Assembly: GCA_963971535.1 (NCBI GenBank)
Contig: OZ020591.1
Span: 18,338,823 to 18,402,822, forward strand
Direction of reading: 5' to 3'
Origin: Notolepis coatsorum
Lineage: Eukaryota > Chordata > Actinopteri > Aulopiformes > Paralepididae
Length of the DNA stretch: 64,000 nt
Under the pieces are notes generated by a model. It was not told the DNA's origin, did no database searches, and worked only from the letters and a program-made list of their open reading frames with translations. Within the stretch, counting starts at the first letter, position 1. The number at the start of each line of letters is the position of its first letter. The translations under genes and the position numbers were made by a program. Below are positions 1-64,000 of this stretch, piece after piece.

Positions 1-943
1 TCCTAGAACCCACCTCACCCCTGCCCACTTTGACAACCTAGGATGGCTTAGAGTAGACGACAGAGTACAGCAACTTGCAATGGGCCTGGTCTACAAGATA
101 CACTACACGACCAAGGTACCCATGTACATGACAAAATACTTCCCAAAGGTCAGTGAATACCACGATCACAACACCAGAGGGAGCTCCACAAATCATGTTA
201 AACCCAGATTCGGCTCAAACAAGGGACTAAACACGTTTCGCAATTATGCCACATCAATGTGGAACGCCCTACCCAAAGCTGTAAAGGAATGTGAATCACT
301 ACCCACTTTCAAAAACACTCTCAAAAAACACCTAAGGGAGACTGCAACCCGAAACTGGCCCCTGTAAATGTCCGAACACAACCCCCTCCAATGTACAGTA
401 AATTACCAAGTATGGTCTTGTCAATAATCCAATGTACAGTGTTGTTTGTACAGTTGTACAGTGTCCCCCACTCACCCCTCCTACCCAACCCCCCCCCCCC
501 CTACCCAACCCCCCCCCCCCCCCCCCCACTCCTAACGAACCCCCCCCCCCCCACACTCCTAACCAACCCCCCCCACCCCCCCCCCCCCACCCCCCCCACC
601 CAACCACCTCCAATGTACAGTCCCCACCTACCCAATCCAATGTACAGTTTCCACGCCTAATGTATATACTCTTTTCTTTCTGGACTCTTTTTGTATCACA
701 AACAGTACTGTAATTGCAAATCTGGTATGTCATAAATGTATAGATGGAGCAGTACTGTCTATCTGTATGTCATGTATGTCATATATGTTACGATGAATTG
801 AAAATGGGGGACCCTGATGTAAACAAGACGAAAGTCTTTCTCTGGTCTGCATCCCCTTAACAATTGTATGTATTGAGCTGTACTGTACTGTACCCATTCT
901 GCAATCTGTTAATAAAGTTTTCATTCATTCATTCATTCACTCA
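1..943 (+). mobile_element. LINE family A, 3' fragment (copy 1)
   Basis: This is the 3' end of a non-LTR retrotransposon of the jockey/CR1/L2 group that recurs about eleven times in the window. The first 367 bases encode the carboxy-terminal part of the reverse-transcriptase ORF, ending in NWPL followed by a stop. The 3' UTR holds several copies of CCAATGTACAGT separated by long, length-variable poly-C stretches (about 488-600), then the conserved end TTAATAAAGTTTTCATTC with a short ATTC repeat tail near 920-943. The copy is cut by the window edge on its 5' side. The exact clade is not decided from sequence alone. Confidence 0.85.
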
Positions 944-1142
944 CGGAAGCGTGGCGAATAATCATCGCCTACGGCCCCTCCGTTCACATTCACATGCATA
1001 CACATTCATACGAGGCAAGTAGGTTAAGTGTCTTGCCCAAGGACACAACGGCGATGGGATGGACATGGGCTTGAGCGGGATTCGAACCACCAACCCTTCG
1101 ATCATTGGACGACCCGCTCTACCCCTGAGCCAAAGCCGCCCC
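944..1142 (-). mobile_element. tRNA-derived SINE, minus orientation
   Basis: Read on the minus strand this begins with a tRNA-like head: an A-box-like TGGCTCAGGGGTAGAGCGG (about 1112-1130) and a B box GGTTCGAATCC (about 1079-1089). The body then contains TGTCCTTGGGCAAGACACTT, a sequence common in fish SINEs. It is a Pol III type retroposon and not a tRNA gene, because no complete cloverleaf with an acceptor stem is present. Confidence 0.7.
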
Positions 1143-1325
1143 ACATCGATGTGTCCTTGAGCAAGACACTTAACCCCTAATTGCTCCCGATGAGCAGGTT
1201 GGCACCTTGCATGGTTGCCTCCGCCGTCGGTGTGTGAATGTGTGAGTGAATGGGTAAAATGTGATTAACAATTTGTAAAGCGCTTTGGATAAAAGCGCTA
1301 TATAAAAAAGCAACCATTTACCTTT
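1143..1325 (+). mobile_element. SINE-like body, plus orientation
   Basis: It contains TGTCCTTGAGCAAGACACTT, the same body motif as the adjoining minus-strand SINE, and ends with AAAGCGCTTTGGATAAAAGC and AAGCGCTATATAAA, the usual end of a widespread fish retroposon. It lies head to head with the neighbouring SINE, so the two are separate insertions or halves of an inverted pair. Confidence 0.6.
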
Positions 1326-1353
1326 TTTTTTTAGATCAATGAATACTCCGGCT

Positions 1354-2670
1354 CAGGGAACTTTTTGGCTTACCAGCCAAGGTGGCTGGTAGATTTTAAA
1401 AAACGACCAGCCAGGCAGATTTTTTACCAGCCAAAAATGATAAATAGCTTTTTAGTATATCGCCATGTGTTATTATTACTATATAATACTCTCATATGCA
1501 ATTTTCAATTAATATCATAAACAACATATGGAATATTAGCATACTTTTGAGTGGACTGAAGGAATGAGTCAGCGTTAATAGTTTAAAATGCAGATAATTT
1601 ATTAAAACATATATATTTAGGGTAGGGCTGTCCTGAATACCATTTTACAGGCTTTGAATAGTCCTTGGTGTTTCCGAATGAGTATTCAAATACTCTCTCA
1701 AAAACACTATTAAAAACAATAAGATTAACATTTCATAATTAACAATCAATCAATCACAAATCATAAGTGTTGGCTACCATTCTGTTCTATCCAGTAGCCA
1801 CCTGAGACGTCATGTCAAATTGCGTGGCAACATGCATTCTGATCACCGTTGTATAGACAATTGTGTGTACATCCACACGGAGAAGGAACCGATCTTTTTT
1901 TGTTTACATTTTTTTAAAGTTTCTGTGTTTTAGACTTTGCTCTTTTATTTTGAAACCCCCCGACCGGAAGTATTATTGTTGTTATCGCTAGCTAGCAGAA
2001 CAGTCGTCCGGTTCTGTGCTTTTGAGCTAACGCTAGTTAAGCTAGCTAATATTTGTCTTCCTTTGACTTGTTGAAAATGTCTAGGATACAAATGTTGAGA
2101 TTGTTGGTGAACAAGCGACTAACTGCAGCTATGTTGCAGTGCACTGTCGAGTCTTGACTTTAGACACAAAGCGGACATTTACGCATATAACGTAGAACAT
2201 TTGCGCATATTGCTCCGGTCAAAAATAGTTAATAAAAGTTGAGACGTATGTAGTACCTACTTACTGGTCACAGGAGTCTTCAATAACGTTTGGATGGTAA
2301 TCAATTTTGTGAATACATTTGTTGAAACAACATATTTGTTGGCAGACGACTCCTTATAAACACTGCTATCTAACGTTAGCAAGCTAAGCGTGCATAGCTC
2401 CTCGACCTGTGTAACGTTAAGTAACTTGTGTTCCACTTCCACAATTTAAGTAAGTAAGCGGTGCACTCCTCTCATGCTACGAACGGACACACAGACACGT
2501 CACCTATAGAAGAGACTGCTGACACAGAAGCAATTTCTTTTAATGAAAATTCAGAAAGTTGGCTCCCAATTTTTGTACATGCCAGGGTGGCGAGTAGCCT
2601 CCATAATTTACCAGCCAAAGAGTAAATCTACATGCTATTGGCGCTTGGCGGGTGCTTATTTTGTTCCCTG
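1354..2670. mobile_element. hAT-type DNA transposon 1 (non-autonomous)
   Basis: The ends are CAGGGAAC and its inverted complement GTTCCCTG, and they are flanked by a perfect 8-bp target-site duplication CTCCGGCT at 1346-1353 and 2671-2678. Terminal CAGGG and an 8-bp duplication are hallmarks of hAT elements. Subterminal sequence is rich in TTACCAGCCA/TGGCTGGTA inverted copies. No transposase reading frame is seen. The interior carries a stretch that looks like the first exon of a host zinc-finger gene (2077-2157). Confidence 0.85.
2077..2157 (+). pseudogene. Zinc-finger-gene first-exon-like fragment inside hAT 1
   Basis: An ATG at 2077 opens 26 codons beginning MSRIQMLRLLVNKRLTAA and stopping at 2155-2157. 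Many teleost C2H2 zinc-finger proteins begin with a closely similar block (from memory: MSKVQMLR.LVKQRLTAAAEEIFGLFERT). The similarity ends after LTAA, where the usual EEIFGLFE is missing. The preceding 100 bases also look like a 5' UTR (GGAAGT Ets-type site near 1966-1974). I infer that the transposon picked up a promoter and first exon. No downstream zinc fingers are seen. Confidence 0.5.
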
Positions 2671-2693
2671 CTCCGGCTACATGTTTTTTTTTT

Positions 2694-2862
2694 TTCATTA
2701 TCTATGGAATTTGTGATTTTTTTCAATAAGTTCTATTAATGCTAGTGATGTTGACCGGTTTGATCTGAATCCATACTGGCTATCGGTAAGTAAATTATGT
2801 TTATCAATGAATTTATCTAATCTGTCGTTGAAGAGTTTTTTTTTAACCAGTGTTTAATAATG
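2694..2862 (-). mobile_element. LINE reverse-transcriptase fragment
   Basis: On the minus strand the sequence translates to a peptide with DKFIDKHNLLTDSQYGFRSN followed by RSTSLALIELI. The QYGFR and S/T-rich motif is typical of the region just before motif A in reverse transcriptases of LINEs. It is a short relic in intron 4 of trub1, directly beside the 24-bp minisatellite. This differs from LINE family A, which has FQSGFRTSHSTDT at the same place. Confidence 0.6.
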
Positions 2863-3208
2863 TATGTTTCTAAAAGTGTTTAATGATGTATGTTTCTATA
2901 TGTTTAATGATGTATGTTTCTATGTTTAATGATGTATGTTTCTATACGTTTAATAATCTATGTTTCTACCAGTGTTTAATGATGTATGTTTCTATATGTT
3001 TAATGATGTATGTTTCTATATGTTTAATGATGTATGTTTCTATATGTTTAATGATGTATGTTTCTATATGTTTAATGATGTATGTTTCTATATGTTTAAT
3101 AATGTATGTTTCTATATGTTTAATGATGTATGTTTCTATATGTTTAATGATGTATGTTTCTATATGTTTAATGATGTATGTTTCTGTGTGTTTAATGATG
3201 TATTTCTT
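2862..3208. repeat. 24-bp minisatellite in trub1 intron 4
   Basis: About 14 copies of a unit close to TGTTTAATGATGTATGTTTCTATA run head to tail, with degenerate copies at the left edge. The array ends at the splice donor of trub1 exon 4: the donor itself (GTAAG, read on the minus strand at 3210-3206) flows straight into a partial unit. Open frames across it are repeat artefacts. Confidence 0.9.
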
Positions 3209-3210
3209 AC

Positions 3211-3292
3211 CAAACGCTTCCTCGTGGGTCAGGGCTCCGGTGGCATCCAGGGTATCCGTTGCTTTCCCCAGTTCTCCCACAGCCAGGTATTT
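3211..3292 (-). CDS. trub1: trub1 exon 4
   Basis: An 82-bp exon between TTCTAG and GTAAG reading [19 protein letters not shown] and then ALTHEEAFG. The ATDTLDATG block is diagnostic for eukaryotic TruB proteins. The exon ends in phase 1; the next exon is not in the window. Confidence 0.93.
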
Positions 3293-6200
3293 CTAGAACA
3301 AAACAAATGTACACATGAATATGTCGTCACTCCTTTTCGAGCGTTTAGAAATCCTGGAGAGCTGTGTAGGCAGTAGGGTTAGGGTCTACAGTGGGGTTAG
3401 TTAGGGTCTACAGTAGGGTTAGTTAGGGTCTACAGTGGGGTTAGTTAGGGTCTACAGTGGGGTTAGTTAGGTTCTACAGTGGGGTTAGTTAGGGTCTACA
3501 GTGGGGTTAGTTAGGGTCTACAGTGGGGTTAGTTAGGGTCTACAGTGGGGTTAGTTAGGGTCTACAGTGGGACGTGTTTCTCTTGGTCTTTCTGAAAACA
3601 CCCCCACCACCATTTTGTTTGTAGATGGTATGAATTTCTGGAGGTATTGTGACGTTTAATCTTAGGTCCACCGCTGTTCACTAATCACTATGTTCAATCA
3701 ATATGTCTGGCTCATTTATACAGAGTGTCTTCATCATCCTCTAATATATCTGGCTAATTTATACTGAGAGTATTTATCCTCTAATGTCTGGCTCATTTAT
3801 ACTGAGTGACTCATGGTACCAAAGCACCTCAAAGGCGCTAAAAACAAAATTACAAACATCTCAAAACAAACTGGTCAGACTACTGCTTGACCTTACTCCT
3901 AGAACCCACCTCACCCCTGCCCACTTTGACAACCTAGGATGGCTTAGAGTAGACGACAGAGTACAGCAACTTGCAATGGGCCTGGTCTACAAGATACACT
4001 ACACGACCAAGGTACCCATGTACATGTCAAAATACTTCCCAAAGGTCAGTGAATACCACGATCACAACACCAGAGGGAGCTCCACAAATCATGTTAAACC
4101 CAGATTCGGCTCAAATAAGGGACTAAACACGTTTCGCAATTATGCCACATCAATGTGGAACGCCCTACCCAAAGCTGTAAAGGAATGTGGATCACTACCC
4201 ACTTTCAAAACCTCTCTCAAGGGACACCTACGGGAGACTGCAATTCAACACTGGCCCCTGTAAATATCCTAACCCAACCCCCTCCAATGTACAGTAATTT
4301 ACCTAGTATGGTTGTCAATAGTCCAATGTACAATTTTGTTTGTTTGTACAGTGTCTCCCCCCCCCCCTCCTCAATGTACAGTTTTGCTTGTTTATACAGT
4401 GTGCCCCCCCCCCCCCCCAACGTAAATTACCCAGTATGGTTGTCAATATCCCAACGTACCCAACCCCCCCCACCCAACCTCCTCCAATGTACAGTTTCTA
4501 CGTCAAATGTATATACTCCCTTTTCTTGACTCCTTCTGTATCACAAACAGTACTGTATTTGCAAATCTGGTATGTCATAAATGTATAGATGTAGCAGTAC
4601 TGACTATCTGTATGTCATGTATGTCATATATGTCCTGATGAATTGAAAATGGGGGACCCTGATGTAAACAAGACGAAAGTCTTTCTCTGGTCTGCATCCC
4701 CTTAACAATTGTGTGTATTGAGCTGTACTGTATTGTACCCATTCTGCAATCTGTTAATAAAGTTTTCAATCAATCAATCAATCAAACTTCATCATCCTCT
4801 AATATATCTGGCTCATTTATACTGAGTGACTTCATCCTCTAATATATGTCTGGCTCATTTATACTGAGAGCTTATATTTCCTCATATACATTTGTATGGC
4901 CATTTACCATTTACTTAAGAGTATTATTATAGAAATGGCAAGTTGCTCAGGAGTTCCTCTCAGATCCCCCGGGTGTCTCAGAGAACCTCTAGAAGCACAG
5001 TATCCTCTCAGCTAGATGTGACCGATGGGCCAATCAGAGTAACCCATTGTGTATTATGTCATATTTCAAAAAGCATTTTAAATTCTCACCTTTGAGCCGG
5101 CCAGCATGGTGCTGAGCATTTTCGTGCCGCTTCCAATACCAACAACTGAAAGAAACAGAGAGAAAAATACTCTATCATTATTATTATTGCGCGTCGTTGG
5201 AATTCGGTTTATTTTCTAACTGGATTCAGGTCTCAAGGTACCGAAATGTGACACAGATTGATCGAACATGAATAGATCAAAGTCAGAGATCAGCACTCAG
5301 GTAGTCAGAGCTCAGGTAGACAGAGCTCAGGTAGTCAGCGCTCAGGTAGTCAGAGCTCAGGTAGTCAGAGCTCAGGTGGTCAGAGCTCAGGTAGACAGAG
5401 CTCAGGTAGACAGAGCTCAGGTAGTCAGCGCTCAGGTAGACAGAGCTCAGGTAGTCAGAGCTCAGGTAGACAGAGCTCAGGTAGACAGAGCTCAGGTAGA
5501 CAGAGCTCAGGTAGACAGAGCTCAGGTAGACAGAGCTCAGGTGGTCAGAGCTCAGGTGGTCAGAGCTCAGGTAGACAGAGCTCAGGTAGACAGAGCTCAG
5601 GTAGACAGAGCTCAGGTAGACAGAGCTCAGGTAGACAGAGCTCAGGTAGTCAGAGCTCAGGTAGACAGAGCTCAGGTAGACAGAGCTCAGGTAGACAGAG
5701 CTCAGGTAGTCAGAGCTCAGGTGGTCAGAGCTCAGGTAGACAGAGCTCAGGTAGACAGAGCTCAGGTAGTCAGAGCTCAGGTAGACAGAGCTCAGGTAGA
5801 CAGAGCTCAGGTAGACAGAGCTCAGGTAGACAGAGCTCAGGTAGTCAGAGCTCAGGTAGACAGAGCTCAGGTAGACAGAGCTCAGGTAGTCAGAGCTCAG
5901 GTGGTCAGAGCTCAGGTAGTCAGAGCTCAGGTAGACAGAGCTCAGGTAGACAGAGCTCAGGTAGTCAGAGCTCAGGTAGACAGAGCTCAGGTAGACAGAG
6001 CTCAGGTAGTCAGCGCTCAGGTAGTCAGAGCTCAGGTAGACAGAGCTCAGGTAGACAGAGCTCAGGTAGACAGAGCTCAGGTAGTCAGAGCTCAGGTAGA
6101 CAGAGCTCAGGTAGACAGAGCTCAGGTAGACAGAGCTCAGGTAGACAGAGCTCAGGTAGACAGAGCTCAGGTAGTCAGCGCTCAGGTAGTCAGAGCTCAG

Positions 6201-6978
6201 GTAGACAGAGCTCAGGTAGACAGAGCTCAGGTAGTCAGAGCTCAGGTAGACAGAGCTCAGGTAGACAGAGCTCAGGTAGACAGAGCTCAGGTGGTCAGAG
6301 CTCAGGTAGACAGAGCTCAGGTAGACAGAGCTCAGGTAGTCAGAGCTCAGGTAGACAGAGCTCAGGTAGTCAGAGCTCAGGTAGACAGAGCTCAGGTAGT
6401 CAGAGCTCAGGTAGACAGAGCTCAGGTAGACAGAGCTCAGGTAGACAGAGCTCAGGTAGACAGAGCTCAGGTAGTCAGAGCTCAGGTGGTCAGAGCTCAG
6501 GTAGACAGAGCTCAGGTAGACAGAGCTCAGGTACAGTTAAAATCATTGTTACAAAACGAGTGGTACTTACAGAGCGAGCCGTCTATTTCCGCCATTGGTG
6601 TCACCGCGCATGCGCACCAGGCATTTGGCTGCCTGGTGCGCATGCGCGGTGACGCCAATGGCGGAAATGCACGGCTCGCTCTGTAAGTACACGCTTTGTA
6701 ACAATGATTTAAACTGTTTATTAGCAACTCCGAGCTTCCAGACCCCACTGTAAAGCTGTGTTAAACCCATTATTGTACACTGGGTATCTTTGAAATTCAT
6801 ATACGATATATTTTTGACCCACCCCCAGCCCCCCGATCACGCTTGGTAGTTCTTTTTTAAACTGGTCGCGGTACACCTGAGTGTGACTGTGGATTCACTC
6901 GGTGCATCACAGTCACGAAAGGGGCTATGTGTAACTCTGTGCAGATAGGTCTGTTTTTATTTTATGTCACTATACATG

Positions 6979-7050
<72 letters not shown>

Positions 7051-8437
7051 GACAGAACAAGACCTGTAGACGGGTGTCACGTGCCCAACATCAATTACTG
7101 TCCACCCCTCACCCAGTACACCAGCCCCCCCTCACCCAGTACACCAGCCCCCCCCTCACCCAGTACACCAGCCCCCCCCCTCACCCAGTACACCAGCCCC
7201 CCCTCGACCCAGTACACCAGCCCCCCTCACCCAGTACACCAGCCCCCCTCACCCAGTACACCAGCCCCCCCTCACCCAGTACACCAGCCCCCCCCTCACC
7301 CAGTACACCAGCCCCCCCCTCACCCAGTACACCAGCCCCCCCTCACCCAGTACACCAGCCCCCCCTCACCCAGTACACCAGCCCCCCCTCAACCCAGTAC
7401 ACCAGCCCCCCCTCACCCAGTACACCAGACCCCCCTCGACCCAGTACACCAGACCCCCTCACCCAGTACACCAGCCCCCCCCTCGACCCAGTACACCAGC
7501 CCCCCCTCACCCAGTACACCAGCCCCCCCCTCACCCAGTACACCAGCCCCCCCCTCACCCAGTACACCAGCCCCCCCCCTCACCCAGTACACAAGCCCCC
7601 CCTCGACCCAGTACACCAGCCCCCCCCCCTCACCCAGTACACAAGCCCCCCCTCACCCAGTACACCAGCCCCCCCCTCACCCAGTACACCAGCCCCCCCT
7701 CACCCAGTACACCAGCCCCCCCTCGACCCAGTACACCAGCCCCCCCTCACCCAGTACACCAGCCCCCCCTCAACCCAGTACACCAGCCCCCCCTCACCCA
7801 GTACACCAGCCCGCCCTCGACCCAGTACACCAGCCCCCTCACCCAGTACACCAGCCCCCCCTCACCCAGTACACCAGCCCCCCCTCACCCAGTACACCAG
7901 ACCCCCTCACCCAGTACACCAGCCCCCCCCTCACCCAGTACACCAGCCCCCCCCCCTCACCCAGTACACCAGCCCCCCCCCCTCACCCAGTACACAAGCC
8001 CCCCCTCACCCAGTACACAAGCCCCCCCCTCACCCAGTACACCAGCCCCCCCCCCTCACCCAGTACACCGGAGGCGGCGCTGTCCAGAGTTCCCCCGTGG
8101 CCCATTTTCAGCTCCTGCTTCTTTCTCTTCCGGGGGTTCGGGTTCTTCACACCAGCTTCTACAACAACAACAACACGCAGCGTTAATACAACAACAACAA
8201 CAACACCAACCAGCAGAACAACACCAACGGTCCGAGTCGCCGCCACACAGACGACATGAGGACGACGTCACGCAGAGACACGGTGACGGCAGTACCTTTC
8301 AGCAAGGCTTCTTTTAACGCGTTCAACACGTCCGCGGACGTCGGTCCTTGTTTTTTGTAAACCGCGAAGATTCCGTTGAGTGACTTGAGTGTCGACAGAG
8401 ACACGGTTTTAGGAACAAGAGCCGGTCCGCTCATCAT
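3211..8437 (-). CDS. trub1: trub1, tRNA pseudouridine synthase (5' four exons; 3' part off window)
   Basis: TruB-family enzymes convert a uridine of the tRNA T-loop (U55) to pseudouridine. Four exons, all with GT-AG borders and matching phases, are 8296-8437, 8060-8158, 5090-5145 and 3211-3292. Together they give [16 protein letters not shown]-like substrate-domain sequence (here [12 protein letters not shown]), the catalytic motif [15 protein letters not shown] with its aspartate, then [19 protein letters not shown] and [18 protein letters not shown]. This is collinear with vertebrate TRUB1 as I recall it. The start ATG at 8437 has an in-frame stop about 40 bases upstream and no earlier ATG between. 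The exons after 3211 (PUA-like end, rest of the catalytic domain) must lie left of the window. Introns are packed with minisatellites, a LINE and palindromes, but the exons look intact. Confidence 0.93.
3366..3572. repeat. 22-bp minisatellite in trub1 intron 3
   Basis: About nine head-to-tail copies of GGGTCTACAGTGGGGTTAGTTA. It includes TTAGGG-like stretches, but the period is 22 bp and not 6, so it is not a telomere relic. Confidence 0.85.
3573..5089. other. trub1 intron 3 remainder: short tandem repeat split by a LINE
   Basis: At 3690-3811 and 4778-4870 lie degenerate copies of a repeat around CTCTAATATATCTGGCTCAT and TTATACTGAG. The LINE at 3812-4777 sits inside this array, since the same units flank it on both sides. 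The rest of the intron (4871-5089) shows nothing recognisable. Confidence 0.6.
3812..4777 (+). mobile_element. LINE family A, 3' fragment (copy 2) in trub1 intron 3
   Basis: A 5'-truncated copy that starts in the coding part ([20 protein letters not shown]) and runs through the ORF stop at 4261-4263, the CCAATGTACAGT/poly-C 3' UTR and an ATCA-repeat tail ending near 4777. It is antisense to trub1. The coding part is open from 3812 to the stop and differs from copy 1 by few changes, so it is fairly young. Confidence 0.85.
5090..5145 (-). CDS. trub1: trub1 exon 3
   Basis: A 56-bp exon between a CTTTCAG acceptor (5146 onward) and a GTGAG donor (5089-5085). In phase with exon 2 it reads [19 protein letters not shown], the strongly conserved continuation of the TruB fold. 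Confidence 0.93.
5283..6534. repeat. 15-bp minisatellite in trub1 intron 2, about 83 copies
   Basis: The unit is GTAGACAGAGCTCAG with common variants GTAGTCA, GTGGTCA and CAGCGCTCAG. Because the period is a multiple of three, one frame stays open for about 470 codons, but this is an artefact of the repeat. Runs of the same variant order recur (for example around the CAGCGCTCAG variants near 6010 and 6175), pointing to block duplications. Confidence 0.95.
6535..6716. repeat. 182-bp near-perfect palindrome (foldback MITE)
   Basis: Two arms of about 88 bp are separated by the 6-base loop TTTGGC at 6624-6629. The arms differ at only a few positions plus small gaps. Each arm contains GCGCATGCGC, which matches the core of the NRF1 binding site. 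The right arm continues into a repeat that recurs near 29.85-30.16 kb, so the palindrome is part of a dispersed element. Confidence 0.85.
6630..6945 (+). repeat. Dispersed repeat R, copy 1
   Basis: It shares TTTATTAGCAACTCCGAGCT and following sequence, GGGTATCTTTGAAATTCA, and TCACGAAAGGGGCTA with a second copy at about 29890-30160. No coding capacity is seen. It is probably a non-autonomous element with the palindrome as its left end. Confidence 0.6.
6978..7049 (+). repeat. AAT microsatellite
   Basis: About 24 uninterrupted ATA/AAT units. Confidence 0.95.
7095..8070. repeat. Minisatellite built from the trub1 exon 2 splice donor
   Basis: Roughly 40 or more units of about 20-24 bp, each CTCACCCAGTACACC plus a variable AGCCCCCC run on the plus strand. 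Read in the gene's direction each unit is GGTGTACTGG|GTGAGG plus a G run, so it repeats the last ten bases of exon 2 and its 5' splice site. The terminal unit is the real exon border at 8060. G runs beside a donor are known to aid donor use. The proline-rich frames on the plus strand are artefacts. Confidence 0.9.
8060..8158 (-). CDS. trub1: trub1 exon 2 (catalytic motif)
   Basis: The acceptor is TTGTAG at 8164-8159 and the donor is G|GTGAGG at 8060/8059. It encodes [17 protein letters not shown] and then [15 protein letters not shown], the TruB catalytic loop. Its last bases (GGTGTACTGG) and the donor together form the terminal unit of the minisatellite that fills the next kilobase of intron 2. 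Confidence 0.93.
8296..8437 (-). CDS. trub1: trub1 exon 1 (coding part)
   Basis: Encodes [15 protein letters not shown] and onward to EALLK, ending in phase 1 with AAAG followed by the donor GTACTG at 8295-8290. The peptide [20 protein letters not shown] matches the start of the TruB domain. Intron 1 (8159-8295) is only 137 bp and rich in ACA repeats. Confidence 0.92.
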
Positions 8438-9469
8438 CAGACCTGCAGCCGCCGCCAGCGTGTTGTTGTTCTGAGTTTAATGGCGGATCGCAAACCGACG
8501 TGTTGTAAGATGCATACCGCCACCTGCTGTACCGGAGTGTAACATCCGTTTATTTGTTATTATTATTTAAAAAATAAATGTGTATATAAATATATATACA
8601 ATAATATACAGTAAGTAAGTAAGTAAGTAAGTATTTATAAAGCACCTTTCATACATGTCATGACATTATGTTCCTTCTGTAGTTGTTCTTCCCCACACGG
8701 GTAGAGACAGTGGAACTTGTATTATTAATCAACGTGAAATGTTTTGGCGTGGTGGTGGTTATCATTATCGAGTACAGCGAACGGTTTTCCGCCATCCTTC
8801 ATTCTCGGTCCACGTGGCTCATTGTGTTATACTATAATGTAAAACCGGGCACATAACATCTCCAAGGACATTGGAATTGGGTTAAAAAGGCCCCGTGATG
8901 AAGTTAATTTGATCATAAAAGCTGAATATTTGAGGCTTCTTTTCGTTGACTCTTTTCAGCAGATCTCCATCTCTTGGCCCAGAAGAGGTCGATTAATATG
9001 CAGTTATATGTGTGTGTAGTGTGTGTACATGTGTATATTAAAACCTGAAGAGAAATGCTCATTTTGCGCATTATGGCGACTAGTAGTGAGTATATCTGAC
9101 TGTCTGTCTGTCCCCTCTTCTCCCAACCAGCCACACAAGCGGCAGTGGGAGGAACTCCCCGTGGACCTGCAGTGTGTTGCTGCTGTCTACAGCCACAGCA
9201 GTGCAGCACACATCTAGACACAACATCAAAACCAGCCATGTCATGCCACCCACTGCACTGAGGGGGTAGTGCACTGTAAAAAAAAAAAAAAAAAAAAAAA
9301 CGTGTCTGCACTTTATTACCCTTGCTATTATTTAACTTATTTTTACTTTTATCTCTACGCCCCACTATCCGCTGGGTGCATACTATGACCATTATCATGT
9401 TTTGTAACAGATTACAGAAATTCAAGAAGCCTATTGGAACGTGAGGTTCTGATATGATTTGATTAATAT
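8438..9469. other. Intergenic stretch upstream of trub1, no gene seen
   Basis: It would hold the trub1 promoter and 5' UTR near 8440-8550, but no TATA box is evident. A TAAG-repeat tail with the end of an L2-like retroposon lies at 8611-8660 (minus orientation), and an A stretch lies at 9277-9300. Open frames of 60-170 codons here have no recognisable product. Confidence 0.6.
8611..8665 (-). mobile_element. L2-like retroposon 3' tail
   Basis: On the minus strand the sequence reads GTATGAAAGGTGCTTTATAA followed by a TACT repeat, the typical end of fish L2-like LINEs and their SINE partners. Confidence 0.55.
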
Positions 9470-9620
9470 ATCTGCATTATTTTATCCCACTTTATGCTTT
9501 GCTCTTGCTGCTTGTTTTACACTGATTTTATGTCTTATTTCTTACTGATGTAAAGCACTTTGAACTGCAATCCCCTGTATGAAAGGTGCTATACAAATAA
9601 AGTTATTATTATTATTAGTC
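9470..9620 (+). mobile_element. L2-like LINE/SINE 3' end
   Basis: It contains GTAAAGCACTTTGAACTGCA and GTATGAAAGGTGCTATACAA, then AATAAAGTT and an ATT-repeat tail at 9604-9619. This ending is common to many fish L2-type retroposons. The 5' limit is not certain. Confidence 0.6.
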
Positions 9621-9679
9621 TTTTCAACTTTGTACCATCATTCTCTCTAATCTCAGGTCACAGACCCATTTCTGGTAGC

Positions 9680-9776
9680 TGTCTATATAGTGGAACTCTT
9701 TGAACTTCACCCACCCATCAATCTATCTTTAATATATAGTGGAACTCTTTGAATTATACCCACCAATCAATCTATC
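9680..9776 (+). repeat. Two-copy direct repeat, about 50 bp
   Basis: TATAGTGGAACTCTTTGAA and CCACCMATCAATCTATCT (M is A or C) occur twice in a row. A similar TGGTAGCTG...AGTGGAACTCTTTTGAA lies at 12010-12040 in the beta-tubulin 3' UTR, so this may be a relic of a local duplication. Confidence 0.5.
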
Positions 9777-10004
9777 TCAGGATGATGATGCTGAATTTAA
9801 TCAAATTGGGTCCTGGGCTGAAGATGGAATCCTTGGCCTATAGTTTTACACCTGAAATAATTAATCTGCATACTATAGGATTGAGGAGTATACATTGGAA
9901 TGGAGGGGGGGGGGGTGAGGGTGGTAATGGCGGGGGGGGGGGGGGGGGCATTGGGTCCTTCAAAAACAGTGAGTTGTGGAATGAGGGCGGAGCGGCTTAT
10001 TAAT

Positions 10005-10560
10005 AGTTAACCCTTTCACTACCAAAGGGTTAACCCTTTCACTGTGACAATACAGAAGGTTAGCCCTTTCACTGCCACACGACTAAGGGTTAACCCTTTC
10101 ACTACCACACTGCAGACGGTTAACCGTTTTCTGTAGTGTGGTAGTGAAAGGGTTAACCTTCTGTATTGTCACAGTGAAAGGGTTCATCTGAATGGCGGGC
10201 GAGAATGTGTCCGTGACGCCAGCGTTCCAGAGCTGCTGCCTATAGGACGATGGGTCTAACGGGCGGCCGGGCCTTCGAATGCATGGCCGCAAGGCGTTTC
10301 CACCATTCATAGTCCTGCAGCATCCGTGCATACCTCACATTTGTATGTAGATTAGTTCTGCGAGCGAATAGCAGATATTAGCCCTTTTACTGCCACACGA
10401 CAGAAGGTTAACACTTTACTATCTATCACACAACCGACGGTCACCGTAAAGTGTAAAGGGTTAACCGGCTGTCGTGTGGCAGTGAAAGGGTTAACCTGTG
10501 TATTGTCGCGCTGAAAGTGTTAACCGTTTTGGTAGCGCGGCAGTGAAAGGGTTAAAGCTC
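10005..10560. repeat. Cluster of inverted MITE units (GTTAACCCTTTCACTGCC family)
   Basis: At least six direct and inverted copies of GTTAACCCTTTCACT plus a GCCACACGACAGAAGG-like partner form nested hairpins at 10005-10190 and 10375-10560. The 10200-10370 stretch between them shows nothing else. Further copies of the same unit lie in intron 1 of the beta-tubulin gene (14852-14915). Confidence 0.7.
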
Positions 10561-10884
10561 TCTGGGCTGAATGAATAGTGGTTCAACAAAACAAAGACAC
10601 TATAGCTTGCATGTCATTACAGCGCATATGCTCATAATATCTAGGTCACACATACAGCACACGCTGTGCAATGTAAACCACACAAGGGCCTCCCCAGTTG
10701 AGCTCTGTGACTGGGTGTCAGAGAGAGGATATGTCAGTAATATGACCAGCTACCTACCTGTCTATTATCTTTCATCAGTGCTTTCAGCCGTTGTTGTCCC
10801 AGTGTGCTCTTAATTTGTCTCATACATTTTCTGTCAGCTATTGATATTAGCAAATAGGACTCCCTAAAAACTTGGTATCTCATC

Positions 10885-11300
10885 TGCAGTGGTGGAGGAA
10901 GTACCACTATTTTAAGTATTAGAATAAATACCCAGATAAAATGGTACTCCGGTAAAAGTCCTCCATTGAAAATTCTACATAAGTAAAGGTTGAGACGTTT
11001 GTGACATTGAAGTATCAAAAGTAAAAGTACATGTAATATATAATGTGTGTATTCAGTGGTCTGAAGCATTCATTCTTCATCCATCGACTTGTAAAGGTTG
11101 TGTTAAAGTGTCACATGGTCGTTATGCTGGCTGATTATTTGACTTAGCTTCAAATTTTGCCTCGTTTTCTATGCAAAGTAACTAGTGACCGATGGGTTTG
11201 GATAAATAGAAAGGACAATATTTCCTTTGACAAGTACAAAGTTCCCTAAAATGTAAATACTGAAGTAAAGCGCCTGGAAATTGTACTTAAGTACAGATGG
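10885..11300. mobile_element. Non-autonomous DNA transposon, CAGTGGTGG-type
   Basis: It begins with CAGTGGTGGAGGAAGTA and ends with TTGTACTTAAGTACAG-like sequence, as in a very common fish element family with AAGTAAAAGTAC-rich interiors. A related sequence (CAGTGGTGGAACATAG, AAGTACAAAGTTCCCTAAAA) lies in intron 3 of beta-tubulin. Borders and duplication were not settled. Confidence 0.4.
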
Positions 11301-11977
11301 GTTACTTTAGAGACCATCGCTTACTGTAAACCCACCCTACCTTAACCTCATTGGATACGGTGCATGACTGCCAAATAAAATTTTATTAGCAAACTGACAC
11401 AGGAAATAAATTCAGGTCCGCTTTAAGCTGAAAGTATAGACTGGGCGATCAGAGCTGTGTGAGGAACATGTCACCTAGTCAAAGTCACATGACCATATGG
11501 CAGACCAGAGGAATACCCATATCAGATGATCATTTCATGCAATACATTTACTTTGTTTTGGTAAATTTGCCATGATCTGGCCTTAGGGATACATTGCTAC
11601 CGAGGGCAGATCTCAAAATGTGAAGTTAATGTTCTTTACTAGTCTTGCGACTTAACACCTAACAAAGTTGTCATTTAGCAGTGGTGGATTATTTGGCCAT
11701 CAAGGGAAATAAGTGCACTAATCTGGTTCAAAAGCAAATCCCCCACGTTATGAATCATACAACTAGCACATGATTTGACATTAGGTTCCCATGGACTGGA
11801 TTCCTTTTGTGAAAAAGCACCATCTTCCACACAAGCCGAGTATATCACACTTCACTTGTCAAATTTCCTAATAAAAATCATTTGAGACCTTGCATTTCAG
11901 TCATTCGTGTCAAGAATCAGTGAATTGAAGAGCAGATAATCAATCACTAGTTTACACCAAGATTAGGCAAAAGGAAC
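11301..11977. other. Intergenic, nothing recognised
   Basis: Unique-looking AT-rich sequence between the beta-tubulin poly(A) site and the repeat at 10.9-11.3 kb. I see no coding or RNA gene in it. Confidence 0.5.
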
Positions 11978-11983
11978 TTTATT
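11978..11983 (-). terminator. tubb: beta-tubulin poly(A) signal
   Basis: AATAAA on the minus strand, about 155 bases after the tubulin stop codon, which sets a 3' UTR of about 170-190 bases. Confidence 0.7.
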
Positions 11984-12138
11984 ATTACATGTAAAAAATT
12001 ATAATAATTCTGGTAGCTGTAGTGGAACTCTTTTGAACTACTCATCAACAGACAAGAGAAGAGCCAGCAAAAAGGTGACAAAACATAAGGACAGACGATG
12101 GAAACACACAGCTTGGTAGAGGCACCATTACACCCAAT

Positions 12139-15130
<2,992 letters not shown>

Positions 15131-15220
15131 TTTGTCTGGAGGTAGAAGAACAAGTCTTATTATATCACAACAAGGAAGGGAAGACGAGTTGAGAATGCGC
15201 GAAACAGAGGAACTCCCCGT

Positions 15221-15283
15221 TTATATGTGACAACTGAACCCGCCCTCTGAAGGCCGGGCCACACGATACCGCATGGCCATTGG
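15221..15283 (-). promoter_or_regulatory. tubb: beta-tubulin core promoter: TATA and CCAAT boxes
   Basis: On the minus strand ATATAAA lies at 15227-15221 and CCAAT at 15283-15279. Transcription would be expected to begin near 15190-15200, leaving a 5' UTR of about 65 bases before ATG at 15130. The Gypsy LTR starts only 35 bases beyond the CCAAT box, so all distal promoter sequence has been pushed 5.5 kb away. Confidence 0.6.
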
Positions 15284-15317
15284 CTAATGGTCACGAAACT
15301 CGTTGATGGACACAATT

Positions 15318-15493
15318 TAGAGAATATCTAGACAGCGCCTCTATAACAGACGGTCCTGCACAGTAGCGCAGCGACCGGAACAGGAAGTTGAGACGCTACT
15401 TGTAAATACACCTGCAGTCGTCCGAGACTTATTTGTATATTGTTTTCTTCTTTATTAAACTGGATGGAACAAATGGAATATCGTTCTTATTTA
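15318..15493 (+). repeat. 5' LTR of the Gypsy element
   Basis: 176 bp, starting TAGAGAATATC and ending TTCTTATTTA, without the usual TG...CA ends. It matches the 3' LTR base for base by eye. Confidence 0.9.
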
Positions 15494-15836
15494 TATACAA
15501 ATATCTGGATGTAGTCCAACGGATATGATCAGTGGACTGTGGATCAGAGGAGGACGACAAGGTGCGCAAACAGACCGGAGAAAGTCGGATAGTCGACGGA
15601 GCCGTCGGCAAACAACACAGCACCTTGTCGACTTAAAGGACCAGGACAATTGGTCGACAAACGTCGACAATTGGTATGGATTTTTTTTTTGCTTTCATTG
15701 GATTATAGTGGACTTTTATTATTAGTTCCAACGGAAGATGCCAAAAGGGATTATTTTTTTGGAGCTACAGCTGTAGTCTGAAGTAATTTTTATACATTGG
15801 AAGCAAGCTATTAATTATTCATCCAAATAACTGACA

Positions 15837-18371
15837 ATGGTGCTTATAAATGCAGAGTGCCCTATTGAGGATTGTGACTATGTAGCTGAGCATGTAGCGG
15901 CGGCCGTGGTGGCGGCCATGTTAAGTGTACACGCCACTATACATGTCGCAGGCGCAGCCCCCTGGGCGCCAGGCGCAAATGCTAAAATGGAGAAGCTAAA
16001 GCGTCCCTCCATAGCACTGGCCGGAACGGGCGAGGCCTGGTCATACTTCGTAACCCGCTGGGGTGAGTATAAAACAGGCACCAAGCTGGTCGGGCCCGAC
16101 ATAGTTTCACAGCTACTGGAGTGCTGCGAGGAGGATCTGAGGAAGGACCTCACACGCGCGGCAGGCAGGAGCCTAGCGGGCAACGACGAGGAGGACGTCC
16201 TCGCTGCCATGAAGGCACTCGCCGTTCGCGCAGAGAACACCATGGTAGCTCGGGCAGCCCTGTCTAACATGCGGCAGGGTTATGAAGAGCCCATCCGGTC
16301 GTTCCACGCCCGCATCAAGGGGCAGGCGGACACGTGCAAGTACCAGATGAAATGCACTAGGACAGGGTGCGACCAAGTCAACGACTTCACGGAAGAGATC
16401 CTACATGACGTGATTGCCCGTGGCATTGCAGATTCGGAAATACAGCTCGACCTGCTCGGTGAGAAGAACCAGAACATGCCACTAAAGGACATGATCGAGT
16501 ATATCGAGGCTAAGGAGTCTGGAAAGCGCTCTGCATCGCGCCTGCTTGACCCTCAGAGCGCGGACACGGTCAGCAGTTTGTACAGGCGGGTGAGACAACA
16601 GGACACCCGCGCCAGAGGAGGAGCCAGGCTAGAGAAACCAAAGGCCAAGCCCGAAGGGGTATGCATCCACTGCGGCGAGGTGGGCCACGGCAAAACACCC
16701 CAGTGGCAAGCCAGACGTGCCGAGTGCCCAGCATACGGTAAAAAGTGTCGGAAGTGTGGCCGCCAGAATCACCTCGAGAGGGCCTGGACGTGTGACGAGC
16801 AGACAGCAGCATTCGTTGAGCTATGCACAATCAGCACAGATGGCGAGTTACGCACGCTTCCCCTCGCTCACCACCTGTACGATGATATGTGCGACAAGTG
16901 GATGAAGCATGCGTCCAGCCCGCAGCCATACGTCAACCTCACTCTCACCACCGAGCACGAGGATTACAAGGCTCTGGGTTTTGACCTCCTAAAACGCACC
17001 CGTGCAGTATCCCTGCCTGCTATGGCCGATACGGGATGCCAAAGCTGCCTGATCGGCATTAAAGTCGCTCAACAAATGGGCCTAAGCACAGAGGACCTCA
17101 TCCCCGTATCCATGACCATGAAAGCTGCGAACAATAAGGGAATTCGGATCCTCGGAGCTGCGGTAGTCAGATTCGCCGGCAACAGTGGTGACGCTCGAAG
17201 GTTGGAGACACGCCAAATCGCGTATGTGACGGACACCTCAGACCGCATATTTCTCTCCCGCGCAGCCTGCGTGGACCTGGGAATGATCTCCGCCCAGTTC
17301 CCAACACTCGGGGAGGTGAATCTGGCGACATCAGAAGTATGTGACTGCCCGCGGCGTGCGGAACCGCCGACCAGGCCAACCACACTCCCCATGTTGGCGA
17401 TTGAGGCTAACAGGAAGGCGTTACGGAGACACTTGTTAGAACTGTACGCTCAGAGCACATTTAACACATGCCCCCACCAGACATTACCGAAAATGACCGG
17501 CCCACCACTCCGCCTCATGCTTAATGAGGATGCGACACCGGTTGCCTGTCACACCCCCATCCCCGTGGCCCTACACTGGCAAGAGGAGGTAAAGGCAGGC
17601 CTCGACCAGGACGTCCGCCTCGGCGTGTTGGAGGAAGTACCAATCGGTACACCGGTGACGTGGTGTCATCGCATGGTGATCTGCGTGAAGAAGACAGGCA
17701 AACCGCGACGCACTGTCGACTTCCAGGCCCTGAACAAGTATGCACTCCGCGAGACCCACCACACCCAATCTCCATTCCACCAAGCGAGATGTGTGCCTAA
17801 CGGGAAACTCAAGACTGTGTTCGATGCCTGGAATGGTTACCACAGCGTCCCATTACACAAGGACGATCGCCACAAGACGACGTTCATAACCCCATGGGGC
17901 CGCTACCGGTACCTGTCGGCCCCGCAGGGGTACATGGCATCGGGGGACGGTTACTTGCGACGGTATGACGAGGTTGTCGCGGACATAGGCAACAAAACTA
18001 AGTGCATAGACGACACGCTACTATGGTCAGATACGATTGAGGAGAGCTACTTCCAGGCGATCCAGTGGCTGGACATATGCGGCCGGAATGGAATAGTCCT
18101 CAACCCGGAGAAGTTCATTTTTAGCGCACCCACGGTGGACTTCGCTGGCTTTACAATCACCATGACTGATGTGCGACCGTGCAGTCGCTACCTGGAGGCG
18201 ATACACGACTTCCCACAACCACGTAATGTCACAGACATCAGGTCGTGGTTCGGGCTGGTCAACCAGGTGGCCTACGCCTTCAGTATGGCCAAGCGTATGC
18301 AGCCATTCCGGAAGCTCCTGAAGAGTGGTCCGCGGAGTTGGAAGACATATTCCGTGAGTCAAAGGATGTGA
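15837..18371 (+). CDS. Gypsy gag, protease and reverse transcriptase region
   Basis: One long frame. Residues 1 to about 260 are gag capsid-like; a zinc-knuckle region with CIHCGEVGHG and KCRKCGRQNH lies around residues 275-310; the protease motif MADTGCQSCLIG lies near 395; reverse transcriptase spans about 570-790 with PRRTVDFQALNK, APQGYMASGDGYL and the catalytic IDDTLLWS. Fossil treatment: part of an old mobile element. Confidence 0.88.
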   Translation: MVLINAECPIEDCDYVAEHVAAAVVAAMLSVHATIHVAGAAPWAPGANAKMEKLKRPSIALAGTGEAWSYFVTRWGEYKTGTKLVGPDIVSQLLECCEEDLRKDLTRAAGRSLAGNDEEDVLAAMKALAVRAENTMVARAALSNMRQGYEEPIRSFHARIKGQADTCKYQMKCTRTGCDQVNDFTEEILHDVIARGIADSEIQLDLLGEKNQNMPLKDMIEYIEAKESGKRSASRLLDPQSADTVSSLYRRVRQQDTRARGGARLEKPKAKPEGVCIHCGEVGHGKTPQWQARRAECPAYGKKCRKCGRQNHLERAWTCDEQTAAFVELCTISTDGELRTLPLAHHLYDDMCDKWMKHASSPQPYVNLTLTTEHEDYKALGFDLLKRTRAVSLPAMADTGCQSCLIGIKVAQQMGLSTEDLIPVSMTMKAANNKGIRILGAAVVRFAGNSGDARRLETRQIAYVTDTSDRIFLSRAACVDLGMISAQFPTLGEVNLATSEVCDCPRRAEPPTRPTTLPMLAIEANRKALRRHLLELYAQSTFNTCPHQTLPKMTGPPLRLMLNEDATPVACHTPIPVALHWQEEVKAGLDQDVRLGVLEEVPIGTPVTWCHRMVICVKKTGKPRRTVDFQALNKYALRETHHTQSPFHQARCVPNGKLKTVFDAWNGYHSVPLHKDDRHKTTFITPWGRYRYLSAPQGYMASGDGYLRRYDEVVADIGNKTKCIDDTLLWSDTIEESYFQAIQWLDICGRNGIVLNPEKFIFSAPTVDFAGFTITMTDVRPCSRYLEAIHDFPQPRNVTDIRSWFGLVNQVAYAFSMAKRMQPFRKLLKSGPRSWKTYSVSQRM

Positions 18372-19189
18372 TCATCGAAGAAATTGAGCGTGGTGTCCGC
18401 ATTTTTGACAAAACCAGGCCAACATGTATCGCCACGGACTGGTCAAAGGAGGGCATTGGATTCTGGTTATTCCAGAAACATTGCCGATGTATGCCAGTCA
18501 GACCCTTCTGCTGCACTGATGGGTGGAAGATAACCCTGGTTGGCAGCAGATTCACGCATGCGGCGGAGTCCAGGTACGCGCCCATAGAGGGCGAGGCTCT
18601 TGCGGTCGCGGACGCATTGGACAAGGCACGCTACTTTGTGTTGGGATGCGAGGACTTGATTGTAGCTGTAGACCATAAGCCGCTGCTGAGACTCCTTGCA
18701 GACAGGGCGCTCGATGACATACCAAACCCACGCCTACGGAACCTCAAGGAGAAGACCTTGCGTTATCGTTTCCGCATCGTGCATGTCCCGGGCATGAGGA
18801 ACAAGGCGGCGGACGCCATGTCACGTAGGCCGGTTGGCACCACACGGCCATCACTTATGGACCTTCCAGATGACAACGCCCACCTCCCACCCAGTACGCA
18901 CACTGATGTACTGTCCTTCCTACGCCAGACCGAGCCAGGGAATGACGACGACACTGAGGAGGATGACCTGGCATGGTGTGCTGCGGGCCTTGAATCATTG
19001 CGGTCAGTGACATGGGATCGTGTCAGGGAGGCCACCAGCAGCGATGGTGAGATGCGCACCCTGGAGGAAATGCGATGGACGGCATCCCCGACTCAAAATT
19101 CGAGATGCCGACGACGATCCGTGACTTCCACCAGTACCGTGAGAACATCACATCAACTGATGGGGTGGTCTTATACAAGGACAGGGTGA
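18372..19189 (+). CDS. Gypsy RNase H region
   Basis: Shows [17 protein letters not shown], the RNase H first-aspartate motif of Gypsy elements, [20 protein letters not shown] with its glutamate, VDHKPLL, and [12 protein letters not shown] near the end of the domain. It follows directly on the reverse transcriptase region. Confidence 0.85.
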
Positions 19190-20527
19190 TTATACCACTC
19201 TCTCTCCGCAGAGAAGTGCTGAGCGCCCTACACGCTGCCCACCAGGGCGTATCGATGATGACCGCCCGCGCAGAATCCTCTGTGTTCTGGCCAGGCATGT
19301 CGGCTGACATCAGCGCCACTCGGAGGAACTGCGAGCACTGCCACCGGATGGCACCTTCACAGCCTGGAGCGCCACCAACCCCGCCGATCCCAGTTGTTTA
19401 CCCTTTTCAGGCGGTGTGTTCGGACTTCTTCATGCACAGGGGCGTGCACTACCTCGTGACGGTGGACCGGTACTCAAACTGGCCGATCATCTCGAAGGCG
19501 ACGGGGGGCGCCGCCGGCCTCATAAATCACCTACGTCGGGCCTTCGTGACGTACGGGACGCCAGAAGAGCTCACATCAGACGGGGGCCCAGAGTTCACCT
19601 CCACCGAGACCAGGTCATTTCTATACAGATGGGGCGTACACCACCGCCTCTCATCTGTGGCCTTCCCCCACGGCAACTGCCGCGCTGAGATTGGGGTAAA
19701 AACATCGTGCAGACAATGACTTGCAGTCAAGCCTTATCACTGACAACACCGGCCCAAAGGGGGAGCTTGACACGGATGCTGTGCAGAGAGCGATCCTGCA
19801 ATATCGTAACACACCTGACCCTGACACGAAAATATCTCCGGCAATGTGTGTCTTCGGCCGCCCGATACGTGACTTCATCCCGGTTGTACCTGGGAAGTAC
19901 AGACCACACGAGACCTGGCGTGAGACACTGACGGCAAGGGAGGAGGCTCTCCGCAAACGCCACATCCGCACAGCGGATGCCTGGGCAGGGCACACAAAAC
20001 GCCTCCCGCCACTCATGGTAGGGGACATGGTCCGTGTACAGAACCAGACGGGGCCCTACCCCAACAAATGGGACAGGACTGGCAGTGTTGTGGAGGTACG
20101 CCAGCATGACCAATACATGGTCAAGGTCGACGGCTCGGGCAGAGTCACACTTCGGAACAGGAGGTTCCTGCGCAGGTTCAGCCCTGTTCGCAACAACCTT
20201 CCACCTCCTCGATCAATTTACGACGACCTGGCGACCCGTGTCACCGTACCATCAGCACTCGTTGTCACACCACGTCTGCCTGACCCCAACTGCGACCTTG
20301 TGTCCCCCACATCGCCACCGGTACTCACGTTGGCGAGCCAACCCCGGCGAGGGACGCCGCCTGCTTCGCACACGGTCCTTCAGGCGTCACCACCGGCCCC
20401 TTTGGACCCGGGAGCCGATCCCCCACCGGGGCCCACTGTGTCGTCCCCTGCACCTAGGGCGGACTTACGCCGATCCACCAGGGCGACCAGAGTGCCTGCC
20501 TGGCACAGGGACTATTCCATGGGCTAG
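19190..20527 (+). CDS. Gypsy integrase region
   Basis: Contains an HHCC zinc-binding block ([10 protein letters not shown]... [13 protein letters not shown]), catalytic-core motifs with aspartates ([31 protein letters not shown]) and a C-terminal GPY-like module ([16 protein letters not shown]) followed by a proline-rich tail. The order and spacing fit a Ty3/Gypsy integrase. Confidence 0.85.
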
Positions 20528-20658
20528 TCACATAATGGACACATGATTTATAGTCACATAGCCTGGGTGTGGGTTATACAGGTATTTGTCCACGTTTGTG
20601 TGTTTGTTTATTATTATTTCTCAGCCTTTACACAGTATGTTAAAGACTCTGGGGGAGA

Positions 20659-20834
20659 TAGAGAATATCTAGACAGCGCCTCTATAACAGACGGTCCTGC
20701 ACAGTAGCGCAGCGACCGGAACAGGAAGTTGAGACGCTACTTGTAAATACACCTGCAGTCGTCCGAGACTTATTTGTATATTGTTTTCTTCTTTATTAAA
20801 CTGGATGGAACAAATGGAATATCGTTCTTATTTA
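20659..20834 (+). repeat. 3' LTR of the Gypsy element
   Basis: 176 bp, same ends as the 5' LTR, followed by the duplication CAATT at 20835-20839. Confidence 0.9.
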
Positions 20835-20839
20835 CAATT

Positions 20840-21195
20840 GTAGACCAATATATTCTTCTAATGGATAATTACCATTGGCTTTCTTGTACTGTCAATCAGA
20901 TTGATATCTAACACGTGTGATCCTCCCCACCCACCCGACATCATCATGTCCTACTTCCCCAAAGATTAGATATTATATACATACTTTAGATTATAAAACA
21001 ATGGAACTTTTTAGCATAATACAAGAATATGATTGACAAAGAAATCCCTAGCCCTTGATATATATATTTTTTTTAATTGTATATATTTAATTGTATTATT
21101 GTTTCTCTGTTATTATGTATTTTTCTATATTTTGTATATGCACCTAATCCATGGAGATATTGTGCCATGTTGTCAAAAAAGGTTCCTTTTTTATT
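20840..21195. other. AT-rich stretch after the Gypsy element, nothing recognised
   Basis: No gene or clear repeat seen. Confidence 0.5.
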
Positions 21196-21415
21196 TTTAG
21201 AGAGAACGAGGGGAGTAAAGAGAGAGAGGGGGGGAAGAGGGAGTGGGAGAGAGAGAGAGAGAGAGGGGGGAGTAGAGAGGGGAGAGAGAGAGGGAGTGGG
21301 AGAGAGAGAGAAAGAGAGAGAGGGGGAGATAGAGACAGAGAGGGGGGAGAGAGAGAAGAGAATGGAGAGAGGGAGAGAGATAGAGGGAGGGAAAGAGAGA
21401 GAAGAGAAGGGAGAG
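21196..21415 (+). repeat. GA-rich microsatellite
   Basis: Imperfect GAGAGA/GGGA tract. Open frames rich in R, E and G through it are artefacts that happen to join the LINE reading frame downstream. Confidence 0.9.
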
Positions 21416-22488
21416 CCCTTGAACTGGAGAGCCTGGACTGGTCAGAAGAGCTCAGTGGTACACTGGTTGAAGAAACATGGCTTGGTTTCAAAACCAAATT
21501 TTCAACAATACTAAACGACATGGCCCCCCTAAGAACCACCAGGGTAAAAAATCACGCTGAGCCGTGGATGCACTCCGAAATATTGGCCGCTATGAAAAAC
21601 AGAGACAAAAAATGCTCTGAGTTTCGTAAAAGTCAGTCAAAGCTTACCAAAAGCACGAGCAGTGAACTCCAAGCCCACGTGACTGAACTCAAACTGGAAA
21701 AAAACAAACTAAGAAATGACGTAAACTCCATGGTCAAAACTGCAAAAAAGAATTTCATCAATGACAAAACTGAGGAAAACAAAAACAAACCATGTGAACT
21801 TTGGAAATTACTCAATATGCTGCAGTAAAAAAACTTAAAACCAGATTTTCAAACATAAACATAAAGACGGACAACACGCTCATCACAGACAAGCTGGATG
21901 TAGCCAATTACTTAAACATTTTCTTCACAAACATAGCCACAACACTGGTAAACAAACTACCCTCCCACTTAGGGCATTTTGGGGTAGAACACATCATAGC
22001 CTCTATAATAATCTAGGGGTCCGCAAAGACGATTTCAAACTAGAAATGGTAACAACAGCTGAGGTACTCAAAAAACTGAGCGCCCTCCAACCTAACAAGG
22101 CCACTGGCCATGACAATATCCCCTCCAAATTCCTCAGAGACTCAGCAGCCGCCATCACCCCAGTCATCACACACATAATAAACCTCTCCATAAAACAGGG
22201 ACACATACCCAAAGACTTCAAAATTGCGAGAATAACACCCCTGCACAAAAAGGGCAGCAAATTAGACCCAAGCAACTACCGCCCTGTTTCTATCCTTACC
22301 TCCATCTCGAAAGTCATGGAAAAAATAGAATACGAACAGGTCGAAAAGTACCTTGCAGGAAAAAATCTAATCTACGAATTCCAATCTGGCTTCAGAACAT
22401 CCCACTCCACTGACACATGCCTTCTCTATTTGAACAGCTACATCAAACAAGAGGTGGACGCAGGCAAATACTGTGGCATGGTCATGCT
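21416..22488 (+). mobile_element. LINE family A copy 3, first segment (RT amino part)
   Basis: The longest family A copy. This segment codes for the linker before the RT (EPWMHSEILAAMKNRDKKCS) and the RT start (NKATGHDNIPSKFL, NYRPVSILTSISKVMEK, FQSGFRTSHSTDTCLLYLNS). It stops exactly at GTCATGCT (22481-22488), where hAT 2 is inserted, and goes on at 27738. It also carries breaks of its own near 21825-22015. Confidence 0.88.
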
Positions 22489-22884
22489 CAGGCACGTGCA
22501 CACATAGAGCCCAAGGGGTGCTTGAGCACCTGCCTTTTTGAGCCTCATAAAAAAAAGTGCCCTTAAAAAAAGAAAAATCGTTACGCATATAGACTGCCCT
22601 TCCAACTGAAAAATGTCAGGATAGAGAGAGAGATGCCCCATATTCCATTGCAGTTTGCACGGCCTCCTCAGCGTGCCTCTCCGCGGAAGTATATATTTTA
22701 TGCATAGCGTGGGTGGTGATGATGATGATAGAAACCGCTGTGGCCCATACAGTTGAATGCTGGTATTACACTCACTGAGGGAAACGAAGAAGTCAAGTCC
22801 GATGGGATTTGGGAATCTCAAATACAAATCGGGATTGGAATAAAAAATGCATTTATATTAAACAATACAGAATATACAGCACTT

Positions 22885-22999
22885 CTTGGGGTCTGTAGGG
22901 TAAGCACTTATTCCCTCCCCCCTGAACATTTATGGAGATGTATGGGCCTTTTAAGTCAGTGATAAAAGTGTCTTTCAAGGATAAGTGAGCGCCTGCACT
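22885..22999 (+). repeat. 115-bp direct repeat, left copy
   Basis: Nearly identical to 27463-27577 (a few mismatches): CTTGGGGTCTGTAGGGTAAG to AGTGAGCKCCTGCACT (K is G or T). The two copies flank the nested BEL/Pao element and the MITEs. Confidence 0.85.
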
Positions 23000-23001
23000 C
23001 C

Positions 23002-26000
23002 TGCGAAGAATATACGTAAAGTCAGTCAAGAGCATGAGTCACTAAGAATAGCAGGAATCCTACGATGGGTCTAAGTTGACACCACCTGTCGTATAGTAGC
23101 AACTATATAGGGCAACACTGGTACCGACTGGAGACAATGGGTTCCCTCCGGGGGTGTAAGGCCTGGAGGGTAGAGGAATGTTCGAATACTCAGTCTGATT
23201 CAATGAGGAATAAAGAGACTCCAGGTACAGGAGTCGGTCCTTGTAAATCCCTCGATCAGCAGCAAAGCAATAATTGTAATCCAGATGCTCGACAGCATTG
23301 ATGACAGCTAGCCAGCCCCGTCCACGAGGCCGGCCCGAGTTGTAATCCTCACGAGGTTGAATCCCAAACGATAGTGGAAATCAACTATGCTCTTCTCCGG
23401 GTACCACGTTCCAAATCAATATAATCCAACCAGTAATGGTTCTGCAATCGCCGACGCCGGTTCTCCTGTGCACATGTCCAATGCTACACATGAACGAACT
23501 GTGGTTGCACGATATACAATAAATGAACGACTATTTACTTCACATTAGATTAAGTTGAACTCAACGTTAATTCATTAAACTCTGACACTTTTACCATTCT
23601 ATTCGCACGCGGTTCTCAATGCTCTGTTAGACGCAAGGTTGCTCACTTCACTGTTACCGAACTTGTCACACTGCTTGCTTAGACGAACTTGATGAACTAC
23701 TGCTGGGCGCACCTGCGCCAGCATATATACTTAAGTGATTATCTAGTTCCAAACCTAACCACTTTGGTCTGAATCAATCCACTGCCTCCGGGCATGTTCT
23801 GACATGCCCCAAACTCGCCCATTGCACCTGTCTGGGTGCGAGACTGCCTGGAGCCTAGGGCGCTATCCAATAAGGAGAGCGAATATTACTCTGGTTTGAA
23901 CGTAGGTAAAGGGATATTCCGTATATATATATAAATAATATACAAAGTATATCAAACAATAAAGGTAGATTCTCAGTTTAATCTGGCCCTTCACAACAGC
24001 CGCCTCCTAATTAGTCCGCACCTAATTAGTTAAAGGAGACAGATTAATAGTCCAGTCAACTGCTCAATGTCTGTTGTGAGGAGTAGGGCAATCTACAAAG
24101 TCAGTGGGTCATGATCGTCATCAGGGGAGTCAGGGAGCCTCGGCAACTCTATCAGCCTTGCCACGGGTCGGGTGTAGGTCCGCCCCTGGACAATAACTTC
24201 TGCCGCTCTGACCTTTCCGTCGGCACCAGTGATCACTTTGCTTACGCGGCCGGCCGGCCACATAGCTCGGGGTAGTGACTGGTCTATGATCATAACGACT
24301 GTGTCCACTTTTAAGTTGTCCCTGTCCTTGACCCGCTTCTGACGGGCTGGAAGGGATGGTAGGGAGCTTAGGAGGAAGCGGGCCTGAGACTGGTTGATCT
24401 GTGCTTGGCTGTGTCTCCACATCCTCCGTCTGTTCCTCTTGTTCGGTCTGTACCCCGTCTGAGGAGGGGCCGGTTCCGGCCGCCCCATCAAGAAGTCGTT
24501 TGGGGTGCTGGGTTCGAGGTCAGCTACGTCGCTTGGAGCGCAGCTGAGGGGGGTGGAGTTCGGAACTCTCTCTTCTTGAGCCCACGGTTCTCTCACAGGC
24601 TTCTCGTCTAATGTCAATAGCCTCTCAACGGGCTGTACGAGAGAGTGGCCTGTGTCGCTCACCTTTGCGTACAGGCAGCGTGTAGATGTGGGTTGGCTGG
24701 AAGGTCCGTAGAGGGGGCCCTGGAGCGTCCACCCCAGTCGGGTCTGAACCGCGACTGGGCATCCTTTAGGTCCGATGTGGGCCGCCTCGATTGGGACAAG
24801 GAGGTCCGCGTGGTCGGAGCCTATGAGCAGGGTCGGTGTGGCGCCGTCGATGAGCGGTATAGGTAGTCTGCGTAGGTGCGCGTACTTCGCCATCAGCTGT
24901 GGGATGGGGTAGTTGTAGCTTGACAGACCTATGTCATGGCCTGTAAATGCTTTAGTGATGCTGTACCGCTTCTCGGGCTGCCCGACCGCTGCTATTTTGA
25001 ATGAGACGTTCTTGCCCTTTATGGTTTTCAGGTCTCGCTGAATAGTACGGATTGTCATTGTTTCTTTGTTACCCCGCAGGCCCAACTGGGCTGCGGCGGA
25101 AGCGAGGAGGAGAGTCTTTTCAGACCCATCATCTAGGACGGCGTAAGTGTCCATGACCTTGTCCTCGTAGCTTAAGATCACTCGGACCACCTTCAAGAGC
25201 ACTCGGGAGCTCCCGCTCTTCGCAGGGTCTATGTACATGACGTTCACTCTCGAGCTGCTTGGGGGTACGGGTTTCTTCTTGTTGCTGTCGTGTAGGACCT
25301 CCAAGTGGGCGCCGTCGCACTTGCTGCATCTTTTCTTTAAGCGGCACTCAGCTGCCATATGGCTGCGCGCGCAGCGGAAGCAGCGGCGGTTGGCTTTGAT
25401 CCACTGACTCACCTCGTCAGCGGTCAGCTTCTTGAAGGTGTCACATTGAGACAGCCAATGTTCCTTTTCACAGTACTGGCATACAATCTTCCACTTCCCC
25501 TTGGTCTGGGGGGTGCTGTGGTTCTTGTGCTGCGGCACTGACTCGGCCTGGTGCATAACGGTCACTGACCGGTGGTTATCGTTGGACCTCCGAGGTCCAT
25601 CTCTTGGGCTAGATCCACTCCACACGAATGTGTCCAGTCGTAGGCTGCTAACTTCCCTTGCGAGGAAAGCGGCCAGGTCTAGGAGGGATGGCTCTGGGCC
25701 GTTGGGATCACGGTGGTCTCTCTGCCGCCGAAAACGCTCTTGGCGGGCTGGAGGGAGCTTCTCCAGTATTCGCTCCACATTAGAATTTGCATACAGTTCA
25801 TATCTCCCCTTCTCCTTTTGGGACCCCAGCATCCCTACTAGGGATTGTACCTTGATAGAGAGGTCATCCAGTGCTCTATTGTCTTTGGCTGGGGGGAGGC
25901 GGTCGATATCCCGTATTTCTTGGATCACGTAATCCCATATGCGTCCATAACGCTGGTCGAGGGCCACCAGAGCCGCGGCGTATGGGGTGCTTGAGTTGGA

Positions 26001-26640
26001 ATATGCCAGCGCTATGTTATGCGCTCTGGGCACCTTGAGATGCTTGAGGAGGATGGCATATTTGTACGACTCGTCGGGGACATCGGACATCATAGTCTCC
26101 AAACACATGCGTAATTCCGTGTACTGTGCTCTGTCCTCGCGCGTAAAGTCTGGGAACGTCGGTGTGCCAAGGTACGATGCCATGGATGGCTGGTACATTG
26201 GTGAGCGTAGGGGAAGAGGCCTCCTGGGCGAGTCTCCCCGTACGTGTGGTCGTGGGTTAGTACTTGGTGGGTACCAGAGGCCGGGTCCCCAGGTGCTGTT
26301 CCTCGGTGCTGACTGTACGTCAAACTCACCCGTGAGTTGGGTCGGGGGTTTGTAGTGCAGTGACTCGGGGCTGAAGTCGGGGCTGTACTGGGCCTCCTGG
26401 TCCAAAGTACGTTCTTGCTGGTGGGCTTGATATTCCTCCTCTTCCTCTTCCTCTTCTAGGTCCTGGAGTCTTCTAGTCAGTCTCTCGGCGACGTAGGCCG
26501 GTTCTTCCCGTTGGCTGGGTCTCGTATGGACCGGTCGGGGAGGGGGCTCGGAGACGTAGACAGGTTCCTCCTGTTGGCCAGGTCCCGGGTCGCTTTGTCG
26601 GGTAGGGGAAGGTGCCCTAGACCCTTGTCGTGATGATCTC
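23002..26640 (-). mobile_element. BEL/Pao-type LTR retrotransposon, incomplete copy
   Basis: Minus-strand fossil. Parts seen are gag, a double zinc-knuckle region, an aspartic protease, a carboxy-terminal module of the integrase region, a purine-rich tract (AGGAGGCGGC near 24001-24012) and a 3' LTR starting TGTGAAGGGCC at 23995 and reaching left to about 23002. Reverse transcriptase, RNase H, integrase core and a second LTR are not seen. It is broken and non-autonomous, and lies inside hAT 2. The coding part is open over 770 codons, so it is probably not very old. Confidence 0.8.
24093..26405 (-). CDS. BEL/Pao gag-protease frame with DUF5641-like end
   Basis: The frame is 770 codons. Residues about 80-270 are gag (YTELRMCLETMMSDVPDESY, ALDQRYGRIWDYVIQEIRDI). 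Residues about 310-370 hold CQYCEKEHWLSQC and CFRCARSHMAAECRLKKRC knuckles. Around 415-440 is the protease start AVLDDGSEKTLL. The last 100 residues (VDTVVMIIDQSLPRAMWPAG, RVSKVITGADGKVR, RPVARLIELP) match the module that normally ends BEL/Pao pol. It may be a non-autonomous derivative. Confidence 0.82.
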   Translation of the reverse strand: MDQEAQYSPDFSPESLHYKPPTQLTGEFDVQSAPRNSTWGPGLWYPPSTNPRPHVRGDSPRRPLPLRSPMYQPSMASYLGTPTFPDFTREDRAQYTELRMCLETMMSDVPDESYKYAILLKHLKVPRAHNIALAYSNSSTPYAAALVALDQRYGRIWDYVIQEIRDIDRLPPAKDNRALDDLSIKVQSLVGMLGSQKEKGRYELYANSNVERILEKLPPARQERFRRQRDHRDPNGPEPSLLDLAAFLAREVSSLRLDTFVWSGSSPRDGPRRSNDNHRSVTVMHQAESVPQHKNHSTPQTKGKWKIVCQYCEKEHWLSQCDTFKKLTADEVSQWIKANRRCFRCARSHMAAECRLKKRCSKCDGAHLEVLHDSNKKKPVPPSSSRVNVMYIDPAKSGSSRVLLKVVRVILSYEDKVMDTYAVLDDGSEKTLLLASAAAQLGLRGNKETMTIRTIQRDLKTIKGKNVSFKIAAVGQPEKRYSITKAFTGHDIGLSSYNYPIPQLMAKYAHLRRLPIPLIDGATPTLLIGSDHADLLVPIEAAHIGPKGCPVAVQTRLGWTLQGPLYGPSSQPTSTRCLYAKVSDTGHSLVQPVERLLTLDEKPVREPWAQEERVPNSTPLSCAPSDVADLEPSTPNDFLMGRPEPAPPQTGYRPNKRNRRRMWRHSQAQINQSQARFLLSSLPSLPARQKRVKDRDNLKVDTVVMIIDQSLPRAMWPAGRVSKVITGADGKVRAAEVIVQGRTYTRPVARLIELPRLPDSPDDDHDPLTL

Positions 26641-26647
26641 TCTTCAC

Positions 26648-26793
26648 AACTTCATACTGTAAGAAATTACTGTGATATTACAATAAATTACTGGCAATAT
26701 TTTGCATGACTTTTACAGTATACTGTAAAAGTCATGCAAAATATTGCCAGTAATTTATTGTAATATCACAGTAATTTCTTACAGTATGAAGTT
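26648..26793. repeat. 146-bp perfect palindrome (MITE)
   Basis: Two 73-bp arms meet at 26720/26721 with no loop and no mismatch that I can find. The unit (ACTGTAAAAGTCATGCAAAA and TATTGCCAGTAATTTATTGT) occurs a third time at about 26880-26930, ending TTTTTACAGTGTAG near 26957, which resembles a MITE terminus. Confidence 0.9.
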
Positions 26794-26957
26794 ATGAAAT
26801 TACAACAATGTATTGTACTACCATTACTGTGAAATTACAACACATTGCTGTGAAGCCATTCACAGTAAATTATTGTGAATCTTACTGTAAAAGTCATGCA
26901 AAATATTGCCAGTAATTTATTGTAACTTTAGGGTGAACATTTTTACAGTGTAGTAAT
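26794..26957. repeat. Related MITE copy beside the palindrome
   Basis: A single-arm copy of the palindrome unit with TTACAGTGTAG at its end. Confidence 0.6.
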
Positions 26958-27059
26958 TATAATATCTACATACATGGCATTTGATTGGAGGCTAGTCTCA
27001 CTTTGTCCCACAGCAACATTAAAATAGTTTAGATTTGTGTATGTTGTTTATTTAACAAA

Positions 27060-27215
27060 TTTACTTGAAAGTAACGCAATAGTTACTTTCTGAAGTAACT
27101 AGTTACTTTTATAATTTGTAACTGCGTACGTAATTTAGTTACTTTTTGGAAGAAGTAACTAGTAACTGTAACTAGTTACTTTTTAAAAGTAACTTGCCCA
27201 ACACTGGTGACATCA
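27060..27215 (-). mobile_element. DNA transposon end, AGTAACT-rich
   Basis: On the minus strand it begins CAGTGTTGGGCAAGTTACTT and continues with repeated AGTAACTAGTTAC, the usual terminal region of a widespread fish hAT-type family. The other end was not found. Confidence 0.55.
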
Positions 27216-27462
27216 CAACGGAACATGTTTGAGTGTCATTTGAATAATTTAAATAATATGTTGACATTAAAAAAAGAACAAATAAAATGGAAAAAGAAAC
27301 TACATAAAACAATGATACAAATTATAATAAAATATTTAAGTAAAATGTATAGAAATTAGAAACAAAGAAAAATAAGACAATGAAATAAAGATAATTCATT
27401 TAAAAGCTATTGTAAAAAGGTAAGTTTTGAGCAGTGCCAACCGAGTCTGCTGTCCTAACAGA

Positions 27463-27577
27463 CTTGGGGTCTGTAGGGTAAGCACTTATTCCCTCCGCCA
27501 TGAACATTTATGGAGATGTATGGGCCTTTTAAGTCAGTGATAAAAGTGTCTTTCAAGGATAAGTGAGCTCCTGCACT
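27463..27577 (+). repeat. 115-bp direct repeat, right copy
   Basis: Partner of 22885-22999, followed directly by the right terminal region of hAT 2. Confidence 0.85.
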
Positions 27578-27737
27578 GATTATTATAGTTCAATATTCAA
27601 TATTTGATCACCAAAACGCCCCCAAAAGCATAAAAAGGCCCATCCCCGCCCAAAAAGGGCCCCCAAAAATAGCACAGGCCCAGTGCCCTTTTCAGCCTTT
27701 GAGCACCTGCCCCTCTAAAGTCCTGTGCACGTCCCTG

Positions 27738-28602
27738 GTCATGCTGGACCTACAAAAGGCCTTCAACACTGTCAATCACTCCATTCTGATTGACAAGCTA
27801 AAAGCAATTGGTTTTGATCAGTGAGCTGGATGCAATCCTACCTGGAGGGGAGAGAACAGATGGTGGAGGTAAACGGTATTATCCCCCCCTCCTCCCAGTG
27901 AGCTGTGATGTTCCACAAGGAAGCATACTAGGACCGCTACTGTTCCTAATTTATGCAAATGACATGTCGTCAGCTTGTGACTGCAACTTGTTCCTGTTCG
28001 CGGACGACTCATCCCTGCTGGTTTCTGACAAGAACAAGTTACAGGTTGAAAAAACCCTCAGCTCGGAACTAGGCAAAATCTGCATCTGGCTTGCTGATAA
28101 CAAACTATCATTACACCTGGGTAAAACAGAGTCCATTCTCTTCGGTTCAAATAACAAACTCAGCAAGACCGACGGCTTCTCAGTTACAGTGGGTGACAAT
28201 ATTGTCACAAGGAAAGATGAAATTACATACCTAGCTTCCATCCTAGAGGCAAATCTTTCCTGTGACAAAATGGCATCCAATGTAATAAAAAAAAAGTCAA
28301 CCAACGAACTCGATTCTTGTACCGGATCTCCTCTCTGGTAAACAAGAATACCCTGAAGACTCTGGCAGGAGCACTCATTCAAGGGTACTATGACTATGCT
28401 TGCACCTCATGGTACCAAAGCACCTCAAAGGCGCTAAAAACTAAATTACAAACATCTCAAAACTAACTGGTCAGACTACTGCTTGACCTTACTTCTAGAA
28501 CCCACCTCACCCCTGCCCACTTTGAAACCTAGTATGGCTTAGAGTAGACGAAAACAGAGTACAGCTACTTGCAATGGGCCTGGTCTACAAGATACACTAC
28601 AG
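27738..28602 (+). mobile_element. LINE family A copy 3, middle segment
   Basis: Resumes after hAT 2 with VMLDLQKAFNTVNHSIL, motif A of the reverse transcriptase, then CDVPQGSILGPLLFLIYAND and the catalytic FADDSSLL motif. Frameshifts are present near 27823 and in the poly-A stretch near 28290. It is interrupted again at CACTACAG (28595-28602) by hAT 3. Confidence 0.88.
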
Positions 28603-29760
28603 CAGGGGTTCTCAAACTTTCAGCTGCCAAGGCACCCCTGTGTTCAATAAAATATTCCAGGGCACCCCTACATACGATAAAGACTTTTCCGGTCCTGTCT
28701 TTTTTGCTACAATGATGACAAAAGTGCTTGCTTTCAAAATAATGTTTATTTAAGAAACCGGGAAACACATTTGTGTGTATATGCAGGCTATATACGGCAT
28801 TATTAACAGGTGTTTCAGGTCTAAATGGTGTAGTACTGTTGACATTACACTGCTTGTAGTAGTAAATCAAATATCATATTTATTTAAATAAAATTACAGA
28901 AAATTATCACTAAAGTGCTATCTGTTGCAGCTGCACCCTTTTCCATAAAAATAGCATATTTGGATAAGTGTGACCATTTCTCAAAAACTGAAAATCATGT
29001 ATTTTTTTTTAAATACAGAAAAGGATCACTAAAGTGCTATCTGTTGCAGCTGCACTGTTCTCCATAAAAATAGCATATTTGGATAAGTGTGACCATTTCA
29101 CAGAAAAGGATCACCAACCATTTCTCAAAAAATATAAATAAATACAGAAAATAAGCACTCGTTCACTCAGTGGACATTTCTAGCTCAATGCGAGGTCTGC
29201 TGCTGCTGGCTAATAATACGGTCAATACGTGGGGAGATCTTTGACAAGGCAACACGGATGTCATCCTCAAGGCTCAACTTGGCCCTATATTTAGTTTTCA
29301 GAGCTGTCATGGATGAAAAGCCAGCTTCACAGAGATATGTGGTGCTGAATGGTATCAACACCTTAACTGCTGCATCATGAGCTATTTAGTACTCAGCACC
29401 ACACTCTGAAACGAGCTCTCCAGGTGGTATCAGATGAGATTTCAAGTTCTTCCAAGAGTTTGGATGGAGATGTGTCAGGAAGCTTTGTCTCAATGTTGTC
29501 TGCAAAGTATTTTTTTTATCCAGAGTAACTTGGTGATCCTTTTCTGTGTTTTATTAAATAATGATTTTCAGATTTTGAGAAATGGTCAAACTTATCCAAA
29601 TATGGTATTTTCATGGAAAACAGTGCAGCTGCAACAGATAGCACTTTAGTGATAATTTTCTGATAATTTTCTGTAATAAAAAAAAAAATACTTTTTTTTC
29701 TTTTCTTTTTTTTAAGGCACCCCTGGCAGCTCTCTGAGGCACCCCTGTTGAGAACCGCTG
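28603..29760. mobile_element. hAT-type DNA transposon 3
   Basis: Ends CAGGGGTTCTCAAA and the complement of CAGCGGTTCTCAA with an 8-bp duplication CACTACAG (28595-28602 and 29761-29768). It contains subterminal repeats: a block with AGTGCTATCTGTTGCAGCTG and GGATAAGTGTGACCATTT occurs twice directly (about 28913-29000, 29030-29100) and once inverted (about 29575-29665). A transposase remnant lies between. It interrupts LINE copy 3. Confidence 0.9.
29221..29372 (-). pseudogene. hAT transposase C-terminal (dimerisation) fragment
   Basis: The minus-strand frame reads PFSTTYLCEAGFSSMTALKT, KYRAKLSLEDDIRVALSKI, SPRIDRI. The YLCE.GFS...KTKYR...L..ED.RVALS pattern is the carboxy-terminal hAT dimerisation region of Charlie/ZBED-type transposases. 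No start, zinc finger or catalytic core is seen, so this is a relic and not a gene. Confidence 0.8.
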
Positions 29761-29786
29761 CACTACAGGACTAAGGTACCCATGTA
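29761..29786 (+). mobile_element. LINE family A copy 3, last segment
   Basis: After hAT 3 about 26 bases of the same LINE continue (GACTAAGGTACCCATGTA) before similarity stops at an unrelated junction. Confidence 0.7.
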
Positions 29787-29839
29787 ATCTGCTGAGCGTG
29801 TCTCCTGTGTATTGTTGTAATGACCAACAGGGACCGATA

Positions 29840-30165
29840 GGGAGCGCAGTGATCGCTGGACGCACCAGCCATTTTGCCAAGGTTCGCTCCGTGAGTACAC
29901 TCGTTTTATGAAAATGATTTCAAATGTTTATTAGCAACTCCGAGCTTCCAGACCCCATCGTGAAGCTGTGTTAGACCCATATTGTACGCTGGGTATCTTT
30001 GAAATTCAGATCTGATGTATTTTTGACACACCCCGAGCCCCGCGATCACGCTTGGTTGTTTCTTTACTGGGTAATCGCGCCGTAAATATAAGTGACTGCG
30101 GTCACAAAAGCCCCAGGCTTGCAAACCGAAAGTCACGAAAGGGGCTAGCATTCACACCTGAATTG
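29840..30165 (+). repeat. Dispersed repeat R, copy 2
   Basis: Matches 6640-6945 over TTTATTAGCAACTCCGAGCT, GGGTATCTTTGAAATTCA and TCACGAAAGGGGCTA. The left part does not form the large palindrome seen at copy 1. Confidence 0.6.
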
Positions 30166-30438
30166 CATTGCTGCTCATTACCCCCTGCAGCAATCAACTC
30201 CCATCACAGCAGCTCAGGGTTGGCGGCCATCTTGTCATAAATCATACCCCTTAGAATGTATTAGGAAAAATTAACCCTTCCCACATTGTATATATAAATA
30301 ATATATGCAATATAAAACAAACATAAATGTAGACATTGTCTTAACACTGCATATGTTGGAGGCACAAGGCCAAAGCAAAGGCAACCTGATGGAGCCAAAT
30401 ACCTCCAGAAGCCCTCAGCACTCGCACGGCCCCAGACT

Positions 30439-31377
30439 ATGATCTCAAATGCTACAGAGTACCCAGCGCTCACACAGAGACAGAGCACGGTCCCAAAGGC
30501 TACAGGGCCTCCATTGTCTTTGTATAGAGACATACAATATGTTTCCAGGAACAACAGCAGTGAACAGAACAACATGATGTCTATTATGCAAAAACAAAAC
30601 GACATCACTTCCATGTTGGTGCATCAGCAATGCATTGCTTCACTGCCTAAAAGAGACATCCAACCATTTGAAGGTGACCCTCTGCAGTACCATGGCTTTA
30701 TGCAGTCCTTTGAACAGACCATAGAAAGGAGGACTGACAATGTTGTTGATTGCCTGCACTATTTGGAGCAATATACCAGGGGGCAGCCTAAACAACTAGT
30801 CAGAAGTTGTCAACACATGACTGATGGCACTGGATATGCTACGGCGAAGGCTTTACTCCAGGAACACTTTGGAAATGAGCACGTCATAGCATCCGCTTAC
30901 ATGGACAAAATCTTTGCATGGCCAGCTATTAAGTCAGAGGATGGGAAAGCCTTACAAGCATACAGCCTATTTTTACGCGGATGCTGCAATGCCATGAAAA
31001 ACGTGTATAACCTATGTGACTTGAACACATCTGCAAACATGCTTGCAGTTGCTGTCATCAAGAAGTTGCCCTACAAGCTGAGGGACAAGTGGCGAACAGA
31101 AGCATGTAACATCCAGGAAAGACATCGCAAACGTGTTATGTTTACTGATATTGTGACTTTTGTTGAGCGTGAAGTGAAAATCGCTACAGACCCTGTATTC
31201 GGAGACATACAAGATGCTCCAATGATGGGGGATTTCAGGGAAAGTGGCAAAGCTAGACCTGTGCCTCGACTTCAGGCTAGAGGGAGTAGTTTTGCCACAA
31301 CGTTCCCCACAATTGAAAGAGATGCTCATTGGGAAAACAGAATTAAGGAAGGATATGAGGAGGCTTGCCTTTTCTGA
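30439..31377 (+). CDS. BEL/Pao gag
   Basis: The 313-codon frame contains SLPKRDIQPFEGDPLQYHGF, RTDNVVDCLHYLEQYTRGQP, LVRSCQHM, ALLQEHFGNEHVIASAYMDK and KLPYKLRDKWR, all typical of BEL/Pao gag of vertebrates. A zinc-knuckle stretch (CFGCLCTGHISRECR) follows at about 31470-31515. Confidence 0.85.
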   Translation: MISNATEYPALTQRQSTVPKATGPPLSLYRDIQYVSRNNSSEQNNMMSIMQKQNDITSMLVHQQCIASLPKRDIQPFEGDPLQYHGFMQSFEQTIERRTDNVVDCLHYLEQYTRGQPKQLVRSCQHMTDGTGYATAKALLQEHFGNEHVIASAYMDKIFAWPAIKSEDGKALQAYSLFLRGCCNAMKNVYNLCDLNTSANMLAVAVIKKLPYKLRDKWRTEACNIQERHRKRVMFTDIVTFVEREVKIATDPVFGDIQDAPMMGDFRESGKARPVPRLQARGSSFATTFPTIERDAHWENRIKEGYEEACLF

Positions 31378-31553
31378 AAAAAGGGTGGACACACACTGTA
31401 GTCGTGTACTCTATTGGAGAGGAGAGCTCACAGCGAGAAGATGGAGTTCCTGAAGGAGAATGGAGTTTGCTTTGGATGCTTGTGCACTGGGCACATCAGC
31501 AGAGAGTGCAGGGAACGTCTGTCTTGCAGGACATGTGGCTCACGACACCCCAG

Positions 31554-31815
31554 TGTAACGGGGAAGTCCGTGGGGTCCACAGTCACTGAAACAGGTGTGT
31601 TGACGGGTGACTGTGGCAGTGCGGGCTGGTAAATTAAACTCACTTCCCCATAACAGGGTTAATAGACGCATAGGTACGGTAGTTAGGAGTGAATTCACTT
31701 CTTAGTGCAGCGGCCTGTGTCGTCGCCCGCGGACGCGGGAGCCCCCTGTTCGACTCCCCCTCGGGACATTCTCATTTAACATCAATCACAACGCAGTACA
31801 GTATGATCCGTCACA
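31554..31815 (+). repeat. LTR of the BEL/Pao fragment, with tRNA-like boxes
   Basis: Runs from TGTAACGGGG to CCGTCACA and thus has TG...CA ends. Its middle carries TTAGTGCAGCGGCC (31702-31715) and CTGTTCGACTCCCC (31745-31758), resembling the A and B boxes of a tRNA promoter. The first 118 bp are repeated at 31868-31989. Confidence 0.7.
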
Positions 31816-31989
31816 GTGGTGCCCAGTGACCTGGATGTCCTGAGGGGCGTGAGTTTAGGGAGGTGAGTGTAGCGGGGAAGTCCGTGGGTATGTCCACAGT
31901 CACTGAAACAGGTGTGTTGACGGGTGACTGTGGCAGTGCGGGCTGGTAAATTAAACTCACTTCCCCATAACAGGGTTAATAGATGCATA

Positions 31990-32893
31990 AACAAAAAACT
32001 AAATTACAAACATCACAAAACAAACTGGTCAGACTACTACTTGACCTGAACCCCAGAACCCACCTCACCCCTGCCCACTTTGACAACCTAGGATGGCTTA
32101 GAGTAGACGACAGAGTACAGCAACTTGCAATGGGCCTGGTCTACAATATACACTATACGACCGGGGTGCCCATGTACATGTCAAAATACTTCTCAAAGGT
32201 CAGTGAATACCACAACCACTACACCAGAGGAAGCTCAACAAATCATGTTAAACCCAGATTCGGCTCAAACAAGGGACTAAACACGTTTCGCAATTATGCC
32301 ACATCAATGTGGAACACCCTACCCAAAGCTGTAAAGGAATGTGAATCACTACCCACTTTCAAAAACACTCTCAAAGAACACCTACGGGAGACTGCAATTC
32401 GAAACTGGCCCCTGTAAATGTCCTAACACAACCCCCTCCAATGTACAGTAAATGACCAAGTATGGTTTTGTCAATATTCCAATGTACAGTTTTGCTTGTA
32501 CAGTTGTACAGTGTCCACCCGCCCACCCACCCCTACTACCCCCCCCCCCCCCCCCACCCAACCACCTCCAATGTACAGTCCCCCCCACCCCACCTACCCA
32601 ACCTCCTCCAATGTACAGTTTCTACGTCAAATGTAAATACTCTCTTTTCTGGACTCTTTTCGTATCACAAACAGTACTGTATTTGCAAATCTGGTATGTC
32701 ATAAATGTATAGATGTAGCAGTACTGTCTATCTGTATGTCATGTATGTCATATATGTTATGATGAATTGAAAATGAGGGACCCTGATGTAAACAAGATGA
32801 AAGTCTTTCTCTGGTCTGCATCCCCTTAACAATTGTATGTTTTGAGCTGTACTGTACTGTACTGTACCCATTCTGCAATCTGTTAATAAAGTT

Positions 32894-32937
<44 letters not shown>

Positions 32938-32938
32938 G
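31990..32938 (+). mobile_element. LINE family A, 3' fragment (copy 4)
   Basis: Starts in the coding part ([20 protein letters not shown]), runs in one open frame to the stop at 32415-32417, then the usual CCAATGTACAGT/poly-C 3' UTR and a long AATC repeat tail (32897-32938). It is inserted into the second LTR stretch of the BEL/Pao fragment. Confidence 0.88.
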
Positions 32939-33659
32939 ATGAGAGTGCTGTGGGAAATGTCTGCAGAGGGATGTGGATTCTGCACCCAGAACGGAGGAGT
33001 CATAGCGTCATTCTACAAGGGTGGAAATGTGGCATGCAAGGTTGTTCGCCATGACTGTAATTCCCTTATGATTGGGATGAAGTCGATCGTATTATAACTT
33101 TGTCTCAGTCCAGAAGGAATCAAAGTGGCTGATGTAGCCATATCCACAAGCTGAGCAAACATTTTGCAGCCATCTATCAGCACTGTAGATACGGTTAAAA
33201 GACTCAGAGGGGTGGGAATTAGACCAGAAAGAATGCAAACCTTGCCAAGATTTACAATTGTTGCTACTCGGTGTAAGTGCCTCTGTGTTCCAGTTTTTGG
33301 TATCTACCTAACCTCGTTCCCAGCTTTATCTCGAGAGTATCTACCTAAATGCTGCTAGTTTAATGGCGGAACTAATGGTTTAAGCCCACAGTGTCCGGGG
33401 ACGTTTTATGCCGACGCACGCGCGTCAAAATCTCCGTGGATTTAAGACATCGTTTCACTTCTTCTTGTAAAGAGATAGTTTCAGTCACAGTCTTCTTGTA
33501 AAGAGATAGCTTCAGTCACAGTCTTCTTGTAAAGAGTTCATAACGTCAAGAAGACGATCCAGTCTCCATAATTTCCTCTCTTATTGCATGCAGCAGCAGT
33601 AAGGTAGGTGTTGGTGTTGTGGTTGTTAGCTATGTGTAGGCCCAAGCCATGTAGCTAAA
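32939..33659. other. No gene recognised; small tandem repeat inside
   Basis: At about 33452-33540 the unit TCTTCTTGTAAAGAGATAG plus TTTCAGTCACAG occurs about three times (31-bp period). The rest looks unique. Confidence 0.55.
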
Positions 33660-33667
33660 GTGCTAAC

Positions 33668-33881
33668 TAAGATAAGATAAGATAAGATAAGATATTCCTT
33701 TATTGATCCCCTTGGGGAAATTCAGGCATCATAGCAGCATGGGGGGGGGGGGGGTACAGGTAGTAAAACAACACAGTATACAGGTAGTAAAAAACAACAC
33801 AGGCAGTGTAAACAATTTGATCAATATGGTCAATATAATTTACTATCTGTCTAGCTGAGGAATATTCACATTATTCACAGT
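33668..33881 (-). mobile_element. LINE 3' tail with GATAA repeat
   Basis: Minus-oriented retroposon end (TTTATTGATCCCCTTGGGGA beside a GATAA repeat at 33670-33693), a form frequent in fish. Its left flank AGTGCTAACTA (33659-33669) and the right flank AGTGAACTA (33882-33890) look like a damaged target duplication that overlaps the border of hAT 4. Confidence 0.6.
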
Positions 33882-33962
33882 AGTGAACTAGTGATGGCGA
33901 GATGAAGCTTCATGAAGCATTGAGGCTTTCCATCCAATAGTACCACACATGTGTTGAAGCTT

Positions 33963-34196
33963 GATTTATTGATTGATTGAAAAGTTTATTAACAGATTGC
34001 AGAATGGGTACAGTACAGCTCAATACATACAATTGTTAAGAGGATGCAGACCTGAGAAAGACTTTCGTCTTGTTTCCATCAGGGTCCTCCATTTTCAATT
34101 CATCATATGACACACACGACATACAGATAGACAGTACTGCTACATCTATACATTTATGACATACCAGATTTTCAAATACAGTACTGTTTGATGTAC
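33963..34196 (-). mobile_element. LINE family A tail (minus) inside hAT 4
   Basis: ATTG repeat, then GAAAAGTTTATTAACAGATT and the conserved 3' UTR to CAGTACTGTTTG. Only about 230 bp of the 3' end. Confidence 0.85.
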
Positions 34197-34569
34197 TTCA
34201 TGGTGTATTTGCTCTACTGTGCCATCAAGTGGACAATACATGTAGAACAGGCAGATTGATGATGATGCCAATAAACAAATAATAATGTGTCTGTTTTTCT
34301 AACAGAATGATGGCAGGGACAGAGGAGAAAGTGCTTGTGTTACTACAACATTCTATAATTTAATATAGTGTGTTTTTCTAACAGAATGATGGCAGGGACA
34401 AGTGCTTGCTTCATTCATTTTTATTCAGAAAAAGCAACTCAAAATCGACATGCCATCCTGCATTTGGATCATACAGATGTGATCAGATTAGGCACAGCAA
34501 GTTAGACATTACAGCAAGTTTATATGTAACAGAGATGATATGGTCACCTTTTTTGCATTGTGTTTAACT

Positions 34570-34665
34570 TTCTTCGATGCCCCGAGGGAGTTTAGAACCC
34601 AGGTCTGCCGTGACACGGGCGACAGGTGACAGCACAGACCGCTACACCAAGGTGAATTCACTCTT
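34570..34665 (-). mobile_element. tRNA-like SINE head
   Basis: Minus strand: TTGGTGTAGCGGTCTGTGCT as an A box and CTGGGTTCTAAACTCCC as a diverged B box. The spacer is longer than a tRNA allows, so this is a SINE head and not a tRNA gene. Confidence 0.5.
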
Positions 34666-35156
34666 CATGACGTGTAAAGTGTGTCTTTTTAAGTGGAGTT
34701 TAACTCGCAGTACCGCTACTCACCAGTCACTTCACAACGCTTGAAGTCCATCGTGACTGACAGTGCCTCGAGCTACCATCTGTTATATATATGTTGGGAT
34801 TATTAGGATACACATTTATTTGTCTTTCCCAGTACTCCACGGGATTCTCCAACGCAAAGAAACTCGTAATGAATTTCTATGTCGACACTTGTGTTTCGCA
34901 CCAACCCCGAAGCCATTTCCTGAATCAGTGACTCGGAACGAGGCTTCGGACGTCATCAGTACGTCACCTGATACGCGCCTCGATACAGGCTCCACATAAA
35001 AAAAACTGAATGACCCGACACAAGCTCCGAAGCCTCGCTTCAAACGTCACATCACTAGTGCTAACTAAATGTTTGCTAAGTGAGTTATTATTGCAGAAGG
35101 ACTTACTGTGTTTTGTAGGTTAAGTTAATTTGTTTAACAATATTGCAAAAGACATG

Positions 35157-35646
35157 TATAGTGGCCGACTGTCATTCCTCTGTGTGCTGATAGTCGTCCA
35201 CGATGCACCCGCTTTTGCCTTTTTTACACTGTACCAAAGTTGTTGATGTTAAATGAGTTGAATGTCCACAGTTGCTTCTCTTACGGTGTACAGGGTTTAT
35301 TGTTGTCCAAATGAAAGTGATAATGAATTAAAGGTTTGACAGAACAGTTGTCAGTTGCTCCGTGCTCGTTCCAACAGTATAACAGTGTTTGAAAGTAAGT
35401 CCTCAGCAGGTGCATGAGATTACGTTGATCACCTTGGCCATTTATAGTTATTGGGCTGCAATGGGTGGTGAGCCCTCTAGTGGCCAAACAGTCTAAAGGT
35501 TCTAATGTATACATATAATACAATATATGGTTCAGTGCATGGTTCTAATATATATATAATGTAATATATATACACAATAATAATATATTATATATATAAT
35601 AATAATAACAATATATAAATCCACCAAGTCGGTTTCTGCCTCTACA
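35157..35646 (-). repeat. 3' LTR of the rrp15-bearing element
   Basis: 490 bp, minus-strand start TGTAGAGGCAGAAACC. Same length as the 5' LTR after removal of the LINE. Confidence 0.88.
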
Positions 35647-36219
35647 CACCGGCCCCTTAATTGTGTACTAAAACACAATTATAAAACTATATATGCATCA
35701 AAGAGGCAAAGAAGCAGACATAACCTACAGTCAATGCTAATGTCCTCCATAATAATAAACAATATGAAATCACAATTCTACACAAAGAAACTTGACTGGG
35801 GCTGTGGTTTCCGCTTGTTGTCCCTGAGCATGGGAAGAACAAATTAATTAGTAATTCAAATAACAGTCAAGGAAACTCAATGATAATATTCAAAGTGTTT
35901 TTTGTTTTTGTTTTAACAAACAGAGCCATATAGCTCTGATAGGCTTATAGCCAATGTATATTCAAAGTTCAACAGAGCCCTATGGCTCTGATAGGCATAC
36001 AGCCAATGTCCACTGGTTGTGAGACTCCATCGGGGTCGTCAGGACTTTCTGCGGTAAGTCGGTCGGTAGGTTTCAGCCATTCTTCCCTGCAGGTTTCCCT
36101 TACGCCGTCGTCTCTTGTAGTTTCTCCTTTTGGAAACTGGCATATACAAAAGTGTTTGGTCATCACCGGCCCCGGTAACACCATGGGCTTCCATGGGCTT
36201 CACTTGATAAGCTTGTGTC

Positions 36220-36570
36220 TTCACAGCGTTGAACAGCTGCACCACCCCCCTGGTAGCAATGCTCTGTAGATTTCGTTCCACCTCTCTGTCTTTGACCAGG
36301 TCAGGTTTGTCCCTACACATCATCTCCCAGGTCCGCTTCTTGTCAACCTGTTTCTTTCTCTCCAGCTGCTCCGGTTTCTCCTTCCCCTTCAGCTTGTCCA
36401 GCTGTTTGTTCTTCAGAAGCATGGAGGGTGTACTCTCTGGGGTCTTCTTTTCCAGGATCTTAACCATGGCTTCCGCCCATCCAGCATTTTGGTTCCCCTC
36501 CTCTCCTTCCTCTCCTCCGTCTTCATCCTCTGCCTTTGCCCCATCATCATCAGCTTCCTTGTCTTCTCCA
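36220..36570 (-). pseudogene. rrp15: rrp15-like captured host sequence
   Basis: Rrp15 is a nucleolar protein of large-subunit rRNA maturation. The minus-strand frame reads NAGWAEAMVKILEKKTPES, then KRTWEMMCRDKPDLVKDREV and ERNLQSIATRGVVQLFNAV, preceded by a D/E-rich stretch. This is collinear with vertebrate RRP15 (from memory: NMGWADAMAKVLNKKTPES..., WEMMCRVKPDVV..., ERNLQRIATRGVVQLFNAV). No introns interrupt it, so it derives from an mRNA. After FNAV the similarity to RRP15 ends. It lies between the two LTRs. Confidence 0.85.
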
Positions 36571-36779
36571 TCATCTGATGCTAGGTTGCTGCTTCCGCTT
36601 GTTGGGTGTAGAGTAGATCAGTGTGAGACTGAGGGGCTTGGGTATGAGAGGTTGTTGGCATTACATGCCGGCTTTGACCAGCGGGGGCAGCACATCCTGT
36701 CTTATGGCTTGTAGCAGTATGGCTTGGCCACTGGTCCACCTCTTCTTCCTCTTCTTTATCACTGTCCTCCTCCTCGTCT

Positions 36780-37195
36780 TCATCACCGTTCTCCTCTCCT
36801 TCATCACTCTTGTCCTCCTCTCCTCCATCATCATCATCGACGTCATCAACGCCGGTTCCATCACCACTATCATCATCGACGTCGTCGACATCATCAACGC
36901 CGTCAACATCGACGTCGTCGTCCTCCTCACCACCATCATCATCGACGTCATCAACGCCGGTTCCAACGCCACTATCATCATCGACGTCGTCGACATCATC
37001 AACGCCGTCAACATCGTCGTCGTCGTCCTCCTCACCACCATCATCATCGACGTCATCAACGCCGGTTCCAACGCCACTATCATCATCGACGTCATCGACA
37101 TCATCAACGCCGTCAACATCGACGTCCTCCTCATCACCATCATCATCGACGCCGTCAACATCGACGCCGTCAACATCGACGCCGTCAACTGGTTC
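36780..37195 (-). repeat. GAC/GTC-rich acidic coding repeat
   Basis: Minus strand encodes repeated VDDVDDDSGVGTGVDD units (period about 120 bp, three copies, plus shorter VDGVDVDG copies). It lies inside the LTR element between the gag-like part and the rrp15-like part. Long His- or Ile-rich frames on the other strand are shadows of it. Confidence 0.8.
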
Positions 37196-37627
37196 ATTCT
37201 GATGAAGTGTCTGAGGAACAATCCACTCCTTGGAGGGAATATGAGGCGCGATCGAATAGTCACCCTCATCTTCATCCTCGCTGCCCTCTTCTTCATCGCT
37301 GACCTCATCTCCTTCATCACTGTCCTCTTCTTCACTGCTGTCCTCTCCTCTGGACTCTGGACTCTGTATTTTGTGCTCGCACTCCTTGGAGCTGAAATCA
37401 AGACAGTGATTAGTAAAAACATTATCATTGGCCGGTACAATGTTGCGCCTCTCAGCCAAGACTCCCATCGATGATGCCCGCCTGGCCGCTTGCTTGGCTG
37501 CTCGCTCAGCTGCGCGCCGGGCTGCGTGTTCGGCTGAGAGCTTTTCTTCTTCCATTTTCCTATCACTTTGTTGTTTCTTTATCCTGATTTCCAACTCGTG
37601 TCTCAAGTGTTTAAGGTTTACATTGGC

Positions 37628-38117
37628 GGGCGGCTAGGTGGTGTAGTGGTCTAAGGCACTCGCCACCAGTGTGGAGACGCTAGGATTCGCGTGTTCGAAT
37701 CCAGCTCTCCACATTGTTTTTCAGTTTGGCTGGTCGTCCGCAGTAATACACATTGGCCGTATTACGGGGAGGGAAAAACTGAAGGGTGGGGATCGAACGT
37801 TGTGAACAAGCGACTCCTACAAGTCGGTTGGTGCGCCTGCGCAGTAGAATCAGGAAGTGTCGGGGGCAGCGTGAGCCTCCCACGCGTTACTCCTCGACAC
37901 TAAGAGATCGAGCTGCGCAGGTGAAAAGATGCGACTGCTGTTACCTCAAGTACCGGAGGGGACTTGTGCTATGTATGACTTAGTCCTCACTGCAGCCGGC
38001 TTGTGGGAGGCAAGAAACAGCGTTCGTGACAGGGGAGGGTTGAATTGGATGATACGAAATTGGGATGGGAGAAAATATAGAAAATGGGAGAAAAAGTGGA
38101 TCAAAAAAAAAAAAAAA
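37628..38117 (+). mobile_element. tRNA-derived SINE with poly-A tail
   Basis: Head with GGTGGTGTAGTGGTCTAAGG (A box) and GTGTTCGAATCCAGC (B box, 37689-37704), 490-bp body, and a 17-base A tail. A perfect 15-bp duplication AAGGTTTACATTGGC lies at 37613-37627 and 38118-38132. The last part (TTGGGATGGGAGAAAAT) is shared with the SINE at 61745-62244, so both belong to one family. Confidence 0.92.
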
Positions 38118-38132
38118 AAGGTTTACATTGGC

Positions 38133-38603
38133 AAGGACAGTTTCATATTTCCAATTATTTTGTTGTTTCTGAAGCAAGTTTACAGTGGAAATGCGTATAA
38201 ACAAGCATTCATTTTCGTCTTCAGCCTGTCTTAGCCTAGAGCGTATCCATAAGATTTCCTTTTCATCTTCAGCCTCGCTGCCCTCTTCTTCCTCACCACT
38301 TGATAGTGCCTTTAATGTAGCATCTGCAGCGTCAATGACAGTTTTCATCTCATGCTCCTCTTGCAAGATATTTAATGCTGCTTGCCTGTTTTCAAATTCA
38401 TGATTTATTGATGCTTGGTCATGCTTCAAATCCCTTTGTTGTTTTTCAAGGTCATTTATTTTCTTTAAATGGGCAAGACGTGCCATCATGGCAGCTTTTT
38501 CAGCTTGAGTCCTTTTAAGCATAAATGAGGCTGTTGAGCTCACACTACTTCTATGACTGCTTGGCTGGCGAGGCACATACTTTCCCATCTTGGCTTCAGA
38601 CAT
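38133..38603 (-). CDS. Gag-like coiled-coil start of the LTR element
   Basis: Minus-strand frame from ATG at 38603: MSEAKMGKYVPRQPSSHRSS, then a long K/E/Q-rich coiled coil (RLAHLKKINDLEKQQRDLKH) and an acidic stretch. Serine-rich start plus coiled coil resembles the amino end of BEL/Pao gag proteins, but no capsid domain is recognised. A SINE (37628-38117) lies within the same coding region, which continues at about 37612. Confidence 0.5.
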
Positions 38604-39409
38604 TGTTACTGTATTTTTTTTTACAAATATCGTTTGTAGTTTTAAACGTTACAATCACATGGCGACGTGGTGTGACGTCAGAGCCTTCAAAGTGGGTTTA
38701 TGTGCCAACGTTATCCCGTTTCCACACGTCCAGAGTAACATTAATTGCAATGGTTCCACTTATTCTCTGTTGCATATTCCACTGCTGTATCAGAATTAAA
38801 TCAGTCCATTGCACCATTTAGTTTCCACACGTCCAGACTTTATTAATTGCGATGGTTCTACTTAATTCTAATACGGCACATAGTCCGTTCTAATCCATTC
38901 CACAGTATCGCAATTCAATTAGTCTGACGCCGTCTAGTTTTTCCACACGTCGAGTGCGCGACTGACAACATTAATTGCAATGGTTCCAAATATTACGACG
39001 TCCAATACGTTTTATAATCCACAGCATCACAATTAATCAATTTGTCAGTCTGACGTTATTATACTCAACAGCGTTCGCACGGAAGCGCAACAATGTAGCA
39101 AAGTCCAGAGTCACGTTTCATTCATAAATACAGCAGCGTCCAAACAATTCCACTTCACGGCAGGCCATTACAGCTCTTCACAGTCTTTCAAATCCTTTAT
39201 CCAGGTCTTCATCAACAGAGGTGTATTTCATAAATCTTCTTACCTCTGGTTTCCTTTTGTGAGGGAGCTCGTCCAACTTTATACTCACATAGCACGTCCT
39301 TCTTTCACAAGGATATTTTTCCTCTTTTTAACTCTCGTCCTTCTGTCGTGAGGGTATTTTCAAACTTTGTACTCCCACGTCCTTCTTTCAGGAGGAGACT
39401 TTCAAACTT
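38604..39409. other. Leader region of the LTR element
   Basis: Between the 5' LTR and the gag-like start. It holds three imperfect copies (about 38710-39060) of a 110-130 bp unit with TTCCACACGTC and ATTAATTGCAATGGTTCC, and three copies of GAAAGAAGGACGTG-like sequence near 39290-39400. No coding content. Confidence 0.5.
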
Positions 39410-40669
39410 TATAGTGGCCGACTGTCATTCCTCTGTGTGCTGATAGTCGTCCACGATGCACCCGCTTTTGCCTTTTTTACACTGTACCAAAGTTGTTGAT
39501 GTTAAATGAGTTGAATGTCAACAGTTGCTTCTCTTACGGTGTACAGGGTTTATTGTTGTCCAAATGAAAGTGATAATGAATTAAAGGTTTGACAGAACAG
39601 TTGTCAGTTGCTCCGTGCTCGTTCCAACAGATTGATTGATTGATTGAAAAGTTTATTAACAGATTGCAGAATGGGTACAGTACAGTACATCTCAATACAT
39701 ACAATTGTTAAGGGGATGCAGACCAGAGAAAGACTTTCGTCTTGTTTCCACCAGGGTCCCCCATTTTCAATTCATCATAACATATATGACATACATGACA
39801 TACAGATAGACAGTACTGCTACATCTATACATTTATGACATATCAGATTTGCAAATACAGTACTGTTTGTGATACAAAAGTGTCCAGAAAAGGAGTGTAT
39901 ATACATTTGGCGTAGAAACTGTACATTGGAGGAGGTTGGTGGGGTGGGGTTGGGTGGGTTGGGTGAGGGCTGTACATTGGAGGTGGGGGGGGGGGGGGGG
40001 GGGTTGGGTAGGGGACACATACACATTTTACACTGTACATTGGAATGTTGACAAAGCCTTACTTGGTCATTTACTGTACAACTAGGTTAGGACATTTGTA
40101 GGGGCCAGTTTCGAATTGCAGTCTCACGTAGGTGTTTTTTGAGAGTGTTTTTGAAGGTGGGTAGTGATTCACATTCCTTTACAGCTTTAGGCAGGGCGTT
40201 CCACATTGATGTGGCATAATTGCGAAACGTGTTTAGTCCCTTGTTTGAGCCGAATCTGGGTTTTACATGATTTGTGGAGCTCCCTCTGGTGTTGTGATCG
40301 TGGTATTCACTGACCTTTGGGAAGTATTTTGACATGTACATGGGTACCTTGGTCGCGTAGTGTATCTTGTAGACCAGGCCCATTGCAAGTTGCTGTACAG
40401 TATAACAGTGTTTGAAAGTAAGTCCTCAGCAGGTGCATGAGATTACGTTGATCACCTTGGCCATTTATAGTTATTGGGCTGCAATGGGTGGTGAGCCCTC
40501 TAGTGGCCAAACAGTCTAAAGGTTCTAATGTATACATATAATACAATATATGGTTCAGTGCATGGTTCTAATATATATATAATGTAATATATATACACAA
40601 TAATAATATATTATATATATAATAATAATAACAATATATAAATCCACCAAGTCGGTTTCTGCCTCTACA
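39410..40669 (-). repeat. 5' LTR of the rrp15-bearing element, split by a LINE
   Basis: Two parts, 39410-39630 and 40401-40669, together 490 bp, separated by LINE family A (39631-40396) with a short ACAG at both sides. Confidence 0.88.
39631..40396 (-). mobile_element. LINE family A, 3' fragment (copy 5) in an LTR
   Basis: Minus orientation: ATTG tail at 39631, then the G-rich (complement of poly-C) 3' UTR and the open carboxy-terminal coding part ([20 protein letters not shown]). It splits the 5' LTR of the rrp15-bearing element, so it is younger than that element. Confidence 0.9.
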
Positions 40670-40979
40670 AAGACACAAGTAGAAATAAGATGGATCTATG
40701 TTGTTATTGTTTGATCTGTGATTTATTGTATTTCAATGTATGTGTTTCACAGTTCTCACCGTCCGGATTTGAAAGAAATCCCACCAGTACTATAAAGAAC
40801 GTGTTGCTGTCATCAGTGCATAAGAGGGAATTACACTAGGACTGCATAGTCTTCGGTGAGTTTGATGTACCCATATGTCTCGCGATGGTCTGTTGATTGT
40901 CTGCATCTGACGTCATTTACTCCCACATGCACAATGACTGCATGTGCAGACGGATAGCGCTCCACAATAGTTGGAATAT
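40670..40979. other. Nothing recognised
   Basis: Flank of the LTR element up to the L2-like LINE; no repeat or gene seen. Confidence 0.5.
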
Positions 40980-41308
40980 GTTTAATTATATCAAGGACCT
41001 GGTAAAACTATTATTAGCATGCCTTGATGATGTTAAGGCATGGCTGGCATCAAATAGTCTATGTCTCAATGACAGTAAAACAGAGGTCATGGTGTTTGGT
41101 CCCAGCAATGGGCATGTGTCTCCTCCCGATGACTTGGGCCCCCTTGGGCTTTTTGTGAAGCCAACTGTCACCAACCTAGGGGTGAAGTTTGATTGTGACC
41201 TAAAATTGGACAAGCAGATCAACGCTGTGGTCGGAAAGAGTTTTTTTCCAACTCAGGAGGCTGTCCAAGGACCGGTCAAACCTTTTTTATCCTGTTCTGT
41301 TTTTGAGA
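40980..41308 (+). mobile_element. L2-like LINE, segment 1
   Basis: Encodes LLLACLDDVKAWLASNSLCL, NDSKTEVMVFGPSNGH and TVTNLGVKFDCDLKLDKQIN, the region after the catalytic motif of L2-type reverse transcriptases. It is interrupted after SCSVFE by a LINE family A tail. Confidence 0.8.
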
Positions 41309-41432
41309 CTGATGTAAACTAAACAAACGTCTTTCTCTGGTCTGCATCCCCTTAACAATTGTGTGTATTGAGCCATACTGTATTGTACCCATTCTGCAAT
41401 CTGTTAAATAAAGTTTTCATTCATTCATTCAT
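41309..41432 (+). mobile_element. LINE family A tail (copy 6)
   Basis: About 124 bases of the family 3' end (TCTTTCTCTGGTCTGCATCC) with an ATTC tail, inserted in the L2-like LINE. Confidence 0.85.
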
Positions 41433-41472
41433 CCATGCTTTTATGACCTCTCGCCTTGATTACTGCAATGAA
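41433..41472 (+). mobile_element. L2-like LINE, segment 2
   Basis: Forty bases coding HAFMTSRLDYCNE, the well-known L2 block that should follow segment 1. Confidence 0.75.
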
Positions 41473-43412
41473 TCAAACAGTAATCAGCTCAAACAGTGAA
41501 CTCAAAGCCCACGTGGTTGAACTAAGAATTCAAAGAAACAGACTAAGAAATGACGTAAACACCATGATCAAAACCGCAAAAAGAGATTTCATCAATGACA
41601 AAACTGAGGAAAACAAAAACAAACCATGTGAACTTTGGAAATGACTCAATAATCAACTAGGCTGCAGTAAAAAACTTAAAACCAGATTCTCAAACAAACA
41701 TAAAGACGGACAACACGCTCATCACAGACAAGCTGGATGTAGCCAATTACTTAAACATCTTCTTCACAAACATAGCCACAACACTGGTAAACAAACTACC
41801 CTCCCACTCAGGGCATTATGGGGTAGAACACATAGTAGCATACTACAAAAACCTAGGGGTCCACAAAGACGACTTCAAACTTGAAATGGTAACAACCGAT
41901 GAGGTACTCAAAAAATGTTGCGCCCTCCAACCTAACAAGGCCACTGGCCATGACAACATCCCCTCCAAATTCCTCAGAGACTCAGCAGCCGCCATCACCC
42001 CAGTCATCACACGCATAATAAACCTCTCTATAAAACAGGGACACGTCCCCAAGGACTTCAAAATTGCGAGAGTGACCCCTCTGCACAAAAAGGGCAGCAA
42101 ATTAGACCCAGGCAACTACCGCCCTGTTTCTATTCTTACCTCCATCTCGAAAGTCATGGAGAAAATAGTCTACGAACAGGTCGAAAAGTACCTGGCGGGA
42201 AAAAATCGAATCTACGAATTCCAATCTGGCTTCATAACGTCCCACTCCACTGACACATGCCTCCTATTTGAACGACCACATCAAACGGTACTCTATCCCC
42301 CCCCTCACAGTGAGCTGTGGTGTTCCACAAGGAATCATACTAGGGCCGCTACTGTTCCTAATTTATGCAAATTACATGTCGTCAGCCTGTGACTGCAACT
42401 TGTTCCTGTTTGCGGACGACTCAGCCCTGCTGGTCTCTGACAAGAACAAGTTGCAGGTTGAAAAAACCCTCAGCTCGGAACTAGGCAAAATCTGCATATG
42501 GCTCGCTGATAACAAACTATCATTACACATGGGCAAAGCGGAGTCCATTCTCTTCGGTTCAAATAACAAACTCAGCAAGACCGACGGCTTCTCAGTTACA
42601 GTGGGTGACAATATTGTCACAAGGAAAGAAGAAATCACCTACCTGGGTTCCATCCTAGAGGCAAATCTTTCCTGTGACAAAATGGCATCCAATGTAATAA
42701 AAAAAGTCAACCAACGAACTAGATTCTTGTACCGGATCTTCTCTCTGGTAAACAAGAATACCCTGAAGACTCTGGCAGGAGCACTCATTCAAGGGTACTA
42801 CGACTATGCGTGCACCTCATGGTACCAAAGCACCTCAAAGGCGCTAAAAACAAGATTACAAACATCACAAAACAAACTGGTCAGACTACTACTTGACCTT
42901 ACCCCCAGAACCCACCTCACCCCTGCCCACTTTGACAACCTAGGATGGCTTAGAGTAGACGACAGAGTACAGAAACTTGCAATGGGCCTGGTCTACAAGA
43001 TACACTATACGACTAAGGTACCCATGTACATGTCAAAATACTTCCCAAAGGTCAGTGAATACCACAACCACTACACCAGAGGAAGCTCAACAAATCATGT
43101 TAAACCCAGATTCGGCTCAAACAAGGGACTAAACACGTTTCGCAATTATGCCACATCAATGTGGAACGCCCTACCCAAAGCTGTAAAGGAATGTGAATCC
43201 CTACCCACATTCAAAACCACTCTTAAAGAGCACCTACGGGAGGCTGCAATTCGAAACTGGCCACCGTAAATGCCCAAACCCCCCACCACCTCCTAATAGA
43301 CAAGTCTCCTCCCCACCACATGTATATATTCCCTCCCCGCCGTATGTATATTCCTCCCCCACCCACCCACCCTTTCCAAATGTACAGTCTCCACCCCACC
43401 GTATCTATTTTC
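41473..43412 (+). mobile_element. LINE family A copy 7, most of the RT
   Basis: Starts in the linker before the RT, covers RT fingers (NKATGHDNIPSKFLRDSAAA, NYRPVSILTSISKVMEK), lacks the stretch around motif A (LDLQKAF, present in copy 3 at 27745), and continues with CGVPQGIILGPLLFLIYANY, the FADDSALL catalytic motif and the full carboxy-terminal part in one frame (42268-43269). The 3' UTR lacks the usual tail. It lies inside the L2-like LINE. Confidence 0.88.
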
Positions 43413-43800
43413 CCCTGTGCTGGCTGCCCTCCACTGGCTTCCTGTGTGTTTTAGAATCGATTTTAATGTTTTACTGTTTGCTTTTAAATGTTTGAACGGC
43501 TTGGCACCAGGGTACCTCAGGTCCTCTGACCAGCTCCTCTTGGCCGTTCCAAACTCCAGGCTGAAGCTTAGGGGGGGACCGTGCTTTTGCTGTGGCAGCC
43601 CCAAAGCTCTGGAATGAGCTGCCACTGCATGTTAGGCAGGCCCCCACTCTGCAGGTGTTCAAATCACGCCTCAAGACACACCTATTTGCTCTGGCTTTCG
43701 GTTTTAAACAGTTTTGAGAGACCTGCCTTTTTATGTGACACATTGTACTGTTTTATTGTGTTTAAATGTGCTTTATAAATAAAGTGGATTGGATTGGATT
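43413..43800 (+). mobile_element. L2-like LINE, segment 3 and tail
   Basis: Encodes LAALHWLPVCFRIDFNVLLF, AFKCLNGLAPGYL and, in another frame, AAPKLWNELPLHVRQAPTL-like sequence. It ends TTTATAAATAAAGTGGATT with a GGATT repeat tail. It carries at least one frameshift near 43575. Confidence 0.85.
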
Positions 43801-43819
43801 ACATTACAGTGAAATGCTT

Positions 43820-43945
43820 GGTTCTTTCACTGCCCAGCCCAGTCCAGCCCAACCCAGTCCAACTTATACCAGCCCAACTTTCCCTGCCCAACCCACTCCA
43901 ACCCAGCATATTTCACTGCCCAGTTCAGCCCAACCCAGTCCAGAA
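43820..43945 (+). repeat. CCCAGTCCAGCCCAA tandem repeat
   Basis: Irregular 10-15 bp units of CAGCCCAACCCAGTCCAAC. Confidence 0.7.
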
Positions 43946-44576
43946 TAGTTCCCTCTTTCATGTTAATATGTGATATCCTAATATTTTGAAGAGTAGAGAC
44001 GGTGTGATTAATATATGTTTTATGCTGCTAATATTGTGAAGAGTAGACACTTATAATGTTTTATGGTAATAAATATTTTAAAGAGTAGAGACACGTGTGA
44101 TTATTACTATGATTGAAAATCAATTTAGACGAAGACATACAAAGTAATTATCACAAAAAAATCATATACTTGCCAGTTGGCTGGTAAGCCAAAAAGTTAG
44201 TTTCCTCTCCTGATTGTACCCATTCCGCAATCTGTTAATACAGTTTTCAATCAATCAATCAATTGGTATCCTGACAGTCTTCACTCTTGTCTGACACCCA
44301 CTCTTAATCTGCACGTTACTTTACACTTTATATATATATATATTTATTCAAATTATTAATCCTTCACTGCACTGTCTTTGTCCTGTGTCTGTTGTTATGT
44401 GAAAAAAAGATTTTTGGAAAAATGCATATACTGTAATTGCTGTAACAATTACCAATGTTTGTAATCTAGGTGTCATTAATAATAATGGCTTATTAAAGGA
44501 ATCTGAATCAATCAATCAGTAACGTCCAAAGCAAATTCCTTGTATGTGAAAAGTATACGACAGAGAGAGTGCGCGA
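43946..44576. other. Repeat fragments, no gene
   Basis: A hAT end related to hAT 1 lies at 44168-44207 (minus: GAAACTAACTTTTTGGCTTA, CCAGCC), a LINE family A tail at 44211-44265 and another retroposon end with ATCA tail near 44480-44520. A GAGTAGAGAC motif recurs around 43990-44095. Confidence 0.6.
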
Positions 44577-44796
44577 GAGAGCCCCCCCCCCCTCATCTGC
44601 ATGCACAGTAGTGTCCCCCCCCCCCTCATCCGCATGCGCAGTAGTGTCCCCCCCCCGCATCTATGCTTTAGGCAAGTGGCTTGTCCTTCCGCGTTGCTCT
44701 GATTGGCCACTGATCTACGCTAGTTTCGCCCCCACGCTAGTTTTGCCCCCATGCCCGGTATGAGCGCGCGCATGAGCCATATGCCACGCCGGTAGA
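44577..44796 (+). repeat. C-rich minisatellite plus flank, copy 1
   Basis: Three units of a C run plus CTCATCCGCATGCGCAGTAG, then CTTTAGGCAAGTGGCTTGTC and TGATTGGCCACTGATCTACG. The flank recurs in inverted orientation at 61013-61120, beside a longer array of the same unit. Confidence 0.75.
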
Positions 44797-45002
44797 TAAT
44801 AGGCGTGTTCGAGATTGGCTAGGCGGACGCGGATCTGCGCAGGTTTTACTACGGCCTCGCCAAGCGCGTTGCATGCCGGTTAGAATGTTGTCCGACTTGC
44901 TCTGGATTTTTTTTTTGATTATTAAAAAAAAAAAAAAATTATATATATTTTTGCAAAATCAACTCTGCCTCTCTTTGTTAACTACAACAAGCAATTCAAG
45001 TC

Positions 45003-45935
45003 AAGAGTTTTATTTGTCACGGCATACAAGTATACAATGAAATGCGGGTGGTCTTGCCCGCAACGATGTGCAATTCAGTAGTACAACATATAATAGAATC
45101 CAATAACAACATGTGCAATAAACAGGTAACATAGTGGGACATCACAGTATTTGTACATAGTTATTTACAGAGCATGAAGGACATGCTAGGTCCTTTGGTA
45201 GTGCAATACACTGTTACTATACTATCTTTAAAGTGACCTTTCCTTTGTGGCCATAAGTGTGGGCGTGTGCAGCATGAGTGAGTGCTTTCTCATGTTAAAG
45301 TGGCTGCTAGTGTGCGAGCGTGCACAGCGTGCGTGTCGTGTGTGTGCTAATGTATGCTTGTGTGTGGAGAGAGTTCAGTGTTCTGTGACACTCTGTGTTC
45401 ATTGTTCAAGGCTCTGATGGCCTGGGGGAAGAAGCTGAGCCGAAGCCTCTCTGTCCTAGTAGCTGGTGTTCGCAGGCGTCTGCCTGACCTCAGCAGCTGG
45501 AACAGGCTGTTATTGGGGTGGTGAGGGTCTTTCATTATTCTGCAGGCTCTGGATTTGCACCTCTTGTTGTATAGAACCTGCAGGGGAGGTAGTGCAATAC
45601 CCGTGGTACGCTCGGCAGAGCGCACCACTCTCTGTAGGGCCTTCTTGTCCTGTGCCGTGCTGTTTCCATACCAGGCAGTGATGTTTCCAGTCAAGATGCT
45701 CTCTACAGCTCCGGAGTAGAAGGACTGGAGTATCTTCCCCGATACTCTGAACTTCCTTAACTGTCTCAGGTGGTAGAGGCGCTGCTTTGCCTTTTTTACG
45801 ACTGTGTATGTGTGTTGACCATGTCAGATCCTCTGAGATGTGGACCCCCAGGTACTTAAAGCTGCTCACCCTGTCCACGGTGGCCCCGTTTATCCTCAGT
45901 GGTGTGTGTCTCTCCTGCTGTTTGTTATTTAAGAT
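45003..45935 (-). mobile_element. LINE carboxy-terminal fragment (CR1/L2/Rex1 group)
   Basis: Minus strand, broken by frameshifts: FKYLGVHISEDLTWSTHI, ITAWYGNSTAQDKKALQRVV, RSAERTTGIALPPLQ, FFPQAIRALNNEH; then a 3' UTR ending near 45003 with TTGTATACTTGTATGCCGTG and ACAAATAAAACTCTTGACTT. The family is very common in fish. It is distinct from LINE family A. Confidence 0.8.
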
Positions 45936-46124
45936 GAGGTCGGAATCGGCACTGACAGATTTGTGTTCATTGTGCTGCTTTTATAAAGCCTCAAATGACG
46001 GCTTACAATATTTCATGAAAGCAAAGTGTTTAGTTTGTCTAAGATTTAAAAAGGTTTAAACTTTACAGCACTGACAAAGTTGAACAAAGTGCTGTACAAG
46101 TCCCACAACAAAAAAAAAAATATT

Positions 46125-46228
46125 TAAATTTTTAAATTTAAATTTTTTATATAGTTGATTCCATTTTTATTGCTCAATTCCGCGATTCCGTCCGCGATTC
46201 CGTGATCGCGGATTCCATATGGCTCTAC
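46125..46228 (+). mobile_element. End of a hAT 6-family element
   Basis: TTGATTCCATTTTTATTG, TTCCGCGATTCCGTCCGCGA and CCATATGGCTCTA match the right end of hAT 6 (52075-52150). Only this end is present. Confidence 0.75.
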
Positions 46229-46515
46229 AAATAGTTTGCGATTGCTTCTTCAAGTCGATTCCACAGACGGACTGTTTCTATCATCGGAATTAAATAATTA
46301 TAATGATAATAAATACGACAATTACGTTTTGCATTTATAGTCATGACTCAATGAGAAATCTGAGCATTACCGCTCGTATGTATTGTACAGTACTTCACTA
46401 AGCCGATTGGCTCACAGTTAACCCAATCGGGGATATAGTGAAATAGATAGAATAGATTAACGAACTCCATATAAATCTACAGTTCATTAACGATGCAGCA
46501 GCTGATACTGTATAC

Positions 46516-46601
46516 ACACACTGCTGAATAATTCTGTTTTGCCTCAATACAGTATATATATATAATATATTGATGCAAAACAGAATTATTCAGCAGTGTG
46601 T
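46516..46601. repeat. Perfect 27-bp inverted repeat hairpin
   Basis: ACACACTGCTGAATAATTCT and GTTTTGC at 46516-46542 are exactly inverted at 46575-46601, with an AT-rich 32-base centre. Confidence 0.85.
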
Positions 46602-47029
46602 TGTGTGTGCGTGCACTGCGGTTGGCAGGAGCGCGCAACAAGATGGTATATAAATATGGTATATTAATACAGTATAGTGTGCTGTGTGATGACAATTAAC
46701 ATTTGAATCTAATCTAATTATGCACACGGCCCTCATTATAATGAGCTGGACAGGTGTGTATGTGTGTGTGTGGTAACGCGTATCTGCCGTGTGAGGGGCT
46801 CATCAAATCTGAAGTGTCCGACGTTCTGACTCCTCCCCCGGCTGCTCTCGGCTACTTTCGAGGCGAGCCGAAATCAATCTCGAACACGCCTAATAATAAT
46901 AATGCAAGAGCCCTCGCACACACACAGGTTTTGCCCCACGCCGGTAGATAATAATAACAGACAATTCCGCGCGGGGGAAATTGTGAGAAGTGTGGGTGAT
47001 GCCTGTGCACCGCGGGCCAACGGGAGAGG

Positions 47030-48975
47030 GTCTCTCGCGAGTCTCTATGACAAACTGTTCAAAAGATACAAAAAGGGGGCGCGGCCTAAGGATTGGGGGA
47101 GTGGTCAACATAGACCAATTAAAGAGGACATCCCTACTGAGTACAATGGCACAACCCGCAAGTCTCTACGACAAACGGTTCAAAAGATACACAAAGGGGG
47201 AGGAGCCAAACTATGGGCATGGTCAACATAGACCGATGAAAAAGGACATCCCTACTGAGTACAATGGCACAACCCGCAAGTCTCTATGACAAACGGTTCA
47301 AAAGATACACAAAGGGGGAGGAGCCAAACTATGGGCGTGGTCAACATAGACCGATGAAAGAGGATATCCCTACTGAGTACAATGGCACAACCCGCAAGTC
47401 TCTACGACAAACGGTTCAAAAGATACACAAAGGGGGAGGAGCCAAACTAGGCGTGGTCAACATAGACCGATGAAAGAGGACATCCCTACTGAGTACAATG
47501 GCACACCCCGTAAGTCTCTACGACAAACGGTTCAAAAGATACACAAAGGGGGAGGATCCAAACTATGGGCGTGGTCAACATAGACCGATGAAAGAGGATA
47601 TCCCTACTGAGTACAATGGCACAACCCGCAAGTCTCTACGACAAACGGTTCAAAAGATACACAAAGGGGGAGGAGCCAAACTATAGGCGTGGTCAACATA
47701 GACAGATGAAAGAGGACATCCCTACTGAGTACAATGGCACAACCCGTAAGTCTCTACGACAAACGGTTCAAAAGATACACAAAGGGGGAGGATCCAAACT
47801 ATGGGCGTGGTCAACATAGACTGATGAAAGAGGATATCCCTACGGAGTACAATGGCGCAACCCGCAAGTCTCTACGACAAACGGTTCAAAAGATACATAA
47901 AGGGGGAGGAGCCAAAATATGGGCGTGGTCAACATAGACCGATGAAAGAGGACATCCCTACTGAGTACAATGGCACAACCCGCAAGTCTCTATGACAAAC
48001 GGTTCAAAAGATACACAAAGGGGGAGGAGCCAAACAATGGGCGTGGTCAACATAGACCGATGAAAGAGGATATCCCTACTGAGTACAATGGCACAACCCG
48101 CAAGTCTACGACAAACGGTTCAAAAGATACACAAAGGGGGAGGAGCCAAACTAGGCGTGGTCAACATAGACCGATGAAAGAGGACATCCCTACTGAGTAC
48201 AATGGCACACCCCGTAAGTCTCTACGACAAACGGTTCAAAAGATACACAAAGGGGGAGGATCCAAACTATGGGCGTGGTCAACATAGACCGATGAAAGAG
48301 GATATCCCTACTGAGTACAATGGCACAACCCGTAAGTCTCTACGACAAACGGTTCAAAAAGGAGCCAAACTATAGGCGTGGTCAACATAGACAGATGAAA
48401 GAGGACATCCCTACTGAGTACAATGGCACAACCCGTAAGTCTCTACGACAAACGGTTCAAAAGATACACAAAGGGGGAGGATCCAAACTATGGGCGTGGT
48501 CAACATAGACTGATGAAAGAGGATATCCCTACTGAGTACAATGGCGCAACCCGCAAGTCTCTACGACAAACGGTTCAAAAGATACATAAAGGGGGAGGAG
48601 CCAAAATATGGGCGTGGTCAACATAGACCGATGAAAGAGGACATCCCTACTGAGTACAATGGCACAACCCGCAAGTCTCTACGACAAACGGTTCAAAAGA
48701 TACATAAATGGGGAGGAGCCAAAATATGGGCGTGGTCAACATAGACCGATGAAAGAGGATATCCCTACTGAGTACAATGGCACAACCCGCAAGTCGCTAC
48801 GACAAACGGTTCAAGAGATACACTAAGGGGGTGTGGCCTAAGGGGGTGTCGTCTAAGGATCGGGGGAGTGGTCAACATCGACCAATGAAAGAGGATATCC
48901 CTGAGTACAATGGGTCAACATAGACCAATGAAAGAGGACATCCCTACTGAGTACAATGACACAACCCGCAAGACA
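47030..48975 (+). repeat. 118-bp satellite with higher-order structure
   Basis: About 16-17 head-to-tail units containing AAAGAGGACATCCCTACTGA, CAAGTCTCTACGACAAACGG and GGGCGTGGTCAACATAGAC. Variants (GCCAAACTAGGCG; GGATCCAAAC; GCCAAAATATGGG; GCGCAACCC) recur in the same order about 704 bp apart (GCCAAACTAGGCG at 47441 and 48145), so six units were duplicated as a block. Short frames beginning MAQPASLYDK are artefacts of the repeat. Confidence 0.92.
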
Positions 48976-50029
48976 GAGGGCGCTGTCAATCAATTCAGTA
49001 CTGCTACACAGAGGGGCGATGAAGGGTTAACTCCATGAGAGGTCATTGCCAGGTCAGCTGTACTGAGTTGATTGACAGCTTCCTTTGAGCCATGAGCCAC
49101 ACACACCTGCTGACCACTGATTAGGGTGATGCAATCACCAATGACTCTGCACTTTCACTTTCAATGTATTTCAATGAGGGCAGATGCATGACTTCATTCT
49201 CACGATGATTAAAAGAAAACGATAAGCGATGAAGCGTTGTCACTTTCATATGAGCACTTGAAGGGTTATGTGAAGGGTTGTGTGCGATATTGTGTCATTC
49301 CGTCGACAATTGTGGCCCCGGTGGCGATCGGAACACAAGGGGGGGAAAGCTATATAATCTGCTTTTTCTTAGAGTGGAAAGCCATTCGTTTGTATGTAGA
49401 GGATAACTTTCAAACAAATGGTCATCAGTTGAGATGGAAATGTTTAATTCCATTTATTTTTCTTTTGTGAGCGAGGGGACGGCCGTGTCATCGTTTTGAT
49501 GTGTTGTTTTTATATCTACGTCCAAAATTGTGATCACTGTCACAATTTACCCAAGGTGGTGGTAAAAAAAAATTTTCACCTCCTCCACTCTAACTTGCCA
49601 TTCATTCCCAATGGGACCGAAATGTTCCTGTTTAGTCGATTTGTAGCCAAACGGTGCGGTGAAACTTTCCGAAAAGTAATAGACACTCGAGTTGGAGCAA
49701 GCCGGTCGTTTTGATACCTTTCACGTGTATGGGGCGCGAACGCTCTGGGTGGAGTAGTGTTGGCAAAATCGGCGGAATAAAGAATAAATAAATAAATAAA
49801 AATAGTATAGATTACTATAGTGTGGCAAGTCTAAAGCCAGGTCACCCACACTAATAATACTTAGACAAACGCACGCAATTGGCACAAGTGTAAATTATGC
49901 ATTCGTCACTCAGTTTTAACATCGACGCACTCAACTCGTTCGTCAGCTGGCTCTGGAGCCTATGGTCACAAGTTCAAATCACTCTTAGTTCAATTATTAT
50001 TATTTCTTTTACGTTTAATTAATTTATCA
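48976..50029. other. No gene recognised
   Basis: It contains an AAAT repeat at 49776-49803 preceded by GTTGGCAAAATCGGCGGAAT, which looks like the tail of a fish retroposon. Frames of 70-80 codons here have no recognisable product. Confidence 0.5.
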
Positions 50030-50108
50030 TCTCTATATTAACGTACTAGCTATTCATATCAATCGAAATAACGTTCTTCTCTATATTAACGTAACTAGCT
50101 ATTCATAT
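50030..50108 (+). repeat. Tandem repeat, about 50-bp unit
   Basis: CTCTATATTAACGT, CTAGCTATTCATATCAAT and GAAATAACGTT occur two to three times; the next unit is interrupted by hAT 5 and goes on at 51025. Confidence 0.7.
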
Positions 50109-51024
50109 TAGGGATGCCCTGATCACGTTTTTTGCCACCAATACCGACACCGATCGTCGTGAGCCATATCGGCCGATACAGATCCGATACCGATCGTTTT
50201 TGATTAAAAATAAAATAAAAATTATTTTATATAATTTCTTTTTTAATAAAATATATATATTATATAATTAGACTTGTACTTGTATTATCTGAGAGACATC
50301 GCCACCACGCAACAAGTCAAAATGCTCGCTATCTGCAAACAGCTCCACTGTCTGTGTGTACTCTAGTAGCCTCCAGCTCCAAAAAGGATTCTCCTGTGCT
50401 GCAGTGGGACCCTATTGGTAACGTTACTGTGCTTTGGTCATATCACATTCAGCAAGCCCTCAGCTCGAATACGCATTGAATCAATGTTATAAGACATTGA
50501 TATCAAGAGCTATCTGTAGCTACTGCTAGCCGGCTAGATGACGTTAAGACAGAACTTTTTAGTTCAATGGGACATTTCGTTTTGAACAGTGAACTAACAT
50601 CAGCTAACGCAAGCTAACGGAGGTATCAACATGGACTACTAGACTTGCTGGATCATTTGTTGATATCAGTAGCTAGCCGGCTAAATACCGTTAGACAATG
50701 CCTACTAAAAGTGAATAGTTGACTGGGTAATTTTGTTTAAACAGTAACGATAGCTAGGTAGCTAACGTTAGCTCAGGTCGAATGCACTATAGACTCGAGC
50801 AGAGGAGCCGCCTCTCAGTCCTCTGTGTTTACAAACTGTACACGGGTGCGGGCGGGGCAAGGGAGCAGCGGCAGTTTGCAGGTCGTGTGTGTCTGAGACA
50901 GACAGCGAGTGAGATCTCCGCTTGATCGGTTTCCGCGATCGGCGAATATGACTCATTATCGGAATTCACAGATTGCATATTTATACTGATTATCGGCCGA
51001 TAACGATCGATCGGGGCATCCCTA
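50109..51024. mobile_element. hAT-type DNA transposon 5 (non-autonomous)
   Basis: Ends TAGGGATGCCCTGATC and the complement of TAGGGATGCCCCGATC, with a perfect 8-bp duplication ATTCATAT (50101-50108, 51025-51032). Subterminal regions are rich in CCGATA/TATCGG motifs. No transposase. Confidence 0.92.
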
Positions 51025-51098
51025 ATTCATATCAATTGAAATAACGTATTGTATTGTTTTCATCTCTCTATATTAACGTGATTCCATCAACACATAGG

Positions 51099-52150
51099 TA
51101 GAGCCATATGAAATCCGTTTTATTATTTTCCAAATTCAATTTTATTTTTTCCCAATTTATTTTCGTTTTAATATTTCAGAATTCTGTATTTTGCTTTTTA
51201 TGCTCATTTTACCATCAGAAATAGTGTTTAATAAGTGGGAATGAATAAATGTCCACAATTGAATAAGATATAACAGTCCATTTAATGTTTAAGTGCTGTA
51301 ACTCAGAAATACAGTTCAATTTTACACAATATTTTTCAAATGATATTGTGACAAAATAAAAATACACATTTCAAGTGTAAACAATAGATACAGCTAGCTA
51401 CTACTGACATTATCACAATGACAATGTCAGTAGCCTAGCTATATCTATTATATTGTGATGCAATTGTAATGCATAATTTAGGCACATTTTAGTTTAGTTT
51501 ATTTCGTTTATAAAGGACAGTGTATAATGACAATCGTTTGCATTAAACAAATGGATGGCTGCACTAGATTTAGCTAGAAGCTATCATTTCCATCTATAGT
51601 CCTATGTACTGTAACGTTGCATAACTATTTAAGTTTATTTAGTTTATAAAGGACAGTGTGTAATGACAATCGTTTGCATTAAACAAATGGATGGGTGCAC
51701 CAGATTTAGCAAGAAGCTATCATTTCCATCTATAGTCCTATGTACTGTAACGTTAGCTATTTAATCACAATAGTGTCGCACGTGTTTTTGGGGGTCCAGT
51801 CCACGGAACGTTGACAGAATTAGCTAAACACCTTATCGCCGGAGGAATAAAAGTCATTAGGATACTGTTCTGCTCTGAACTGAGGGCTTATTTAGGAATT
51901 TCTTAGCTTCTTGACTATGTTAACATCAAAGCAGCCAGACGCTTGAGCACTGTTGTGTGTAACCCGCTGTAGTGTCCCCGCCTCCCCGATCATGTTTGCT
52001 TTGCACCAAACGTTCCACCCAAAAACTGAATTTCAGTCAAGATTAGGCCAAATTCTGCAATATTCCACGTTTTACAGTTGATTCAATTTTTATTGGTCAA
52101 TTCCGCGATTCCGTCCGCGATTCCGTGAACGCGGATTTCATATGGCTCTA
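51099..52150. mobile_element. hAT-type DNA transposon 6 (non-autonomous)
   Basis: Ends TAGAGCCATATGAAATCCG and its exact inverted complement apart from one extension, with an 8-bp duplication CACATAGG (51091-51098, 52151-52158). Inside, a stretch of about 130 bp (GTTTATAAAGGACAGTGT to GTCCTATGTACTGTAACGTT) occurs twice in a row (about 51505-51628 and 51640-51765). Confidence 0.92.
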
Positions 52151-52158
52151 CACATAGG

Positions 52159-52482
52159 TAATATGCTCTTGCGCGTTACGCGACTTACTTTGGGCTTCAT
52201 TATTCAGCCACAGGCAGGAGTTTTTAGATCACAGGCTGGTCATGCATAATCTCGCCCACCAGACTCTTCTACCGAATTGACTAGATTACACTTTCTGTAG
52301 GCCTAACACTCACCTACTCATTCTGTTGTGACACAACATGACATGTTAGGGTTGTCACCTTCCGTGATCATGTTTGAACCAATGTGTAAAAAATCTGTTT
52401 TTAGATTAGGCTGTAAAAATCTGTTCTATAGGCTATATTTAGTCTAGTTTATTAGACAAAGCATTTAAAAATACTTTGATGA
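52159..52482. other. Short host stretch between hAT 6 and hAT 7
   Basis: Nothing recognised. Confidence 0.5.
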
Positions 52483-53519
52483 GTCTACATCAGGGGTCAG
52501 CAACCTTTTTGACATAGAGTGCCTGTTTGAAATATAGTAACTAGTGTGTCTCAACAATATTCCATGCATCGTAATATTTTCTTCTCATAATCAGGTCTTT
52601 TTAATGATAATTTACATTATTACATCATTATTGTTATTGTTATTATTAACAATATTATTATGATGGTTGTATCAACCCTAAATCTGAGTGGGGGGGGGGG
52701 AATGCAATGCAGACAAACAGCTGCATACAGTGCGACCATTTCACTCACATTTGCCCATTCATTTTTGGACACATCACACACCATCGGTGTGTGTACTGTA
52801 CGTGTGCTGTCATAGCTCCACCTACAGGCCTAATGGAGAACACCAGGATGTCATGCCCTAATCACTTACATTTTATATGAACTTGTGTAATTTATAGTAA
52901 CCCATGAATAATATGGAGGTATTGAACTGAAGAGAGAGCCTCAATAAATCAGAGAAAACGGATGAAAAAAACAAGTAAAAGGAAGAGAACATTAACTTAG
53001 ATCTTAAAAGAGCTTTGCTATGCTTAAACATCTAAAGTATAAATTGGAGAAGTAATGGAAATATTTCCAATTAATAAAAAGCAGTTTTTAAATACGTATA
53101 TGCAGCATTTCCCCTGACCGGGGTGGGCGATGATCCGTTGTGTAGAATGATATTTCAGCCGGCCGCTGCTATGATGGTTCTGTGGTTCTGCATCTAGATG
53201 CTGTTGATTATTCCCCCGAGGGGCTTCTGGTAGAATGACTGACCACGTATTGCTGTTATTCCAGAATGTTCCCTATATCAAAGAATGCTTTAGATGTTCT
53301 AGATTATTCCAATATGTCGTTTTTACATTGTTCGAATGTTCCAGTATGTTCTGGAGTGTTCCAATTTTGAATCCAATATGTCCGCAATAATAGAATCCCG
53401 ACGGGGAAACCATTCAATAACTCTGAGCACGTAGGTCTCTCTGTCCCAAATCCTCGGTTCATTAAAGATTATACTATATGGTGACCTTGCATAACAGAGA
53501 TTAAAAGGCCATTTATACA

Positions 53520-54500
53520 CTATCCTGCGTGTTGTGCAGACAAGTATTTGGCTGCATCTTCAGGCGAGTTGAGGAAAACCCTTGCTCCTTTTTTATCGAC
53601 AATGCGAAGTATTGCAGGGTATGTTAATAGGGGTCTGTATTTCTCCAGATAGAGTTGAGACATCACCGTCTTGAACTTGGCACGCAGGTCCACTACATCA
53701 CGACAATAATCTTCAAAGCAGTGTATTGGTACATCCATGTATTTCAGATTGCCTTTCATCCTGCGAGTTTCACGAATAATCATTTCTTTTATTCTGACTT
53801 GGCGCAGGATAACCAATATCACTCTGGGCTTAGCGTTATTGTCACTGGATCGGGTCCCCAATCTGTACCACTGTTCCACCTCTGGTACTTTAGGAAGGAT
53901 CTCTGTTCCCAAGATTTTCTGTAATTCTGTGGCAAACTCTTCAGGGTGAGCACATCTCACTGACTCGTCCAGACCGACTATACGAATATTCAGCTTGCGT
54001 TTTTGATATTCCATCTCGAATATTTTGGCTTTCTGTTCTTCATTGATTCGCTTAAGCTCCATCGTTATATCGCTGAGCTCCGTATTGATTTCTTTGTAGT
54101 TTCCCTTCATCTCAGCAGTTAGGTTAACGTTGATATCCTCTACTTCTTTGTAGATTCGAACGAATTTCTTTTGGTGGGCTTCCATACCTGTTTACAGAGC
54201 CTCGGTGCGTTTAATATGTGCGTCGGCATCCGCTCTCAGCGCTTCTATTTTGCCTTCAATAGATTCTTTAATAGCATCTACTTTTTGGGTTATTGTCTTC
54301 TCCATTTCCTCCATTCTCCGGATGATATATTCGGTGTCTGCGGAGGTATTTGAAGGGGTTGAACTTGAAGCGGCCACTGTCAAGTCTATATTTTCTGCTG
54401 TTTGCCGCACGAATCCTGCTTCCTGCGGCGGGACCTCTGCGACTGTTTTTGGTCTCGCTGTGTCTTTCCTTGTGTTTGGCATCTCGATTCTTTTGGTCAA
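53520..54500 (-). pseudogene. L1 ORF1 (nucleic-acid chaperone), one premature stop
   Basis: ORF1p coats L1 RNA as a trimer. From ATG at 54500 the frame has a variable amino end, a long coiled coil (ITQKVDAIKESIEGKIEALR), then the RRM-like core (KLNIRIVGLDESV, YRLGTRSSDNNAKPRVILVI) and a C-terminal domain (YPAILRIVDKKGARVFLNS), ending at 53520. The two open stretches (54500-54192 and 54185-53520) are in the same frame; only one TAA at 54192-54194 separates them. Total about 326 codons, normal for a vertebrate L1 ORF1. Confidence 0.85.
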
Positions 54501-55049
54501 TATAGTTAGTTAATAATCTCAGTAGATATATACGTCAAGTTTTAGACGCATTAATGGTTTATAAATATGTTTTTAAAATGAAAAAAAAAAATAACGGGTG
54601 AGCAGCTGTGTCACATGCGACTTACTCCATTCTAACTCTAAACCGGAAGCCTCTGAGGGCCTTCTGAAGCTTATTTTTGGTCTTTATTTTTAGTTTTATC
54701 TTATTTAAATTTTTTATTTTACGGGAAAGTGGCCAAGCCACAGTCGACATTCTACTTATGGTAGAATTTAGAGTGTTAGATCCTATGGTATACATAGGAA
54801 TGTTAAGGATAATTGGATCATTCTGGGATATCCGGTGGTGCAAGGGAGGGAGTCATACGCAAAGGTTGTGTTCATGGAACACAATCCTGTACGACTCTCG
54901 GTGGGAGGGAAGGGTAGGGGATTTTTATTTGTATATATGTATGTTTTTAAGCTCGGCTCTCAACGGGACCTCACTAGTGGGATGTATATCTATTATTGCC
55001 TCGCACTCTAGAAGCATTACCAAAAATTACACTACAACATGTATAGATT

Positions 55050-55556
55050 ATGGCTAGTTTGAATATAATGATATGGAACACCGGGGGAATAAATAACCAA
55101 CTCAAACGCAAAAGCGTGCTCACACTGATGAAAAAAGAACATGTGGACATTGCTCTGCTAAGCGAAACGCACATTCTAGAGAAAGACATAGATAAATTAG
55201 CGGACAACACATACCATAATATTAGTCACTCTTCTATTGGTACGAGAACTCGGGGTGTAGCCATAGTCGTTAAACGTAAGTTGAATATTGTACTAAAGGG
55301 AGTATGGTCTGATGTAGAAGGTCGGATAACTATAGCTAAGATTGAACATAAGAACAGGAAAATAGCGTTGGTAGCGGTATACGCCCCAAATTTGTACGAA
55401 GAAGATTTCTTCACTACACTAACCAATGCAATGTTAGACATTCCCGATTACTCATTTATAATAGGTGCGGATTTTAATGCCATCTGGAACCCAAGGATGG
55501 ACAAATCTTACCTCGCCTTTTCCAGCGAACAAAAGAATTCATCGAAGGCATTAAAG
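55050..55556 (+). pseudogene. L1 ORF2, endonuclease amino part
   Basis: From ATG at 55050: MASLNIMIWNTGGINNQLKR, VDIALLSETHI with the catalytic glutamate, GVAIVVKRKLN, IALVAVYAPN, and FIIGADFNAIWNP with the catalytic D and N. This is the apurinic-like endonuclease of L1. The frame stops being L1 at TTAAAG (55551-55556), where a DNA element is inserted, and continues in the same frame at 56765. Confidence 0.88.
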
Positions 55557-56758
55557 CCCAACCTCCAGGTTAAACCCTACTGATCAATTATGGGAAGTTT
55601 ACATCATTGGTATATAATTTCATTATTTATTTTTTTCCATTTGACACCGGAAATGCCACTCTGAAAGAGTTAAAAAGGTCCACGCACGAATAACATGCAC
55701 GCGCGAATCAAAAAAGCTTATCAAACGCCGACGTCACAACAGGACAACAGGTGCATATTAATGAGCCGAATCTAAAAGCTTATCAGACGCTAGCACCTAG
55801 CACGGCCGTGACGTCACTTCAGGAAACGTATGCCTTATGTCCGTCCGGGTCATAGTACTAGATCAATGGTGGCTCACTCGGTGCATCACAGTTAGCCTAT
55901 ATCTCCGCCGTCCCTGCTACAGTCGGGACTACTACACTCACTGACGTTAGCCTATAGCCCGCCGTCCCTGCGGGTGGTTCTCTCCTCTTTGTGTGCCCCC
56001 GTCCCCGCGGAGGAGCTTGTGGACTCGACAAGAGCGGCGGCCGCAGGGCGCCGGAGCCCGCAGCGCTAGTTAGCTCATAGCTATCGTGTAACACTAGCCT
56101 TTACGGGCTCGAGCACCCTACGGCTGCCGCCGCCGTCGCGTCCATGGGCCCCCCGGCAGGGCACCCGTGGGGACGGGGTGTACAGAGAGGAGAGAACCAT
56201 TTTGGGTCGGCCGTTCATGCCGGCCAGCGAGCCGGATGTCGGGATATGTTGTTAGCACAATAGCTACCAAGCTAAGCTATGTTATCTACTAACGTTATAA
56301 ACACAATATGTGTACAAGACACAATGATTTACATTATTACAAATATGGTAACGTGGTTGTGGCTTTTACAAATAGTGGTTAGCTTTAGAGATGGATGGAT
56401 GGGATGGCTATAATCACGGAGCAATAGTGAGGTGAAACAGATACATTTTAATTCGGCTAGTAGTAGCAAGCATATATCTATGGTAGCAAGGCTCTCTGCC
56501 TGCCACTAGCTGTGTGACTCTCAGCGCCCCCTGGTGCCCTGCACCTGTTGTGACGATCATTTCGATTACACACGCACGTTATGAACCATTGATTAAAATA
56601 TGCACGTGCGTGGTGATTGTGTTGGGCAGACAAAATGTTTGATAAAAACGCTAAAACTGGGTCAATTTCAATACTTTTTTTCCCCCTTCTTCATGAAAGC
56701 CACTGTTGGCCTAGTCCACATTGTTTATTGAACAAAAATACAACGTGGAGGTTGACCT
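55557..56758. mobile_element. TTAA-flanked DNA transposon in L1 ORF2
   Basis: A 1.2-kb insert bounded by TTAAAG on both sides (55551-55556, 56759-56764). Its ends are inverted: AGCCCAACCTCCAGGTT at the left and AGGTCAACCTCCACGTT read from the right. Leaving out the insert and one TTAAAG gives an uninterrupted L1 frame, ALK followed by DWSKITGVNDLWRLLNP. A TTAA target is typical of piggyBac and Kolobok types. No transposase; the GC-rich centre is not recognised. Confidence 0.8.
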
Positions 56759-56764
56759 TTAAAG

Positions 56765-59063
56765 GATTGGTCGAAGATTACAGGTGTAAATGACTTATGG
56801 CGGTTACTTAATCCCACGACCCGAAAGTACTCTTGTCGATCTGCGAGACATAATACATTATCCAGAATAGATTATGTCTTTGCATCACAGAGACTATTTG
56901 ATAATTATGAAGTGGAAATGATACCCAACGCACTATCAGATCACTGTTATTTACTCCTTAAAGGTACATTTGGTATACTATCCTCCCGAGCCCCAAGATG
57001 GCGATTTAACTCGTTGCTGCTTAATAACAAGGAATTCATTACACAACTCAAAGAAGCTCTTATAGTATTCCAACGGGAGAATGCAAACTCGGTGCAAGAC
57101 CCCAGAATATTATGGATGTTGGTAAAGGGAATGATCAAAGATTTCACGGATAGCTTTTCCTCCAAAATGCGCAAGAATCAATGCACAAAACTGGCTGAGC
57201 TGGAAACGCTTTACTCAACGTTATATAATTCTCTAAAATACAACAACTCGACTAGAGAATCAAGTTAACGTACTAAAAATAGAGATCAATGCCATATACA
57301 GACAACAATCGGAAATACAAATACGCAGCACAAGACAACTGCAGTACTCCCATGGTTCCAAACCTAGTCACCTATTAGCCATGCGATTAAGAATTAATGC
57401 AAAATTTGCAGATATAACTACCATTAGAGCACAACAAGTACTTGTAACAGATCCTGTAAAAATAAACGATACATTCAAAGAATTCTACTCCGACTTATAT
57501 AAATCAGAAACGACCTTCGATCAAAACAAAATGGACACATATCTTAATCAAATTATTCTCCCTAAACTTTCAGAGGATGACGCTAAACAGTTAGAAACAC
57601 CGATCACACTAGAGGAACTCAAGAAGGCCATAACCGCAATGCAAAGTGGTAAGGCTCCTGGAAGAGACGGTTTCCCATCAGAAATGTACCTTTCTTGTTG
57701 GGACATAATTGGTCCCTTATTACTAAATATGATCTTATACTCAGTCAAGGAGGGGAACTTCCATAAGAACGACAATATTGCACTCATAATAGTCCTCCTT
57801 AAAAAAGACAAAGCCCCCAACGAGTGCGGTAGTTATAGACCTTTAAGCCTCCTCGGAACCGATATCAAACTGTACTCTAAGGTATTAGCCATCAGATTAC
57901 AAAAGCATATGACGTCTTTAGTTCACCTGGACCAAACTGGCTTCATAAGAGGCCGCCTGATCACTGATAACATAAGACGAATACTGCATGTACTAGATGC
58001 CGACAAGGATGACACCATACCTAAGGCGATGCTGTCCCTGGATGCTATGAAAGCCTTTGACAGGCTGGAATGGTCGTATCTATGGGCAGTATTAGAAAGG
58101 ATGGGGTTAGGAAAAGGATTCATTGATATGATTAAAGTATTATACAAAGACCCATCGGCCATGATTACAACAGGCACAATCATCTCCAAAATCTTTCCGG
58201 TATCACGCTCTGCCAGACAGGGTTGTCCTCTTAGTCCCGGACTATTCAATCTATCATTAGAGCCTTTAGCACAATATATAAGACAATCCCAATCCATAGA
58301 ACCAATCGTAATCAAGGGCACACAACAAAAAATGTGTTTATATGCGGACGACGTAATATTGTTCATGCAAAACCCCAACACCACATTGCCTCATCTGCTC
58401 AAGTTGATTGAGGACTTTGGTGATTTATCGGGATTTAAGATAAATTGGCCGAAGTCGGCTTTCCTTCCACTTAACACCCCTGCAAAAAAAGATATAACCC
58501 TCCCAGGAGAGATACCGATGGTAAAACATTTCAGATGCTTGGGAGTGGAAATATTCCCCACCATAAGACAAACGGTGAAGCACAATTACACAAAAATCCA
58601 AAACAAAATCAAAGACGACCTTGATAGATGGGCAAAACTTAAAAACACAGTACAAGCACGGATATCAATAGTTAAGATGGATGTACTACCTAGAATCAAC
58701 TTCTTCAGTTCAATGCTACCGTTACCCCCTCCAGAGGGTTACTGGAAAAGATTACACTCCTCCACATACAAATTTATTTGGAATAACAAACCACCACGTA
58801 TAAAAAGATCCACCGCACAGAGAAATAAAGCAGATGGTGGCATGGCATTTCCAGATTTTTTCCAATATTTTAAGGCGTACACATTAAGACCATTGACAAC
58901 ATGGTTTGACCCCCAAGCATTAGTATCCTGGAGAAAATTAGAAGAAAACATAGTAGCCCCACATAGACTGAAGGACATAGCATACACTAAACTACCAATC
59001 AAGCACTGTGAACGAAAATTTGGCCCCATAATTACTCATGTGATCCGGATATGGCGTGAATAA
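56765..59063 (+). pseudogene. L1 ORF2, endonuclease end and reverse transcriptase
   Basis: Starts with DWSKITGVNDLWRLLNP and SRIDYVFASQRLFD (catalytic SD/H region, ALSDHCYLLL). A frameshift lies between about 57240 and 57265; the frame then runs 57381-59063 through APGRDGFPSEMYLSCW, YRPLSLLGTDIKLYSKVLAI, LSLDAMKAFDRLEWSYLWAV, RQGCPLSPGLFNLSLEPLAQ and the catalytic YADDVILFM. It ends in RIWRE and a stop, short of the normal end. Confidence 0.88.
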
Positions 59064-60043
59064 AAAGAAAAAATCCTAACCCACATAAATGGCACAATCA
59101 TACTCCCTTATTCAATAACAATGCACTCTTAATTGAAAAACGACCTATAAGATTCCCTATATGGGAAGAGCAAGGCATACACAGTACACTCATTAGGGGA
59201 TGTTTTTAACAAACAGGGTTTTTGTAGTGATAAAGAAATACGCAAAAAATTTAATCTCACCAAGTCCACATGGCTTTTTTACAAACAGTTACAGCTATGT
59301 TTGAAGTCTCACGGTGTTCCATTAGACAGACCAATTGAACACCACAGATACCACAAATTCTTCTACGAAAGAGAGACATCGAGAGGTTTTGTTTCAGAAT
59401 TTTATCATCAATTACTAACGTCCTCGTATGAAACCCTCCAACTAGACTCTGTCTGGACTGGAGGAGGGATATACCAGACCTGGAAAATGACTTTGATTGG
59501 CAAGGAGCCTGGGCAAATGTCCGACTTACATCAAGGAACCCGGACCAGCAACAAATCAATCTTAACTATATTCACAGGACATACTTGACTCCTATAAGAC
59601 TGTGCCGAATGGGGCTTAAACAAGACTCCAAATGCTCCCAATGTACAAATGGGGACGAAGGGACATTTATGCACATGTATTGGGACTGCCCACCAGTTAA
59701 GGCATTCTGGAAAGATGTGACCCAACAATTATCAAAACTCGTATCTTGGAATATACCTGTACACCCCTCGGTATTACTATTGAATGATGTTTTTGAGTTT
59801 GCAGTGAATCCACAGCTAAAGAGATTGGTTTTATCGGGTATCACAGTAGCTAAAAAGCTGATCGCATCACGCTGGTTTCAACCGGAAAAAATGTGCCGTA
59901 AAGTTTGGTTTCTTACATATCTCGATGTGATTTATCAAGAAATATCTACAGCAAGAATTCTGGTTCTCAATGAATCCAAAATGTCAATGTGGTTAGAAGT
60001 GGTGGAGAGAATAAAAGCTAGCTTAATGGTAGTGTCTGGTTAG
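59064..60043 (+). pseudogene. L1 ORF2, carboxy-terminal part
   Basis: Spread over several frames (at least three shifts between 59064 and 59585). The last frame (59585-60043) holds CSQCTNGDEGTFMHMYWDCP, the Cys/His segment that ends L1 ORF2 proteins, and stops at 60043. A 3' UTR of about 210 bases and the A-rich tail follow. Confidence 0.82.
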
Positions 60044-60952
60044 GTGCGAGGGATAGTGGAGGTACTTCTCAAGGTGGGGTCCGGGAGGGGGGGGTTCGAG
60101 CTGGAGCATATGTGTGTAGGTTTTTTAGATAACAGGTATTAGGGGTATATCTTATATAAGACAATTAACTAAAATGTGATCTCATTGGATGTGCTCTGAC
60201 AATTAATGCTTGTATATCTTATCGTGTGTTGTCATGTTTGTTTATGTGTTTGTTTAAAAAATAATAAAAAAATAAAATACAAAAAAACACCAGGATGTGA
60301 ATGGAGGGTGAATGTGAGGTATATCGTGTAAATAAGTTTTGATTGATCGCAAGACTACACTGTAAAAAAATAAATAATAATAAGTTACCAGAACTTAAAA
60401 ATATTGAGTTCAGTTACTGTGCATTAAGGTTTTCAGTTTTCAATCCATAATAAGTTAACAGAAAAATACGTACACAACCACATTATTTCAACCTAATAAA
60501 ACTATGTTTATTGTCATTGTTTTAAGAACACAAGTTTACTTGGTAATACTCACATTTTGAGTAAGAAAAATGGCTTAACATGTGCAATGTTCAATGAAAT
60601 AGAAAAATAAATAATAAAAATGGTTGATTAATCCCACTGGTCACAATGGTGACCGTAATAATGTTTTTACTATAAGGCTCTGCAAATGTTACTGAATGAT
60701 GTAGCAATGTATTTCCAGCTAAATTGAAATAATAAACAAATAAAGGGTCTCAATTAAATATGTGGTAGTAAAAAGAACCTGTGCGAGGATTTCAACAAGA
60801 TAAATGCGACAACAGTGCAAAATATTTCACTATAATATTTCAAAGCAAATTTTTATTTTAAATTTTTTTTAATGCTGCCCCGTGCCTATGAAAATGCCCC
60901 TGCGTGCCTATGCAGGCACGCGTGCCTAGGGTTGCCTACCCCTGGTCTACAT

Positions 60953-61400
60953 CAATAGCATTAACCATACATTGTCAAGGTTGACAGAGGGCTCGCGCAT
61001 TATTATTATTATTATCTAGGCTCATGCGCGCGCTCATACCGGCGTGGGGGCAAAACGAGCGTAGATCAGTGGCCAATCAGAGCAACGAGGAAGGACAAGC
61101 CACTTGCCTAAAGCATAGACTTGTTCCCCCCCCCTCATCCGCATGCACAGTAGTGCCCCCCCCCCCTCATCCGCATGCGCAGTAGTGACCCCCCCTCATC
61201 CGCATGCGCACCAGTGTCGTCGTCCCCCCCCCCTCATCCGCATGTGCAGTAGTGCCCCCCCCTCATCCGCATGTGCAGTAGTGCCCCCCCCCCCCTCATC
61301 CGCATGTGCAGTAGTGCCCCCCCTCATCCGCATGTGCAGTAGTGTCCCCCCCTCATCCGCATGTGCAGTAGTGCTTAGTGGGCCAAAAGTAACCTCGCCC
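60953..61400. repeat. C-rich minisatellite with inverted flank, copy 2
   Basis: From about 61125 to 61375 eight or nine units of a C run plus CTCATCCGCATGTGCAGTAG (about 27 bp). The flank 61013-61120 is the inverse of the flank at 44660-44790, while the minisatellite itself has the same orientation in both places. Confidence 0.8.
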
Positions 61401-61690
61401 TCGATCCGCTCCACAACACATCTTCCTGAATTACTGACACACGCTTTGTGTGTTTATAGTGTAAAGTGTCGGAACTCTAGTCTACTGGACCAAGGCTTTC
61501 TACTAAAATCTGGATCAAAACGTTCTTCTTGTGGAAACAGACAGCAGACTGGACACCACAACATCTGTAAGTACAAATATGTAAATATTGTTTCCCTCTT
61601 ATTGCTCCCTCCTTGCAGAAGCGGCACTCGAAAGGAGCCTTGAAGTTGTACAATCCCAGTTGAATTGTAGAAAATGCCAAATGTTTTACA
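61401..61690. other. Short stretch, nothing recognised
   Basis: No gene or repeat seen. Confidence 0.45.
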
Positions 61691-62765
61691 TAAGGATAAG
61701 GTTTCAAGTTTCTTTATTAGTTGTCATACAGAAGTACAGAATACTTTTTTTTTTTTTTTTATTGATCTTTTCCCCCCTCCATTTTCCTCCGATTTTCTCC
61801 CATCCCAATGTTAGTCGTATGCCAATTCCCAGTCCCTTCCTGGTCGCTGCGCACTTACCCCCCACAGTCAGATCATCTGGGAGAGTGGAGGCTACCACGT
61901 GCTTCCTCCGACACACGTCCAGCCAATCACCGCTTCTTTTCACCTGGCAGCGCGGATTCTCATCGAGAGGGCGTAGCGTGTGGGAGGACCACACTATCCC
62001 CCTCAAGTCCTATCCGCGCTTAGCAGGCGCCCCGACCGAACTGTAGGAGTCGCTGTTTACAACGACCCGGACCCACCCCGCCAGCTTCTCCCACCCTCTA
62101 ATACAGCCAATTGTATTAGTGCAGACGGCCAGCCAAGCTGGTGACAACCCCGGAGCTGTGAGCTGGATTCGAACAGGCGAATCCAGCTCACAGCTCCGGG
62201 GTTGGTGACGAACGCAATCTCCGCTCGGCCACCTAACCGCCTGTAGTACAGAATGCTTTTATACAAAATGCTTCTTTCTGTTACGCTCCAGAGACTGTGC
62301 TAGACAAAAATAGATAAAATAAGTGTAGCAAGTATAAAATGGAAGTCAAGTATGTGAACAAAAGTGTTCAGTATATACATATATACAATATACAATGCAG
62401 AGTAGAAGTAACTGAGTTACAATACAATATACTATACAGTGCAAAGCAGAAATGGGATGAGGTAGAATTTAGGTACAATTTACAGTAAGGTGTAATGAGG
62501 TATGGGTTGTAGTGCAAATTATTTACCAATAAATATAAAGTGTGTTTAGGTGTTCTAAAGTGGGTAAAGTGGGTGCTGCAGTGAGTTGTTTGTTTAAAGG
62601 GAGTGTGTGCGTGTGGATGTGTGCTGTGCTTCCATTTGATGGTTGCTACATAGTGTTATTGTCATTTAGCATTCTGATGGCCTGAGGATAGAAGCTTCTT
62701 CTGAGTCTCTCTGTGCTTGCCAAGGATAACTTGTATTGATCCCTCACAGGGAAATTCAAGTTTTT
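61691..62765 (-). mobile_element. LINE 3' fragment (CR1/L2/Rex1 group), split by a SINE
   Basis: On the minus strand the 5' part codes RLRRSFYPQAIRMLNDNNTM and stops (about 62655-62715), then a 3' UTR of about 400 bp runs to ACTAATAAAGAAACTTGAAA near 61700. The SINE at 61745-62244 interrupts the UTR. It is related in its carboxy end to the LINE at 45003-45935. Confidence 0.75.
61745..62244 (-). mobile_element. tRNA-derived SINE, same family as 37628-38117
   Basis: Minus strand: head GGTTAGGTGGCCGAGCGG (A box) and TGTTCGAATCCAG (B box), with the B-box region doubled as an inverted repeat (62150-62205). It ends with TTGGGATGGGAGAAAAT and a poly-A tail (T run at 61745-61762). The duplication AGTACAGAATRC (R is A or G) lies at 61733-61744 and 62245-62256. 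Confidence 0.88.
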
Positions 62766-63360
62766 TTTTGTTTTTTTTGTGTACATGTTTGTACTTTACC
62801 GTCTCCGTGGCCAACTAACTGCGAGCATCTGCAGCGACGTGATTCTGTTCACAATGAAATGTTACATTTCTCCCGATACCGGAAGCTACCGCTGTTGGCT
62901 CTATCGTAGCTGTAGCTTCAAGTTTTGTTTTATTTGTCACATACGGTACAAGTATATTACAGTGAAATGCTTGGTTCTGTATGAGCCTCCTGAGATTGTG
63001 CTTCATACAGTAAACATGAACCAAATCAACACAATCTGGACGGAGCTCAACGAGGCGCACAGCGCGGCACCATCTTGTTGACATTCATCGTCAATGAATT
63101 GGGTCATAAAGGAGAAAAGAGCTGCAGACGTAGTACAAGTGTTTTCCTGTTGATCATTTGTTTGTAATGTGTTTTTCAGATCAACATAACATAAGCATAA
63201 TATATCTAAATAACTTAGTTAGTTAACACCTTATTTCACATGTATGTGCACAGAGGTAACTACTAAGACAGACAGATATGACCAAATTGTGACGACCCTC
63301 CCCCACATTGTTTGCTTGCTCTGCTGGTTTCATTGTTTCACAGGATTGGTGGGTGGAGCT
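62766..63360. other. No gene recognised
   Basis: A T run at 62762-62780 and a retroposon-like stretch TTTATTTGTCACATACGG, CAGTGAAATGCTTGGTTCTG (62930-62980), also seen at 43807-43826. Otherwise unique. Confidence 0.5.
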
Positions 63361-63720
63361 GATTGATTGATTGATTGATTGAAAAGTGTATTAACAGATT
63401 GCAGAATGGGTACAGTACAGCTCAATACATACAATTGTTAAGGGGATGCAGACCAGAGAAAGACTTTCGTCTTGTTTACATCAGGGTCCCCCATTTTCAA
63501 TTCATCATAACATATATGACATGCATGACATACAGATAGACAGTACTGCTACATCTATACATTTATGACATATCAGATTTGCAAATACAGTACTGTTTGT
63601 GATACAAAAGTGTCCAGAAAAAGAGTGTATATACATTTGATGTAGAAACTGTACATTGGAGGAGGTTGGGTGGGTGGGGTTGGGTGGGTGGGTGGGGGCT
63701 GTACATTGGAGGTGGCAGAG
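63361..63720 (-). mobile_element. LINE family A tail (copy 8, minus)
   Basis: ATTG tail, the conserved 3' UTR end and part of the ACTGTACATTGGAGG/G-rich stretch, about 360 bp. Confidence 0.88.
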
Positions 63721-63740
63721 CTGGGGAGGGTTATCAGAGT

Positions 63741-63808
63741 GTCCCAGGCCTTTATACATGCAGGCTTCCTTTAGTGTCCCAGGCCTTTATACATTCAGGC
63801 TTCCTTTA
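63741..63808 (+). repeat. 34-bp direct repeat, two copies
   Basis: GTCCCAGGCCTTTATACAT and CAGGCTTCCTTTAG occur twice in a row. Confidence 0.85.
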
Positions 63809-64000
63809 GGGTGCTTTCTCACTAGCCATTTTGGGTCGAATCAGCTCCGCTCCGTCCTCGGGTGCGAACTTCCCCCCTCCCTCTCCCCCCTCTAGTTTGT
63901 GTACACACTGCAGTCTTGGTGCGCTCCCGGTTTTGTTTACGGTTTGCGTTTTGAGCGTGTAAGCTTGCCGTAGGCGATGATGTCACGCTCGAACATCAAC

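Follow-up and report, generated by a model that had tools for sequence, protein, structure and literature searches.

How does a piece of the host gene RRP15 come to lie inside an LTR retrotransposon, and what has become of it there? The question is raised by positions 35157-40669 of the window, the whole stretch of 64,000 nucleotides of Notolepis coatsorum DNA that was analysed. Our analysis indicates that a non-autonomous BEL/Pao derivative very probably captured the middle of a spliced host RRP15 mRNA and now occupies 73 places in the genome.

Architecture of the window element

A sequence-only reading of this locus had described two nearly identical 490-bp LTRs around a coiled-coil gag-like start and an rrp15-like stretch, in an element lacking its own enzymes. 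Repeat comparison demonstrated direct 490-bp LTRs (35157-35646 and 39410-39630 plus 40397-40669) that differ at a single base in 490 aligned positions, flanked by a 6-bp target-site duplication, AAGACA, with its left copy at 35149-35154 and its right copy at 40670-40675; 2 extra bases (TG) lie between the left copy and the LTR. The window element thus displays both hallmarks of an LTR retrotransposon, direct LTRs that are almost identical and a short duplication of the target. Judged by the LTR divergence, which the earlier reading had proposed for dating, it is young. While the element itself was borne out, that description needed correction in two respects: the coding strand of the element is minus, and its frame is broken by an insert and a duplication.

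Because the coding strand is the minus strand, the right LTR (39410-40669) is the 5' LTR and the left one (35157-35646) the 3' LTR. A 766-bp repeat insert (39631-40396) interrupts the 5' LTR; sequences related to the insert lie at 33963-34190 and, in inverted orientation, near 41309-41433. Downstream of this LTR lies a 5' untranslated region (38611-39409, minus strand), parts of which are common to a BEL/Pao relative, and an ATG at 38603 opens the coiled-coil protein. The gag-type coiled-coil start occupies 38307-38603 on the minus strand, as the earlier reading had recognized in outline, and is common to BEL/Pao polyprotein frames. It is followed by an A-tailed insert within the reading frame (37628-38117), read as a SINE and bordered by a 15-bp duplication (37613-37627 and 38118-38132), and then by an acidic repeat region and linker (36581-37633, minus strand) in a 350-aa open frame. 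Upstream of RRP15 a 5-bp tandem duplication (36608-36617, minus strand) shifts the frame in the window copy and is absent from the copies compared with it. The A-tailed insert (37613-38132 including its duplication) and this 5-bp duplication together break the coding frame of the window copy. The captured RRP15 fragment itself (36222-36581, minus strand, 360 nt) consists of parts of three host exons without introns, and the frame ends in an element-owned C-terminal tail (36039-36221, minus strand) with the basic stretch KRRNYKRRRRKGN; a similar tail is found in elements without RRP15. No pol domain was detected in the three window-element frames scanned against Pfam.

Host source and dispersed copies

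The RRP15-like frame (36039-36617, minus strand) matched the Pfam Rrp15p family with E=3.8e-20 and residues 58-184 of the human RRP15 chain 8fkp, from a pre-ribosome structure, with E=7e-36. The match is far above chance level, and the intron-free collinear stretch previously placed at 36220-36570 was recovered with slightly different borders. To the C-terminal half of human RRP15, used as a query, a single place in the 3.42-Gb genome corresponded, on contig C1771, with two further RRP15 exons upstream of the match. Its splice sites are visible (AAACAG/GT, AG/GTTGACAAG, GCTACCAG/GT and CCCTCAG/GGGGGTGG, the slash marking the splice position). The window element joins the C1771 exons exactly at two exon-exon junctions, and the two borders of the captured piece fall within different exons. 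Modules aligned across the full 363 nt maintain 78-96% identity to the joined C1771 exons, gaps counted. Since the element crosses two exon-exon junctions exactly, its source was spliced RRP15 mRNA, in agreement with the transduction of part of rrp15 that the sequence-only reading had proposed. The host exons sit without introns inside the LTRs and the intron-bearing parent gene lies elsewhere, on a contig of only 268 kb, whose small size we count against our explanation. The place of the window element itself holds no intron-bearing rrp15, the arrangement that a host locus hit by LTRs would have left.

A Pfam search of the genome, with 94 of 94 candidates scored, returned 75 RRP15 matches: the C1771 gene and 73 further places, two rows being one locus. 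With C1771 set aside, 3 of the remaining 74 rows have a stop within the matched stretch. A DNA search, in which 40 of 97 candidates were scored, yielded identities of 93-100%. We read 61 of the 73 places (the window element, 20 loci spanning about 9.8 kb each and 40 short loci), and introns were absent from all 61 RRP15 modules; among the remaining 12, ten align to the DNA query without interruption and two are known from the Pfam match alone. At least 290 nt of the same RRP15 stretch is covered by 57 of the 61 modules, the partial or interrupted modules L042, L049, L055 and L058 being left out of the 57-module counts. With anchored patterns, the 5' capture join proved to be the same in 50 of the 61 copies and the 3' join in 47 of them, the others having missed the anchors. 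A single capture explains these shared joins best.

An LTR pair was found in 12 of the 20 fetched long copies. Since the pairs are 97.1-99.6% identical in 11 of these 12 measured copies (92.0% in L015), most insertions are young. Target duplications of 5 bp were seen in the flanks of L013, L016, L017, L020 and L025, and one of 4 bp in L024. The chimera thus moved as a unit after capture, with dispersed copies, the same joins and target duplications in some of them, as the earlier reading had supposed. Some of the 73 places are segmental duplicates. L015 and L017, L021-L023, and L013 and L014 have the same flanks or are close neighbours in satellite arrays, and are probably segmental duplications rather than separate insertions.

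Distances (K2P) to the window copy differ between segments of the element. For L015-L019 and L021-L024 they are 0.020-0.034 in the RRP15 module and 0.045-0.120 in the LTR, and for L025-L028 they are 0.034-0.043 and 0.126-0.150. In the 3' region the order is reversed, with 0.128-0.146 in the former group against 0.078-0.094 in the latter (without L028); a short L019 piece of this region gave 0.053. Because the segment distances conflict, the segments have different histories and the elements recombine. Assuming equal rates, the LTR backbones are older than the RRP15 module that they contain.

Directly after the 5' LTR, AAGTTTGAA was observed in all five copies inspected (L024, L016, L025, L012 and L020). 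Because no TGG-type primer site directly follows the 5' LTR in those five copies, priming may be unusual, and we count this absence against our explanation.

Reading frame and selection

One frame runs from the MSEAKM coiled-coil start through the whole module in 9 of 21 long copies, the window copy not being among them. Among the 57 modules, an off-frame indel was flagged in nine (L057 and L060 doubtful) and a stop in three. A codon model was fitted to 40 modules, those left of the 57 once 7 duplicates and 10 rows with breaks or heavy gaps had been removed. Within the element tree it gave an omega of 1.005 and a kappa of 2.09, and holding these at 1 and 2, respectively, cost about 0.06 log units (lnL -1264.41 versus -1264.34 when free). 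Parsimony counts of nonsynonymous to synonymous changes (N:S) over 52 distinct rows, host gene included, were 24:7 on inner branches and 75:30 on terminal branches, against a neutral expectation of about 2.5:1 at kappa 4. The omega near 1 and these counts therefore indicate that the RRP15 protein sequence drifts in the element. Purifying selection on the captured RRP15 was considered and rejected: every one of the 57 modules has a pairwise dN/dS below 1 relative to the host gene, but the signal vanishes within the element tree, and such values are no proof of selection because the host branch can produce them.

Deletions follow another pattern. All six deletions common to several copies keep the frame in the RRP15 module, while shared gaps in non-coding controls are multiples of three in 2 of 9 cases (3' region) and 11 of 33 (LTR). 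Among 13 single-copy deletions six are not multiples of three, and three of those six are doubtful (an alignment ending early in L057 and two L060 gaps summing to 48). The module counts cover deletions. A 2-nt insertion that breaks the frame is common to L021-L023, which are located within 80 kb of C7 and for that reason entered the analysis as a single copy. Some of the module deletions fall in triplet repeats of the acidic part, where mutation alone likely favours in-frame lengths. The RRP15 amino acids seem to be without detectable constraint in the element, whose open frame is apparently kept.

One alternative holds that the RRP15 domain is kept for a function of its protein in the element, such as the binding of pre-60S or nucleolar partners. 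An open frame in most Pfam matches, the in-frame shared deletions and the basic tail all speak for it, while the omega of the 40 modules and the near-neutral N:S counts on both classes of branches speak against it. Furthermore, the human RRP15 nucleolar signal, mapped to residues 228-232 (PMC5355092), lies outside the captured part. On balance we regard a working RRP15 protein as unlikely. Nucleolar targeting by the captured part was likewise disfavoured as a candidate function, the mapped human signal being C-terminal.

Alternatively, the family could have made its capture in a different species and reached this genome by horizontal transfer. The branch from the C1771 gene to the element root, with an N:S of 1:6, is what two constrained orthologues would produce, but it holds only seven changes and the host branch alone can account for them. 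We therefore consider such a transfer improbable and retain capture of the host's own spliced RRP15 mRNA as the preferred account.

Capture site, putative helpers and known systems

Elements without RRP15 illustrate what the site may have held before. In L073 the linker and tail are the same, but about 265 nt of a different in-frame sequence separate them. Searched against the genome, a 65-residue part of this insert gives 71 matching rows, of which 23 span its full length or all but one residue. In L074 (only 851 bases) the tail is preceded by yet a third sequence, and the similarity of L074 to the capture family begins at the base where RRP15 ends. We take it from these alignments that RRP15 would have replaced older element sequence rather than been added at an end, and the RRP15-less forms appear to be the older ones. 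The middle segment and the L073 insert gave no Pfam match above the cut-off. A second host-gene capture in either was considered but not supported, the best solved-structure match having E=0.2. Because at least three unrelated in-frame contents (RRP15, the L073 sequence and the L074 sequence) occur between linker and tail, this interval could conceivably be an exchangeable cassette site, with the family repeatedly trading host or element RNA pieces while keeping the gag start and basic tail, a suggestion that we offer tentatively.

Borders inside exons, together with the RRP15-less elements, point to template switching as the capture step. Reverse transcription would have switched from the element RNA to a co-packaged RRP15 mRNA and then back, the RRP15 fragment taking the place of other element sequence between linker and basic tail. 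The resulting single frame would comprise the gag coiled coil, acidic repeats, RRP15 fragment and basic tail. With enzymes from its relatives, the element would then have spread to its 73 places, some via segmental duplication, and recombined with sister elements. A LINE-made processed rrp15 pseudogene later surrounded by a retroelement, or a host locus hit by LTRs, would agree with the absence of introns. However, both ends of the fragment lie within exons, it continues into element sequence with no A-tail and no target duplication directly around the cDNA, most modules share both joins, and 12 of the 20 fetched long copies show an LTR pair, so that we give this explanation almost no credence.

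Since the element has LTRs with no pol found, it would need the enzymes of BEL/Pao relatives. Peptidase_A17 is a mark of BEL/Pao elements. The coiled coil was also found in frames of 1777-2133 aa at C35, C9, C3899, C7 and C182, where Peptidase_A17 lies a few kb downstream of it in equally long frames (150 scored of 21,826 candidates in the Peptidase_A17 search). None of the places of these pol-bearing relatives is among the genome's 75 RRP15 Pfam matches. The LTR of the C35 element is 97% identical to that of the window copy over 210 nt and about 82% overall, and the two elements also have in common the coiled coil, sections of the 5' region and a stretch of some 45 bases that precedes the 3' LTR. 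With no pol domain in its three scanned frames, the window element is not itself placed in BEL/Pao; by its shared LTR, 5' region and gag start it is classed as a BEL/Pao derivative. The relatives are the likely helpers that would supply reverse transcriptase and integrase in trans, and the dependence on a relative that the earlier reading had predicted accords with these observations. The BEL/Pao load of the genome is very large, judging from the 21,826 first-look candidates, and many of the 150 scored are frames of about 2,000 aa. In the window, a BEL/Pao-like frame at 24093-26651 (minus strand) extends from a gag-like part, identified by reading, to a DUF5641 end with no reverse transcriptase match, and another at 30316-31377 (plus strand) holds DUF1759.

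Several known systems resemble this family. The host pieces of maize Bs1 are spliced, and Bs1 needs a helper. In replication-defective gag-onc retroviruses a gag start is fused to a piece of host cDNA, pol is lost and a helper provides the enzymes. TR-GAG elements are non-autonomous, with LTRs and a gag-like frame but no pol. By analogy the window element would work like Bs1 or a gag-onc retrovirus, and the process is already known. The family shares with gag-onc retroviruses the fusion, the loss of pol and, presumably, the helper, whereas it consists of germline retrotransposon copies with no known host effect. With TR-GAG elements, as commonly defined, it shares LTRs, a gag-like frame and the absence of pol, but it keeps only the gag coiled-coil start and has a host domain fused to it. 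Bs1 is described (PMC13317346 and PMC5408686) as an LTR element with host-gene fragments in a chimeric reading frame, and the likeness lies in that chimeric frame; Bs1, however, belongs to a plant and holds fragments from three host genes, whereas our family is an animal BEL/Pao derivative with one host gene at 73 places. Metazoan LTR-mediated retrocopies, attributed to template switching (Tan et al. 2016, as summarized in PMC5408686 and PMC8232201), also have an LTR-flanked host mRNA piece, but unlike those the chimera in the window became a multi-copy element with subfamilies.

Judged by title and abstract beginning, none of the openly licensed papers listed for RRP15 together with retrotransposons or transposable elements reports a captured RRP15, and nothing was found in phage records. 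The family serves as a clear animal case in which one genome holds the parent gene, the exactly joined exons, the shared borders, RRP15-less elements and pol-bearing relatives, so that the steps of gene capture by an LTR element can be ordered. It also raises the question of whether a captured host domain can spread widely without selection on its protein sequence.

Elsewhere in the window, a tubulin C-terminal domain frame with an odd start (12139-13002, minus strand, E=3.4e-44) is a last exon or a pseudogene, and long minisatellite arrays with periods of 15, 23 and 118 occupy 5296-6533, 7105-8069 and 47036-48831.
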